Below are positions 1-49,962 of a stretch of 49,962 nt of DNA, in pieces; the first letter of the stretch is position 1, and each line of letters opens with the position of its first letter. Under the pieces are notes generated by a model. It was not told the DNA's origin. It ran no database searches and saw only the letters and a program-made list of their open reading frames with translations. The position numbers were made by a program, and so were the translations under genes. The DNA comes from a virus: IMG/VR virus record IMGVR_UViG_3300032245_000465, positions 1-49,962 of that record. One strand, 5' to 3'.

Positions 1-76
1 AAAGACTACCACCCGTGAGAGTCACCTCACTTCTCATCCTGCGGGTCACAGTATCCGCGAACAAAGCGGAACGTTC
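1..76. other. tRNA-cluster flank with hairpins, no gene seen
   Basis: No coding frame or complete tRNA is visible here. Read on the minus strand, it contains a stem TCCGC/GCGGA (54-58 with 66-70) just past the 3' end of the first tRNA. A second paired region has ACCCG/CGGGT arms around a GTGAG/CTCAC hairpin. It may be a processing or termination structure for the tRNA transcript, but there is no U-run. Confidence 0.3.
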
Positions 77-155
77 TGGTGCAGACCAGAGGACTCGAAC
101 CTCTGCGACAACCGGTGTTGGGCACCAATAGATGCCCGTCCTATCCATTATCTGC
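77..155 (-). tRNA. tRNA, provisional Trp(CCA), non-canonical anticodon loop
   Basis: A cloverleaf can be drawn on the minus strand: acceptor GCAGATA/GGTCTGC (last pair mismatched), a weak D-arm, T-arm AGAGG-TTCGAGT-CCTCT, discriminator A and an encoded CCA. The best anticodon arm is TTGGT-GCCCAAC-ACCGG, which puts CCA at 34-36 (Trp). Position 33 is then C rather than the near-universal U, and G32/C38 could pair and close the loop. The variable region is 7 nt. The identity is uncertain; a decayed or modified tRNA is possible. Confidence 0.6.
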
Positions 156-161
156 AAAACT

Positions 162-237
162 TGGCGCCCCGTAGGGGTTTCGATCCCCTTACCTCGACAG
201 TGACAGTGTCGCGCTCTCCCAATTGAGCTAACGGAGC
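162..237 (-). tRNA. tRNA-Asp(GUC)
   Basis: Complete 76-nt cloverleaf on the minus strand: acceptor GCTCCGT/ACGGGGC, anticodon arm CGACA-CTGTCAC-TGTCG giving anticodon GTC, T-arm AGGGG-ATCGAAA-CCCCT. The discriminator is G, as usual for Asp, and CCA is encoded. It follows tRNA-Glu in the same transcript. Confidence 0.93.
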
Positions 238-242
238 ATGAA

Positions 243-318
243 TGGTACACGGTACGGGAATCGAACCCGTCTTCCCAACGTGAAAGGCTGGTGTCCTAAA
301 CCGATAGACGAACCGTGC
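243..318 (-). tRNA. tRNA-Glu(UUC)
   Basis: Complete 76-nt cloverleaf on the minus strand: acceptor GCACGGT/ACCGTGT with a first G-U pair, D-arm GTCT/GGAC, anticodon arm CCAGC-CTTTCAC-GTTGG giving anticodon TTC, T-arm ACGGG-TTCGATT-CCCGT, discriminator A, encoded CCA. Confidence 0.93.
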
Positions 319-324
319 AAAAGA

Positions 325-410
325 TGGTGGATGCGGCTGGAGTTGAACCAGCAGTGCGCTAGGGCGGCGGATTTACAGTCCACTGGGGTTACCAATTTTC
401 CTACACATCC
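325..410 (-). tRNA. tRNA-Tyr(GUA)
   Basis: Class II tRNA of 86 nt on the minus strand. Acceptor is GGATGTG/CGCATCC and the anticodon arm GTGGA-CTGTAAA-TCCGC gives GTA. A long variable arm follows, as expected for bacterial tRNA-Tyr. Discriminator A and CCA are encoded. Confidence 0.93.
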
Positions 411-415
411 AGGGT

Positions 416-490
416 TGGTGGGTTGTGAGAGTTTCGAACTCCCGACATCCTCGGTGTAAACGAGGCGCTCTACCCCTGAGCTAACAACCC
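416..490 (-). tRNA. tRNA-Val(UAC)
   Basis: 75-nt cloverleaf on the minus strand: acceptor GGGTTGT/ACAACCC, D-arm GCTC/GAGC, anticodon arm CCTCG-TTTACAC-CGAGG giving TAC, T-arm GGGAG-TTCGAAA-CTCTC, discriminator A, encoded CCA. Confidence 0.94.
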
Positions 491-697
491 ATATTAAAAC
501 ATACTACAGGAACTCCACTTACCTCACAGGACCGTCTCCTGCTACTTCTGCTTTGTCATTACAGTTCAGCATACTCCACCGTGTCATATTTGGGTTTCCC
601 CTCAACTTTCATGTGCGTTGCACAGAGCCAGCCCGTCGGCTGGTTATCCTCAGTGCAAGCACCTAGCGGTGCTGACAACCTCTAATACATTTTAATA
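491..697 (-). other. Hairpin-rich spacer between tRNA-Val and tRNA-Leu
   Basis: This 207-nt gap has no convincing gene. On the minus strand it contains several GC-rich hairpins: AGCACC/GGTGCT, CCAGCC/GGCTGG inside a GCAC/GTGC pair, GTGC/GCAC, and CAGGA/TCCTG. A 17-codon frame with no Shine-Dalgarno site occurs inside it. It could be a folded non-coding RNA or a degenerate tRNA remnant. Only the hairpins are directly seen. Confidence 0.35.
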
Positions 698-782
698 TGG
701 TGCCCCAAAGGAGACTTGAACTCCTACGCCTCTCGGCACTGGCTTCTAAGACCAGCGTGTCTACCAATTCCACCATCGGGGC
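698..782 (-). tRNA. tRNA-Leu(UAG)
   Basis: Class II tRNA of 85 nt on the minus strand: acceptor GCCCCGA/TTGGGGC, anticodon arm CTGGT-CTTAGAA-GCCAG giving TAG, long variable arm, T-arm with GTTCAAG loop, discriminator A, encoded CCA. It is the first tRNA downstream of promoters P1 and P2. Confidence 0.94.
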
Positions 783-819
783 AATTTGTCACAACAGATT
801 GTTAATGAACTGTGTTCGT

Positions 820-837
820 CTGCAAACGATGTTGCAG
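820..837 (-). other. 5' stem-loop of the P1 transcript
   Basis: Hairpin CTGCAA-CATCGT-TTGCAG (minus strand) starts about 3 nt after the predicted P1 transcription start. Its loop matches the P2 hairpin loop in five of six positions, although the stem sequence differs. Confidence 0.5.
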
Positions 838-846
838 TGTTGGGTT

Positions 847-875
847 AGTATAACTGCATTTTACAATACTGTCAA
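847..875 (-). promoter_or_regulatory. Early sigma70-type promoter P1 (tRNA operon)
   Basis: Minus-strand TTGACA (870-875), 17-nt spacer, TATACT (847-852). It points at tRNA-Leu(UAG) and the following tRNAs. The sequence upstream of the -35 box is an imperfect copy of the one upstream of P2. Confidence 0.82.
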
Positions 876-919
876 ACTATTTTTCTGCGTTGTTGTAAAA
901 ACACAACTAGCACCCTTGT

Positions 920-939
920 TAGCAAAGCGATGTTTGCTA
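920..939 (-). other. 5' stem-loop of the P2 transcript
   Basis: Hairpin TAGCAAA-CATCGC-TTTGCTA on the minus strand begins a few nt after the predicted P2 start. Its position and loop sequence match the P1 hairpin. Confidence 0.5.
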
Positions 940-949
940 CAGTTTCACA

Positions 950-978
950 AGTATATGCGATCCTAGCGTTGCTGTCAA
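950..978 (-). promoter_or_regulatory. Early sigma70-type promoter P2 (tRNA operon)
   Basis: Minus-strand TTGACA (973-978), 17-nt spacer, TATACT (950-955). It lies ~100 nt upstream of P1 and shares its boxes, spacer length, upstream repeat and downstream hairpin. Confidence 0.82.
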
Positions 979-1029
979 CTGTTTTTTTCTGTTGTTGTAA
1001 AAATACTACACTGGTTGTTGACTATGCAA

Positions 1030-1200
1030 CACTTACCGATTCACAGTCTGTAAGTCATTTTCATCCAATGTAGGTAGTAAAATAGACTTTCCACTAAGTG
1101 GTATTGTTCGGTCCTTGGGACTAGCGACATGTTCAAAGTCTATTTTACTACAAACGGTTTTTACCATCGGCGTTTTCGCCACCGACTTCTCATCCCCGTT
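1030..1200 (-). other. Structured region with perfect 17-bp inverted repeat
   Basis: Positions 1074-1090 and 1135-1151 are perfect reverse complements (17/17). The 44-nt interval between them holds two smaller hairpins (CCAC/GTGG and GTCC/GGAC), so the RNA would fold as a branched structure on a long stem. Flanking hairpins are GGCG-TTTT-CGCC (1169-1180) and ACTTAC/GTAAGT (1032-1055). An 82-codon frame beginning with TTG inside the upstream terminator's U-run spans this, but it has no Shine-Dalgarno site and I do not trust it. A structured RNA or DNA cruciform site is more likely. Confidence 0.5.
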
Positions 1201-1274
1201 GCCGCCCTCATTATACCGGATGTTTATAGTGCCCGGAAGCTCGCGTTGCTCAGTACACTTTTCTAGAACCTTAG

Positions 1275-1309
1275 AAAACAAAAAACCCTAGGTGTTTTAA
1301 GCCTAGGGT
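1275..1309 (-). terminator. Rho-independent terminator of the P3 unit
   Basis: Minus-strand stem ACCCTAGG/CCTAGGGT (1285-1292 with 1302-1309), followed by TTTTTTGTTTT. It ends transcription coming from P3. Confidence 0.85.
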
Positions 1310-1337
1310 CCTGGAAGTTTGCAGTTGTTAATTTTGT

Positions 1338-1484
1338 TTAACTTTGCAGGTCTCCTGGACCCTGGGTACCCTCTAGTGGTGTGCGATCATTACTAATCTG
1401 TACGGTCGCAGACCACAAGGCCACTGGCATAAATGAATATGCTTGTGAGCAATGTTTGCGTCCGAGATTCAGTAGTGTTTGCAT
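1338..1484 (-). CDS. Small ORF (48 aa) in the P3 transcription unit
   Basis: The ATG at 1484 lies ~48 nt downstream of the P3 start and is preceded by a weak purine-rich AAAGAGAAAG. Translation begins MQTLLNLGRKHCSQAY and ends at TAA before the terminator. I recognise no family. It has a hydrophobic/aromatic middle (YSFMPVALW) but no clear membrane segment. The strong RNA structures across the frame make a non-coding role equally possible. Having its own promoter and terminator is what marks this frame as worth keeping. Confidence 0.4.
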   Translation of the reverse strand: MQTLLNLGRKHCSQAYSFMPVALWSATVQISNDRTPLEGTQGPGDLQS

Positions 1485-1510
1485 TTTGCTTTCTCTTTGT
1501 TTAAAAGTAC

Positions 1511-1529
1511 ACGTTACCCTATGTAACGT
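1511..1529 (-). other. 5' stem-loop of the P3 transcript
   Basis: Perfect 7-bp stem ACGTTAC/GTAACGT a few nt after the predicted P3 start. A similar stem, ACGTTAA/TTAACGT, occurs at 1819-1836 in the P4 leader, in the same flanking context (ATACGTTA...TAACGTGT). Confidence 0.5.
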
Positions 1530-1538
1530 ATGCTTGGA

Positions 1539-1567
1539 ATTATAATTTTATTTAGCCTTGCTGTCAA
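1539..1567 (-). promoter_or_regulatory. Early sigma70-type promoter P3 (full consensus)
   Basis: Minus-strand TTGACA (1562-1567), 17-nt spacer, TATAAT (1539-1544): a perfect match to the housekeeping-sigma consensus. A late-like GATAAATA lies slightly upstream (1591-1598). Confidence 0.88.
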
Positions 1568-1623
1568 GTACTTTTAACAGTTTTGGCAAAATATTTATCA
1601 TCTTGTTGCAATTTCAATAACTT

Positions 1624-1722
1624 TGGTGCCCTTGGCAGGACTCGAACCTGCACACTGTGGCTTATCTAGCCACTGCTTTGGCGAGGTATAAGCTCGCTTC
1701 TTTACCATTAAGCTACAAGGGC
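1624..1722 (-). tRNA. tRNA-Ile(UAU)-like, 99 nt, expanded variable region
   Basis: Acceptor GCCCTTG/CAAGGGC, T-arm GCAGG-TTCGAGT-CCTGC, discriminator A and encoded CCA are all good. Anticodon arm GCGAG-CTTATAC-CTCGC has U33, A37 and anticodon TAT (Ile, AUA codons). Between it and the T-arm lie 29 nt containing a second perfect arm, GTGGC-TAGATAA-GCCAC. That arm has the geometry of an anticodon arm followed by a 5-nt variable loop, with GAT (also Ile) at 34-36 but A at 33. tRNA-Ile is normally class I, so the extra arm is anomalous. The D-stem has one mismatch. Confidence 0.7.
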
Positions 1723-1725
1723 ATT

Positions 1726-1810
1726 TGGTGCGACTGACCGGACTCGAACCGGTACGCTGTGAAGCGAGAGATTTTAAGTCTCTTGTGTCTACCAATTTCA
1801 CCACAGTCGC
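1726..1810 (-). tRNA. tRNA-Leu(UAA)
   Basis: Class II tRNA of 85 nt on the minus strand: acceptor GCGACTG/CAGTCGC, anticodon arm AGAGA-CTTAAAA-TCTCT giving TAA, long variable arm, T-arm CCGG-TTCGAGT-CCGG, discriminator A, encoded CCA. It is transcribed from P4. Confidence 0.94.
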
Positions 1811-1818
1811 ATTAAGAC

Positions 1819-1836
1819 ACGTTAAAAAATTAACGT
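1819..1836 (-). other. Leader stem-loop upstream of tRNA-Leu(UAA)
   Basis: Perfect stem ACGTTAA/TTAACGT with a T4 loop in the P4 leader, shortly before the tRNA 5' end. It resembles the P3 5' hairpin in stem and flanks. Confidence 0.45.
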
Positions 1837-1880
1837 ATTCGTAATCGTATGCTGTGGAATGCCTTGTAGTTCATGTATGT

Positions 1881-1909
1881 ATAATAGCTTGAATTTTTAT
1901 TTATGTCAA
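1881..1909 (-). promoter_or_regulatory. Early promoter P4 overlapping a late motif and a stop codon
   Basis: Minus-strand TTGACA (1904-1909), 17-nt spacer, TATTAT (1881-1886). The -35 hexamer is also the last two codons (Leu-Thr) of the DUF2452 gene, whose TAA follows immediately. The spacer contains CATAAATA (1898-1905), a T4-type late promoter element. The tRNA pair downstream could therefore be transcribed early and late. Confidence 0.78.
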
Positions 1910-2386
1910 CCGCGATTCTTCTATCTCTAACCAAGTATGATCGCCCATGTACTTGACTTGTGTTTGGTACTCGTAGTCCTCTGGCGCACTACTTGACCAA
2001 TCGTTGGGACCAGTGTGTGTTAGCAACACATGTTGCTTTCGTTTGTCCCATACCAGCCAGTAGGCTTGTCCCATAACAGGACTAAACTGGTATACTGCGG
2101 CATGTACTGCATCTGTAACATCAAGACGCCTTTTGATTGACTGTGCTTGTTTTTCCAGTACTGCTACCAGTTCCATAATCCTATCATATTCCTGCTGGGC
2201 ATACATCCTAGCATGGTTGATCATTAGATCTTTTTGCTTGGTAACAGGTACCATTTCAAACTTAGGACCACCTGCTTCAGTGGCATAAGGTGTTACATTG
2301 CGATTGAAAAAGGGTATGAGGGAACCGCCTACATCTGCATCGTAGCTGTTTCTGCCTTTTGCTGTGTTAGACTTACGTTTTCCCAT
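1901..2386 (-). CDS. DUF2452-family conserved phage protein
   Basis: A 161-aa protein starting at the ATG that gives MGKRKSNTAKGRNSYDADVG. The frame extends five codons upstream, but that extension runs toward the tRNA. The C-terminal half (residues ~95-160) has the pattern FSPVMGQAYWLVWDKR ... PNDW ... GDHTWLEI, characteristic of the DUF2452 family common in T4-like cyanophages and some bacteria. Its function is unknown. A helical stretch around residues 55-90 (HARMYAQQEYDRIMELVAVL) looks coiled-coil-like. It lies between tRNA-Arg and tRNA-Leu, so it is probably transcribed with the tRNAs from P5. Its last codons form the -35 box of P4. Confidence 0.75.
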   Translation of the reverse strand: MGKRKSNTAKGRNSYDADVGGSLIPFFNRNVTPYATEAGGPKFEMVPVTKQKDLMINHARMYAQQEYDRIMELVAVLEKQAQSIKRRLDVTDAVHAAVYQFSPVMGQAYWLVWDKRKQHVLLTHTGPNDWSSSAPEDYEYQTQVKYMGDHTWLEIEESRLT

Positions 2387-2407
2387 GCAGTTACTTAGCA
2401 AGTTATT

Positions 2408-2482
2408 TGGTCCGGCGCACAGGAATCGAACCCGTATTCTAGAGGTAGAAGCTCTATGTATTATCCGTTATACGAACGCCAG
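2408..2482 (-). tRNA. tRNA-Arg(UCU)
   Basis: 75-nt cloverleaf on the minus strand: acceptor CTGGCGT/GCGCCGG, D-arm GTAT/ATAC, anticodon arm TAGAG-CTTCTAC-CTCTA giving TCT, T-arm ACGGG-TTCGATT-CCTGT, discriminator A, encoded CCA. Confidence 0.93.
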
Positions 2483-2487
2483 GTGTT

Positions 2488-2562
2488 TGGTGGGCTCACT
2501 GTGAATTGAACACAGACTCAATCGATTATGAGTCGACTGCTTTACCATTAAGCTATGAGCCC
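2488..2562 (-). tRNA. tRNA with CAU anticodon (Met or Ile2)
   Basis: 75-nt cloverleaf on the minus strand: acceptor GGGCTCA/TGAGCCC, anticodon arm GTCGA-CTCATAA-TCGAT giving CAT, T-arm CTGTG-TTCAATT-CACAG, discriminator A, encoded CCA. The G1-C72 pair argues against an initiator. It may be elongator Met, or Ile2 if C34 is modified to lysidine. The predicted P5 start is only ~2 nt before its 5' end. Confidence 0.9.
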
Positions 2563-2570
2563 GATTGTGT

Positions 2571-2599
2571 ATTGTATGTGAAAGTTAGTTAAGCGTCAA
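2571..2599 (-). promoter_or_regulatory. Early sigma70-type promoter P5
   Basis: Minus-strand TTGACG (2594-2599), 17-nt spacer, TACAAT (2571-2576), directly after the stop codon of the gene ending at 2603. It drives tRNA(CAU), tRNA-Arg and the DUF2452 gene. Confidence 0.72.
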
Positions 2600-2602
2600 C
2601 CG

Positions 2603-4096
2603 TTATCTTCGTTCTCTGCCCAAACCAGCACTAGAGGTTGTGCGTTTTGGTCTAGGTGAAGCTTCTGGTTGGTCAACGGGGGGTGCAACATTTACTTGAG
2701 TCAGTTCCTCAAGCATTGTGCCAGTTTCAAAGAAATTGCGTAGGTATCCACCCATGATTTGGGTACGGAACTGACACAGTAAATTACCAGTTTTTTTAAC
2801 TGGCACACCAGGTTTTGGTTTTACCATGATTTGAACAGTTCGGCCTTTTTCACGAGTGGTTGCTTTGACTTCTAGATCCAACAACTTCATCTTTTCATAG
2901 AGGTCGTCAGTGTAGTGCATGATCTTGTAGTTTCCTGATGCTAGACTGTCATCAAGTTTAACCACTTCAACATCTTCTAGTTTTTCGCCACGGGCAAAGA
3001 ACAATGCTGCCTGTGCAAAGTGTTTTACAATAGCTGACTCACGTGCCGGACTTTGCTTTTCTACTTGTAGTGTCAGCTTGGGTACTACCACGTCATCATA
3101 AATTTTGTAGATGTTTTGGTAGATCTGTTCGTTGCCCAGTGCTGGATCAAACAATCCTTTGTATTGAGCTATGTTTACTTCAAAGCAGGTCTTGAACCAG
3201 GTCTGCAATGATTCATATTTTGTGCCAGAAATCTGGCCCAGCGTATCAGAGCTTCGTGTTTTAAGACTTAGTAGTGCAACACTACGTCCATCAATGGACA
3301 GCTTCAAGTCTGCTTTGGTACCTTTGGCGTCACTGGTGCCATCACTGAGCACGTCAATCACGTTGTTGTTAGGATCGTTACGAACAATAGTACAGGCCTT
3401 GTTCACGCGATCTGATTCGTTGGCATACTTGACTGCGCCCGCAAACAATGCGGCGATGTCTGGAGCATACTGTTGATTGTTGTGCATTTGAATAAATGCT
3501 TGTGCGCTCATTGCTGGCACAACTGCACGAAATTGCAAGGTATCTGTCTTGGAGCCTTTTTCAGGATACTTAACAGCCCGAGTAATAGAAAACACCACGT
3601 TTTTATTTTCAATTGAACTAACCACGTGCCCTACCATAGCTTTGACTTGTTCAAAAGTAACTGGCATGCCAAGGTTAGCAAACTTAGCCGAAGTAGCCAG
3701 TCCCATCATCAATTCGTTAAGATGCCCTGCGTTGTATGCTTTACCTGGTTGTGTTTGCCCATTGGTAGTACGACCAGTAAATCGCCCATCTTTAAATAAT
3801 GTGCCAAGAGAAACGGACTGTGGTTGATCGTGTAGATCACTGATGATTGTGATTTTAGGGGGCAGTGTGTAAGGCTGTCCTGCCTGCATGTTTTGTAGTG
3901 CAGTGGCCAGTTGCTGTGCAGACTCTGGAGAAATTTTTACTTTTTCCCCATAGGTCTCACGTTTAGCTGGCGTAATTTCTAAAGGTTGTCCTTTATTGAT
4001 CAAATCTACCAAGGTAGCCAAGTATGCACCACCGTGCTTTTTTAGCTCGGCTGCTGTTAGGTCTGTTTCAGTGATAATGTTAATAAGTTCGCGCAT
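2603..4096 (-). CDS. PD-(D/E)XK nuclease-like phage protein
   Basis: A 497-aa protein from the ATG at 4096 (MRELINIITETDLTAAELKK). An in-frame TTG six codons upstream is less likely. Residues ~260-281 read KADLKLSIDG then VALLSLKTR: a strand ending in Asp263, a turn, then Ser277-Leu-Lys279. This resembles the D-(X)n-(E/S)xK core of PD-(D/E)XK nucleases, with Ser where Glu is usual. The following SGTKYESLQTWF segment is also typical of such folds. The C-terminus is Pro/Arg-rich and likely disordered. The N-terminal ~25 residues resemble those of other phage proteins with a helical LTAAELKKHGG signature. It ends the uvsX-uvsY operon. The function is inferred from one motif only. Confidence 0.5.
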   Translation of the reverse strand: MRELINIITETDLTAAELKKHGGAYLATLVDLINKGQPLEITPAKRETYGEKVKISPESAQQLATALQNMQAGQPYTLPPKITIISDLHDQPQSVSLGTLFKDGRFTGRTTNGQTQPGKAYNAGHLNELMMGLATSAKFANLGMPVTFEQVKAMVGHVVSSIENKNVVFSITRAVKYPEKGSKTDTLQFRAVVPAMSAQAFIQMHNNQQYAPDIAALFAGAVKYANESDRVNKACTIVRNDPNNNVIDVLSDGTSDAKGTKADLKLSIDGRSVALLSLKTRSSDTLGQISGTKYESLQTWFKTCFEVNIAQYKGLFDPALGNEQIYQNIYKIYDDVVVPKLTLQVEKQSPARESAIVKHFAQAALFFARGEKLEDVEVVKLDDSLASGNYKIMHYTDDLYEKMKLLDLEVKATTREKGRTVQIMVKPKPGVPVKKTGNLLCQFRTQIMGGYLRNFFETGTMLEELTQVNVAPPVDQPEASPRPKRTTSSAGLGRERR

Positions 4097-4099
4097 CCA

Positions 4100-4107
4100 G
4101 TATTTAG
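4100..4107 (-). promoter_or_regulatory. Late promoter motif CTAAATAC
   Basis: T4-type late element between the methyltransferase and the nuclease-like gene. Its TAA is the methyltransferase stop codon. It ends only 3 nt before the downstream ATG, so a transcript from it would be almost leaderless. Confidence 0.5.
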
Positions 4108-4889
4108 TCTTCAACTAAATGCCAGTCCCTGTCCAGCCAAACATAATAGATATCTTCTTGACGCATGTAGCCGTATTTGTTTAGACTGTTGATCATGCTG
4201 TCGTTTATTAACTGTTTGTCAGCTAGATCATACCAGGATGTTTTGGTAGGATCCATTGGCGGAATATTGCTTTTGTACACGCAGGCGTGCAACCACGGAT
4301 CATCTTTATTCTTTAAGAAATACGCATCACGACAGTCAAATCCATTCACGGCCAGCATGTATACCAAACTGATAAAATTGTGATTGAAGTAGCTGTAGTT
4401 GGTACTACGACTTATTAAACGATTGTACACATAGTTGCTCTGCATAGGAAAGCATACTGCCAACATACCATTGACATTCATCTGCTCATTCCACAATTTC
4501 AATGTGTTCAGCGGATTCACTGCATATTGAAAACTGTTATGGCTCCAGATAAAATCTACTTCTCTACTCAGTACACGTTGCTTTTCAAAGTCGCCGTTGA
4601 TTATTTTAACACTAGCAGGCAGCATCTCAGGTTCAATTTGAGAAACGTTTTGATCCACTGCATAACATTTTAAATTACGTGGGCGTGATATTCTTTCAAT
4701 GCGTCCATCGTCGTGTTCTATTTCATCTATTGTTTCTAATCGAGCCCACCAATTGATATCCATGCCCGACCCACAACCCATATCAGCCACTGTTTCCAAG
4801 CTATCCAAATAGTCTGAGAACTGTGCAATACGTTCCAGCGTGTGCAAAGCATGTTGGTGACTTTGATGAGCGTTATTAAATTGATCCAT
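4104..4889 (-). CDS. SAM-dependent class I methyltransferase
   Basis: A 261-aa protein. Residues 36-42 are DMGCGSG, the glycine-rich SAM-binding motif I. AVDQN near residue 75 fits the acidic motif II region, and DFIWSHNSFQYA near 115 fits post-motif III/IV of small-molecule or protein methyltransferases. There is no DPPY/NPPY DNA adenine motif and no PC cytosine motif, so a DNA base is not the obvious substrate. The start overlaps the preceding 84-aa gene by 14 nt, which implies translational coupling. Its place after uvsY is not enough to assign a target. Confidence 0.72.
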   Translation of the reverse strand: MDQFNNAHQSHQHALHTLERIAQFSDYLDSLETVADMGCGSGMDINWWARLETIDEIEHDDGRIERISRPRNLKCYAVDQNVSQIEPEMLPASVKIINGDFEKQRVLSREVDFIWSHNSFQYAVNPLNTLKLWNEQMNVNGMLAVCFPMQSNYVYNRLISRSTNYSYFNHNFISLVYMLAVNGFDCRDAYFLKNKDDPWLHACVYKSNIPPMDPTKTSWYDLADKQLINDSMINSLNKYGYMRQEDIYYVWLDRDWHLVED

Positions 4890-5130
4890 TTTTCAGTATC
4901 TCTATTACGACCTGGTCTTTAAGGTCTCTAAGTCTGGGCTCAAGCTGATGGCATGCTTCGGCTATTTCTACATCGCTGCCCCAGGCTCGCTGTGTCATCA
5001 AGTGGTTGGCCCATTTTCCCACAGAGTCTTTTAAAATTTGTATGTCCACAGCATTGTGTTTAGGACGAGCACGGCAACATAGATTGTATTCTTCTATCAG
5101 TGCATCGGCATGCTCTTTCCAGTTGATCAT
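4876..5130 (-). CDS. Hypothetical small protein (84 aa)
   Basis: MINWKEHADALIEEYNLCCR starts at an ATG sharing ATGA with the uvsY stop. It is a predicted all-helical, mixed-charge protein with a Cys-Cys pair near residue 18 and no recognisable domain. It is tightly packed between uvsY and the methyltransferase, so it is co-expressed with the recombination genes. I do not recognise a family. Confidence 0.65.
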   Translation of the reverse strand: MINWKEHADALIEEYNLCCRARPKHNAVDIQILKDSVGKWANHLMTQRAWGSDVEIAEACHQLEPRLRDLKDQVVIEILKNGSI

Positions 5131-5579
5131 ACTGTAACATCCTCCATGCCCGCTGTGCGTAGTCGTACCACATGCCCTAGCATGAAATTTTTACTTTCAA
5201 GGCCCTTCATGATACCTAGCCAACGGTTGCGTAGCAGTGCCACCTCATTGATAATTGTTTCCATATCAATGACCTCATCCTCACCGTCCACATACTTTTC
5301 AGCATCACGACTGGTAAGGGCTCGGGCATAGGTTTCTAGGTACTTCTGAAAATGCTTTCGACGTATTTTACGTAGTTGTATGTTGAGAAACTCTAGTACT
5401 GCTTCAATTTCCTGTAACTGATTAAAACGATGTTCAGTTAATCCTGGCAGTCCACTCAGTTGCTTTTCAACCAACCCTTGTATTTTAACGTCTCGTTTGG
5501 CTTCGTCTAACTGTGCTTCATAGTACTCAATGAAGTCAGGTATGTTAGCCAAACTTGCTACGATACGATTATACCACAT
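5127..5579 (-). CDS. uvsY: UvsY-like recombination mediator
   Basis: A 150-aa protein, close to the 137 aa of T4 UvsY. The central segment RKIRRKHFQKYLE followed by RALTSRDAEKYVDGE and the downstream ALLRNRWLGIMKGLESK match the conserved core of UvsY in T4-like cyanophages. UvsY loads the UvsX recombinase onto ssDNA coated with gp32, and both partners are encoded just upstream in the same operon. It is highly charged and helical, as expected for a protein that oligomerises on ssDNA. The gene begins 5 nt after the previous stop and ends in an ATGA overlap with the next gene. Confidence 0.85.
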   Translation of the reverse strand: MWYNRIVASLANIPDFIEYYEAQLDEAKRDVKIQGLVEKQLSGLPGLTEHRFNQLQEIEAVLEFLNIQLRKIRRKHFQKYLETYARALTSRDAEKYVDGEDEVIDMETIINEVALLRNRWLGIMKGLESKNFMLGHVVRLRTAGMEDVTV

Positions 5580-5584
5580 GGCTA

Positions 5585-5830
5585 TTACTCATCGTAGTCG
5601 TAGTCGTTTTCCTCATCAGCAAGGTCGTCGCCATCAACGTCTAAATATTCTTTGCTGGCTCGTTTCAAGTAAGAGTCTGTAGCCGATAGAATTTTAAGAT
5701 CCTGATCATTCACACCACTGTCTACTAAAATACTCATAACGTGGTCTGCCGCGGCTTGCCGATCTTTAGGTGAAACGTACTCTTTCATGATTGTATAAGT
5801 TTCAACCAGTGCATTTACTTCGATTGTCAT
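5585..5830 (-). CDS. Small acidic conserved phage protein (81 aa)
   Basis: Starts MTIEVNALVETYTIMKEYV with ATGA overlap to the upstream gene. A helical N-terminal region (residues 1-60, containing PKDRQAAADHV) is followed by a strongly acidic tail of Asp, Glu and Tyr. Small acidic proteins between uvsX and uvsY are common in cyanophage-like genomes, but I cannot assign a function. The tail could bind a basic partner such as a DNA-binding protein; that is inference. Confidence 0.7.
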   Translation of the reverse strand: MTIEVNALVETYTIMKEYVSPKDRQAAADHVMSILVDSGVNDQDLKILSATDSYLKRASKEYLDVDGDDLADEENDYDYDE

Positions 5831-6075
5831 TCGTCATCTTCCTCATCATCTGTTATAGGGTCTTCAGCATGATTGAAAACTTCGTTAACCAGTTCTTGAG
5901 TGGTCCACCCCATCCAATGCAAGTGATGGATACACCCGATGAACAGACTGTACATAGTAGTTGCTGGATCGTAGTTTTCCTCTTCTCGTGTGAAGATTCC
6001 TTCAATGATCAGATTAGCAATGTCAGTGCTATGGTTAATTTCATCATCTGTTAACTCAACTGGTTCGTCATTCAT
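5827..6075 (-). CDS. Small acidic hypothetical protein (82 aa)
   Basis: Starts MNDEPVELTDDEINHSTDIA and overlaps the uvsX stop by ATGA. It has acidic ends (the last residues are nearly all Asp/Glu) and a more hydrophobic, His/Trp-rich centre (IGCIHHLHWMGW). No domain is recognised. Coupling to uvsX suggests a recombination/replication accessory role. Confidence 0.65.
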   Translation of the reverse strand: MNDEPVELTDDEINHSTDIANLIIEGIFTREEENYDPATTMYSLFIGCIHHLHWMGWTTQELVNEVFNHAEDPITDDEEDDE

Positions 6076-7139
6076 TCAGCTATTTCCTCTTCAGGTACTT
6101 GTGATGCAACCACATGATGCGGATTTTTAACAAAATCTTCCATGACCTTGTCAAGACTGCTGTCATCATTACGTTCCCAAGCCTTGCGGAACTGTTTGAT
6201 CACTGTACCATCTGCTAGGGTGTATTTAAGACTGTTGCCTTCTTTCTGCAATAATCCTTTTGACTCCAGCATGTCTGTTAGACCTGAGTAAGGGCTCATG
6301 CCTTGCTCGTATGGAATCTTGACTTGCACTGATTCAAACGGTTTGGCATAGCGTGTTTTCATAACCTTACAAGCGGCACGAATACCTTTGACTTCTGAAA
6401 TCTTGTTGCCATCCTCATCCTCTTTGAGTTTGAGTTTACGCATAGCAACAACGATTGAGCTGGCATAGATAAAGCCTTGTCCACCACTGATTTTGTCGTC
6501 TGGGTCAAACATGTCTTGGCTGGCATAGGTATGGTTGGTTGCAACCAAGCCAATGTTCAGTGCGCCAAACATGTTAACGCAGTTTCTTACTAGAGCAGTA
6601 AGGGCTTTGGGTTTACGACCAAGATCGCCTTTCATTTCGCCTGCTTCAAACTGATTAACGTCGGTTGGAGTTAGCAACATGCCTAGACTGTCAATAACAA
6701 ACAGCACCTTGGGACGTTGATCTTCTGGCAGTGTTTTGTACTCTTTAACAAAGTCTGAAATAACTTTGGCCACATCATCGATCATTGCCATGTTGAGTTT
6801 CAACAGTTTGTCTTCACCTGTTTCCACGCCCAGTGCTTTGAGCCAATCCTCATCCAATGCGTTTTCAGTGTCAATAAGAATAGGATAGATGCCTTGCTGT
6901 TGTGCGTGGCGTATCAAGTTACCTGAACAGATAAATGATTTGCCTGCACCTGATTCTCCGGCAAACACAGTAACCTTGCCCATTGGAATACCTTTGTTAA
7001 AGTCTCCAGAGATAAGATAGTTTAGTGTGTAGTTGCCTGTGCTGATCCATGTGTCTGGATCGTTAAAGCCTACAGAAATACCGTCAATGCTTTTTGTGAT
7101 ACTTTTCCTGAACTTGCTCAGGTCGAAGGGTTTACCCAT
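6072..7139 (-). CDS. uvsX: UvsX recombinase (RecA/RadA superfamily)
   Basis: A 355-aa protein (T4 UvsX is 391 aa) that forms ATP-dependent filaments on ssDNA for strand exchange and recombination-dependent replication. Walker A is GESGAGKS at residues 61-68. Walker B is VLFVIDS at ~146-152, after a short linker rich in Asp/Glu. A downstream TNHTYASQD segment followed by SGGQGFIYASS matches the L1/L2 DNA-binding region of RecA-fold recombinases. The ATG is preceded by AGGAG. It lies between gp32 and uvsY, its functional partners. The 86-nt leader is highly structured (see 7160-7219). Confidence 0.95.
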   Translation of the reverse strand: MGKPFDLSKFRKSITKSIDGISVGFNDPDTWISTGNYTLNYLISGDFNKGIPMGKVTVFAGESGAGKSFICSGNLIRHAQQQGIYPILIDTENALDEDWLKALGVETGEDKLLKLNMAMIDDVAKVISDFVKEYKTLPEDQRPKVLFVIDSLGMLLTPTDVNQFEAGEMKGDLGRKPKALTALVRNCVNMFGALNIGLVATNHTYASQDMFDPDDKISGGQGFIYASSIVVAMRKLKLKEDEDGNKISEVKGIRAACKVMKTRYAKPFESVQVKIPYEQGMSPYSGLTDMLESKGLLQKEGNSLKYTLADGTVIKQFRKAWERNDDSSLDKVMEDFVKNPHHVVASQVPEEEIAE

Positions 7140-7159
7140 AATGTTCTCCTAGTTGAAAA

Positions 7160-7219
7160 TAGTAGGCGAGTGCGCCGGCCAGTTTATCAATCTGGTGCGC
7201 TATGTCTTCTCGCCTACTA
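7160..7219 (-). promoter_or_regulatory. Structured gp32-uvsX spacer RNA
   Basis: An 11-bp outer stem (7160-7170 with 7209-7219, TAGTAGGCGAG and its complement) encloses nested GCGC/GCGC and CCAG/CTGG stems with a 9-nt loop. It fills most of the gap between the gp32 stop and the uvsX AGGAG. No U-run long enough for a terminator follows. It probably acts in RNA processing, stability or translational control of gp32 or uvsX. Confidence 0.6.
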
Positions 7220-7225
7220 ACCGCT

Positions 7226-8221
7226 TTATTGTTTCTGACGATTGCGAATCATCGCTAGGATGTCTTCGGCTCTCTGACTAGTTGCGGCTGGTTTTGCTTC
7301 AACTGGAGCAGTTGCGGCTGGCGCTTCTGCTTCATCTTCCCATGGTGTTTCTGCCTTTGGAGCAGGAGCTGCCTTAGGAGCTGCCTTGGGAGTATCATCA
7401 TCATCGTTACCTGCAGATGTTGATGCGCCACCAGTAAAGCCACTTGGCTTGTAGTATTGACTCCAACGATCTGGATCATATGCTTGTCCATCAACAGATG
7501 CTTCAAACATTTCTTTGATAACCTTCAACTCTACATCGCTTGGCTTCTTGGGCAAAAAGTCTGCCAAGTTGTACAAACCATGTGCATCAATTGCGGCTTG
7601 TTCTTCGCTTGTGAGTGCAGTTTCTTTACGTGCCCAACTACTTGTGCTGTAGTCAGCATAACCACCTTTGGAAGTCTTCTTAACAGTGAAGTCAAGACCT
7701 GCTGTGTAGTCAGTTGGCATGGATTCCATGTCTGGGTCCAACAATGCGTTGCGAACCAGATTAAAGATTTGTGGAGAGATCACAAAACGACGGATTGGAT
7801 TCTCTGGTGTCTTGTCGTCGCCAAGTGGGTTCTCACGAACAAAACCTTGGAACAGATAAGACTTCTTCTTCCAGTACTTACGACCCATTTCCTCAAGACT
7901 CTTGTCCTTGAACCATGTACGAACTTCAGCAAGCACAGGGCAAGCTTCGCCATACATTTCAACGCAAGGTACTTGAACCACAACTGGCTTGCTGTCTGCT
8001 TGGCCTTTGATGCCAGCAAATGGCAAACGAATCATTAGTCGTTCAACCCAGAAAAAATCATTTTTGGAGTTACCGTCTGGAAGAAAACGGATTTTTGCTG
8101 TGGAACCTTCTGCAATGTTCCAGTGTGGATAGATAGCGTTGTCGCCACCTTGTGATTGACCGCCTTTGCGGTTTTCTTGCGCTTGTAGTTTTGCGCGGAT
8201 TTCTGCGAGAGATGTAGCCAT
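7226..8221 (-). CDS. 32: gp32-like single-stranded DNA-binding protein
   Basis: A 331-aa protein (T4 gp32 is 301 aa). The N-terminus MATSLAEIRAKLQAQENRK is a basic helix like the cooperativity (LAST) region. The core has IRFLPDG, NDFFWVER and the RKYWKKKSYLFQGFV segment typical of T4-like gp32. The C-terminal third is Ala/Pro/Glu-rich and flexible, ending in a short helix (AEDILAMIRNRQKQ). The T4 zinc site (H, C, C-x2-C) is incomplete: Cys86 and Cys94 remain, but the last Cys is Leu in CPVL. It covers ssDNA and organises UvsX/UvsY. A terminator, a possible sigma70 promoter and a late motif lie upstream. Confidence 0.88.
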   Translation of the reverse strand: MATSLAEIRAKLQAQENRKGGQSQGGDNAIYPHWNIAEGSTAKIRFLPDGNSKNDFFWVERLMIRLPFAGIKGQADSKPVVVQVPCVEMYGEACPVLAEVRTWFKDKSLEEMGRKYWKKKSYLFQGFVRENPLGDDKTPENPIRRFVISPQIFNLVRNALLDPDMESMPTDYTAGLDFTVKKTSKGGYADYSTSSWARKETALTSEEQAAIDAHGLYNLADFLPKKPSDVELKVIKEMFEASVDGQAYDPDRWSQYYKPSGFTGGASTSAGNDDDDTPKAAPKAAPAPKAETPWEDEAEAPAATAPVEAKPAATSQRAEDILAMIRNRQKQ

Positions 8222-8284
8222 GATAATTGTCCTTTATAAGTTAAGATGGTCTTTATGTGCCTATGATACATACTGCACTGTGCA

Positions 8285-8314
8285 AGTATATAACAGTTGT
8301 ATTTATGATTGCAA
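8285..8314 (-). promoter_or_regulatory. Possible sigma70-type promoter for gp32
   Basis: Minus-strand TTGCAA (8309-8314), 18-nt spacer, TATACT (8285-8290). It is weaker than P1-P5 but lies immediately after the upstream gene's terminator and before gp32, which needs early expression. Confidence 0.45.
8300..8307 (-). promoter_or_regulatory. Late promoter motif CATAAATA upstream of gp32
   Basis: T4-type late element on the minus strand, ~80 nt before the gp32 ATG. It lies within the spacer of the putative sigma70 promoter, so gp32 may be transcribed early and late, as in T4. Confidence 0.55.
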
Positions 8315-8315
8315 G

Positions 8316-8338
8316 AAAAAAGGCGCAAATAATGCGCC
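8316..8338 (-). terminator. Rho-independent terminator upstream of gp32
   Basis: Minus-strand stem GGCGCA/TGCGCC (8322-8327 with 8333-8338), a 5-nt loop, then TTTTTT. It ends the transcript of the 608-aa gene and isolates the gp32 operon. Confidence 0.85.
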
Positions 8339-8362
8339 TTTGGGTGATTTATTTTGAGTTGT

Positions 8363-10189
8363 TTATTTTAGGCCAGCAATGCGGAGCATACGCTTCAGCT
8401 CTTCATTCTCTGCAAGATTTGCGCCTTGCGGAGTGTCCATTCCTGAAGTGCCTGTTGGTTGTGGTGGTGGTGCGGGTTGGTTGGCTGAATTTGGATCGCC
8501 AGCTTGTGCAGGTTGCCCAGGCTGTGGAGGAGCGGCAGGTGGTTCCTGATCCATTTGTTCTTCTCCATTCAGACCCATTTTTGTATATAAGCCAGGTAGT
8601 TGTTCTTTAACAAAGTTTTTTACTATGTCTCTTGCATCTGCTTTAGGGCCAGCATCATTGGCATAACTGCCTAAGCGATCAAACAGCTCATCATCGCCAA
8701 GCAGATTATAAAGGGCACTGGTAGCATTTTCGCCATCGGTGCCCACTGGTAATGGATTGGCCAATAGTGTTTGTAATTCTTGGATGTCTTCTGGAGTTTT
8801 AGGTAATGCCCATGTTCCTTCTGCTAGGATGTCTTCACCTGCATCAAAGTCAACGATTTCAATTTCAGATTCATGTATGCGTAGGTCGCTGTTTTCTTTA
8901 AGGTTGCGTAGGTCACGAAGGTAATGTGTGGCTAACTTAACTGCCAATGCCTGATGTTCTTTTAACGCTTGGTCACTGTCTTCATTGATGTTGTTGTAAT
9001 TTTTTGCCCATTGTTGAGCAAACTCTGCTATTTCGGGAATAGATTTTGATCTCTGCGCGATGTCTTCTAATACTCTAACTACCATGTCCCCAGGGCTCGA
9101 AAAGTTAAGAGTACGAATATAGTCATCCATGCCTTCATCAATGGTCAACTGCAAAGGCAAACGGTTCTCAATTATATCACGTACTAGTTGTAGTTGTCTT
9201 TGTTCTGCTTGCTCTTGTAGCTTGTATGCTTTGTACACATGTGGTAAAGCGGCTGTCATACGATCATCAAATATCTTTTTAACAAATTTTTCTTTGAGTT
9301 CGTTAACATCTACTTCGTCTAATTGCTGTGCGCTTGGCTGATAGTTTTCAACAAAATTTCTATATGCTCTTGTGCTTTTCAAATGATTCAACTGTCTGTG
9401 CATACCGTTGTAGTATTGCGCGGCAGCTTCAACCATTTTGATTGTGGTGTTATCTTCAAATGTGCGATGGCGCATGGTTCTAACAAAGTGCCCCAACTCA
9501 CTCATTTCGTTTACAATACCTGTGATGTGCTCACCAATGTCATCCCATGGACGGCCACCTTCGCTGATGTGACGGGCCATTGCTCTTGCACCACTCAACT
9601 TGTTATGACTCATGCGGAAACGTTCGCCATCAATTGTTTCAACATAGATAGCATTGATGTGACGACTACGTGAACCACGCTGGTCTGGATTGATTGCTTC
9701 AGTATGAATCACACGAATACGTGCATTGCCTACATTTTCAAAACTGGTCTTAGGAGTGCCGTACATGCGGCTTTCATTCATTGCGATATCGTCGCGATCC
9801 AATGTTGCGTCAGATTTAGTCACGGTCTTGAGGTCCTTGAGATTTAAATTGCTACGACTAATATCACGAGTGTCAAATGTCAATAGGTTACGCTTGGCAA
9901 AAAATCTAAGGTTGCTTAAAAAATCAAACCAATCTTTGCGTTGCTCGTCATTTAGTTTTTGGCTAATGTTTTTGCTAAAGTATATCTTTAGGCTGTTTTC
10001 GTCAATCAAGCTCACTGTGACGTTGCCAAAGTTTTCGCCGTCTGAGCTGATGTAATCAAAATTAAAAAAACGTGCCTTTTCTGGATCCGCAGTATCCTTG
10101 GCTTGTTCGTCGCCGATGCTTACGTTGTCAAAACGACTGCGTATTTTTTCAAACAGTGCATCTGCAATTTTTTCAATTTCACGTGACAT
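8363..10189 (-). CDS. Large hypothetical protein (608 aa) ending in an IAGL motif
   Basis: Starts MSREIEKIADALFEKIRSRF. It is mostly charged and helical, with a Pro/Gln/Gly-rich linker near residues 555-590 and a C-terminal tail EELKRMLRIAGLK. That tail motif also occurs twice in the 970-aa protein at 14917-17829. No enzymatic motif is visible. A late promoter motif 24 nt upstream and its place beside gp17 suggest a virion or assembly role, perhaps a head-associated protein. I do not recognise a family. The frame is intact and codon use resembles its neighbours. Confidence 0.7.
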   Translation of the reverse strand: MSREIEKIADALFEKIRSRFDNVSIGDEQAKDTADPEKARFFNFDYISSDGENFGNVTVSLIDENSLKIYFSKNISQKLNDEQRKDWFDFLSNLRFFAKRNLLTFDTRDISRSNLNLKDLKTVTKSDATLDRDDIAMNESRMYGTPKTSFENVGNARIRVIHTEAINPDQRGSRSRHINAIYVETIDGERFRMSHNKLSGARAMARHISEGGRPWDDIGEHITGIVNEMSELGHFVRTMRHRTFEDNTTIKMVEAAAQYYNGMHRQLNHLKSTRAYRNFVENYQPSAQQLDEVDVNELKEKFVKKIFDDRMTAALPHVYKAYKLQEQAEQRQLQLVRDIIENRLPLQLTIDEGMDDYIRTLNFSSPGDMVVRVLEDIAQRSKSIPEIAEFAQQWAKNYNNINEDSDQALKEHQALAVKLATHYLRDLRNLKENSDLRIHESEIEIVDFDAGEDILAEGTWALPKTPEDIQELQTLLANPLPVGTDGENATSALYNLLGDDELFDRLGSYANDAGPKADARDIVKNFVKEQLPGLYTKMGLNGEEQMDQEPPAAPPQPGQPAQAGDPNSANQPAPPPQPTGTSGMDTPQGANLAENEELKRMLRIAGLK

Positions 10190-10212
10190 AGTATACTTTC
10201 AATTTCAATGTA

Positions 10213-10220
10213 GTATTTAG
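10213..10220 (-). promoter_or_regulatory. Late promoter motif CTAAATAC
   Basis: The TAA within it is the stop codon of gp17. The downstream ATG (10189) is 23 nt away. Confidence 0.65.
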
Positions 10221-11788
10221 TTGATTGACATAATGAAGGGCATGGGCTCAATAAAGTCCTGTAGTGTGTCACGTACTTCGCTGTCTAGATTTGCGTCAAA
10301 TTCCTGCAATAATTGTACCATGCGTACTGCTAGCAACAAAGCCATTACTAGATCGTCGGTTTCACCTAGTTTTGCTTTGAACGAAGTGCCCATTGCCACG
10401 AAGGTTTTAAGCTCAGTGATCAAGTTTTTGCTGGCCACAGTCATTTTTTTCTGTTCAATCAGACTTTTTAATTTAGCGCAAACTGCTAGTTTGGTTTTTG
10501 CTAGGGTAGTAAACCCTTTACGGTATGTTCTAGCAGATCCTATGCGCTTGGGTTCACTTAGGAAAATTCCTGGAATATTTTCTTCTCCTACTTCAGAAAT
10601 AGCCACTAGTGCGGCTTCGCCCAGAGTATTGTTTTCCACGCTGTAGTACACGCTGTTACTATCACCTGTACGTTCAATGATGTAGCTGTTGATTTCTTTG
10701 ATAATAGCCACCTGGCGTTGTACTGGTGTTTTGTTGTGTTGCCACTCACCAACTTGTTTTAGTCCAGGTATTTCTAAAATCTGTATAGCTGCCGGGTCGC
10801 CACCAGTGCCTAAACTAGGATCCAGTGCTACCACATAAGTGTAGCCTTTCTCGGGCTTCTTGTACCAGCGTACTTGTCCTTGACGTTCAATTGGGTCAAT
10901 GCCGGCCATTTCCAATAGATGAATTGGGTTAATCAGCGTTTCGTCAAAGATAATGAATTCACATTCCATCTCACGGCGGAAGCGTTCCTCGCCTAGCTGT
11001 GCCTTCATCTGGTCAGCCCAGGCTTCGTCACGATCTGGATGTTCTTGCCATTTACTGCGATATGCTTTGAATCCATTCACTCCTGTTTCTGTTTCGTTAC
11101 CAAAGTCATCCATGGTTTTGTTTGCTTGTTTCCAGATCAATGCAAACTGGTCTTCGTCGCTGTTTGGAGTTGATGTGATAATACACTTACCACCTGTTGC
11201 CAGTGTGGGTGTGATTGAAGTCCAGAAGTCACTGGCAATAGTGGGTCTAACGAATGCAAACTCATCACAATACAGTAATGAAATACTCATACCACGACCT
11301 GTGTTTTCAGTTGTGGTTTGTGCTACAATACGGCTTCCGTTTTCAAAGTCTATTGATCCTTTATTGTAGCTCACAACACCTGCACGAATAAAGTCCGGAC
11401 AGTTTTCGTAAGCATATCGTACACGTTGCATGATCTCTTGTGCGCCTAGGTATTTGTGGGCGGCCACTAGAATAGTGCTGTCTGGTATAAACATTGCATA
11501 CCACAATAAATACCCAGCGGCGGAAGTTGATTTCCCCGTTTGTCTAGGCATTAGGCTAATAGAGAATCTATAATTGTGATAGGTATCAATCAGCTTCTCT
11601 TGATACCCAAATGGGTGGTACTGAATACTTCCTTTGGTAGGATGCTGAATGTAGAAATAGTTAGACATGAAGTATTGTGGACCCGTGATAGGATCCGCAC
11701 AACGTGCTATTTCAATGATCTGCTGTTCCGTAAAGCTCTCCATTTGGTGAGCTTTTTTAACAATAACGCCTTCTAAACTTTTTGACAT
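10217..11788 (-). CDS. 17: Terminase large subunit gp17
   Basis: A 523-aa protein from the ATG giving MSKSLEGVIVKK. The frame extends to an upstream TTG, but that would cross the palindromic promoter. N-terminal ATPase: MPRQTGKST (residues 80-88) is the Walker A variant of T4-like terminases, SLLYCDEFAF (~170-179) is Walker B with its catalytic Glu, and TSTPN (~206-210) is the coupling motif. C-terminal RNase H-fold nuclease: VVALDPSLGTGGD places the first catalytic Asp at ~323, with a late Asp pair in TDDLVMALL. It pumps DNA into the prohead and cuts the concatemer. The small subunit gp16 lies ~6.7 kb upstream instead of adjacent as in T4. Confidence 0.96.
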   Translation of the reverse strand: MSKSLEGVIVKKAHQMESFTEQQIIEIARCADPITGPQYFMSNYFYIQHPTKGSIQYHPFGYQEKLIDTYHNYRFSISLMPRQTGKSTSAAGYLLWYAMFIPDSTILVAAHKYLGAQEIMQRVRYAYENCPDFIRAGVVSYNKGSIDFENGSRIVAQTTTENTGRGMSISLLYCDEFAFVRPTIASDFWTSITPTLATGGKCIITSTPNSDEDQFALIWKQANKTMDDFGNETETGVNGFKAYRSKWQEHPDRDEAWADQMKAQLGEERFRREMECEFIIFDETLINPIHLLEMAGIDPIERQGQVRWYKKPEKGYTYVVALDPSLGTGGDPAAIQILEIPGLKQVGEWQHNKTPVQRQVAIIKEINSYIIERTGDSNSVYYSVENNTLGEAALVAISEVGEENIPGIFLSEPKRIGSARTYRKGFTTLAKTKLAVCAKLKSLIEQKKMTVASKNLITELKTFVAMGTSFKAKLGETDDLVMALLLAVRMVQLLQEFDANLDSEVRDTLQDFIEPMPFIMSIN

Positions 11789-11790
11789 AG

Positions 11791-11802
11791 TAAATATATT
11801 TA
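11791..11802. promoter_or_regulatory. Palindromic bidirectional late-promoter-like element
   Basis: TAAATATATTTA is a perfect 12-bp palindrome containing a TAAATA motif on each strand. It is the whole 16-nt space between the divergent ATGs of gp17 (11788) and the HNH gene (11805). Transcripts starting from it would be leaderless or start inside the genes. Confidence 0.5.
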
Positions 11803-11804
11803 AC

Positions 11805-12338
11805 ATGAACTGCTTACTACTCAACTCAAATTACGAGCCAATTTCAATTCTACCATTAAGCATCATCAACTGGCAACATGCTATCAAATTGATGTTTTTG
11901 GATAGAATCACTGTGCTAGAAGAATACGAACAACACGTTGCTCGTAGTGCCAGCTTGACTATACACTACCCTGCTGTTGCTGTGACTAAAAACTATTTCA
12001 ACAACAAAAAAGGTGTGCGCTTTAGCCGTGCTAACCTGTACTTGCGTGATCTGTACCAGTGCCAGTACTGCGGTGACACTTTCCAAAGTGATGAGCTAAC
12101 CATTGACCATATGATTCCACGTTCCAGTGGTGGTAAAGTCACTTGGGAAAATGCAGTAACAGCCTGCAAGCCTTGTAACCACAAAAAAGGTGCCAAGCTG
12201 TGGAAGCCAATGACCATGCCCTACAAGCCAGACTATTACCAACTTGTTAACAAGTGGAAAGGTCGCCCTGTGCATATTCAACACGAGAGCTGGTATCAGT
12301 ACTTGGGAATTGAAGACAAGCGATTGGCCAACGGCTAG
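11805..12338 (+). CDS. HNH endonuclease
   Basis: A 177-aa protein of the HNH_5-like type. Residues 86-89 are CxxC (CQYC), ELTIDHMIPRSSGG (98-110) carries the catalytic His of the DH pair at 101-102, and NAVTACKPCNHKKG (116-129) carries the second zinc CxxC and the final HNH His. The N-terminal ~80 residues (NSNYEPISILPLSIINWQHA) match the extension typical of this family in bacteria and phages. It is the only plus-strand gene in this stretch and is divergent to gp17, which fits either a free-standing homing-type endonuclease or a packaging-associated HNH protein. Its stop codon overlaps the convergent neighbour's stop through a shared CTAG. There is no Shine-Dalgarno site. Confidence 0.88.
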   Translation: MNCLLLNSNYEPISILPLSIINWQHAIKLMFLDRITVLEEYEQHVARSASLTIHYPAVAVTKNYFNNKKGVRFSRANLYLRDLYQCQYCGDTFQSDELTIDHMIPRSSGGKVTWENAVTACKPCNHKKGAKLWKPMTMPYKPDYYQLVNKWKGRPVHIQHESWYQYLGIEDKRLANG

Positions 12339-12538
12339 ACTGGCTTTTCGCCTGTCCAGTAAGGCAGGCTGAACCACAAGCGAAACCACTCTGGGGTGCC
12401 AGGTTGTATGTTGTGTTGTTTTTCCAACTGCTGTTTTTCCATGCCTGTCACGCTGATGTTCATGCCATCGTACTCAGACCAGTCTGGCTGTTGCCTCACA
12501 CCACTGAGTCGACGTAGTTCATTGATCGGATCTGTCAT
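12335..12538 (-). CDS. Small protein with PGTPxWFxLWF tail (copy 2, 67 aa)
   Basis: Starts MTDPINELRRLSGVRQQPDW, using the ATG in an ATGA overlap with the previous gene; the longer frame runs into it. C-terminal half: KQQLEKQHNIQPGTPEWFRLWF. The same N-I-(K/Q)-PGTP-x-WF-x-LWF segment ends the neighbouring 85-aa gene, so the pair looks like a tandem duplication of a C-terminal module with different N-termini. The function is unknown. The aromatic-rich amphipathic tail suggests a docking peptide or membrane contact. No signal peptide or membrane span is visible. Confidence 0.68.
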   Translation of the reverse strand: MTDPINELRRLSGVRQQPDWSEYDGMNISVTGMEKQQLEKQHNIQPGTPEWFRLWFSLPYWTGEKPV

Positions 12539-12792
12539 TTGCCAAACCATAAAGCAAACCAAGCCGGAGTTCCTGGCTTGATATTGTTATCTTTCATGTA
12601 ACGAGCTTTGTTGTTTTGTGGGTTGTCTTTTTGCCAGGCTTGTAGTTGTGAAAAATCGCGACGTGGAACTTGTTGCCCAGTCGCGATTTGAAAGATTGGA
12701 TCATTTGGATCCAGTACAGCGTCTTCGTGCCCAGTGTCGTTTTCAGCTAAGCCAAAATCCGATCTAGTGAACACACGCTGTCTAATAGACAT
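12535..12792 (-). CDS. Small protein with PGTPxWFxLWF tail (copy 1, 85 aa)
   Basis: Starts MSIRQRVFTRSDFGLAENDT. It has an acidic N-terminal half, a segment DPIFQIATGQQVPRRDFSQL, then MKDNNIKPGTPAWFALWFGK at the C-terminus, paralogous to the end of the next gene. ATGA overlap couples the two genes. It lies 2 nt after the stop of the membrane protein gene, so the three form one late unit from the promoter at 13354. No known family is recognised. Confidence 0.68.
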   Translation of the reverse strand: MSIRQRVFTRSDFGLAENDTGHEDAVLDPNDPIFQIATGQQVPRRDFSQLQAWQKDNPQNNKARYMKDNNIKPGTPAWFALWFGK

Positions 12793-12794
12793 GA

Positions 12795-13334
12795 TTATCT
12801 ATTGAATGCGTCAATTTTTCTATTCAACTGTTGTTTCTGACCTGGGTCAGTAGCAGTTTGTAGATCTTTATGCGCTTGGTATTCGCCTTTAAGGTCACCA
12901 ATGCTACCAGCTAGTGCGCCTAAGCTCATTAACAATACACCACCAATGGTACCAGCTGCCATTGCACCGCCATCGTGTCCCATTGCAAATGCTGTGCCAG
13001 CTGCCATACTGCCAAGAAATCCTAGCTGAACCAATTTGGTTTTAGCTGTGTCCCAGGCTGCTCTTAGGTTCAGCTCGTTTAATTGAGATTCGGCCACAGC
13101 GCCACCGCCTTTAAGTGCTTTTTCAAATGCTGGTCCAAATCGCTGTGCGTCTTGTGGTGTGATTTGATCCACTGGCTTGCCTACAATTTTTTCAGCCATT
13201 GCAATCATTGCCTGCTTTTCTTCAGGCTTTAATTTGGTCTGTAGGGCTTGTGCCACTTGTTGTGGATCGGCTGCTGTAGCTTGTTCAGCTTCTGTAATTA
13301 AATCTGCAAATTTTCTAAAAAATCGTGGGTCCAT
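12795..13334 (-). CDS. Small membrane protein, holin-like candidate (179 aa)
   Basis: The start is the second of two close ATGs, because AGGAG sits 6 nt before it and only 1 nt before the first. N-terminal half (to ~95): charged helices, including LKPEEKQAMIAMAEKIVGK. Residues ~100-145 hold two hydrophobic, Gly/Ala-rich segments (LGFLGSMAAGTAFAMG and AAGTIGGVLLMSLGALAGS) split by a short HDGG turn, i.e. a possible membrane hairpin. The tail is basic and charged. The topology would fit a pore or holin-type protein or a virion protein delivered to membranes. The segment ESQLNELN resembles ESQLDELD in the 970-aa protein. A late motif lies upstream. Confidence 0.65.
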   Translation of the reverse strand: MDPRFFRKFADLITEAEQATAADPQQVAQALQTKLKPEEKQAMIAMAEKIVGKPVDQITPQDAQRFGPAFEKALKGGGAVAESQLNELNLRAAWDTAKTKLVQLGFLGSMAAGTAFAMGHDGGAMAAGTIGGVLLMSLGALAGSIGDLKGEYQAHKDLQTATDPGQKQQLNRKIDAFNR

Positions 13335-13353
13335 GACCATCTCCTAATATTTT

Positions 13354-13361
13354 GTATTTAG
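13354..13361 (-). promoter_or_regulatory. Late promoter motif CTAAATAC
   Basis: Its TAA is the stop codon of the 36-aa ORF (13358-13468). It lies 19 nt upstream of the ATG at 13334, with AGGAG in between. Confidence 0.68.
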
Positions 13362-13468
13362 TGTGGGCCGTAAGGATTTACGGGTCTATCGTAACCGTCA
13401 TCCTCAGGGTACACAGGGTAATTGTTCGGGTCAGTCGTCAGACTTACCACATTTGGCTCTTTTGGCAT
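13358..13468 (-). CDS. Small ORF overlapping the nuclease 3' end (36 aa)
   Basis: The ATG at 13468 has GGAG nine nt upstream. The reading frame differs from that of the nuclease gene, which it overlaps by 38 nt. The peptide begins MPKEPNVVSLTTDPNNYPVY and continues as an acidic, Pro/Tyr/Asn-rich chain ending PYGPH. Composition after the overlap looks protein-like rather than random. It fills what would otherwise be a gap and ends exactly in the next late motif. Family unknown; it may be a small virion peptide. Confidence 0.5.
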   Translation of the reverse strand: MPKEPNVVSLTTDPNNYPVYPEDDGYDRPVNPYGPH

Positions 13469-14249
13469 TTGTAAGTGCTCCGAAGTCTACTTTCCATTCT
13501 GCACCTGGTGCAAGTTCTTTTGCGTTTGCAGGGTACTTGAATGTTATGCCACTTTGTTGATGTATAGTAGCAACAGGCACACGGAACTTGGTTAGGTCGT
13601 TGCCCAGGTTAACATATGGCTTGGTATGTGGGAAGCCCCAGCCAGCAACTTCACCTGTGGCATTGTTGATAACAATCTTATAGAAGCCATGTGGCACAAT
13701 AACACCTTTGCCAATGGTAGGATCACCTGCGCCGTATAGTGCGCCCACATAGATTGTAAATGGTTGGTTACGTTGTACTGCCCAGCCACGTACCGATGTT
13801 TCCAACAGTTTCCAGATTCCACGATTCAATGAACCGTGCTGTGGATACATGTTGGTCATCAAGAATGATTCATATTCAACCTGCTGACTCCAGGATAAGT
13901 CACCGTCTGGTGCGGCATGACCTTTGTCGTAGCCAGTGCCTGCATAGTCAGCTGGTGTAGCACCTGTGCCATTTAGACTAGCGTCTGCAACAAAAGCATT
14001 GGTACGTGGAAAGCAACCAAGTGCATTTTGTGGTAGCAAGGTGTATGCAACATAGGCAGGAATCTTTACAGGTGCATCATATGCAACTAGGTAAGCTTCT
14101 CTACAGATAGGACTAGCAGGACGACTGGATTGTGCAAAACCATATGGACTATGAACTTTACAAGCATCTACCGGTAGTGGAGCACGTTGGTCCCATGCAA
14201 ATGCTGTTGTTGAAACTAGTAATGCTAGAATTGATAACCATTTTTTCAT
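13431..14249 (-). CDS. Exported DNA/RNA non-specific endonuclease (NucA/EndoG type)
   Basis: A 272-aa protein from MKKWLSILALLVSTTAFA, where AAAGG precedes the ATG. The first ~18 residues are a typical signal peptide (Lys-Lys, hydrophobic core, AFA cleavage site). The catalytic DRGH motif appears as DKGH (108-111) in YDKGHAAPDGDLSW. TNMYPQ (132-137) and NRGIWKLLE (142-150) supply the Mg2+-binding Asn and the conserved NxGxWxxLE helix. Such enzymes degrade DNA and RNA without sequence specificity using a ββα-metal fold. A secreted version suggests host nucleic-acid breakdown, periplasmic action or action after lysis. It follows the 217-aa gene without its own promoter. Confidence 0.88.
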   Translation of the reverse strand: MKKWLSILALLVSTTAFAWDQRAPLPVDACKVHSPYGFAQSSRPASPICREAYLVAYDAPVKIPAYVAYTLLPQNALGCFPRTNAFVADASLNGTGATPADYAGTGYDKGHAAPDGDLSWSQQVEYESFLMTNMYPQHGSLNRGIWKLLETSVRGWAVQRNQPFTIYVGALYGAGDPTIGKGVIVPHGFYKIVINNATGEVAGWGFPHTKPYVNLGNDLTKFRVPVATIHQQSGITFKYPANAKELAPGAEWKVDFGALTNAKRAKCGKSDD

Positions 14250-14266
14250 TGAAATACCTTTTAATC

Positions 14267-14920
14267 TTACCAAGCTCTGCAGGACCAATAACGTGCTTTC
14301 CAACGTGGGCCAGGGTTGGCACAGTTGTGACGAGCACGAAAACTCTTACGGCGTTTGGGATTACTTTTTTTAATTTTCATGGTCTTGTCGCCAAAGTTAA
14401 CTTTGACAATATTGCCATTGGGTTTGCGGACATAAACTTTGCTCTTCTTGACATCACCTTGCATGGGCTTGCCAAGTGGAACTGAGCGTCCGTGATACTC
14501 AGCTTCGTTGATGCCAGCCACATGAACATGATTGTCTTCTTCATCTTCATCGTGTTTGACATCGTGGCGCATCCACTCACGTGGATCGTGCTTACGATTG
14601 TATGGAGCAAATGCTCCGCCATGGATTGGGCTCATGACTCCGGTAGGGTTACCATGGCTCTTGTTCCAGCCTGGAATAGCACTAGCACTGTCTGGTGCTG
14701 TGCTAATCATTGTTGGATCTTCCATTAACATACCAGCGCCTACTAGCATAGACACTGCATGTTCATCAAGTTCAATGATTACATCGCCAGATTCTGTAAG
14801 TTCAGTTACCACTGATTCAATCACAGTATCTGTGCTTAACTCAATATCAAACGCATCCCCGGGAACTGGGTTCTCGGCGATAAATGCTTGCTCTGCGATG
14901 TAGTCTTTTAAAGATTTCAT
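14267..14920 (-). CDS. Acidic protein with basic Arg/Cys/Trp C-terminal motif (217 aa)
   Basis: Starts MKSLKDYIAEQAFIAENPVP. The N-terminal ~75 residues are acidic and contain a strand-rich VIIELDEHAVSML segment. A Gly/Pro/His-rich middle and an acidic DEDEEDNHVHVAGINE stretch follow. The C-terminus is basic and compact: SNPKRRKSFRARHNCANPGP then RWKARYWSCRAW. That R/K-S-F-R-A-R-H-x-C ... YWSC-x-W ending is a recurring module in T4-like phage proteins, perhaps a small zinc-binding domain using His and the two Cys. The function is unknown. It shares ATGA with the 970-aa gene. Confidence 0.65.
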   Translation of the reverse strand: MKSLKDYIAEQAFIAENPVPGDAFDIELSTDTVIESVVTELTESGDVIIELDEHAVSMLVGAGMLMEDPTMISTAPDSASAIPGWNKSHGNPTGVMSPIHGGAFAPYNRKHDPREWMRHDVKHDEDEEDNHVHVAGINEAEYHGRSVPLGKPMQGDVKKSKVYVRKPNGNIVKVNFGDKTMKIKKSNPKRRKSFRARHNCANPGPRWKARYWSCRAW

Positions 14921-17829
14921 TTTTGAACCTTGATGCTGTTGTACATTGCTGCCAGTTTGCCTTCAAGTGCAAATACTTCTTCTGTCACTGGGTTGGCTGC
15001 TTTGTTGGCTGTGTATGGATCTTGGTGTTTTTTACGATTAAGATCTGCCCCTTGATCATTGATTGTTTCTTGATCCACATACTGCTCGTTTGGTTCGTTG
15101 GCATATCCATCGTCTTCATCGTCTTCAGCTTCTACTACTAGTAGTCCTGCAATTCGACGAATTTCATCAAGTTCTTTTTTGTCTTTAACAGCTTTTTTCA
15201 TTGGCTCTTTTTTGTCGCCATCTTTGTCCATGTCTAGGAAGTCAGGCTTGCTTTCCATCATGCCACCTGAACTCCAGCATTCTGCCATGCCATGCTTGGG
15301 ACACATCTCGCCTTCAGCGGTCATGTTACATGCAGACTCTTGAACTGGTGAGCTGAGACCTGCTAGGCGAGCAAGTTCATCTAGTTCAACATCAACTTGT
15401 TCTGGCGGTGCTGGCAACTGATGATCATCAGGTACAGATGGGTTGTGAAAGAAATCGTCTCTTTGTTTGTTTTCTTCGCCCATGAGCTTGCGCTTGGTGT
15501 GGCGATGAATTTCCAAAGCATCACGTAGCTTGTCACCCATATGACCGGTGCGTTTGTATTCGTCTAGCTCCGAGTGAAGCTCAGTTAGCATTTCTTCAAC
15601 TGTTTGGTCTGTTTCTCTGACCATCTCAGCAAAGTTAGTTCCTTCGCTTACTTTCTTTGGCAGACCTTTGTGCTTGGTACTGGCAAAGTCTTTGGCATCT
15701 TTTTTACTCATGCCACTAGCTGCCTTCTTTAATTCAGAGCTTGCACCTTTGACTTTTTTGCCTTTGTGCATGGCATGTACCATGCCCATGAATTTCTGTT
15801 GCTGTTTGCTCACTGCTTTTTCACTCAGCAACAATGTGTCTAGTTCAGCCATGGTGTCTTCAACAAATGTATCAAGTTTGATAGACTCACCAACACGGGC
15901 ACCTTTGTGTTTGTATGCCTTGGCTGTCACACGCTCTGGGCCAAAGTTTTTCTTTGGGCGGCCTTTCTTTTTAGGGCCATCGCTGGTTGCAGTCTTCTTG
16001 ACACCTTTTTTCTCGTTGCCGTATTCATCGTAATCGTCATCGTTTCCAGTGTCATCACGATCGCTACGATAACCATACTTCTTGCCACTGTTGCGCTCGC
16101 TCTCAGGATCAGTGTTTACACCTTTCATGGCGCCTTGCATGCCTTTGAGCAAGTTCATGTCTAGTTCGTCTAGTTGACTTTCCATTACACCTTGATCGCG
16201 CATACGCTGTTTTAGTTTTTCTAATCCAGCACTGCTGGTTGGACTCTTACTGGCTTCGTCATCTAGATCTTTAGTAGACAGCTTCCAATCGTCACCACCT
16301 TTGGATTTGCGTTGGAATGCAGGAATCTTGCTCTTGTCAACTTTGTCTTGGTACTCGCCTTCATGAACTTCGTCGCCCTTGCTCTGCATATAGTCACGTG
16401 CTGTGTCTAGGTAGTCAACTGCTTTTGTAATTTTTGCTTGTACCCACTCTGGCAGATTCTCATCTGCATCAAGTATACTGCGTAGTTCTTGTGCGGCGTC
16501 TTGTGCTGTTTCAAGATCTTGATCAGCCATTTCGCCTTCGCGGTCATACTCACCGCTGTCTTGTTGGCCAAAATTGGTTTCATTGACTTTATTAACATTG
16601 GGTTTCGCACCCAAGTAAGTAAATCGATTTGTGCTGTCCCATTCCTGAAACGCTGCCTTTGCTTCTGCAGAGCTGGTAGCCTTGACTTGAGTGCTGTGGG
16701 TTTTGCCTGGCTTTTTGCTATCTTTGTAGGTAACTGTATATTTGGTGGCGCCTTGAGTTTCGCCTTCGTTGACGTCGTCTTTGTATTTGTTGTACTTGTC
16801 ACGTACTTTGTCAAGGTCTTTGCCTTCACGTCCGGCCTTGGCCAATGCCTCCATGCCTTCCTTGCCATACTTCTCATAGCCTTTGGCAGCACGACTCATG
16901 GTTCGCTTGCCTTCACTTTCCTTTACAGGATATGTCTTGCCATCAACTTCAAATTCATCTTTGTGTTGTGCTTTGGCTTTGGCTAGCTCACCTGAGAATT
17001 CGTTGCCTTCTTTTTCTTTGGTTTTGCCGGCACGTAGTGCGGCTAGGTCATTGGCATCAATTTTGTCAGCTGGTGGGGACATCTTGGCAATTTTTTGTTG
17101 CTTGGGACTTAGCATGTCTTCATCCATGTCAACCTCACCCAAGTGACCAAATTGAACATCGTCTGTGTTGGTGAATCTAGTACTCTTTAAACGTCCTGGT
17201 AATTCGGCATTCAGAATGATATATTCTAATTCTTCAGGTGTTGGGTTTACTTGTTCAAGGTCATTCACTAGATCGCCCATGGCGTCATTGTCCCACATGT
17301 CATTTCCGTACAGTGCGGCAATAGCATGATATCCCATCATGTCTGGATCATCATCTAGTGCGTCCTGGAGACGTCTTTTGCCCCCACGCTTTGATGCTTC
17401 GTCCAACTCAGTGCCTTCTGCATAAGGATTAGCTGGTCCACGATACGCAGGATTTTTTGCTCCTGGAAGTTTTGATCCTGGTTTGCCCATGCCCGGAGCT
17501 GTTACTCTTAGACTTTGACTTGCCTTGCCTTGCATTCTTTGCTTGAGTTCATCTTGTCCTAGATTTCCTGCTGAGGCAGCAGCTTGACGACCTGCCAGTC
17601 TATCAGTGCCACCATCACGAAGACCACGCCCTGGATGATAATAGGTAGCTTCGTTGCTGTTTGCTTTTTCTGCCAAGAAGCGTTCGTTCAAACGATCAAC
17701 TAAACTACGGGATGCAGTTGGTGCGCTTTCGTTTAGGTCTTTAAGGATGCTATCCTTTTTAACTTCCACTGGCTGCAGAGCGTTCAGCTTGCCGAGAATG
17801 CTATAAATGTTATTGTGATTGGTAGTCAT
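14917..17829 (-). CDS. Large charged low-complexity protein (970 aa), head/scaffold-like candidate
   Basis: Starts MTTNHNNIYSILGKLNALQP. It is almost entirely Lys/Glu/Asp/Gly-rich, with no hydrophobic core. Repeated short motifs include LDEL/LDEI followed by ARLAGL or RRIAGL (about residues 835 and 905), several L-x-E sequences (TELDEAS, SQLDELD) that fit the cleavage rule of T4-type prohead proteases, an AT-hook-like KKKGRPKKNFG, a Cys/His cluster CNMTAEGEMCPKHGMAEC, and an Asp-rich DFLDMDKDGDKKEPM resembling a calcium loop. The composition suggests a scaffold, internal head or DNA-associated virion protein. I do not recognise it as a named T4 gene. Confidence 0.65.
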   Translation of the reverse strand: MTTNHNNIYSILGKLNALQPVEVKKDSILKDLNESAPTASRSLVDRLNERFLAEKANSNEATYYHPGRGLRDGGTDRLAGRQAAASAGNLGQDELKQRMQGKASQSLRVTAPGMGKPGSKLPGAKNPAYRGPANPYAEGTELDEASKRGGKRRLQDALDDDPDMMGYHAIAALYGNDMWDNDAMGDLVNDLEQVNPTPEELEYIILNAELPGRLKSTRFTNTDDVQFGHLGEVDMDEDMLSPKQQKIAKMSPPADKIDANDLAALRAGKTKEKEGNEFSGELAKAKAQHKDEFEVDGKTYPVKESEGKRTMSRAAKGYEKYGKEGMEALAKAGREGKDLDKVRDKYNKYKDDVNEGETQGATKYTVTYKDSKKPGKTHSTQVKATSSAEAKAAFQEWDSTNRFTYLGAKPNVNKVNETNFGQQDSGEYDREGEMADQDLETAQDAAQELRSILDADENLPEWVQAKITKAVDYLDTARDYMQSKGDEVHEGEYQDKVDKSKIPAFQRKSKGGDDWKLSTKDLDDEASKSPTSSAGLEKLKQRMRDQGVMESQLDELDMNLLKGMQGAMKGVNTDPESERNSGKKYGYRSDRDDTGNDDDYDEYGNEKKGVKKTATSDGPKKKGRPKKNFGPERVTAKAYKHKGARVGESIKLDTFVEDTMAELDTLLLSEKAVSKQQQKFMGMVHAMHKGKKVKGASSELKKAASGMSKKDAKDFASTKHKGLPKKVSEGTNFAEMVRETDQTVEEMLTELHSELDEYKRTGHMGDKLRDALEIHRHTKRKLMGEENKQRDDFFHNPSVPDDHQLPAPPEQVDVELDELARLAGLSSPVQESACNMTAEGEMCPKHGMAECWSSGGMMESKPDFLDMDKDGDKKEPMKKAVKDKKELDEIRRIAGLLVVEAEDDEDDGYANEPNEQYVDQETINDQGADLNRKKHQDPYTANKAANPVTEEVFALEGKLAAMYNSIKVQK

Positions 17830-17831
17830 GC

Positions 17832-18440
17832 TTATTTTCCTCTTGGAGCAGTATTTGATTTTAATACGCTTTTGTTATTCATTGGGAAGTCCAATGATGT
17901 TTTTGCAGACGCTTCTGCAGGAACTTCCTTGGCCAGTATCTGATCGTTAACACCAGTGTATTGAGTGCCACCGTGTTTTTGTTTTTCTAGTTCAGCTAAC
18001 AAACTACCAACATGTTTGTCCCCAACGGAGTCTTGTGCAGTCTGTGACTTCATTTCAGGCTGCAATAAAATTGGGCTGTCTTCTTTGTCGCTTGTTTCCA
18101 CTTCCCATTCGTCGTCGCCTTCAAAGAATGAATTAGTGACATAAATTTGTTGTAAGGGAATACCAGTGTGTGCATGAATGCTTTGTTGCACTTGTGGCGG
18201 AATAGCTGGATAATCAGTGGTCGCATCAAATTGATGACGTTCCACTGGGCCCAGTGTGGCAAATTCGCGGCAGTTACACACTGGCATGCTTTTAGGCTTG
18301 GTAATGTCTGACAGACGGTAAGCAGAAAGAGCACGTTCAATACGCTCTAGCACTTCTGCATCTAGATTGCAATTTGCTAGTTGTACACGGAAAGTGTATG
18401 AACGCTTGCTTTCCATTAGGTAATCGGTAAACTTTTTCAT
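17832..18440 (-). CDS. Hypothetical late protein (202 aa)
   Basis: Starts MKKFTDYLMESKRSYTFRVQ, with AGGATCC and a late motif upstream. The N-terminal half looks folded (strands and helix, with CNLDAEVLERIERAL and CNCREFATLG). The second half is hydrophilic. The YTFRVQLANC segment suggests a ferredoxin-like or small αβ fold, but I cannot name a family. It is followed 2 nt later by the 970-aa gene, so both belong to one late operon. Confidence 0.65.
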   Translation of the reverse strand: MKKFTDYLMESKRSYTFRVQLANCNLDAEVLERIERALSAYRLSDITKPKSMPVCNCREFATLGPVERHQFDATTDYPAIPPQVQQSIHAHTGIPLQQIYVTNSFFEGDDEWEVETSDKEDSPILLQPEMKSQTAQDSVGDKHVGSLLAELEKQKHGGTQYTGVNDQILAKEVPAEASAKTSLDFPMNNKSVLKSNTAPRGK

Positions 18441-18458
18441 GGCGGATCCTATATTGTC

Positions 18459-18466
18459 TATTTATG
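18459..18466 (-). promoter_or_regulatory. Late promoter motif CATAAATA
   Basis: T4-type late element 18 nt upstream of the ATG at 18440 and just after the gp16 stop codon. Confidence 0.7.
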
Positions 18467-18467
18467 C

Positions 18468-18965
18468 TTATTTTGTCTTTTGGCTGTCTTGATTCTTGCC
18501 TAATATGCTAGCAATCAATGAATTGCGGTCTAGTACAATGCCTTTGCCATCCACTGGCTCATCCGGTATATCAGTGCCTTCTTTTTTGGCCTGCTGATCC
18601 AAACGTGCTTTTTTGAGCTGTAAATCTACCATTCTTAGCTTTTTATCTAACTTGGCTTGCTTTGCTGTGATGGCATGTCCTAGTAACATACCTGCTGTTT
18701 GGAATATCACACCCGAATAGCGTGGTTCTACATTCATACCCAGGTCCATTAAATCCTCAAACTTGTCCTGTGCAAGTTTTGCCAGCTCATCCATTTCTGT
18801 GTCTGCTGTTTCTAGGTCGCGGACTGTGGGCAAGGCAGCGTCAATTTTGTCTATTGCATCGTCAATGGCTGTTATGGTTGCACGGTGCTGTTCTAGCTCT
18901 ATAGGCTGTTCAGCATCTCCCTCCACAGAGGGCAAATCAAACAGTTGTTCTAATTTTTTAGTCAT
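18468..18965 (-). CDS. 16: Terminase small subunit gp16-like
   Basis: A 165-aa protein from the ATG giving MTKKLEQLFDLPSVEGDAEQ; T4 gp16 is 164 aa. The N-terminal LFDLPS...E motif, the central helical pair ending in LGMNVEPRYSGVIFQTAGML, and the Lys-rich coil KLDKKLRMVDLQLKKARLDQ match the gp16 layout: an N-terminal motif for gp17 contact, a central oligomerisation coil, a variable tail. It binds concatemeric DNA and regulates gp17 ATPase. It lies between gp4 and the scaffold-like block, separated from gp17. A longer start would overlap gp4. Confidence 0.75.
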   Translation of the reverse strand: MTKKLEQLFDLPSVEGDAEQPIELEQHRATITAIDDAIDKIDAALPTVRDLETADTEMDELAKLAQDKFEDLMDLGMNVEPRYSGVIFQTAGMLLGHAITAKQAKLDKKLRMVDLQLKKARLDQQAKKEGTDIPDEPVDGKGIVLDRNSLIASILGKNQDSQKTK

Positions 18966-18968
18966 GCT

Positions 18969-18976
18969 GTATTTAC
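18969..18976 (-). promoter_or_regulatory. Late promoter motif GTAAATAC
   Basis: It contains the gp4 stop codon (TAA) and ends 3 nt before the gp16 ATG, so a transcript from it would be nearly leaderless. Confidence 0.55.
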
Positions 18977-19407
18977 CGAGCTTTTCCTTTGTGAAAAATC
19001 TCATTCTCAGTAACTACTCGAAACTTCAATCCATGGTGATTGCACCACGCACTTGCCGCTTGCCATTTGGCCATGTTAAGTGCTACATAGGCTCTGTCAC
19101 GTGGATTACGTGCAGACTCTAGTGTGGTTTCAGTACTGGGTTTGATTTCAATTAACTCAGCATGTTTTTGTTGGTTTTTGTCTATATAGATAATAAGAAA
19201 ATCAGGCACATAGATAGTTTGTTTATTGGTAAACGGATTTCTATAGGGTATGTTGATTGACTCGCTGGCCCATTGTAGAATTGCAGGATTGTTATCGCAA
19301 AACTGCATGAATGCAAATTCCCATCCACTGCGATATGTAGGAGTACCTTTGCCTATGTACTTGCCTGCGTTCTTGATTTGAAATTTGCCTTGTGCATATT
19401 TTCCCAT
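18973..19407 (-). CDS. 4: Head completion protein gp4 (TnsA/PD-(D/E)XK fold)
   Basis: A 144-aa protein (T4 gp4 is 150 aa). YRSGWEFAFMQFCD (25-38) gives the first acidic residue Glu30, YVPDFLI (66-72) gives Asp69, and LIEIKP (85-90) gives Glu87-x-Lys89. This is the E...PD...ExK arrangement of TnsA-like nucleases. In T4, gp4 works with gp50/gp65 to complete the head after packaging and is needed for stable DNA ends. GAGGT precedes the ATG. The neighbours are tail and terminase genes. Confidence 0.83.
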   Translation of the reverse strand: MGKYAQGKFQIKNAGKYIGKGTPTYRSGWEFAFMQFCDNNPAILQWASESINIPYRNPFTNKQTIYVPDFLIIYIDKNQQKHAELIEIKPSTETTLESARNPRDRAYVALNMAKWQAASAWCNHHGLKFRVVTENEIFHKGKAR

Positions 19408-19414
19408 TTGAACC

Positions 19415-19789
19415 TCAGAGCATTATTGCACGGTATACGTATTGATTAACAGTTGGAACGTTATTCAATCCTAGTAGGCTTGTGCCCACACGATTGAGAT
19501 TTAAAAACATTGCCAGATATTGATTGATTTCACCAGGAGGAACTCTTTGAAATTGTTGTAGTGCTACCATTGGATCCATTGACTGACTTATTGCAGTATA
19601 CACCACTGCACTAGCCAGTATGGATGCACTCATGGAATTTTCTGTTATTCTTTCAAAAAATGCTTGAATAGCATCATTTACGTTTTGCGTTACATTCATT
19701 GGAGGCAAAACTAGATTGTTAAAATATTGATTTGGATTGTCCTGATTAAAAGGATCAAAGCTAATAGGTGATATGTTCGTGGCGTTCAT
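19415..19789 (-). CDS. Small virion-type hypothetical protein (124 aa)
   Basis: Starts MNATNISPISFDPFNQDNPN at an ATG sharing TAATG with the preceding gene's stop. It is Asn/Gln-rich and mostly helical, with a middle segment NDAIQAFFERITENSMSASI and a C-terminal NRVGTSLLGLNN. Its position between a tail-tube-fold protein and gp4 suggests a baseplate or neck component. I cannot match it to a specific T4 gene by eye. Confidence 0.6.
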   Translation of the reverse strand: MNATNISPISFDPFNQDNPNQYFNNLVLPPMNVTQNVNDAIQAFFERITENSMSASILASAVVYTAISQSMDPMVALQQFQRVPPGEINQYLAMFLNLNRVGTSLLGLNNVPTVNQYVYRAIML

Positions 19790-21183
19790 TATGCTACATT
19801 CGTTTGATCAGTGTCAGGCAGTACATCTCTAGCATCATTCATTGTAGCCAAGCCGTCTGTATAGGATCTTGCATAGCTCGCATAGACCTTGGGAGGTGCA
19901 TAACTAGATGTTGCTGGGAATTCTGCGGTAGTGTTATACGTTGGTTGATTTCCAACTTTTCCTACTGCCGCGCCATTAGAGGATGCGGCCCTGGTTGCTG
20001 CCTCTGCATTCTTTTCTTGGTTTCTCTTTCCAAGAGCGTATGCGCCTGCTGCCACAGCAAGAACTGTGCCTGCACCGCCACCTTTTAATAACTGTTGTCC
20101 AGCGTATGCAGTGGCCGCGATTCCACCTGCTGCCAACAGTGTAGAGCCTAAGTTATTACCGCTTGATGCACCAGAGCCACTGGCCAGGCTGCTGATACTT
20201 GGTACACTAACTCTGCTCAGTGGGTTGTTACCGCGCAAGATGTCTTTGCCAACCTCAAGCAATTCGCCTTTGGCAATGGCGCCTAGGTCTTTGCCTTTGA
20301 AGTTGTTTAACATGCGACCGCCCTTGAAGATCGCAGCTCCAAAGTTTCCATTGGCCAAGTCTTCAATAACTTCTCCAACAGTTTCAACGCCGCCACCTGG
20401 ACCTAGGATACTAGCAGTGCCGCCACCAGCTGGTGTCAATGGACTTGGCGATGTGTCATAGTGTAGCAACATATCGCTGAAGTTGTTAGGAGTAACATAT
20501 CCTTTACGATACTTAACAGTTTCGTACGCCACAGTCATTGAGTTTTCCATGATACCATCGTTGCCACTCATCTGATGGTCACCGTGTTGGAACTGTGTGA
20601 TTGTTGGATTGATCAATACTGTTTCGCTAAAACGCTTTTGATGGAAACTAAAAATACTAATACTCTTGATATAATTTGTGTTGTCGGCACCATCGCTTTG
20701 TGGAAAACGCATGTCCATTTCTCTATTACGATTAGTTAGACCCCATAGTGTTGCTGTTCTGTTTCTATATTTGTGAGCGTTAGCATAGGTCATCTCATCG
20801 TAGTCACTATCTCTATAATAGAAACTGTAGTAGTCGTACCAGAATTCGCGGATGGTGTCATCGTTGTCATCGTGGAACTTAAATGTAACTGGTTCGTATT
20901 TGATTTTGGTTTGTACAATGTTAGGACGATTGTAGGCATTTAACGTTTTGGTATCAATGGTGAACTTTGGAAGTCCAACACTTTTGCACAGCACACCAAT
21001 GTCATGTCTACGACTATCTGGGTATTGAGAATACCTAGGGTTTACTATGATTCGTACATAAAAAAGAAATGAATACTTTGGTGCCAACTGATAGTTGTTG
21101 GAAGTAAATGCACGATTAGCATGTTGGAAATCGTGGATTGTATCCCCAGTGAATACTTCTTTTAAGAATGAGTTTAAGTTCAT
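19789..21183 (-). CDS. Tail-tube-fold baseplate protein (gp54/gp48-like)
   Basis: A 464-aa protein (T4 gp54 is 320 aa, gp48 is 364 aa). The N-terminal ~210 residues have a tail-tube-like pattern: YSFLFYVRIIVNP, CKSVGLPKFTIDTKTLNAYN, YEPVTFKFHDDNDDTIREFW and YYYRDSDY-like text, as in tube initiator proteins that start gp19 polymerisation on the baseplate. The remaining half is Gly/Ala-rich, with a hydrophobic LLAAGGIAATAYAGQQLL and AVAAGAYALG near 340-385. It lies directly after gp19 behind its own late promoter. Which of gp48 or gp54 it corresponds to is not settled. Confidence 0.65.
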   Translation of the reverse strand: MNLNSFLKEVFTGDTIHDFQHANRAFTSNNYQLAPKYSFLFYVRIIVNPRYSQYPDSRRHDIGVLCKSVGLPKFTIDTKTLNAYNRPNIVQTKIKYEPVTFKFHDDNDDTIREFWYDYYSFYYRDSDYDEMTYANAHKYRNRTATLWGLTNRNREMDMRFPQSDGADNTNYIKSISIFSFHQKRFSETVLINPTITQFQHGDHQMSGNDGIMENSMTVAYETVKYRKGYVTPNNFSDMLLHYDTSPSPLTPAGGGTASILGPGGGVETVGEVIEDLANGNFGAAIFKGGRMLNNFKGKDLGAIAKGELLEVGKDILRGNNPLSRVSVPSISSLASGSGASSGNNLGSTLLAAGGIAATAYAGQQLLKGGGAGTVLAVAAGAYALGKRNQEKNAEAATRAASSNGAAVGKVGNQPTYNTTAEFPATSSYAPPKVYASYARSYTDGLATMNDARDVLPDTDQTNVA

Positions 21184-21202
21184 AGCGATGCCTAGTTTTA
21201 AT

Positions 21203-21210
21203 TATTTATG
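21203..21210 (-). promoter_or_regulatory. Late promoter motif CATAAATA
   Basis: It sits directly after the gp19 terminator and 19 nt before the ATG at 21183, with AGG between. Confidence 0.72.
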
Positions 21211-21213
21211 GTC

Positions 21214-21244
21214 AAAAAAAAGCCCAGTATAAACCGGGCTTTTT
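21214..21244. terminator. Bidirectional rho-independent terminator after gp19
   Basis: Stem AAAAGCCC/GGGCTTTT with a ten-nt loop. There is a run of T at the 3' side on both strands (five on plus, eight on minus). It ends the gp18-gp19 transcript before the next late promoter. Confidence 0.85.
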
Positions 21245-21269
21245 GTATAAAGTATAATACTCGTCTGGA

Positions 21270-21887
21270 TCAACCAGTGATTGTTTGTCCAATTGTTCTA
21301 CCAACAATAGATCCAACTCCGGATCCTGATGGTGTTTGGATAGCGTTATCAAACTTGATTGTTAATGCAATTTTTACTGGATCATTTGATGTATAGTTTA
21401 CTTCACCATAATCAACTTGTGTTAGGATACAGCCATATAGTTCCCATGTTTCAAGTACATTTGGAGCATAGGTGCCGTTACCGCCATCTAACATTTCACA
21501 ACGTGTGATGAACTTGTAATCGATACCAGAAGCCGCACTTGCTTGTTCCATGAAATCAAATTGTTTTTGTAGTTGTTCGCCAACTAGCTTGGAAACGTTA
21601 CCAGCCGCATCATCACGCAAGTTAACTGTAACATCTTGCCATTCTGGCTTGCCAATCAGCTTAACTTTGCTGTTGTAAGCATCAATAGTGATATCACCAA
21701 ACTGTACGCTTGGACGTTTAAAGTCCATGACTTGTTTAGTAAGTTCTGTCTTTGGTTGGCTTACACCAAAACCTTCAAAGCTAACGCGAAAGCGATAGCT
21801 GAGTTTTGGCATCAACAGACCTTGTGTGCTGGCACTTTGATCAGTTGCTAGCGGGATTGTAAATTTTGTTAAACTTGCGACGGCCAT
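21270..21887 (-). CDS. 19: Tail tube protein gp19
   Basis: A 205-aa protein (T4 gp19 is 163 aa). KLSYRFRVSFEGFG, VMDFKRPSVQFGDITIDAYN and KLIGKPEWQDVTVNLRDD follow the strand pattern of T4-like tube proteins, as does WELYGCILTQVDYGEVNYTSND near the C-terminus. It polymerises as hexameric rings to form the DNA conduit inside the sheath. AGGAGA precedes the ATG and a GGTAAATA late motif lies 21 nt upstream. It follows gp18 as in T4. Confidence 0.93.
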   Translation of the reverse strand: MAVASLTKFTIPLATDQSASTQGLLMPKLSYRFRVSFEGFGVSQPKTELTKQVMDFKRPSVQFGDITIDAYNSKVKLIGKPEWQDVTVNLRDDAAGNVSKLVGEQLQKQFDFMEQASAASGIDYKFITRCEMLDGGNGTYAPNVLETWELYGCILTQVDYGEVNYTSNDPVKIALTIKFDNAIQTPSGSGVGSIVGRTIGQTITG

Positions 21888-21908
21888 TTGTTCTGTCTCC
21901 TATACTCT

Positions 21909-21916
21909 TATTTACC
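21909..21916 (-). promoter_or_regulatory. Late promoter motif GGTAAATA (gp19)
   Basis: T4-type late element between gp18 and gp19, 21 nt from the gp19 ATG. Confidence 0.68.
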
Positions 21917-21967
21917 ATAATTTGAGTAACTAATGGAGCAGGGTCACTGCTCCATTATATACCGCTA

Positions 21968-24900
21968 TTATTTGCCTGCCCCGCCTAGTGAGCCTGGGTT
22001 CTTCAAGCGAATTGGAATGTAGATAAATTCAACTGCTTTCATTGGCTCAATAGCAATGTCTACATACAATTCATTACGTGCAATACGCTCTGGTGTGTTG
22101 TTGCTGTTATCGCAAACTACCAAGTAGTCATAGATACCACGTTTAGCGATTAGGTCATTCATTGCGCCTTCAATGATCTGCTTGATCTGATCACGTGTGA
22201 TCTTATCATTAGGTTCAAACAAGAAGCTGTTGCTGATACCGCTTAGGATACCACGGATGTAGTTTACCAAACGAGCAACGTTCACACGGTCCATGCTTTG
22301 TGCAATTGGGCTACGTGTCTTCTGACCAAATACAACCAATCCTAGTCCTGGCAATGTAGCAATTGGGTTAATACGCAATTGATACAAGCTGTCACGTAGG
22401 CTCTGACGTACACCTGTCTTGACAAACAATCCGCTTGTGTAGTCAACGTATCCAACTGCTGTGGCATTGTCAACTAAACCACGGCGTGCGCCAGCTGGTG
22501 CAAACCATTGATAGCTAATAGCATCACTGTGTACAAATGTACGCAATGCCATGTGGCTTGCTGGAACAGCAATCTCGTTACCGGATAGATCGTTTGTTAA
22601 TCCAGCTGGGTAATAGATAGCTGTGTATACGTCTGCTGTTGTGGCAACATTGTTGCTCCACTCAGTTAGATCGATTGTGTTTGGCTTCAAGTCCATTGGT
22701 GTGTCAGCAACAATAAACGCAGTGTTGCTACGGTCATTGTTCAATGATACCATGTTAGAAATCAGTTCAGGATATCCTGGGCATACAATCAAGTTGTAGT
22801 TGTATTGTTCTTCACGGATCTGTGTGTTGCTATCAATAGCGGCACGTAGAGCCTTAACAACCATATGACGCTGTGCCTTGTGGCCCATGTATGGAGTACC
22901 ATCATCTTGGTTGCCGCTTGCGCTTACCCAAGTAGCAGATTGTGTTGGAATATTGCCTGCTGTGTTGTTGGTTAGCTTGCCTGCATTTGGATATGACTGC
23001 TCAGTGAATGCTTCGCTTACATATTCCTTAACATTAAAGCCGTTACGACGAGTGTTCCACATGATTGTTCCACGTGGATACAAACGATAGTCTGGGCAAT
23101 CTAGGTCAGTGTAGTTGCTTACCAACATGGTGCTGATTGCTGGCAATGTTCCAGTTACTGGATCAATAATACCACCAACGTGTTGGCTGTTTATATAGGC
23201 CGCGTCCCAACGTGCATCAGCAAACACAATACCATTTTGTGTGATACGGTCTGTGTTGTCAATTGCCACCCACTTGGTACCATTATAACGACTGATCTTT
23301 GGATAGTTTTCTAAGTCGCTGGTGTCAACCCACAAGTCACCTTTTACTATTCCTAAACCTGTTGTTTGGAGTGTTGGTGTTGTTGCTGAGAAGATTGGAC
23401 CATTTGGATCTGTCAATGTCAGGTCGTAACCGCGAGCATCTTTTCCTAGTGATCCGGAACGATAACCTTTCCAGCCATCGGTTCCGCAAATCATAATGTC
23501 TGCTTCAACAGCAGAACTAAAGTACCACAATGTACCATCATCTGGTGCAACATATGGTGTACTTGTGCTTTGTGTATAGCTTAGTGCTGTCCAATTGGTG
23601 GCTAGCAAATCGCCTGCATAGTCGCCTGTGCTTTCAACAACAATACCTGTTGTACCACTGGTAAAGCCTGCATCAGCAAGTGCAGTTCCGGTTACGTTTA
23701 CAAGATAAATTTCGCCACCGGACTTGTGAGTGATAGAAATAGCACCTGTGGACTCCATGGAAGCAAACACATTTGGAATTGCTGCCGCTAAAATCTTTCT
23801 AACGAAACCGTCTGTGCTAACTGAATCAATGGTGAAAGAATGCTCGCTGTAGTCAATTGAACCTGGCTGAGTAACTGCTAACTTAAATTGATGACCAATT
23901 GTAAATGGATCGTTGTTTGGAATTGTTCCAGTTACTTTGGTAACGCCAGTTTTAAAACGCTTGTATGCTTTGAATGTGCCTGGGTATGTTGACACAGTAT
24001 TAAGGTCAACATAGATTGCACCACTTGCAATTCCAATACCACCATTCAGTGGATCTAAACCAAAAATAGCTCTTCCACGATCTTCGTACATTGGTGCTGA
24101 TGTAGCAACAAACTTGCTTGTGCTTGCACTGTATGTCTTGAATGCCCAATTTGCGCCTGTACCAATTGAACTTGTTTTAATCCACACTGCGCCAGTTGGT
24201 GCTGGAGTAGCATCAGTCTCAGCAAATGTTGGTACTTGTGTGTAGCTACCAAAAGCCAAGTTTGGTGCAAAGAAAGAACCACCTGGTGGAATTGTAATGC
24301 CCAGTGCGTCTGTTTTTTCAGTGCGTGTAATTACCACACGACCGTCTGCATCGGTACCGTTGCCCATTGCATCGCTGGTTGCGTAAATTACCACACGGCC
24401 ATTTGCATCAATTGCGGCTTGGATACCATCACCGTAGTCTGCCGCAAATGCGTTGTTGATAGAGTCAACAAGGTCAGCACGTAATGAGTTATTGTAGTTT
24501 GTGATAGTGAACGACACAGAGTTAATCGTCATCGTTTCACCATAGTATTGTTGTAGCACGTTGTCGTTGGTCAATGTTGTTGTAACAGTTGGCCATGCTT
24601 TTTGCCACTCTTTTGTGCCCACTGCAACCCAAGCATTGCTTGAGTTTTTGTAGAACAAAGGATTGTTTCCATCAACAGAAACAATAGCATAGGTTCCAAT
24701 TTCACCGTAAGAATCAATTGGAGTGTACACCAATACCTCGCCGGCTGGTGCTACAGTTAGATCTGAATCAGTGATAACCACTGGAATTTTGTTTGTAAAT
24801 GACTGTGTGCTTAGATTCCACTCATAAACACCATATCTGGTGTTGGCTAGATCTAACCATACAAACCCATCGACTACATTGCCTTTTGGACGAATCTCTT

Positions 24901-25261
24901 TACCAACCAATTGATCTAAGTCAATATCGGCACGTAGAGCAAACATACGATTGCCTAGGCCCATTGCTGAGTAAGCGGCTTGTAAACCGTATTCGTTTAA
25001 CTCATGACCGTGAATTGGTGTTCCGGCTGCTGTTTGAAACTTTGGATAACCAAATGCGTTAATCAATTCGCGCTGGCTACCAAATGCTTGTAGTTTGTTT
25101 GCGTTTGCCGCAGTTGTGCCGGTTGCTGTTGTACCTGACGGTGCCGCTTTATTACTTGCTGTTGCGAACAGTACTAAAGGTACTGTGCCTGTACCTGCTG
25201 GTACATATTGGCTCTCGTCGGATACTGTAATCTGTAATCCTGGGGATACTAAATCTGCCAT
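21968..25261 (-). CDS. 18: Tail sheath protein gp18, enlarged
   Basis: A 1097-aa protein against 659 aa in T4. The N-terminus MADLVSPGLQITVSDESQYV is the standard sheath start. The C-terminal ~330 residues contain conserved sheath elements: TAIYYPAGLTND, GARRGLVDNATAVGYVD, GLGLVVFGQKTR, DRVNVARLVNYIRGIL and the C-terminal handshake strand region AVEFIYIPIRLKNPG. The middle (residues ~100-700) holds domain insertions of β-rich, Gly/Thr-rich repeats, including GDLWVDTSDLENYPKISRYN followed by GTKWVAID, similar to modules in gp14 and the fibres. It contracts to drive the tube. AAAGGAA precedes the ATG. Confidence 0.95.
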   Translation of the reverse strand: MADLVSPGLQITVSDESQYVPAGTGTVPLVLFATASNKAAPSGTTATGTTAANANKLQAFGSQRELINAFGYPKFQTAAGTPIHGHELNEYGLQAAYSAMGLGNRMFALRADIDLDQLVGKEIRPKGNVVDGFVWLDLANTRYGVYEWNLSTQSFTNKIPVVITDSDLTVAPAGEVLVYTPIDSYGEIGTYAIVSVDGNNPLFYKNSSNAWVAVGTKEWQKAWPTVTTTLTNDNVLQQYYGETMTINSVSFTITNYNNSLRADLVDSINNAFAADYGDGIQAAIDANGRVVIYATSDAMGNGTDADGRVVITRTEKTDALGITIPPGGSFFAPNLAFGSYTQVPTFAETDATPAPTGAVWIKTSSIGTGANWAFKTYSASTSKFVATSAPMYEDRGRAIFGLDPLNGGIGIASGAIYVDLNTVSTYPGTFKAYKRFKTGVTKVTGTIPNNDPFTIGHQFKLAVTQPGSIDYSEHSFTIDSVSTDGFVRKILAAAIPNVFASMESTGAISITHKSGGEIYLVNVTGTALADAGFTSGTTGIVVESTGDYAGDLLATNWTALSYTQSTSTPYVAPDDGTLWYFSSAVEADIMICGTDGWKGYRSGSLGKDARGYDLTLTDPNGPIFSATTPTLQTTGLGIVKGDLWVDTSDLENYPKISRYNGTKWVAIDNTDRITQNGIVFADARWDAAYINSQHVGGIIDPVTGTLPAISTMLVSNYTDLDCPDYRLYPRGTIMWNTRRNGFNVKEYVSEAFTEQSYPNAGKLTNNTAGNIPTQSATWVSASGNQDDGTPYMGHKAQRHMVVKALRAAIDSNTQIREEQYNYNLIVCPGYPELISNMVSLNNDRSNTAFIVADTPMDLKPNTIDLTEWSNNVATTADVYTAIYYPAGLTNDLSGNEIAVPASHMALRTFVHSDAISYQWFAPAGARRGLVDNATAVGYVDYTSGLFVKTGVRQSLRDSLYQLRINPIATLPGLGLVVFGQKTRSPIAQSMDRVNVARLVNYIRGILSGISNSFLFEPNDKITRDQIKQIIEGAMNDLIAKRGIYDYLVVCDNSNNTPERIARNELYVDIAIEPMKAVEFIYIPIRLKNPGSLGGAGK

Positions 25262-25306
25262 TTTTCTATTCCTTTGAAAGAGTGTGAAGACTCACATGCT
25301 TAAAGA

Positions 25307-25314
25307 TATTTATT
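25307..25314 (-). promoter_or_regulatory. Late promoter motif AATAAATA (gp18)
   Basis: T4-type late element 45 nt upstream of the gp18 ATG. The leader also has a TGTGA/TCACA hairpin before the Shine-Dalgarno site. Confidence 0.62.
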
Positions 25315-25365
25315 TGGATCACGGAATTTTGGGTGGTTACGGTCCCCTTAATTAAGGTTTCTTCT

Positions 25366-25373
25366 TATAAATA
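25366..25373 (+). promoter_or_regulatory. Exact T4 late promoter TATAAATA, plus strand
   Basis: It matches the T4 gp55-dependent late consensus exactly and ends 7 nt before the ATG at 25381. The expected start point is 0-2 nt from the start codon. Confidence 0.75.
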
Positions 25374-25380
25374 ACTGTGT

Positions 25381-25728
25381 ATGCGTCCAATATGTCCTAG
25401 TTGTAATGAACGCCCTATTGCTATTAACCGCAAAATAGGGGATAAAACCTATTATCGTAGGCAATGCGATGCGTGTCTACGCAAAGGCAAAAGACTCAAA
25501 CCTATACCACCAAATTGGTATCAAAAAGGATATAGAAAAAAACCCACATGCGAACGCTGTGGGTTTGAAGCAGAGTTGCCTGACAAACAACTACATGTGT
25601 TTCATGTAGATGGTAACCTTAAAAATACCGACCGCATGAATCTCAAGACCATATGCTTAAACTGCCAACCGTTGGTTTATAAAAGTCGGCTACCGTGGAA
25701 AGCGTCTGACGCTATAGCAGGTTTTTAA
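25381..25728 (+). CDS. CxxC zinc-ribbon/HNH-like phage protein (115 aa)
   Basis: Four CxxC pairs: residues 5/8, 29/32, 57/60 and 92/95. VFHVDGNLKN (73-82) followed by NLKTICLNC resembles the His-Asp-Gly-Asn core of HNH/endonuclease VII-like zinc proteins. Proteins of this type are frequent in T4-like cyanophages and pelagiphages, where their role (endonuclease or DNA-binding) is unsettled. The gene is alone on the plus strand, probably leaderless from the late promoter at 25366. It overlaps the convergent dNMP kinase 3' end by 17 nt. Confidence 0.75.
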   Translation: MRPICPSCNERPIAINRKIGDKTYYRRQCDACLRKGKRLKPIPPNWYQKGYRKKPTCERCGFEAELPDKQLHVFHVDGNLKNTDRMNLKTICLNCQPLVYKSRLPWKASDAIAGF

Positions 25729-26323
25729 GCTGATCATACAGCTCGTCAATTCTACCATTGTTATTGATTACTGTGTCAAAATCAGTACCTGCCCAGCTGG
25801 TTTCACTGGCATGAATACCGTTGTCTGTTAACCACTGCTGTGCTTTTGTGTTGCCTGAGTTGGCTTCACAAGCAATATCGTACCAGTGCGGAGTTATGCC
25901 CCGCTGTACCCACACAATTTTGCCGCCTTGTGCTCGGATAGCTTTCACTTCGTTAGGGAATCGTACATCACTGATAACAGTATGGTCGGCACGTCTGGCT
26001 AGTCTTGACTCTAGTGCGGCAATCCAGATATCGTCATGAAAGTGGCTACGACATACTTCTGTGCCCCACCATTGTAAAATCCAACGTGGTGTCAAGTGTG
26101 GCATTTGCAGTCGTTCTGCCCACCAAGGGTCTACTTGCTCACGCCAAGCACGAGCTTCAGGAGTGCGGCCTTCAATCAGTTCTCGATCCCACCCAAACAC
26201 TGCACTCACAGCATCTTTAAGAGTTCCAGCAAAACTATCACGCCTAAAGCCATGAAAGCCTACTAGATAGTCTGCGGCAGTGTCTTTGCCTGCGCCAATA
26301 AAACCACAAATTCCTATGATCAT
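25712..26323 (-). CDS. 1: Deoxynucleoside monophosphate kinase (T4 gp1-like)
   Basis: A 203-aa protein (T4 gp1 is 241 aa). The P-loop is GFIGAGKD at residues 7-14, in MIIGICGFIGAGKDTAADYL. LMQALGTD-like WILQWWGTEVCR, the ISDVRFPNEVKAIRAQGGKI segment and a C-terminal INNNGRIDELYDQLKNL match the dNMP kinase family. The enzyme phosphorylates dNMPs to dNDPs for phage DNA synthesis. A terminator-like hairpin abuts the ATG, and its 3' arm contains the AGGGG that would serve as ribosome binding site. Confidence 0.88.
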   Translation of the reverse strand: MIIGICGFIGAGKDTAADYLVGFHGFRRDSFAGTLKDAVSAVFGWDRELIEGRTPEARAWREQVDPWWAERLQMPHLTPRWILQWWGTEVCRSHFHDDIWIAALESRLARRADHTVISDVRFPNEVKAIRAQGGKIVWVQRGITPHWYDIACEANSGNTKAQQWLTDNGIHASETSWAGTDFDTVINNNGRIDELYDQLKNLL

Positions 26324-26349
26324 AAAAAAGCCCCTAGTGTATAGAGGCT
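26324..26349 (-). terminator. Terminator/attenuator hairpin containing a Shine-Dalgarno site
   Basis: Minus-strand stem AGCCTCTA/TAGGGGCT (8 bp with one U-G pair) followed by TTTTTT and immediately by the dNMP kinase ATG. On the opposite strand the G-U becomes a C-A mismatch, so the minus-strand RNA is the functional form. AGGGG in the 3' arm is at ribosome-binding distance from the ATG. Confidence 0.72.
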
Positions 26350-26374
26350 AGTTTACACAATTAAACGGCAAATG

Positions 26375-26755
26375 TCAAACGCCGTATTTGTTCTTTTTTC
26401 GTTGGGCTGTTGGGCTAACCTTGTGAGTATCGTCTGGTTCTCTACTCTTGTGATCTTTTTCTGTTTCTTTATACTCGCTGTCCACAGTTTTAAATGCGGC
26501 TTTCATCATATTGTGTTCTTCTTCAGTATAAGGACGAGCAATATTATACTTTTCAACCCAGGAGCTTTGATCCATATCAATTGGCTTGTCGCTTTTACCG
26601 TCTGCCTTGGCAGTGGCCATCATGATGCGATTTAAGTTATAGGTCCTATCGTAGCCGCCTACATCTCGAAAGCGCCACTCTCCGGTATCTGCTTGAGTTT
26701 GTCTTTTGGGTTTGGTACCGTTGTGACCTTCAATGATAATTTCGTTAATCTTCAT
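26375..26755 (-). CDS. Hypothetical protein (126 aa), late region
   Basis: Starts MKINEIIIEGHNGTKPKRQT. The longer frame adds eight residues overlapping gp13. It is charged and hydrophilic. A central segment WRFRDVGGYDRTYNLNRIMM looks folded, with a basic tail rich in Lys, Asp and Thr. The MKINEII-type N-terminus recurs in T4-like virion proteins, but no family is assigned. It follows gp13 closely, so it is co-transcribed with it. Confidence 0.6.
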   Translation of the reverse strand: MKINEIIIEGHNGTKPKRQTQADTGEWRFRDVGGYDRTYNLNRIMMATAKADGKSDKPIDMDQSSWVEKYNIARPYTEEEHNMMKAAFKTVDSEYKETEKDHKSREPDDTHKVSPTAQRKKNKYGV

Positions 26756-26763
26756 ATTGTTGC

Positions 26764-27897
26764 TTATCCTGTAATCCATGTATATGGCATACTGCCATCA
26801 ATGAATCGTTTGAGTTCTTCTTCTAGTGCATCCATCTCTGCCTTGGCTTCTGACTTTAATGCCGCACCATTTAGCTGTGTACCACCTTGTGGGCCTGCTA
26901 TCTGTGCAAACTTTTCACGAGCTTGTCCTAGCATGTCCTTGGCCATTGCCAGTGCATAGTCTTGGATCCATGGATATATTCTGTAATCGTTTAAAATCAT
27001 GCTGTCTGGCTTGTGGTTATCAATCCAAAGCAAAACTGTTTCTGTAGCAGGGTCGCTGTCAGGGCTGTATACATTGCAACGAGATAGGCTGTAGCCTGTT
27101 ACACTGGCAGTGGCCAATGGAGTAATAGAAGCCATGGTAAACAAAGTACCACTTTCTTCTACTGTTAGAACTTCGTAGGTGTTGTTCCATCCAGTAACTG
27201 GACAGTTGGTAATTACCAAATTTGATCCAACAGCAATCTGCGGCCATGTATCATGTACTGTTACTGTGATTATGCTACCGGGTGCTGTGCCTGTCGATGA
27301 CAGCGAAGTCATGCGTTTGTAGTTGTGTCCAGTATCAGGAATCTTACGCACCAGTGTCATGCGCTTGGTCACTGGATTGAATGTGAAATTTATATAACCG
27401 CCAAACATCTTCATGGCCAATTCTTGGTAGTGTGTGAACAGTTCATAGTTAGCCAGTCCGCCCACACGCCCGGCTACCAACATATAGGTATTTAGATATC
27501 CTGATGCAAATGGTTCAAACTGGCTAGCAGAAGTACCTGTTGTACTACCAATGCCCCTGCGGAACACTTGGCGCACGTTCATGATTTCTTGTGGCAGAAT
27601 GTATTCTTGTGTTTCTGGTAATAGTTCAAGGAAAGCATAGCTTTCTTCAACTGAATTTTGAGCACGTTGACGATAACGTCCAAGTGCTTTATCAATTGCT
27701 GTTTTATAATGCCCTGGATCTAGCTCTACGTCTACCATGCCATCGCCTAGACGCAAACGAATGTAATCTTCAATTTCTTTTCGTTTTTGAGCACTTGGTG
27801 ATACTGCGCCTTCGTCGTAGGCAATAGGGCCCGGACCACCTAGGCTCTGAGTGGTCATTGCTTGTTGTGTGTTAAGCCCTGTTTTTAGTGTTGCCAT
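26764..27897 (-). CDS. 13: Neck protein gp13-like
   Basis: A 377-aa protein (T4 gp13 is 309 aa) from MATLKTGLNTQQAMTTQSLG, with AGGGA before the ATG. KEIEDYIRLRLGDGMVDVEL, the YKTAIDKALGRYRQRAQNS helix, and the C-terminal WIQDYALAMAKDMLGQAREK then IAGPQGGTQLNGAALK are the conserved parts of gp13 in T4-like cyanophages. Residues ~195-285 form a β-rich insertion. gp13 and gp14 make the neck collar that seals the filled head. gp14 and gp15 are encoded 1.7 kb away on the opposite strand, split from gp13 by the 408-aa gene. Confidence 0.72.
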   Translation of the reverse strand: MATLKTGLNTQQAMTTQSLGGPGPIAYDEGAVSPSAQKRKEIEDYIRLRLGDGMVDVELDPGHYKTAIDKALGRYRQRAQNSVEESYAFLELLPETQEYILPQEIMNVRQVFRRGIGSTTGTSASQFEPFASGYLNTYMLVAGRVGGLANYELFTHYQELAMKMFGGYINFTFNPVTKRMTLVRKIPDTGHNYKRMTSLSSTGTAPGSIITVTVHDTWPQIAVGSNLVITNCPVTGWNNTYEVLTVEESGTLFTMASITPLATASVTGYSLSRCNVYSPDSDPATETVLLWIDNHKPDSMILNDYRIYPWIQDYALAMAKDMLGQAREKFAQIAGPQGGTQLNGAALKSEAKAEMDALEEELKRFIDGSMPYTWITG

Positions 27898-27899
27898 AG

Positions 27900-27933
27900 A
27901 AAAATCCCTGTATGCTGTATTTAGCACACAGGG
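27900..27933 (-). terminator. Terminator hairpin with late promoter in its loop
   Basis: Minus-strand CCCTGTGTGCT-AAATAC-AGCATACAGGG (11 pairs, one G-U) followed by ATTTTTC. It ends the 408-aa gene transcript. Its loop and upper stem are CTAAATAC (27917-27924), the late promoter motif serving gp13. Confidence 0.75.
27917..27924 (-). promoter_or_regulatory. Late promoter motif CTAAATAC (gp13)
   Basis: T4-type late element 19 nt upstream of the gp13 ATG, embedded in the terminator stem-loop. Confidence 0.65.
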
Positions 27934-27951
27934 ATTCTGGAAAGGCTGTTG

Positions 27952-29178
27952 TTATACCACGCGGAGTAGCAGGGTGTCTTCGTTGATTCGTCCGTTTAGG
28001 GCAATTTCTGTAGTTTTTACAGTGTCCATAAACTTGCGTAGTTGCACCTTGCCTGCTTTCATAAACTCAGCCAGTTGTTGCTCTGGTTTACGCAGAGTTT
28101 TTTGTACGCTCTTGACAGTGTAGTTGTCAATGCTTGTGCCTTTGATAACCAGCCCAGAACTTGACATTGCCATGTACTGTCCAAGTTTTCTTGTTTTTGT
28201 GTTGTACACCCATAACTCTTGGGCACCAATCACATCCACTGGATTCACACTTACCAGTTTTAGTGTGTTATCCTGTTTAAGGTACTTGAGTTTGGCAATC
28301 AACTTTTCTTTGGTTGGGCTTTTCTTAACACGTAGCTTCTTGGTGGCTTTCTTTACACCGCGATACTGGTCAACTGCTTTTTGCAATTCATCAAACCAAG
28401 CATAAATGCGTTTGAAGTCTGTGGCTTTAAAATGTTTGTAGCCTTCTACCAATTGATCGTCTTGCTTGGCTTGTGCGGCTTCAAATTCTGCACGAGTGCT
28501 GGCAAATGCTGTTTCAATTTTACCAAGTTGTGCTTGTGGCACATTTTGTGCAACCAGGAAGTCGTAGGGCTTGAAAGCAATCCCAGCATTGATAACCACA
28601 TCATCAAAGTGTCCTTCAAGCTCGCCAATGGTAGCAGACAGCTTTTCATTCAGTCGGTCCTGGATCGTGGGTACTTTAACAGCTGGCTTTTCTTCTGCCA
28701 CTACTTCGTCCTCTGCACCTTCGTTGTAATAATCATACTTTTCACACACGTCTCGAACCATGGTTTCGAGATATGTAATAATACGTCCACGCAAAGGCAT
28801 GCCTTGACGATGGGCCATAATAAGACTGCAAGCGGTCATCGGAACCCAACGACTCTTGATTACTTTGCTGAGTTCAGTTTTGCTGATGGTAAAATCAGTT
28901 TGATCCTGGAGCCATTTGATCAGCTCGGGCTTGAGGTCTTTGTTTGTGAAGTGGTAGTTGTAGTAGTAGAAACTACGGCGCAGGTGGTGATCAAAATCTT
29001 CCTGGCTCATTGACAATGCTCGTTCAGTATCCCACACTGGCTCAGTGCCTGTGTACTTTTCATCAGCAAGATGGGCACGGCGTACCGTTACTTTCTTTTT
29101 AGCGATTTTAACGCCTGCTACAGTTTTGCCTGTATTGCCTTTTTTGGGCGCAGATTTTGCGGGTGCTTTTGTGACCAT
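27952..29178 (-). CDS. Conserved hypothetical protein with basic N-terminus (408 aa)
   Basis: Starts MVTKAPAKSAPKKGNTGKTV, with AGGAG before the ATG. The first ~35 residues are Lys/Ala/Pro-rich like a histone H1 tail, suggesting nucleic-acid binding. Residues ~60-150 are helical (DHHLRRSFYYYNYHF, SKTELSKVIKSRW). A second basic block KKATKKLRVKKSPTKEKL lies near 275-293, followed by a β-rich segment with IGAQELWVYNTKTRKLGQYM. Proteins of this layout occur in T4-like cyanophages without known role. Its perfect early promoter (29210-29238) separates it from the late neck genes around it, so an early DNA-related function is likelier than a structural one. Confidence 0.7.
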   Translation of the reverse strand: MVTKAPAKSAPKKGNTGKTVAGVKIAKKKVTVRRAHLADEKYTGTEPVWDTERALSMSQEDFDHHLRRSFYYYNYHFTNKDLKPELIKWLQDQTDFTISKTELSKVIKSRWVPMTACSLIMAHRQGMPLRGRIITYLETMVRDVCEKYDYYNEGAEDEVVAEEKPAVKVPTIQDRLNEKLSATIGELEGHFDDVVINAGIAFKPYDFLVAQNVPQAQLGKIETAFASTRAEFEAAQAKQDDQLVEGYKHFKATDFKRIYAWFDELQKAVDQYRGVKKATKKLRVKKSPTKEKLIAKLKYLKQDNTLKLVSVNPVDVIGAQELWVYNTKTRKLGQYMAMSSSGLVIKGTSIDNYTVKSVQKTLRKPEQQLAEFMKAGKVQLRKFMDTVKTTEIALNGRINEDTLLLRVV

Positions 29179-29209
29179 GCTTTGCTCCTAGGAAATTGAT
29201 TACTTTGTA

Positions 29210-29238
29210 ATTATACATAAAAACGGATAAACTGTCAA
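29210..29238 (-). promoter_or_regulatory. Early sigma70-type promoter P6 (full consensus)
   Basis: Minus-strand TTGACA (29233-29238), 17-nt spacer, TATAAT (29210-29215). It drives the 408-aa gene. The -35 box contains the TGA stop of the preceding 91-aa gene. Confidence 0.88.
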
Positions 29239-29510
29239 CCGTGTTGTAAAAGTGCTAACATGAGCCATTTTTCAAACTCGTTAATACTTTCGTTTATACT
29301 GGTTAACAGCTCCTGTTGGCGAGGGCTAGAGGCTTTACGATTACGGCGTAGTTCCACTTCCTCACTGCCTAGCTTATGCACTAGCCCTTCTATACCGCCA
29401 ATCATTCGAGCTAGATCCTTGCGGCATTGGCTAGGCGCAGAGTGCATTTGGGCACGTAAATCTGAGCTAACAGGATTCCAATCCAAAGAAGTTTGTACAC
29501 GCATTTGCAT
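29235..29510 (-). CDS. Hypothetical early protein (90-91 aa)
   Basis: Two possible ATGs lie two codons apart (29510 and 29504). The sequence is MQMRVQTSLDWNPVSSDLRA, followed by a helical, charged chain with RKDLARMIGGIEGLVHKLGS and an end INEFEKWLMLALLQHG. A plus-strand frame covers the same bases but has no start signals. Promoter P7 ends one base before the first ATG, and its expected start point coincides with the second, predicting a leaderless message. If the message instead starts upstream, AAAGGTG could act as ribosome binding site. Family unknown. Confidence 0.62.
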   Translation of the reverse strand: MQMRVQTSLDWNPVSSDLRAQMHSAPSQCRKDLARMIGGIEGLVHKLGSEEVELRRNRKASSPRQQELLTSINESINEFEKWLMLALLQHG

Positions 29511-29539
29511 ACTATAACACCTTTTGGACTTCGTGTCAA
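29511..29539 (-). promoter_or_regulatory. Early sigma70-type promoter P7
   Basis: Minus-strand TTGACA (29534-29539), 17-nt spacer, TATAGT (29511-29516), directly adjoining the ATG of the 91-aa gene. It is back to back with the plus-strand late motif of gp14. Confidence 0.8.
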
Positions 29540-29543
29540 ACTA

Positions 29544-29551
29544 GGTAAATA
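29544..29551 (+). promoter_or_regulatory. Late promoter motif GGTAAATA (gp14)
   Basis: Plus-strand T4-type late element 19 nt upstream of the gp14 ATG, with AAGGA between. Confidence 0.65.
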
Positions 29552-29570
29552 TCATAATAAGGATGCTAAA

Positions 29571-30980
29571 ATGCCACGTTTGAGCCTATGGCGCGAAAAA
29601 AAGGGTAGCGACTACAAATTTATTGATCGCCGTATTAGCGAGATGTTCACCATTGGCGGTACTGGTATTTTAGTACACAAATACCTGGGCGTTGATACCA
29701 CCGGAAATGATGGAAGTGACGCAACCAAGCCCGCTTACCAAAATCAGAGTGCCTTGAATATTCAAGACTTGCTGTTTGTGGAAAACCGCGACCGCAAATA
29801 TGACGTTGATGTTTACAAAACACGTGGTATATATCAGCGACAGGATCAAGACTTCAACCTAAGTCAATTTGGTATTTTCCTAGCTGAAGGTACGCTGTTC
29901 ATGACTTTCCACTTGAATGATATTGTGGAAATACTAGGACGCAGACTTATTGCTGGTGACGTGCTAGAACTCATGCACCTTCAAGACGATTGGGCAATTG
30001 ACGACAGTGTTCCATACGCATTAAAAAGATTCTATGTGGTAAGCGACACCAGCTTTGCCACTGAAGGATTTAGTCCCACATGGTACCCACACCTGTGGCG
30101 TGTTAAACTAAGTCCATTGGTTGACAGTCAAGAATACAAAGACATTCTTAACAAGATCTCAGCCGACAGTGATCCGTTTGGTGCCAATGCCAACGTGGCG
30201 CCATTGAGCAGTATTGTAAGTACCTACGAAAAATATCGTGATATAAATGAAGCTGTTATTGCTCAAGCAGAAATTGAACTGCCCAAGAGTGGATACAATA
30301 CTGCAAACCTATACACGGTCAGTAGCGATGTTACTAACAAAAAACTTAGACCTACCAAGAACAATCTCAGTGGAAATATTTCTGTTGATGGTAGCATTGT
30401 TGTTCAATTCATTGTTACCGCAGACGCAAATAATTCCAACAGGATTTCTGTTGCCAACGCATTGCCTGCTATACCTGGAGGTACTATCACTGGAGGCAAT
30501 ATTTTTGCCAATGCCAATGTAACAGTAGGTCGTGCAATTGGTGGGCGTGGATTGCTTTTAAGTTCCAATGTTACCATTGCCAATGCCACAGTGTTGACCA
30601 TGGTGTCAAAACAAGTGACCAGCGTAGACAGCGCAAAGTTTGCCCCAAAAACCAAAGTTGGCGGTTATCTAAGCGGGGATGGCACTGCTCCCAATGGGCT
30701 GTCTGTAGGCACAGGAGTGGCGTTTCCGGCTGCATCTATTGCAGGGGATTACTTCTTGCGTTTGGATTACATGCCAAACAGATTGTTTCGATTCAATGGT
30801 ACTCGTTGGGTCAAGATTGAAGACAACGTTCGCTCCAACCTTACACCTGGTAGCCAAGACAACCTCACCTTACGCAGTAGTTTTATCAATGACAATGCTA
30901 CATTCACTGACAGTCAAGGTGAAGTGCATCCAGAAAGACAAAGCCTTAGCAAGGCACTTAAACCAAAGGCAGATAACTAA
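29571..30980 (+). CDS. 14: Neck protein gp14, enlarged
   Basis: A 469-aa protein (T4 gp14 is 256 aa) from MPRLSLWREKKGSDYKFIDR, with AAGGA upstream. The N-terminal ~235 residues match T4-like gp14: RRISEMFTIGGTGILVHKYL, QDLLFVENRDRKYD, QDFNLSQFGIFLAEG and TWYPHLWRVKLSPLVDSQEY. Residues ~270-440 are a β-rich, Asn/Val/Gly insertion like fibre proteins, including YFLRLDYMPNRLFRFNGTRW. It forms the neck collar with gp13. Its stop overlaps the gp15 start (TAATG). Confidence 0.82.
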   Translation: MPRLSLWREKKGSDYKFIDRRISEMFTIGGTGILVHKYLGVDTTGNDGSDATKPAYQNQSALNIQDLLFVENRDRKYDVDVYKTRGIYQRQDQDFNLSQFGIFLAEGTLFMTFHLNDIVEILGRRLIAGDVLELMHLQDDWAIDDSVPYALKRFYVVSDTSFATEGFSPTWYPHLWRVKLSPLVDSQEYKDILNKISADSDPFGANANVAPLSSIVSTYEKYRDINEAVIAQAEIELPKSGYNTANLYTVSSDVTNKKLRPTKNNLSGNISVDGSIVVQFIVTADANNSNRISVANALPAIPGGTITGGNIFANANVTVGRAIGGRGLLLSSNVTIANATVLTMVSKQVTSVDSAKFAPKTKVGGYLSGDGTAPNGLSVGTGVAFPAASIAGDYFLRLDYMPNRLFRFNGTRWVKIEDNVRSNLTPGSQDNLTLRSSFINDNATFTDSQGEVHPERQSLSKALKPKADN

Positions 30981-32374
30981 TGGCTGTTCAATTTTTTTAC
31001 GATCAACAAATACGCAGATTCCTGCTACAGTTTATTCGCATGGTTTCAAACTTTCAAGTAGAGTTTGGTAATCAAGCATTACAGGTTGTACCGGTGTTCT
31101 ACGGAGACCAAAGTCGTCAAGCCGCACAGTTAATCCGCCAAGGCAGCGAAAACACCATGAGTACAGTGCCAGCAATGGCTGTGTATATCAGTGCATTGGC
31201 ATATGATCGCGATCGTGTGCAAGAACCTTTTCATATTAGTAAAATGAGTATTCGTACACGTCTAGTAGATCCAGACACTGGTATGGTAACCAGTGAGCAA
31301 GGCGATTCCTTTAGTGTTGAGCGTTTGATGCCTGTGCCTTATAGACTTACATTGAAGTTGGATATATGGACCAGCAACACTGAACAAAAGCTACAGTTAG
31401 TAGAACAATTGGCCACATTGTTTAATCCTAGTTTGGAAATTCAAAGCACCGACAACTATATTGACTGGACCAGTTTGAGTGCTGTGCTGTTAACAGATAT
31501 CAACTGGGACAGCAGAACTGTGCCAACAGGAGCAGATGAAGCAATCAGCATTGCCACAATGACGTTTGAACTTCCAATTTGGATTAGCCCGCCTGCCAAG
31601 GTCAAGAAGCTAGGTGTAATTGAAAAAGTTATTCAAAACATTTTTGATCCAAATGGCATGCTCAACGAAGACATCTTTAGTAACCCACAAAACATACTGT
31701 TCCGTAAAAAGTTTAACATCATGGGCTATGGCATAGTGTTGGTAGGCAACATATTAAAGTTAATCAGGTCTGACGAAATTCGTCCTGATGTTAACGAAAT
31801 CAGCCTTGTTGAGCTATCAGTGGATCTGCGTCATGAATGGGAGCCATTGATTGACACCTACGGACGCATGACCAATGGTATTGCTGAAATACGACTAGAG
31901 CGGCCAGATGGTAACGAAATCATTGGTACCATTGCAAAGCATCCTACAGATCCCACAGCCATGCTGTTTCAACCGTACACTGATACGTTGCCAGGCAACT
32001 CACTAAATCCTATCAATGCAATTATTGATCCTAGAAAAATCAATGTTGACCAATGGTTAATTGACAAAAACACTGGCAACTACAAAGCACAACCTGGTAC
32101 ACGTTTTCTTATCGTAGGCGACATCAATGAGATACATAATACTGAGTGGGCAGATGCTTGGAAGCCAAATGGTCAGAAATTTGCGGCTCGCACAAACGAT
32201 ATAATTGAATTTGATGGTACCAAATGGAACGTGGTGTTTGACAGCCAGAATACCATTGATGAAAATTATATTACCAACTTAATCACTGGTATACAGTACT
32301 ACTGGGATGGTGAGAGTTGGTTGAAGAGTTACGAAGGTGTATATCGAGAAGGTCAATGGAGACTAATACTATAA
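30980..32374 (+). CDS. 15: Tail completion/sheath terminator protein gp15, C-terminally extended
   Basis: A 464-aa protein (T4 gp15 is 272 aa). MAVQFFYDQQIRRFLLQFIR, LQVVPVFYGDQSRQAAQLIR and the PYRLTLKLDIWTSNTEQKLQ ... LATLFNPSLEI segments match T4-like gp15, which caps the tail by binding the last sheath and tube rings and joins it to the neck. Residues ~300-464 are an extension. They contain FDGTKWNVVFD and YYWDGESWLKSYEG, short Trp modules similar to those in the sheath, gp14 and fibres. Translation is coupled to gp14. Confidence 0.82.
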   Translation: MAVQFFYDQQIRRFLLQFIRMVSNFQVEFGNQALQVVPVFYGDQSRQAAQLIRQGSENTMSTVPAMAVYISALAYDRDRVQEPFHISKMSIRTRLVDPDTGMVTSEQGDSFSVERLMPVPYRLTLKLDIWTSNTEQKLQLVEQLATLFNPSLEIQSTDNYIDWTSLSAVLLTDINWDSRTVPTGADEAISIATMTFELPIWISPPAKVKKLGVIEKVIQNIFDPNGMLNEDIFSNPQNILFRKKFNIMGYGIVLVGNILKLIRSDEIRPDVNEISLVELSVDLRHEWEPLIDTYGRMTNGIAEIRLERPDGNEIIGTIAKHPTDPTAMLFQPYTDTLPGNSLNPINAIIDPRKINVDQWLIDKNTGNYKAQPGTRFLIVGDINEIHNTEWADAWKPNGQKFAARTNDIIEFDGTKWNVVFDSQNTIDENYITNLITGIQYYWDGESWLKSYEGVYREGQWRLIL

Positions 32375-32787
32375 CTGGATGCGGTGCGTTAATCTACAGC
32401 AAGAGCACACATAGATATCTATTTTTGTTGCGTACACAAAAAAAGTTCAAAGGATCATGGGGTCTTGTTGGCGGAGGTATTGAAGCCGGTGAAACTGTAA
32501 GAGATGCACTGGTACGTGAGACTCAAGAAGAAATTGAGTTTGACATTGCCAATCAAAAAATTATCCCTCTAGAACAATTTACCAGCGACGACCATCGTTT
32601 TACCTATCACACGTTTCTAATCATAGTTGACAATGAGTTTGTGCCAATTCTCAACCACGAACACAAAGGCTATTGCTGGGTACACTTGAACGACTACCCA
32701 AGACCGTTACATCCAGGTGTGTGGCGTACATTTAAATTTGAATCAGTTGTTCAGAAAATCAAAACAGTTGAAGAACTGTTAACCTAG
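32356..32787 (+). CDS. NUDIX hydrolase
   Basis: A 143-aa protein from METNTITGCGALIY. AAGG lies five nt upstream, inside gp15, and the genes overlap by 19 nt. The NUDIX box runs from GGIEAGETVRDALVRETQEE (residues 40-59) with the following IEF: it fits Gx5Ex7RExxEE, with Glu in place of the last Gly. These enzymes hydrolyse nucleoside diphosphates linked to another moiety. The substrate here cannot be told. In T4, NudE acts on dinucleoside polyphosphates and related compounds. Late co-expression with gp14-gp15 is unusual for a nucleotide enzyme. The 3' end overlaps the convergent next gene by 9 nt. Confidence 0.88.
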   Translation: METNTITGCGALIYSKSTHRYLFLLRTQKKFKGSWGLVGGGIEAGETVRDALVRETQEEIEFDIANQKIIPLEQFTSDDHRFTYHTFLIIVDNEFVPILNHEHKGYCWVHLNDYPRPLHPGVWRTFKFESVVQKIKTVEELLT

Positions 32788-33519
32788 GTCTGTTCTTACT
32801 ACAAATTCTTGGAACGTGATTTGACTGTAATTTAATAGTCCCTTAAACTCTTCCGGGCCACGATAATTTGGAGTAGGACACACTCTTATAAATTGTACGT
32901 CATCATAGGTTATCATTACTTGATGCAATGCTTTAACCCACGGAACATCACTGTAAGGTGTGGTACGAGTTGAATAACAAGCAGTGTCTGCAAAAACATT
33001 GTTGGTCATTGCGCCATCATGTGCAAAGTCAAACCCAAGCAAGTAGATTTCTTTGTGCCCATCAAAGCAAGCCAAGTACGTTGCTAGTGCGCCTGCATTA
33101 TAAGTAGGGTTCTGCGGAATTAGATAAAACTTTCCAGGGTATTGTGTAATGTGCTGTGCATTGGTATACACAATATGATCGTTGCAGTATCCGCTATCTG
33201 CAATTTCTTTAACCATTTCATCGCCGGCAGCAATCAAGAATGTTGGACTTAATTCTCTATAGAGTGCATTGCATCCATACATCTGTAGTGCCTTGGAGCC
33301 AAACAACCCAGCACGACTGTTTGACAGAACGTGAATAGGAAACCCTGCCCGACTATCACCATTGCCAACAATCACTGCGCGATTGGAGGTTTGATTGTTA
33401 ATTACTCCAAGCGGCACGTGTTCTTTGGTAGTTTCCCACTTGCCGCTGGTCCAGGACATTTCGGTGGTAATGTCTTCACCTGTGTACTCGTTGCGATATA
33501 GTTTTTTAATTCGTTGCAT
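32779..33519 (-). CDS. Rossmann-like glycosyltransferase/DUF115-type protein (246 aa)
   Basis: Starts MQRIKKLYRNEYTGEDITTE, chosen because a late motif ends 4 nt before it. NRAVIVGNGDSRAG (near 58-71) is a glycine-rich strand-loop-helix. QMYGCNALYRELSPTFLIAA and the IYLLGFDFAHDG segment (near 155-170) resemble Rossmann sugar-transfer proteins of the DUF115/sialyltransferase-like group found in phages and bacterial surface loci. It could modify a virion or host glycan; that is inference. It sits next to the adhesin locus. Confidence 0.55.
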   Translation of the reverse strand: MQRIKKLYRNEYTGEDITTEMSWTSGKWETTKEHVPLGVINNQTSNRAVIVGNGDSRAGFPIHVLSNSRAGLFGSKALQMYGCNALYRELSPTFLIAAGDEMVKEIADSGYCNDHIVYTNAQHITQYPGKFYLIPQNPTYNAGALATYLACFDGHKEIYLLGFDFAHDGAMTNNVFADTACYSTRTTPYSDVPWVKALHQVMITYDDVQFIRVCPTPNYRGPEEFKGLLNYSQITFQEFVVRTDLG

Positions 33520-33523
33520 GATT

Positions 33524-33531
33524 GTATTTAC
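33524..33531 (-). promoter_or_regulatory. Late promoter motif GTAAATAC
   Basis: Four nt upstream of the ATG at 33519; it would produce a leaderless or nearly leaderless message. Confidence 0.55.
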
Positions 33532-33535
33532 CTTG

Positions 33536-33745
33536 TTAGAACCCAAAAACCACACTCATTGAGTCTGCGTAACTCTTGGGTATTGCTGAATTTGCTTGAT
33601 AGGAAACATTTGCTAGTGTAACATCTCCTGCCACTGATATACTACCAGTTCGTCGTATCCATGCGTTTTTTGCAGTAACGTATTGGTACGTGATACCGTT
33701 TACTGTAGTAAGTTGCCCACTAGTTGGTGATGATGGAAATGACAT
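33536..33745 (-). CDS. Small fibre-locus protein with KSYxDxMxVVFG tag (69 aa)
   Basis: Starts MSFPSSPTSGQLTTVNGITY, with AAGGATA upstream. It is β-rich and Gly/Thr/Ser-rich. YQYVTAKNAWIRRTG resembles the Trp modules of the fibres. The last 15 residues, IPKSYADSMSVVFGF, are nearly identical to the end of the 67-aa protein at 43041-43244. It is probably a small virion protein that docks through this tail. It is read from the transcript of the preceding 927-aa fibre gene. Confidence 0.68.
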   Translation of the reverse strand: MSFPSSPTSGQLTTVNGITYQYVTAKNAWIRRTGSISVAGDVTLANVSYQANSAIPKSYADSMSVVFGF

Positions 33746-33755
33746 TTGTTTATCC

Positions 33756-36539
33756 TTATGCGCCGCGCACCATTGCGCCGTTGAACCAGGTGATAGCAGG
33801 GTTGTTTACTGCTGTAACAGTCATTGATGATCCTGAAGTTTGTTGCACTTTGATTTCAAAATAATCAGTGGTTCCATTAGCGTACACTAATGCGCTGACC
33901 TGCATGGCAAAGAAGTTGGTGGCAATACTTGTGCCTTGTTGGTTTGTACCGCGCTTGTGTTCACTGGTGTTTTTGTAAAGCACAATCATTATTTCGCCTG
34001 TGCCACTGGAACCATCTAGTCGAACTTCTGCATTCAATTGATAGTAGCCTTCCACATTGGGAGTAAAGCGCGAACTGGCAAAGCATCCATCAGTGTCAAA
34101 ATCTTCCACCTGGAATAGAACTTTTTGTTGGCTACCTGACGTTATGGTTTGGAGCGTGGCATCAGCATAGGCACTGAAGGCAGGACCGTTTACTGCTTTC
34201 TTGCCACTGACGGATATTGAACCAGACACACTAAATGCACCAGTGTCAGATAAACTGAGTAGTGTTGTGGTATAGGCACTGTTGATAACTTCTATGCCAC
34301 CAACGCTGTTCAAGCGGATTGTCTTGTTTGGGTTAGTAGCACCACTGGTGGTATTAGTAGCCTTCAGGAAGTCAAACCAGCCTGTGCCACCTTGTGTGTC
34401 TTTGCCTGTGAGCTGTATTGCGGCACCAGTTGCGGTAGCTGGTGTATAAGTTCCGCTGATGTATCCATTGGTAACCAACAGGTTGCCAGTGAGCAATGTT
34501 AAATTACCACTGGTGCTTAATTGCATTTGATTACTGCCATTGGTATAGAAACTCAATGGCAAGTATGTGCCAGAACCGTTGATTCCAGATACCAGTTGTA
34601 CATCTGTTGTGCCGTTTGTGGCAATTAGAATCTTGCTTGCATTAGTTGGGTCGCTGTTGTTTGCCGCTTGCCAACTTGCGGCTTGACTTGACCCGCTTGG
34701 GACAGCATAGATACCAGTGCTAGAATTGTTTGTAACTGTTTGGAATAGTGTACGCTGTAACAAGGTTGCATTGGTAAAGTCGCCGACAAACTTGTTTCGT
34801 GTTCCAGTTAAGGTAATATTTCCAGCCTGTAGGTTGCCTGTGTATGCAGGTGCCCATACGTTTGTGTTGTAAGCATTGACCTGTGTGTTGCCAAATGCGC
34901 TGGCAGGAAAATCTGCAAACCACGCATTGCCCAAGAAGTACTGTGCAGTTACGTTGCCAGTGAATGTGCCGCTGGTACTACCAACCACATTGCCTATTAG
35001 GTTACCGGTGAACACACCTGTGTTGGTAGCATTTACTGTTGAGGTTGTGATATCAACCCAGAAACCGTTTGCGCCATCACTAGGTGTCCACTCAAACACA
35101 ATGTCTGTGGTAGTATCGTACCATTGGTCACCATAGTTTGCACCTGCAGGCGGTGTTGCTTGTGTATAATAGTTAATACCTGATCTATACACAGCACTGT
35201 TGCCACTCCATTGGATGCCAGTGGTTAGAATATTTTTGTTGATGGTAAACCCATCGGCTGATGCAGTGTACACAATACTTGCGCCAGCACCATCCACTGT
35301 GAGTCCAGCGCCGTCGGCAGCGGCTGCATTGATAGATCCTTTTGCTACTGTGATATTTAGATCTTCAACATCCAGTGTGTTGGTATTCAGCGTGGTAGTT
35401 GATCCACCTACATATAAATTACCTGCGATTGACAAGTCCAACCCAACCACTGCATTAGCACCAATGTATACATTTCCAGCAATGCCTGCGCCGCCGGCAA
35501 CTCGTAGTGCTCCAGTGGTTGTACTTGTGCTTGGCGTTGACGAAGTTGTAACAATGTCGCCACCAGTGTTGTTAATAGTTCCGGCCGCACCTTGTGGACC
35601 AAAATTATTGATATATCCTGTAGGAGTTCCAGTTCCCAGTGTTCTACGTTCATAGGTAACTATAACAGATGCACTGTCACCTACTGCCCAAAGTTGCACA
35701 GCACCCGCAGTAACATTAGCAACAAAGGCAGCTACGGGATATGCACCGCCACTGCCAGACACTTTGGTCTCATACAGATACACATTGGTGCCATCAGTTA
35801 CACTTTCAATCTTGGATAACTTTACTCTGTTGTTTACTGTGTCGCGCACTGCGGCTGTCCAGTTTACAGATGTATTTCCAGCAACTAGTACACTGTCAAC
35901 TAGTGTGTTGGCTGTGGTAACTTTCAAGTTACCTAGATAAACTGTGGGGTTGATATTTCCTGTTAAGGAAAATAATTGTGAGTTTGCACTCCAACGAATA
36001 GTACTGGCATAGATAGTGTTGGCAATCAAATTGCCAGTTGACACCACATTAGCTGTTGCTACTACACTGCTATTGGCTGCGATAGTGATACCACTAGCAC
36101 CTGCTAGCTGGCCACTGCTGTTGTATTGTAGTTGTGTGTTTGTTCCAGCTGCCGAGCTTTGAGCATCCAGGAAAGTTAATCCTGTGGTTCCTAGTACAAT
36201 AGGATCTGGTGTGGTTAATCTCCAGGTATGCCCACCATATGTGCCTTCACCAATTGCTGTTTGCATACCAGCAGTGATTCTGGTATTGTCATTTGCGTCC
36301 AGCGCACGAGTCCATGTACCATTGGATCCTGTGCCTAATGTGCTTACATAGTAGATACCGTTTTGACTACTGGTGTTTTGTCCTGCTACTAGAACCCTAT
36401 CACCTGCTGCCAGGGTCACACCGTCATAGGTTGATGGTGCGCTGCCGGCAAGTGTGATATTTGTGGTTGTAACTATGCGGCAACTAGATTTAAAATCTGT
36501 ATCAACAATGTTACTATAACGCGGTCTTGTAAGAGCCAT
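33756..36539 (-). CDS. Tail fibre/adhesin with C1q-like C-terminal domain (927 aa)
   Basis: Starts MALTRPRYSNIVDTDFKSSC. The first ~130 residues (VLVAGQNTSSQNGIYYVS, NTRITAGMQTAIGEGTYGG) are a module seen at the start of many phage fibre-like proteins. Middle: β-repeats such as GALRVAGGAGIAGNVYIG and TTTLNTNTLDVEDLNITVAK, typical of T4-like cyanophage fibres. The C-terminal ~140 residues (PAFSAYADATLQTI, FTPNVEGYYQLNAEVRLDG, NNPAITWFNGAMVRG) have the C1q/TNF-like jelly-roll pattern, a likely trimeric receptor-binding head. A late motif lies upstream. Confidence 0.8.
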   Translation of the reverse strand: MALTRPRYSNIVDTDFKSSCRIVTTTNITLAGSAPSTYDGVTLAAGDRVLVAGQNTSSQNGIYYVSTLGTGSNGTWTRALDANDNTRITAGMQTAIGEGTYGGHTWRLTTPDPIVLGTTGLTFLDAQSSAAGTNTQLQYNSSGQLAGASGITIAANSSVVATANVVSTGNLIANTIYASTIRWSANSQLFSLTGNINPTVYLGNLKVTTANTLVDSVLVAGNTSVNWTAAVRDTVNNRVKLSKIESVTDGTNVYLYETKVSGSGGAYPVAAFVANVTAGAVQLWAVGDSASVIVTYERRTLGTGTPTGYINNFGPQGAAGTINNTGGDIVTTSSTPSTSTTTGALRVAGGAGIAGNVYIGANAVVGLDLSIAGNLYVGGSTTTLNTNTLDVEDLNITVAKGSINAAAADGAGLTVDGAGASIVYTASADGFTINKNILTTGIQWSGNSAVYRSGINYYTQATPPAGANYGDQWYDTTTDIVFEWTPSDGANGFWVDITTSTVNATNTGVFTGNLIGNVVGSTSGTFTGNVTAQYFLGNAWFADFPASAFGNTQVNAYNTNVWAPAYTGNLQAGNITLTGTRNKFVGDFTNATLLQRTLFQTVTNNSSTGIYAVPSGSSQAASWQAANNSDPTNASKILIATNGTTDVQLVSGINGSGTYLPLSFYTNGSNQMQLSTSGNLTLLTGNLLVTNGYISGTYTPATATGAAIQLTGKDTQGGTGWFDFLKATNTTSGATNPNKTIRLNSVGGIEVINSAYTTTLLSLSDTGAFSVSGSISVSGKKAVNGPAFSAYADATLQTITSGSQQKVLFQVEDFDTDGCFASSRFTPNVEGYYQLNAEVRLDGSSGTGEIMIVLYKNTSEHKRGTNQQGTSIATNFFAMQVSALVYANGTTDYFEIKVQQTSGSSMTVTAVNNPAITWFNGAMVRGA

Positions 36540-36561
36540 TTCAGAATTCCAGAACTTTTAG

Positions 36562-36569
36562 TATTTATG
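36562..36569 (-). promoter_or_regulatory. Late promoter motif CATAAATA
   Basis: T4-type late element 22 nt upstream of the ATG at 36539, just after the terminator at 36595-36625. Confidence 0.7.
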
Positions 36570-36594
36570 GACTTGTTGCATTTAGAACAAGTGC

Positions 36595-36625
36595 ATAACA
36601 AAACAGGGACACAAGGTCCCTGTTT
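36595..36625 (-). terminator. Rho-independent terminator after the 2119-aa gene
   Basis: Stem AAACAGGGAC/GTCCCTGTTT (10 bp) with loop ACAAG. On the minus strand it runs into TTTTGTT. It separates two adhesin transcripts. Confidence 0.78.
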
Positions 36626-36643
36626 GTTGAATCCATTTCTGGA

Positions 36644-39600
36644 TTAAGCCTGAGATTCAATAAATGTAATTTGAATATCAACGTTAGAAGCAACTGGTGT
36701 ACCAGATGCGTTACCAACCGAGCTAGCTGGCACCAAGTTAATTGCCAGTACTTCGTTACCGTTTGGATATGGTCCAGTACCTGGTAACACCATACCTGTG
36801 ATTTCCTTAATCTGTGACAGATCCAAGAAGCCCGCAGTACCTTGGGAGATCGGAATACTAAACAACTGTTCACCGCCTGTTGCCGCATTACCACTAGTAT
36901 AAGTGATGTTTGGCGCTTGTGTTCCAGAACCAAATACACCAATGTTATTGGCCGCAAACTGTGTAAACGATGGTTGCAAGAATGTTGCACCTGTGTTCAA
37001 CGGTCTCCAGTTAACGCTAGCAACGTTGGTTGGGTTCAAGATACCTTGTAACAAGTAACGAGCACCAGTTGATGCAATGTTAATATACATGTTACTCAAC
37101 AACACCTGAGCACGGTTAACCAAGTCTTTAACACCTAGTTCACCAGTCACGCTAGAACTAATTGTTGGTGCCAAACGCATCAAGAACACTGTGTTTGGTG
37201 CACCAGTTAAGCCAGCTGTTGCTGTACCGTTTGGTAAGCCAGTTGCCGCGTAGTTAGCCACGTTGTATGTGAATGTGTATGTGCGGTCAACTGTAAAGCC
37301 ACCGTCCATGATAATTGCACTACCCCAGTGGTTCAAGTCTGGACTTGCTGTAACACTCACAACACGTACACCAGTGTTAGCAGAGTGTACTGTAGCAACA
37401 CCACCTGTTGGCAAGCTGATTGCTACGTTGGATGTTGTGTTTGCAGGGTCACCTGACAAAGCAACAAACTGATTGTGTGCTGGTGTGTAAATTACGTTGT
37501 TCCAGGTTGTGCTGAGTGGTAGTGTTGATGCTACCCAAGTCACGCCGCCGTCAATTGAGTATGCGGCTGCGTTATTACGTGCTCTTTCTACATTACCAAC
37601 CACAACAAACACACCGTTACCACCGTAAACAACTTTATTGTTCATGTTGGCTGCAACCAAACCAGCTGGTAGTGTGCCACCTGCTGTCCATGTACGTCCA
37701 CCGTCTACGGAGTATGCTGTTGCACCACTGCCGCTGTTTGCGCCAGACACTGCAACGTATGTGCCCACGTTGTTAAACAAGCCGTATGCGACCGAAGTCC
37801 ATACTGCTGCCACTGGCAGAGTTGACTGACCCCACAAGCTCAATGCCACGTTACCACCGTTAGTTTCGCCTGAACCTGCAACACGCACGTTTGAGTAGGC
37901 TGCAACTTGTGTAGTTGCTCCACTAATGCCCATACCAACTGCAACGATTGTGTGTGCGTTAGCAGTTGTGGTGTATGCAGTTGCATTGTAACCACCGTCT
38001 ACAGATGTCCATAGTTGACTTGCTGGCAAGTTAACAGATGCTTGCCATGTTGTACCACCTGTTGAGCTGTATGTACTTGAGTTAGTACCACCTGCTGTGT
38101 TTGCAACAGCAACAAATGCTCCGTTAACATAGCATAGTGACTGCCATGTAGCCGAACTTGGCATAACTGTGCCTGATAACCAGTTAGCGCCTAGGTTATC
38201 TGCGTCTTGCCAGTTAACTGTGGTTGATCCTGCGGCAATCGCAACAAAACGTCCTTGTCCTGCACGACCAATTTTATCACCGTATGCAACTGCTGTCCAG
38301 TTTGCTGTACCTGACAATGCGCCGGCTTGACCAGTTCCAAACCAGTGACGACCACCGTTTGGACTCCATGTTACGCCTGTGCCGTTGTAGGTTAGTGCAA
38401 CAATGTTACCTGCTCCGTATGCGGCTGCGTTACCAACTGGTGAACCTGCCGCTGCCACTGGCAACTGCAATGCTCTAAAGTTGAGACCGTCGGTACTGAT
38501 TGCACTCTGCCATACTTGTGCAGGCGTTGCATTCACACAGTGGAAGAAACCTTGTCCCCAGCAAATGTTAGTCCATACAGCAGTGAATGGCAATGCTGGT
38601 GAACCTGCCGCTGCCCAAGTTGGAATCGTTGAGCTTGTGCCAACTGCGCCACCGCCTAGTGCAGTCATGTTACTTACGTAGGCACCAATGGTGTTACCAT
38701 CTTCTGAAACTGCCATCCAGTGTCCTAGAGGACCACCACCCTGGGCGATTGGGCCCCAGGCAATGCTACGCCATCTGTTGGAACTTGGCATGGTCATTGC
38801 TTGCCATGCAGTTGCTGGGTTTCCGTATTGGAATGCGGCTGCTGTGGCTGCTGTACCGCCAAAGCCCCCTGCAACTGCCATCCAAATACCAGCGCCAAAT
38901 GCCGCGCTAGCCCAGGTTGAGCTACTTGGTAATGTGAATGCAATCCATGTTGTTCCACCGTCTACGGAGTAGTTACCCACTGTGGTCGCTGTGTTAACAG
39001 CGGCTCCATGTCCTACCACAACAAAATAGTTACCTAGTCTTGCTGTTGTACCAACTGCTTGTGTTTTACCGAATGTTACATCAAACCAGCATTGGCTGGC
39101 AGTGGTGTTACCACCGTTGGCCCATGAACCAAAGCTGGCTTGTGTTGGCTGTACACGGCAGGTTAAGTTGGTAGATGTACCACTCATACCACCAACTGCC
39201 ACAAACGTTGGAACGTTGTTAGCGTCAGCACCAAAGGTGATCGAAGCACCGTTTAGTGACTGTGATAGTGGTGCGCTGGTCCAGGTTAAACCGTCATCTG
39301 TTGAGAATGCACAGGCTGTACCAGCAGTACTTGATGTTGCCACCATGTAGTTGGTTGTGCCTACTTGTCCGTATGCCACGCTAGACCATGACGTACTGCT
39401 AGGCAAGTTACCGCCCTGAATCCAAGTGTGACCATCTTTACTGTATGCAGTAATGGCTGTGTTAGTGTTACCGGCTACCGCAAAACCGCCCACTGCAACC
39501 CAGGTGTTTGTAGCTGGGTTGAATGCTTGACTTGCCCACAATACGTTTGAAGCGCCAAGGCCTGCAAACGCTTGTGCTGTCCAGGTTGTGCCTGCATTAG

Positions 39601-42600
39601 AGCCTGCATACAAATTACGCTGGCCTGTTAGGATGTAGCTACTCATTGAAGCGCCACGTGTCAAACCAGCAATATTTCCGTTTGCCGCAAATGGTCCTGC
39701 TGTGTAACGTACAAATTCATTGTCAATTTGCAGTGTAACAGGAAGTGTTGCATTTGCTGTTGGGAATTCACTAACGTCATACAACTGAATTTCAGTTGCA
39801 GTTGTGTTCACTGCCTTGCTCAACCAGCTACGTGCGCCTTTGTTAACTGCTTGATAACGTGCTGGCAAGTTACCAGTACGCATGTAAGCTTCATCGTTCT
39901 TGTTGTTACCAACGCTACGATGTAGAATAATCATCTTGCCATCAATAGCTCGCATCATGTAGTCAACAAAACCAGCACCGTACCATGTGTATTGGATACC
40001 AACCATCTGCATCTTGGTTAGGTTCATCACATAACCGCTTGGGCCTGTACCGTCTGCACGGTCCATGTTAAATGCACGTTGTGGTGTGCGCTCTTCGTTG
40101 ATCTTGGTATAACGAGCATCTTGTGCGTTCACTGTACCACGATATACTGGTTGGATAATCATTTGTGTCTGAGAAACAACTTGTACTATAGAGTGAGTCA
40201 TACCTCTGATTACAACTTGATCACCTGTGTTCAACTGGTCTAGGAAGCGAGTATTTGCATCGCCGTTGACCAAGTTGCTACCAACACCAACGTTGACTCG
40301 TCCTGCTAGATCTTGTGTGGATGTACGTTTAACTGCCCAGAATGTTTGTCCATCATATTCATAGAACACACCGTTGGCGTCATCCATGATACCTGAACGA
40401 ATTTTGGATCCGTGCCAGTTTTGTACAACCATACGTGGAGCACTTGTGGTCTGGTAGCGTGTTGCGCCTGATGATGTATTGGTCCAGTTTGCAACAGTAG
40501 CACCCAGTGTTGTGGTCGCTAGTACTGTGAATTGGTTGTTGTTTGTGATAGTTTGTACTGTGTAGAATGCGTTATAGCCACTGGTGTTGATACCATACAA
40601 ACTTACGTTTGCACCTGGCTGTAAACCGTGTTCGTTTTCAACAGTAATAGTAATCACCGAGCCGACTGTTGTACCTGCGGCCACAATGTTAGCCGGTGTA
40701 AACACTGGGTTAAATGCTGTACCAGATGTGAACATAATACCTTTACCAGACTGGTAACGGAAGTATTTCTTGGTCTGACGTGTCATTTCGTAACCATGAC
40801 TTGGTGTGTTTGTACCAATGTTGTTACCACCGTCAATATAACGATGTTTGACCAAACCAGTTGGGAATAGTGTAACGTTGGCTGTTAGGTTATAGATACC
40901 AGAGCTTTGAATAACCAAGTTTGGTCTAGTTACATAAGTGAATGAACTTGAAGTTGGAGTGCTTTGGATCACAAACTGTCCAGTACCTGCTTCAACAATA
41001 CCATTGACGTTGATCAACTGTACTTGCACCACGTGACCTGGTAATAGACCATGCGGATAAGTTGTTCCTACTGTGATCTGTGCTGGTGTACCAATGTTAG
41101 ATACAACGTTGGCTACAACAATATTAGCACCAGAGTAGATACCACCACGACGAATAATTGTTTGGTTATCGTTGATAGTTACTGGACTACCAACCAATTG
41201 GTTTCCGCCCACTTTAGGGAAGAAGGACAAATAGTTACCAATTGTTTCGCCGGCTGCTGTTTGAGAGTTTAGGGTGTTGTTAAACACACCTTCTACGTTA
41301 CTTACAGTAATAGCTTGGCTCAAACCAACAGTACTTACATAAGCTGTACCAACGTTAGCGTTGGTAGAAATGTTAATACCATGTGCTGGAGCAAATGCCA
41401 ACACACGTGGTTGGCTGGTGTTACCCACATAGCTCATACCAGTTAACTGAACATACAAGCTACCAGGGCCTGCATTCATCATTGGAGTAGTTCCTAGACG
41501 ACCACGTTCAACTGTGCGTAAGCCACCACCGTATGCTGTGCTAATAACTGTGGTTCTAACAATTTCAACGTTGGTTGCATCAGATGCACTGGCACCTGCG
41601 ATTGCATTTGCAGTGTGGTTAACCTTGAACACAATACTGTTTGCACCAAATGTTGGGCTAGCATTAACGTTAAACCATGAACGTGTTACAGTGAATTGTG
41701 TTGCACTGTCAATGCTGTCAAGACGCATGATTTCCAAGTTAGCGTTAGCAGTAAAGCCTGGCGCTGTGGTTGTTACGTTACCTGCTAGTACACGAATCTT
41801 TGCGCCTGCAGGAATTGCGGCGTTTCCACTGTTGGTTCCCCAGATGTTACGAAGAACGTTAAAGTTAGCACCCTCAGTTCTACCAGTGTAGGCACTGTTA
41901 ACCTGCATGACTTCCCAGGTACCAAACTGAGTGGTTTCAACCGCAATCAGTGCGTTTGCACCCAGTGTTGACACGTTGGCTGTTAGAGCAATGTTACCAG
42001 CACTGGTAATTTGTCCAGACAATGTTACAGCAGCCACGTTGGAGCCTACTGGCAATACCACGTTGTTTGATGGCAAGCCCGCGGCAGCAGTAGAAATTGC
42101 ATTTAAACCTTCTCCTGGCATTTCAACCACAGCCAAGATGTCACCAGGTGACCAACCAGCTGTGTTTGCCACTGTGAATGTACGTTGATAAACACCACCA
42201 TACTGTGGGGAGATTGGCAATGTTGATGTAATATTTGTTGTGCCTGCGGCGCAGTTTGCTTGTCCTGCTTGTCCTTGGGCAATAATCATGCCGTATTCGC
42301 CAATGAATCCACGTGGACCATTTTGTGCTGGCGCCGCATTTGCAGCCATTACTGCGCCAGTTGTAACTGGTGCATCAGTGCCTTGATTATGTGTGTAGAA
42401 TGTTGTTTGTCCTGCACTGACAATGCTGGTGTTAGCGCCAGTAGTAGCGGCGCCACCAATGATGGTTGCATAAGCAGGAATACCAAGTGCAACGTCTGTA
42501 CCAGGCTGTTCAAATACCATTGGAACATCGTTCATTGTGGCAAACTGTACCCACTTGGTAGGCTGCATACCGTATTCAAAGTCAGCGTCAATCAATGACT

Positions 42601-43003
42601 GTGGTGCGGCAACTTTCATACGCTCAACAGCGTCAATACCAAAATCATATGGACGAACTTTTAGTTCCGAGCTTTCCACATAGATCTGCAACTGGTCACC
42701 TGGTTGCATTGTGCCGCCAGCTGTGGTGTCAAAGGTTAAGGTAATTGTAGTGAAACCGTTGCTAAGGTTTGAAAACACTGATGTACCAGCAGAAAGTGCT
42801 GTTCCAGCTGGGCTAGTGGCAAGGCTCGACGCATTAGTATATGCTAGTGTACCCCCACGGTTTGGATCACCAAAGTTGTAAATGACTGTGTTACGAGTCA
42901 CGTTGGTGATCATTAGAATGTCGCCTAGCTTGTAAGGATCTGGGATGATCACTTGCTTGGTGCTAGGGCTAAAAATATAATTGTATATCGCTTTTCTTGC
43001 CAT
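36644..43003 (-). CDS. Giant virion protein with Asp-box repeats (2119 aa)
   Basis: N-terminal ~180 residues (MARKAIYNYIFSPSTKQVII, VERMKVAAPQSLIDADFEYG, QPTKWVQFATMNDVP) match the start of large structural proteins of T4-like cyanophages, likely baseplate- or fibre-associated. The middle is a long β-rich region. Residues ~1130-1840 carry about nine sialidase-type Asp-box units (S-x-D-x-G-x-x-W): YSKDGHTW, FSTDDGLTW, YSVDGGTTW, YSVDGGRTW, YSIDGGVTW. They alternate with segments like WTSVAYG...FVAVA, which predicts β-propeller domains. The C-terminus is a non-repetitive domain with QVLLSNMYINIASTGARYLL. Propellers suggest carbohydrate binding at the host surface. An exact TATAAATA promoter precedes it. 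Confidence 0.82.
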   Translation of the reverse strand: MARKAIYNYIFSPSTKQVIIPDPYKLGDILMITNVTRNTVIYNFGDPNRGGTLAYTNASSLATSPAGTALSAGTSVFSNLSNGFTTITLTFDTTAGGTMQPGDQLQIYVESSELKVRPYDFGIDAVERMKVAAPQSLIDADFEYGMQPTKWVQFATMNDVPMVFEQPGTDVALGIPAYATIIGGAATTGANTSIVSAGQTTFYTHNQGTDAPVTTGAVMAANAAPAQNGPRGFIGEYGMIIAQGQAGQANCAAGTTNITSTLPISPQYGGVYQRTFTVANTAGWSPGDILAVVEMPGEGLNAISTAAAGLPSNNVVLPVGSNVAAVTLSGQITSAGNIALTANVSTLGANALIAVETTQFGTWEVMQVNSAYTGRTEGANFNVLRNIWGTNSGNAAIPAGAKIRVLAGNVTTTAPGFTANANLEIMRLDSIDSATQFTVTRSWFNVNASPTFGANSIVFKVNHTANAIAGASASDATNVEIVRTTVISTAYGGGLRTVERGRLGTTPMMNAGPGSLYVQLTGMSYVGNTSQPRVLAFAPAHGINISTNANVGTAYVSTVGLSQAITVSNVEGVFNNTLNSQTAAGETIGNYLSFFPKVGGNQLVGSPVTINDNQTIIRRGGIYSGANIVVANVVSNIGTPAQITVGTTYPHGLLPGHVVQVQLINVNGIVEAGTGQFVIQSTPTSSSFTYVTRPNLVIQSSGIYNLTANVTLFPTGLVKHRYIDGGNNIGTNTPSHGYEMTRQTKKYFRYQSGKGIMFTSGTAFNPVFTPANIVAAGTTVGSVITITVENEHGLQPGANVSLYGINTSGYNAFYTVQTITNNNQFTVLATTTLGATVANWTNTSSGATRYQTTSAPRMVVQNWHGSKIRSGIMDDANGVFYEYDGQTFWAVKRTSTQDLAGRVNVGVGSNLVNGDANTRFLDQLNTGDQVVIRGMTHSIVQVVSQTQMIIQPVYRGTVNAQDARYTKINEERTPQRAFNMDRADGTGPSGYVMNLTKMQMVGIQYTWYGAGFVDYMMRAIDGKMIILHRSVGNNKNDEAYMRTGNLPARYQAVNKGARSWLSKAVNTTATEIQLYDVSEFPTANATLPVTLQIDNEFVRYTAGPFAANGNIAGLTRGASMSSYILTGQRNLYAGSNAGTTWTAQAFAGLGASNVLWASQAFNPATNTWVAVGGFAVAGNTNTAITAYSKDGHTWIQGGNLPSSTSWSSVAYGQVGTTNYMVATSSTAGTACAFSTDDGLTWTSAPLSQSLNGASITFGADANNVPTFVAVGGMSGTSTNLTCRVQPTQASFGSWANGGNTTASQCWFDVTFGKTQAVGTTARLGNYFVVVGHGAAVNTATTVGNYSVDGGTTWIAFTLPSSSTWASAAFGAGIWMAVAGGFGGTAATAAAFQYGNPATAWQAMTMPSSNRWRSIAWGPIAQGGGPLGHWMAVSEDGNTIGAYVSNMTALGGGAVGTSSTIPTWAAAGSPALPFTAVWTNICWGQGFFHCVNATPAQVWQSAISTDGLNFRALQLPVAAAGSPVGNAAAYGAGNIVALTYNGTGVTWSPNGGRHWFGTGQAGALSGTANWTAVAYGDKIGRAGQGRFVAIAAGSTTVNWQDADNLGANWLSGTVMPSSATWQSLCYVNGAFVAVANTAGGTNSSTYSSTGGTTWQASVNLPASQLWTSVDGGYNATAYTTTANAHTIVAVGMGISGATTQVAAYSNVRVAGSGETNGGNVALSLWGQSTLPVAAVWTSVAYGLFNNVGTYVAVSGANSGSGATAYSVDGGRTWTAGGTLPAGLVAANMNNKVVYGGNGVFVVVGNVERARNNAAAYSIDGGVTWVASTLPLSTTWNNVIYTPAHNQFVALSGDPANTTSNVAISLPTGGVATVHSANTGVRVVSVTASPDLNHWGSAIIMDGGFTVDRTYTFTYNVANYAATGLPNGTATAGLTGAPNTVFLMRLAPTISSSVTGELGVKDLVNRAQVLLSNMYINIASTGARYLLQGILNPTNVASVNWRPLNTGATFLQPSFTQFAANNIGVFGSGTQAPNITYTSGNAATGGEQLFSIPISQGTAGFLDLSQIKEITGMVLPGTGPYPNGNEVLAINLVPASSVGNASGTPVASNVDIQITFIESQA

Positions 43004-43037
43004 TTTGGTTTACCTTTTCCTTAACCTTGTATAGTGT

Positions 43038-43045
43038 TATTTATA
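43038..43045 (-). promoter_or_regulatory. Exact late promoter TATAAATA
   Basis: T4 consensus late element 34 nt before the 2119-aa gene. Its TAA is the stop codon of the 67-aa gene. Confidence 0.78.
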
Positions 43046-43244
43046 CGCCAAATACCACAGCCATGTTATCTACATAGCTTTTTGGCATAACGCTAGTAGC
43101 GTTGTAACTAGTTGTAGTTCCGGTGAGTTGTAAATTTCCGGTGGTGGTGATATTGCCGCTGAGTCCGTCAATTGTCACAGAGACTCCGGTGGCCACGTTT
43201 GAAACTGTTAGCCCGGAATCAACTTCTAAATATGCGTTTGCCAT
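43041..43244 (-). CDS. Small fibre-locus protein with KSYxDxMxVVFG tag (67 aa)
   Basis: Starts MANAYLEVDSGLTVSNVATG, with AGAAGGT and AATAAATA upstream. It has short β-repeats like those in the fibres (GNITTTGNLQLTGTTTSY) and ends MPKSYVDNMAVVFGV, the same tag as the 69-aa protein at 33536. It looks like a minimal fibre-type β-helix plus docking tail. The role is unknown. Confidence 0.7.
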   Translation of the reverse strand: MANAYLEVDSGLTVSNVATGVSVTIDGLSGNITTTGNLQLTGTTTSYNATSVMPKSYVDNMAVVFGV

Positions 43245-43263
43245 TTTTTAATGTACCTTCTAG

Positions 43264-43271
43264 TATTTATT
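43264..43271 (-). promoter_or_regulatory. Late promoter motif AATAAATA
   Basis: T4-type late element 19 nt upstream of the ATG at 43244. Confidence 0.65.
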
Positions 43272-43277
43272 CATCTA

Positions 43278-46200
43278 TTAGATAGTGATGTATTCTGCGT
43301 GGCGTTTTACGAAATTTCCAACGCTCGAACCCTGATAGAACAAATACACGTTGCCCGCTGACAGAGTTGCTGTGACATTGCCCATTGCTGATGCACCTGT
43401 ATAGATTCTGTTAAATTGGGTACGAGTAGCAGTTGTTCCGTTGTGGATAACCATAACTTCACTAACTTCAAAATTGCTTCCGTTTACCACTTGTATTCTG
43501 TAACGTGCGCTACGGAAATCGCTTGCTGGGAATGTGTCAATTACTGTTGGGCTTGTGCCTACTGAAACATTAGCAGTTCCGTAATAGGCCACGCCACCGT
43601 TATTCAGGAACTTCACTGTACTGTTTGCGGACGTTTCACCTGTTGTGATTACCACACCGCTGTTGTCACTTGGTGTAGTGATTGTGCTAAACGCTAGCGG
43701 AGCACTAATACCAGAAATGGTTGTTGTTAGTGCAAATGTACGAATATCAATTGCGTCACCAATCTGCGGAGCTTCTGAGAATACCACCACGTTGGCATTG
43801 GTTCCAATACCAGCCCAATAATCCATTGTATAGGCTATGGATGGTGTTTGTACCACACCGTTGATAGTAACCATCACGCTGGTGCTGGTTGTGTTAACGT
43901 TTGCACCTAGATTAAATCTAGTCTGACTATTGTCACCGTTGAACTGGAAGTCTTGTACCAGTGTAACTGCCGCTGTTAGTGGGTTGTACCACTGAGTACC
44001 GTCCCACCACTCAACAGTGTTGATGTCTGTGTTGTAACGCAACATACCTGTGACTGCAGATCCATAGCCCGAAGCACCACCCGGACGTTGCGATGTTGAT
44101 CCTTTTGGAGGCAACATTGCGTCTGTGGAGAATACTTGCAGTTTTGCACCTGTTACTAGGTTTGCAGAAACTGCAGAGTTACCAATAATAACTTGGTTGT
44201 ATGCTCCTGTGCTAGCCCAAATTAGTGTTGCATCTTGTCCACCGCGTACAAAGAAGTCGCGGTTGGCATTTTGTTGATCGTTAAATCTTGCGCCTTGGCT
44301 TACATTTAGGTTGCCGCCAATTGATGTGCCACCTTGTACATACAATGCACCTTCGGTGGTTGTGTTGCTAACTGTGGTGTTGGCAATACGAACTTGACCA
44401 TAGAACTCAGCAATTTGATTAGCATCAATACGCAGAGCTATTGTGTTTGCACCATTGTCACGTTTGGTCCAAACTTGTGCTTGACCACCAATGCCGCCTG
44501 CAGACGCACCGTTACCTTGGTTAACATAACGCAGGGCCGCAATTTCCATGAAAGCTGGAGTGCCACCTGTCCAAGCATACGCACCGTGTAAACCGTTTAG
44601 GTCGCCGTCTTGTACAACCAATGGTGAACTTGCAGTGCCTCTTGATGTACTCACTGTCCAACCAGGAGTTTGGCTTACTACGTTAGAACCAATGCTGGCT
44701 TGATCTAGATAGCTGTCGCCTTGATACTTGATGTTTAATGTATCTGTACCTTGACGCAATAGATCGTTTTGTGAGCTGTGTCCAACACTTAATGCTATCG
44801 TAGCAAATGTGTTAGCTGTGCCGCGCTGATAGTTAAATGCGGCTTGATGTTGAGTAATAGCCAGGTTACTTACTACAGAAGCAGTTCCTGTATCAATGAA
44901 CATTACAGAATTGCCACTGAACGAAGTTAGCTTAAAGTCACTGTTAACGTTAGCAGAAGTAAATGTTGCCTGACGTGGTGTAGTATTACCAATATAGATA
45001 TTATCCATATTACCAGTGGCTGTTGGGCCAATGGTTACTGTACCAGTAGGTTGGATATAAACATATCCGTTACCACTGAATGTGGCATTACGTCCTGCAG
45101 GAGTTGTTCCTGATGTAATACTGATATCTTTAAATGCACCTGTACCTGGAGTGGTGGTGCCAATATCCATGTTATTGATAACACCGGTTGTGCTCATGCC
45201 CACAGTACCTAGTTGTATTGTGGTATTTGCACCTGTTGGTTGGATATTGATTAGTGTGTCACCGTTGCCTGTTGCTGTGATGTTCTTGCTAACAACTAGT
45301 GTGTTGATAGTAGCGCGAGCGCCAACGCCCATACCGCCTTTGACTACCAATGCACCAGTTGTTTCGCTAGAACTACCAGTGGTGTTACTTAACCACAGGC
45401 TACCAAACTGTACGTTACCGTATGTGCCTGAGTGTACGCCAGCGGATTCTGAGGCATTTTGTATGTAAACAAAGTTCTGAGTGGTGTTTTGGAAACCAAA
45501 AAACGCATGATCGTCTTCAGTTTTATAATAGTGTGTGCGAATACCAACATCACGACCATCATCAATTGTAAGTGGAATTAAATTAGCAAATGTATGCAGT
45601 TCAATAATACTGTCTTGGATTGTTAAATTTTGTGAGCCCAGTGTAGTGGTATTACCCAACACATTCAAGTTACCTTGAACAGTTAAGTTACCACCAACAT
45701 AGCTGTTACCTCCAATACCAATACCACCATATATTACCAATGCACCTGATACAGGACTAGTTGATTGTGTAGTGGCATAAATTGTTGCTACGCCAGTATC
45801 ATTGATTTGTAAGCGACCGTTGCCTGCACCATCACTCAACATAATGTAGTTGTTGACTGATTCCAGTCCTGTCATGGTGTTAGCGCCAATTACTGTGTTA
45901 AAATCACCGCTAGTTATTTGACTACCAGCATTGTAACCAAACAATTGGTTGTTGGTTGCACTGCTTAATAGGTTTAGACCTGCTTGGCTACCAACGGCTG
46001 TGGTTTGCAGTCCAGGACCACTATAACCTGCACGATAACCAATTAAGGTATTTTCTGTTGCGCTTGTGTTTGTTTTTGCGGCTTCACTACCAATAATAGT
46101 TGACTTGATACCAAATGTAGTTCCGCTGCCAATCTTTTGGCCGATTAAAACACTGTCTGCTGCCAGATATGTGGTTGCAGTATTTCCAGCAAGTAAGATA

Positions 46201-47723
46201 GATGTCTGGCTGGCTTCCAGCATTACTCGTCCACTGCTGAACGAAGCTGGACCACCAACGTTTAAGTTGCCACCAATACCAGCACCACCTTGTACAACAA
46301 ATGCGCCAATATTACTAGATGTTGAGTTTACGCTACTAACAACAAATACGTTACCTGCGGCATCAACACGAATACGTGGAGCACCTGCGCCATCAGAAAT
46401 AATAACTTGGTTGCTCAATGAAGCAATTAAGTTACCGTCATGACTACCAAGAATAACGTTATACTGACCAGTTGTTACTAGACTACCTGAATTGTAACCA
46501 ATGTATACGCTGTCTGATCCTGTTGCTAGGTTACCTGCGCTCTTACCAACATAGGTTGCGTTGGTAGGAACTGCGGCAGGGCCTGCGGCAGCACCAAGCA
46601 CCGTAGCATTCACGCCCATGCTGGTTGTACCAATCATTGAACCAAGTGCAACCACGTTGGCACTCATGCCAGACTTCAGTGTGTTTTTACCAATGGCTAG
46701 ATCATTGAGCTTGTTGCTCTGAACAAAGATATGACCGCTTTCAAAACTTGCGGCTGTGCCAACGTTGATGTTACCACCAACAAAAATACCACCGCTACCA
46801 GTCACATTCAGTGCGCCAACGTTGGCCAGTGTGGAATTGATATTGTTATCAATTAAAACTGCGGCGTTGCCGGCTGGTAACCAGATGCTCTTTAAACGAT
46901 CTGGTTGAATATAGATGTCTTTGTTTGTGCCACCAAATGTTTGAATTTCGGCGCCACGTGCTGAGCTAGTACGAACAGCAAAAGCTCCGTTGTTGTTTGT
47001 GTCTGTGATCATCAAGCCATAACGTGTGCTTGATGATTGTGTAATCTGTACAATAGGAATGTTGCTGTCAATGGCAACTTTTCCAGTGGTTGCGCCAAAC
47101 ACGCTACCGTTACCGGCTATGACTATGTTTCCAAGGATACCTGCGCCGCCTTGAACTTGTAGTGCGCCAGTGGCACTGCTTACTGAATCAACTACTGTGG
47201 TTCCTGCGGCCGCGCCGCCGGTTTTAATAATGGTGTTACCAATGCTAACGTTGGCATAGCCGCTGTTGTTGATAGAAGCTGTGGCTGTACCAGTTTCTGT
47301 TGTTAATAGTGCCGCAAAACTGCCGCCGTCTGTTCCTGACTCGCGCCATACCCAAGCACTGTTCAGTGACCCATAATTGGTTGGACTTACTGCTTGTAGG
47401 TTACGCCATACTAAAATGCCCACGTCCGAGCTTGGACTTGTGCCACCGTATCCGTTGTTGAAAACAACAAGAGGATCGTTGATGTATGTGTTAATAGAGC
47501 TTACGCTGGTATAAGCATTACTGTTTGCAATAGTTAGATTACCAAGGATCGTAATGTTACTAACGATGGTAATATCTGGATTGAAAAGTGAACCAACAAT
47601 GGATTGTGGTACAATTTTAGTATTTGCTAAAATACCTGAGCCTGTTCCAGCAAAGCCCGCAAGCGTTGCTGGTGCATCTTGTATCTGATTATTTCTGATT
47701 CTGGTTGGATTATTAGCCGGCAT
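43278..47723 (-). CDS. Large repeat-rich tail fibre-like protein (1481 aa)
   Basis: Starts MPANNPTRIRNNQIQDAPAT, with AGGAG and a late motif upstream. Repeated β-units of the form GALVVQGGAGIGGNLNVGG occur at least five times. Between them are stretches like SVYIGYNSGSLVTTGQYNVI that resemble YadA/hemagglutinin head repeats. Residues ~660-740 have the cyanophage fibre signature TTTLGSQNLTIQDSIIELHT. The C-terminal ~280 residues contain NTVEWWDGTQWYNP and ITINGV-type text VMVTINGVVQTPSIAY, then EAPQIGDAIDIR, paralogous to the next fibre. It is a probable trimeric host-recognition fibre. Confidence 0.82.
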   Translation of the reverse strand: MPANNPTRIRNNQIQDAPATLAGFAGTGSGILANTKIVPQSIVGSLFNPDITIVSNITILGNLTIANSNAYTSVSSINTYINDPLVVFNNGYGGTSPSSDVGILVWRNLQAVSPTNYGSLNSAWVWRESGTDGGSFAALLTTETGTATASINNSGYANVSIGNTIIKTGGAAAGTTVVDSVSSATGALQVQGGAGILGNIVIAGNGSVFGATTGKVAIDSNIPIVQITQSSSTRYGLMITDTNNNGAFAVRTSSARGAEIQTFGGTNKDIYIQPDRLKSIWLPAGNAAVLIDNNINSTLANVGALNVTGSGGIFVGGNINVGTAASFESGHIFVQSNKLNDLAIGKNTLKSGMSANVVALGSMIGTTSMGVNATVLGAAAGPAAVPTNATYVGKSAGNLATGSDSVYIGYNSGSLVTTGQYNVILGSHDGNLIASLSNQVIISDGAGAPRIRVDAAGNVFVVSSVNSTSSNIGAFVVQGGAGIGGNLNVGGPASFSSGRVMLEASQTSILLAGNTATTYLAADSVLIGQKIGSGTTFGIKSTIIGSEAAKTNTSATENTLIGYRAGYSGPGLQTTAVGSQAGLNLLSSATNNQLFGYNAGSQITSGDFNTVIGANTMTGLESVNNYIMLSDGAGNGRLQINDTGVATIYATTQSTSPVSGALVIYGGIGIGGNSYVGGNLTVQGNLNVLGNTTTLGSQNLTIQDSIIELHTFANLIPLTIDDGRDVGIRTHYYKTEDDHAFFGFQNTTQNFVYIQNASESAGVHSGTYGNVQFGSLWLSNTTGSSSETTGALVVKGGMGVGARATINTLVVSKNITATGNGDTLINIQPTGANTTIQLGTVGMSTTGVINNMDIGTTTPGTGAFKDISITSGTTPAGRNATFSGNGYVYIQPTGTVTIGPTATGNMDNIYIGNTTPRQATFTSANVNSDFKLTSFSGNSVMFIDTGTASVVSNLAITQHQAAFNYQRGTANTFATIALSVGHSSQNDLLRQGTDTLNIKYQGDSYLDQASIGSNVVSQTPGWTVSTSRGTASSPLVVQDGDLNGLHGAYAWTGGTPAFMEIAALRYVNQGNGASAGGIGGQAQVWTKRDNGANTIALRIDANQIAEFYGQVRIANTTVSNTTTEGALYVQGGTSIGGNLNVSQGARFNDQQNANRDFFVRGGQDATLIWASTGAYNQVIIGNSAVSANLVTGAKLQVFSTDAMLPPKGSTSQRPGGASGYGSAVTGMLRYNTDINTVEWWDGTQWYNPLTAAVTLVQDFQFNGDNSQTRFNLGANVNTTSTSVMVTINGVVQTPSIAYTMDYWAGIGTNANVVVFSEAPQIGDAIDIRTFALTTTISGISAPLAFSTITTPSDNSGVVITTGETSANSTVKFLNNGGVAYYGTANVSVGTSPTVIDTFPASDFRSARYRIQVVNGSNFEVSEVMVIHNGTTATRTQFNRIYTGASAMGNVTATLSAGNVYLFYQGSSVGNFVKRHAEYITI

Positions 47724-47752
47724 TGTTCTAGCTCCTGGATACCCGTTATTGA

Positions 47753-47760
47753 TATTTATG
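47753..47760 (-). promoter_or_regulatory. Late promoter motif CATAAATA
   Basis: T4-type late element 29 nt upstream of the ATG at 47723, with AGGAG between. Confidence 0.7.
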
Positions 47761-47810
47761 AGTAAACGCTAAATTCGAGCTAGTGCGCTGGCTTTTGATA
47801 ACTACGCAGA

Positions 47811-49745
47811 TTACGTATCGTCGAAGTATGTACGGTGTATTTTTACCTGTATATTACCAGTTGTAGCAAATCCCTGAGCTGTTAACTGCACAATACCGCC
47901 ACCTGTGATGTTGGTACTGTAATAAACAATAGGCTGTGTGTTTGCACCCATGGTAGATATCACAGTTGACACTACATTTGCAGTGATGCTGTTGTGAATT
48001 AAATAAGCCTCGCCAATTTGGTACTGACCAGTGCTGGTGTTTTTTGCTGTCCAGGCATACTTAGCGGATCTAAATTGAGCAACATACACATTGTCAATTG
48101 AGGTAAATGAGGTGGTTGATAAATTAGCAAATCCCGAGCTCACCGTGATTGGGTTAGTGGCATAGGCCACACTGCCTGTTAGGAAACGAACTTCAATTGT
48201 ATCACCAATCTGTGGTGCTTCCGTGAATGTTATCTGAGTTCCGCTGACACTGTATGCACTTTGCGGTTGTTGTAAAGTACCGTTAATGCTGACAATCACG
48301 CTGTTTGTGGTAGCGGCCTGTTGCAATGTGAATACTGTGGTAATTCCATTTGGACTAGTTGGGTTGAACAGTGTTTGACTGGCCACTGTGTTTGGTCCTC
48401 CAGCATCGTTCCAGCCTGCGCCATCCCACCATTCAATACTGGAATTGTCAGTGTTTAGACGGAAATCGCCAAGCACTGGTAAGTCTGGTCTTGACCCACT
48501 GTCACCATATGGAATAGTAATTGCTGTGTTTGTGTTTACTCTAACTCGTTCATTGTTGTTTGGACTCAGTGACAACTCACCAGCAGTGGTTCCAACAGTG
48601 CCGGCATTAAAATACAAGTCATACAGATTACTGAAAGTGCTGCCAAATGTTGCAATATTAGATCCAAACACTTGGAATCTAATACTACCAACTGATCCAT
48701 TATCACGTACTTGTACCAGTGTACCAGCTTGACTTGTACCTTGAATAATTGTTGTACTACTAGCTTGTTGTAATACATCTTTAACAATACGATAAGGCAC
48801 AGCATCGTCGTCTAAAGGATTGATGTCATCAAATCCTAGATTTCGAACATAGTGAGCGTTGACATCAACATAGCCCAGTCCATTAGGGTTGATCAATAGG
48901 TTGTCATTTGTACCAACGGTTTCAATTGACGGAACCCCGGCAACACGTCTAATTCTCACGCCTGCTAGTGTTGTCTGCGTGGTTAATCCAGCAGTTAGGT
49001 TAATACCATCATAGGTTAGAAACGGTGTGCTGTCAAACATCTTGTTTGAGTTAACATACACAATTTGTCCAGGAGTTTGTCCTGTTGCTATTACATTAGC
49101 AGAGCTAACAATACCGTTACCTGTAAAATATGAAAGTTTGGTATCAGTTATCATCCCGCTGTTGGCAGCAAAGAACGGAATCTGATTGATAGTTCCGCGA
49201 TTGTAAGTAAACTCGCCGGTAATGTTTAAGTTTAAGTAACCAACAGTACCAGCTGATTCAATGTTTGTGGCATAGAATGTGTTGTTACCCGTGAAGAACA
49301 GTAGATCCGGATCATCTGTTAATCCAGTACCATCAGAAAAAACAATACGCCCCGGTGTTAGGTTAGTGACTTGGGCTGATTGAAATGTAGCTTTCGCCGA
49401 GGTATTTGCTGTGGTAAACTTTGCCGCCCGGGCATTGGTTAGTCCAATGTCTGACGCATCAATATTACCTTGTAATATGTTTACGTTACTGATAATCACT
49501 TGCCCTAGCCCATTTGGTACCAGGTGCATGTTTTGATTTGATCCAATGGTTTTGATATAATTAGAAACAGTGATGTTTCCGTTTACAGTCAAGGTGTCAG
49601 TTAGAGTAGCCGTATTCACGCCCATCCTGAAATTACTAAAGTCAAGATAGACCAATGAATTACTATTTGTGCTAAACTGTAGATCAAGTCCTTGTCGGTC
49701 TAGATCTTGCAGTAGCATAGGCCCTGCTACTCTTCCAATTGGCAT
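47811..49745 (-). CDS. Tail fibre-like structural protein (644 aa)
   Basis: Starts MPIGRVAGPMLLQDLDRQGL, with AGGAGTG upstream. The first ~100 residues have NTATLTDTLTVNGNITVSNY repeats. Two stretches with NLLINPNGLGYVDVN and NMHLVPNGLGQVIISN are internal duplicates. The C-terminal ~230 residues duplicate the organisation of the 1481-aa protein: GDFRLNTDNSSIEWWDG, VSINGTLQQPQSAY, FTEAPQIGDTIEVR, then FRSAKYAWTAKN. Likely a fibre or baseplate-distal structural protein; the shared C-terminus suggests a common attachment or trimerisation module. Confidence 0.8.
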   Translation of the reverse strand: MPIGRVAGPMLLQDLDRQGLDLQFSTNSNSLVYLDFSNFRMGVNTATLTDTLTVNGNITVSNYIKTIGSNQNMHLVPNGLGQVIISNVNILQGNIDASDIGLTNARAAKFTTANTSAKATFQSAQVTNLTPGRIVFSDGTGLTDDPDLLFFTGNNTFYATNIESAGTVGYLNLNITGEFTYNRGTINQIPFFAANSGMITDTKLSYFTGNGIVSSANVIATGQTPGQIVYVNSNKMFDSTPFLTYDGINLTAGLTTQTTLAGVRIRRVAGVPSIETVGTNDNLLINPNGLGYVDVNAHYVRNLGFDDINPLDDDAVPYRIVKDVLQQASSTTIIQGTSQAGTLVQVRDNGSVGSIRFQVFGSNIATFGSTFSNLYDLYFNAGTVGTTAGELSLSPNNNERVRVNTNTAITIPYGDSGSRPDLPVLGDFRLNTDNSSIEWWDGAGWNDAGGPNTVASQTLFNPTSPNGITTVFTLQQAATTNSVIVSINGTLQQPQSAYSVSGTQITFTEAPQIGDTIEVRFLTGSVAYATNPITVSSGFANLSTTSFTSIDNVYVAQFRSAKYAWTAKNTSTGQYQIGEAYLIHNSITANVVSTVISTMGANTQPIVYYSTNITGGGIVQLTAQGFATTGNIQVKIHRTYFDDT

Positions 49746-49764
49746 TGAATCACTCCTATGTGCT

Positions 49765-49772
49765 TATTTATG
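49765..49772 (-). promoter_or_regulatory. Late promoter motif CATAAATA
   Basis: T4-type late element 19 nt upstream of the ATG at 49745. It contains the TAA stop of the preceding gene. Confidence 0.7.
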
Positions 49773-49962
49773 GAGTGTTAGGCTGTGTGATTGTACTTGC
49801 TAGATTATGCAAAATTACCACAGTTTGTCCCAGTGGCGGTGGTGATGTAAATGTAATAGTTGTGGTACCGTTAAATGTGTACGCAACTGTTGGATTTTGA
49901 TAAACGTTTCCTACATAAACAATTACCTGAGCTTCTTGTCCACTGGTATAGCTATAGCCCAT
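49768..49962 (-). CDS. C-terminal end of another fibre-type protein (partial)
   Basis: The open frame reaches the window edge. The edge Met (MGYSYTSGQ) may be internal. VIVYVGNVYQNPTVAYTFNG then TTTITFTSPPPLGQTVVI is the same N-G-x-x-Q-x-P-x-x-A-Y ... I-T-F-T-x-x-P-x-x-G module found in the 644- and 1481-aa proteins. The true start lies outside the window. Confidence 0.7.
   Translation of the reverse strand: MGYSYTSGQEAQVIVYVGNVYQNPTVAYTFNGTTTITFTSPPPLGQTVVILHNLASTITQPNTP

What the first reader, a model, noticed from the sequence alone, without database searches (positions are those of the whole stretch)
1280..1567. Self-contained ~250-nt early transcription unit of unknown function
A perfect TTGACA-17-TATAAT promoter (1539-1567) and a strong terminator (1275-1309) enclose ~250 nt without a tRNA. 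The RNA would have a 7-bp 5' hairpin, an 11-position stem (1376-1386/1406-1416) and a GGTC/GACC hairpin, and includes a 48-codon frame with a weak ribosome site. It could be a phage sRNA, a short early toxin-like mRNA or both.
Basis: partly seen in the sequence, partly recalled or inferred. Interest (0 to 1): 0.68.

Follow-up and report, generated by a model that had tools for sequence, protein, structure and literature searches.

The report
Phage tRNA-array leader-peptide attenuator
The 250-base unit is not a stand-alone small RNA. It looks like an on/off switch in which a ribosome reading a short dummy gene decides whether transcription stops or runs on into a new structured RNA and the phage's tRNA genes, and the same switch sits in front of that RNA in dozens of other large phages.

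Summary
In detail: a perfect TTGACA-17-TATAAT promoter, a 48-codon frame, the stems and an intrinsic terminator are all at the stated places. The "self-contained sRNA/toxin mRNA" reading does not hold. I found 59 distinct leaders (window included) in IMG/VR phage contigs (46-89% identical in the 16-member core set). They conserve the promoter, the reading frame, a covarying hairpin inside the frame, and a long covarying hairpin (window GGGUCC/GGACCC) whose 3' arm is shared with the terminator's 5' arm. The two hairpins exclude each other: an antiterminator/terminator pair. The leader's stop codon lies in or next to the antiterminator's 5' arm. In the fold model a ribosome parked on the stop flips the window RNA from antiterminator (P 0.97) to terminator (P 0.98). 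Behind the terminator comes the same undescribed structured RNA ("unit B", window 1253-1065 minus, 22 of 43 pairs compensatory, no Rfam match), sometimes preceded by a small basic protein gene, then tRNA genes. Best reading: a ribosome-mediated transcription attenuator, built like the trp/his leaders, at the head of phage tRNA arrays. The signal it senses is unproven. No experiment has been done. Novelty: new variant of a known kind.

The parts
1539..1567 (-). sigma70-type promoter TTGACA-17-TATAAT; TSS predicted near 1532
   Evidence: spacer of exactly 17 in all 20 core relatives
1509..1531 (-). 5' hairpin P1 (9 bp) of the leader RNA
   Evidence: differing but self-complementary sequences at the same place in L002, L003, L014, L022; absent from the 'leaderless' relatives
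1338..1484 (-). leader ORF, 48 codons, MQTLLNLGRKHCSQAYSFMPVALWSATVQISNDRTPLEGTQGPGDLQS*
   Evidence: open in 16/16 core leaders while the other two forward frames hold 52 and 78 stops
1427..1442 (-). small hairpin inside the ORF (GCATA/TATGC)
   Evidence: replaced in relatives by e.g. TAGGC/GCCTA, TGTGGC/GCCACA
   Evidence: e.g. GGUGUGC/GUACACC in L044
1386..1394 (-). run of RRU codons AGT AAT GAT (codons 31-33), candidate control codons
   Evidence: a run of 2 or more in 47/59 leaders, usually 12-32 nt upstream of the antiterminator arm in the core set; missing from a distant subset
1357..1362 (-). antiterminator 5' arm, outer helix GGGTCC (inner part 1356-1352)
1338..1340 (-). stop codon TAA, 17-22 nt after the antiterminator outer arm; a ribosome here would disrupt the antiterminator
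   Evidence: position kept by compensating frameshifts in relatives
1306..1311 (-). antiterminator 3' arm GGACCC; its CCC (1308-1306) is shared with the terminator
1280..1308 (-). intrinsic terminator CCCTAGG-9 nt-CCTAGGG-TTTTTT
   Evidence: stem covaries (CCCTGG/CCAGGG, CCTCGG/CCGAGG, CCCCGGA/TCCGGGG)
1065..1253 (-). unit B: conserved structured RNA downstream of the attenuator, the presumed regulated product
   Evidence: 22 of 43 pairs with changes on both sides; no Rfam hit
698..782 (-). tRNA-Leu(UAG), next gene downstream; here it also has promoters of its own (978-950, 875-847)

Best explanation
The unit is a ribosome-mediated transcription attenuator. Host RNA polymerase starts near 1532 and a ribosome translates the 48-codon leader behind it. 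If the ribosome reaches the stop codon (1340-1338) it disrupts the 5' half of the antiterminator hairpin; the shared CCC is then free to form the terminator (1308-1280) and transcription ends after about 250 nt. If the ribosome is slow, stalled upstream (the RRU codon run AGU-AAU-GAU is the best candidate site) or absent, the antiterminator GGGUCC/GGACCC forms first, the terminator cannot form, and polymerase reads on into structured RNA unit B (1253-1065) and probably the tRNA genes after it. Shown by sequence comparison: the alternative pairings, the frame, the stop position, the linkage to unit B. Inferred: the direction of control, and that the readthrough product is the functional output. 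Not established: the signal, and what unit B does.
For: (1) Antiterminator: in 16/16 representative leaders RNA folded up to the terminator's 5' arm forms a hairpin of about -18 to -30 kcal/mol that buries that arm; of 200 shuffles each, 0-6 were paired and as stable. Over 59 distinct leaders its pairs change on both sides (offset -2: CG 40, UA 12; -3: CG 36, UA 12, UG 3, GU 1; -7: AU 19, GC 17, UA 15). (2) The terminator stem covaries separately while sharing CCC. (3) Control: 46/54 leaders meet a fixed antiterminator criterion against 5/46 other terminators of the same contigs. (4) Frame: 0 stops in the leader frame, 52 and 78 in the others (16 core leaders); N-terminal indels are multiples of 3; in the tail GGGTCCAGGAG is read in two frames, with a compensating shift restoring the same stop. 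(5) Masking a ribosome footprint on the stop flips the window RNA from AT 0.97/T 0.15 to AT 0.02/T 0.98; in 12 of 16 leaders T then exceeds AT. (6) Unit B follows in every relative with enough flank; its core found 62 further viral loci, 54 with a terminator plus antiterminator pairing upstream. (7) In L041, L114, L117 and L093 no promoter-like site lies between the terminator and the following tRNA; 49/57 B loci have a tRNA within 700 nt.
Against: No transcript, ribosome or termination data. In 5 of 16 leaders (L002, L015, L049, L114, L120) equilibrium folding favours the terminator even without a ribosome, and in L003, L022 and L023 the stop-codon mask leaves the antiterminator at 0.6-1.0, so the switch is not reproduced thermodynamically everywhere; kinetics were not modelled. 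A 1:2 protector helix as in trp is not consistently predicted. The RRU codon run is absent from 12 of 59 leaders. For the leaders the open frame was a search criterion. In the window, tRNA-Leu has two promoters of its own, so attenuation cannot be its only control. The shared CCC pairs hardly vary and give no covariation evidence themselves.
Confidence: 0.83

Rival explanations
1. A trans-acting phage sRNA (possibly dual-function with a peptide): the terminated ~250-nt RNA is the product and acts on host or phage mRNAs; readthrough is incidental.
For: Strong promoter and terminator, stable RNA (z -4.5), 22-nt core AGATTAGTAATGATCGCACACC nearly invariant among the closer relatives.
Against: The core is not kept in distant relatives (L044, L093, L072). 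What is kept everywhere is the competition with the terminator, the stop position and the downstream unit B.
Confidence: 0.07
2. A riboswitch-like attenuator: the hairpins inside the frame bind a ligand or protein and set the antiterminator/terminator balance, translation being secondary.
For: P2 and the hairpin before it are conserved in changing sequence and the peptide residues they encode seem dictated by pairing.
Against: Open frame in all aligned relatives, frame-preserving indels, compensated frameshifts to the same stop; ten of 20 core leaders have the AUG only 6-11 nt after the -10 box, which fits a leader meant to be translated.
Confidence: 0.07
3. An early toxin or host-takeover micropeptide whose mRNA ends in an ordinary terminator.
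For: A frame with a start and sometimes a Shine-Dalgarno-like site.
Against: Peptide tail read in two frames; Pfam and PHROGs show no family; conserved residues coincide with hairpin arms; peptides differ widely among relatives.
Confidence: 0.03

Closest known systems
Ribosome-mediated transcription attenuators of amino-acid operons (trp, his, thr, ilv leaders; from general knowledge) and the bmrCD leader (PMC4191407)
   Same: Strong promoter, short leader ORF, antiterminator and terminator sharing one arm, stop codon where a ribosome would break the antiterminator, a run of similar codons upstream.
   Different: In a phage; downstream product is a structured RNA (plus, in some, a small basic protein) and tRNAs, not biosynthetic or resistance genes; codons are AGU/AAU/GAU rather than one amino acid; half of the core leaders look leaderless; no consistent 1:2 helix.
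GOLLD / ROOL ornate RNAs (PMC12286853)
   Same: Non-coding structured RNAs of phages and bacteria, compared here with unit B.
   Different: Unit B is ~190-300 nt and has no Rfam match; it follows an attenuator.
Phage tRNAs as counter-defence against tRNA-cleaving systems (PMC10264068, PMC11555353)
   Same: The attenuator heads phage tRNA arrays and, by its anatomy, reads translation.
   Different: No regulatory leader of this kind turned up in the literature searches; the link to defence is conjecture.

Membership tests
Ribosome-mediated (trp/his-type) transcription attenuator | Mutually exclusive antiterminator and terminator hairpins | tested here: met
   covarying antiterminator sharing the terminator 5' arm; 46/54 leaders against 5/46 control terminators.
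Ribosome-mediated (trp/his-type) transcription attenuator | Translated short leader ORF | tested here: met
   By frame conservation only; translation itself not measured.
Ribosome-mediated (trp/his-type) transcription attenuator | Stop codon placed so that a terminating ribosome blocks the antiterminator | tested here: met
   stop in or up to about 30 nt after the antiterminator arm; the mask flips the window fold. Fails to flip L003, L022 and L023 at equilibrium.
Ribosome-mediated (trp/his-type) transcription attenuator | Run of control codons for the sensed aminoacyl-tRNA | tested here: inconclusive
   RRU run (AGU/AAU/GAU) in 47/59 leaders, absent from the rest.
Ribosome-mediated (trp/his-type) transcription attenuator | 1:2 protector/pause hairpin overlapping the antiterminator 5' segment | tested here: inconclusive
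   RNAalifold proposes GGCCU/AGGGUC; not consistently predicted in single sequences.
Ribosome-mediated (trp/his-type) transcription attenuator | Regulated gene downstream without its own promoter | tested here: met
   Unit B follows wherever the flank can be read; no promoter-like site before the next tRNA in L041, L114, L117, L093. Window tRNA-Leu has additional promoters.
Ribosome-mediated (trp/his-type) transcription attenuator | Readthrough changes with the supply of a charged tRNA | not testable with these tools
   Needs in vivo or in vitro transcription-translation.
Any Rfam RNA family | Covariance-model score at or above the gathering threshold | tested here: not met
   Only tRNAs hit; other sub-threshold hits are chance-level.
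GOLLD/ROOL | Match to the family model | tested here: not met
   No hit at E<=10 for window 500-2000.
Toxin or known small-protein family | Match to Pfam/PHROGs models | tested here: not met
   nothing above a curated cut-off.

The most novel reading that the evidence does not exclude
A widespread phage-encoded translation-status sensor: when tRNAs that read the leader are depleted or translation is blocked (for example by a host anticodon nuclease), the leader antiterminates and switches on unit B RNA, a small protein and the tRNA array as a counter-defence or tRNA-resupply circuit.
Probability: 0.3. Interest if true: 0.92.

Novelty: new variant of a known kind. Interest (0 to 1): 0.75.

Why it matters
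Why large phages carry big tRNA arrays, and how those arrays are controlled, is open. A conserved attenuator that makes transcription at their head depend on a translating ribosome, followed by an undescribed structured RNA, gives a concrete and easily tested answer: tRNA and RNA supply would respond to the state of host translation. It also defines two sequence families (the leader and unit B) that can be searched for in other phages.

Tried and rejected
Rfam at gathering and permissive thresholds: only tRNAs, plus chance hits such as freshwater-2 at 19.6 bits against a cut-off of 49.9. Named phages: no DNA match outside tRNAs worth the name, no match for the small protein; none in the tRNA region of a PA5oct-like phage or the first 50 kb of XacN1. 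Host genomes: no hit for the leader core; the 9 hits of the unit-B pattern in GTDB genomes have no matching terminator or leader close upstream and look like chance. The 503-aa neighbour gave no relatives in IMG/VR. A trp-like 1:2 helix was looked for and not consistently found. An apparent triple stop TAG-TAA-TGA in the core was considered and dropped: not conserved in distant relatives. The invariant core was first read as an RNA target site; distant relatives replace it, and its paired parts belong to hairpin P2.

Full report
The observation. On the minus strand the window carries TTGACA (1567-1562), a 17-base spacer and TATAAT (1544-1539), the only perfect match in 1-6000. It is followed by a 5' hairpin (1531-1509), a 48-codon frame (1484-1338), the 11-position stem (1416-1406/1386-1376) and a 7-bp stem with six T (1308-1280). 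The 255-nt RNA folds better than all of 200 shuffles (z -4.5). Nothing reaches an Rfam threshold except tRNAs. The record is an IMG/VR viral contig of 49,962 bases. Its terminase is closest (53%) to the PA5oct-like jumbo phages.

Close relatives. The 48-aa frame finds 4 other viral contigs, an alignment of it 11, and the core 18-mer 13. All but a few short contigs lie in or beside tRNA genes. Aligned as DNA they keep the promoter, start codon, P2 core, GGGTCC, stop, GGACCC and terminator. The indels between start and core are multiples of three. In the tail the conserved DNA GGGTCCAGGAG is read as G-P-G in some and V-Q-E in others, yet a second, compensating shift brings every frame to the same TAA. 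So the frame must stay open to a fixed stop, while the amino acids of the tail do not matter.

Distant relatives and the switch. UvsX neighbours scanned with an nhmmer profile gave L041, L044, L093, L074, L072, L035 and L049. The small protein found behind some of them gave L114, L117 and L120. Identity to the window falls to 46%, but the plan is the same: promoter with exactly 17 bases of spacing, a leader of 39-48 codons, a hairpin whose 3' arm includes the first bases of the terminator, the terminator. The antiterminator changes completely in sequence and stays paired: GGGUCC/GGACCC in the window, GGGUCCUUAAA/UUUAAGGACCC in L093, GGGUUUAAGUUAA/UUAACUUAAACCC in L072, GGUCUUAGUU/AACUAAGGCC in L074, GGGGUUCU/AGAACCCC plus AAUCUUA/UGAGAUU in L049. 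It is more stable than the shuffle mean in every case: 0-6 of 200 shuffles are paired and as stable, z -1.8 to -6.4. The stop codon lies in or shortly after its 5' arm. In 16 core leaders the other two forward frames hold 52 and 78 stops against none.

Fold model. For the window RNA without a ribosome the antiterminator is favoured (0.97 against 0.15 for the terminator). With a footprint of -15 to +12 on the stop codon the terminator wins (0.98 against 0.02). With a ribosome on the AGU-AAU-GAU run the antiterminator stays (0.97). Most relatives behave alike. Exceptions are recorded: L003, L022 and L023 do not flip fully at equilibrium; L002, L015, L049, L114 and L120 favour the terminator even without a ribosome; the terminator of L044 was not modelled.

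What it controls. Directly after the terminator every relative with enough flank has unit B, a structured RNA with 22 of 43 pairs compensated in 10 sequences. In L023, L041, L074, L072, L049, L114, L117 and L120 a small basic protein (LTPEQRxALLEAKLKRAE) lies between, with no family match for those tested. In L041 and L114 unit B runs straight into tRNA-Ser(UGA), and no promoter-like site lies between the terminator and the next tRNA in L041, L114, L117 and L093. In the window the following tRNA-Leu also has promoters of its own.

A blind check. A pattern from unit B alone (GGGCGGACAGGAYACATG) hit 63 viral contigs, 62 of them listed as new loci (a few overlap contigs already seen), up to 354 kb long. 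Of these 62, 54 gave a terminator about 78-150 or 215-297 nt upstream, all with the antiterminator pairing; nearly all have a leader ORF ending at it. The rest end too near the contig edge or had no terminator detected. Nine hits of the same pattern in bacterial genomes show no such arrangement. Other terminators in the same contigs meet the antiterminator criterion in 5 of 46 cases against 46 of 54 leaders. Across 59 distinct leaders the antiterminator pairs show changes on both sides at many positions. Of 57 unit-B loci with at least 500 nt downstream, 49 have a same-strand tRNA within 700 nt. Caveat: an open frame of at least 30 codons was a search criterion, so frame statistics rest on the 16 core leaders.

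Mechanism. The geometry is that of a ribosome-mediated attenuator: a completed leader ends transcription; a stalled or missing ribosome lets it continue. Candidate control codons are the RRU run (AGU AAU GAU, in other orders AAU AGU GAU or AAU GAU AGU), found as two or more in a row in 47 of 59 leaders. In most sequences it lies far enough upstream of the antiterminator arm for a stalled ribosome to leave that arm free. A distant subset lacks it, so it cannot be the whole signal. The leader of ten core relatives starts 6-11 nt after the -10 box, so these mRNAs would be leaderless or nearly so.

Literature. Searches for phage-encoded leader-peptide attenuators or regulated phage tRNA arrays found none in the open-access library. 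That phage tRNAs can counter tRNA-cleaving defences has been reported (PMC10264068, PMC11555353, abstracts only), which makes a translation-sensing switch at the head of such an array plausible, not shown.

Noticed in passing
window 1065-1253 (-); core GGGCGGACAGGAYACATG in L121-L182: Unit B, a conserved structured RNA of unknown function, not in Rfam, in dozens of large phage contigs; a processive-antitermination or tRNA-related role could be tested.
   Followed up: partly
window 1624-1722 (-): ARAGORN calls tRNA-Glu(CTC), but the anticodon stem GCGAG/CTCGC closes a CTTATAC loop, i.e. anticodon UAU, with a 6-bp long variable arm; relatives (L002, L005, L093) are called tRNA-Ile(TAT) of 90-92 nt. 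A class-II-like tRNA with a UAU anticodon is unusual.
   Followed up: no
window about 500-690 (-): A second long conserved non-coding stretch after tRNA-Leu(UAG), very similar in L003 and L005 (GGTGCTTGCACTGAGGATAACCAG...GTTGAGGGGAAACCC), possibly another structured RNA.
   Followed up: no
window about 79-157 (-): A tRNA-like cloverleaf with T arm and CCA end that ARAGORN and Rfam do not report.
   Followed up: no
L049:17328-17477, L072:14962-15102, L041:18807-18971, L023:4634-4795 (-): Family of 46-54 aa basic proteins (LTPEQRxALLEAKLKRAE) between attenuator and unit B in some phages; no convincing Pfam or PHROGs match.
   Followed up: partly
leaders L023, L041, L044, L093, L074, L072, L049, L114, L117, L120: AUG 6-11 nt after the -10 hexamer: leaderless or nearly leaderless phage mRNAs.
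   Followed up: partly
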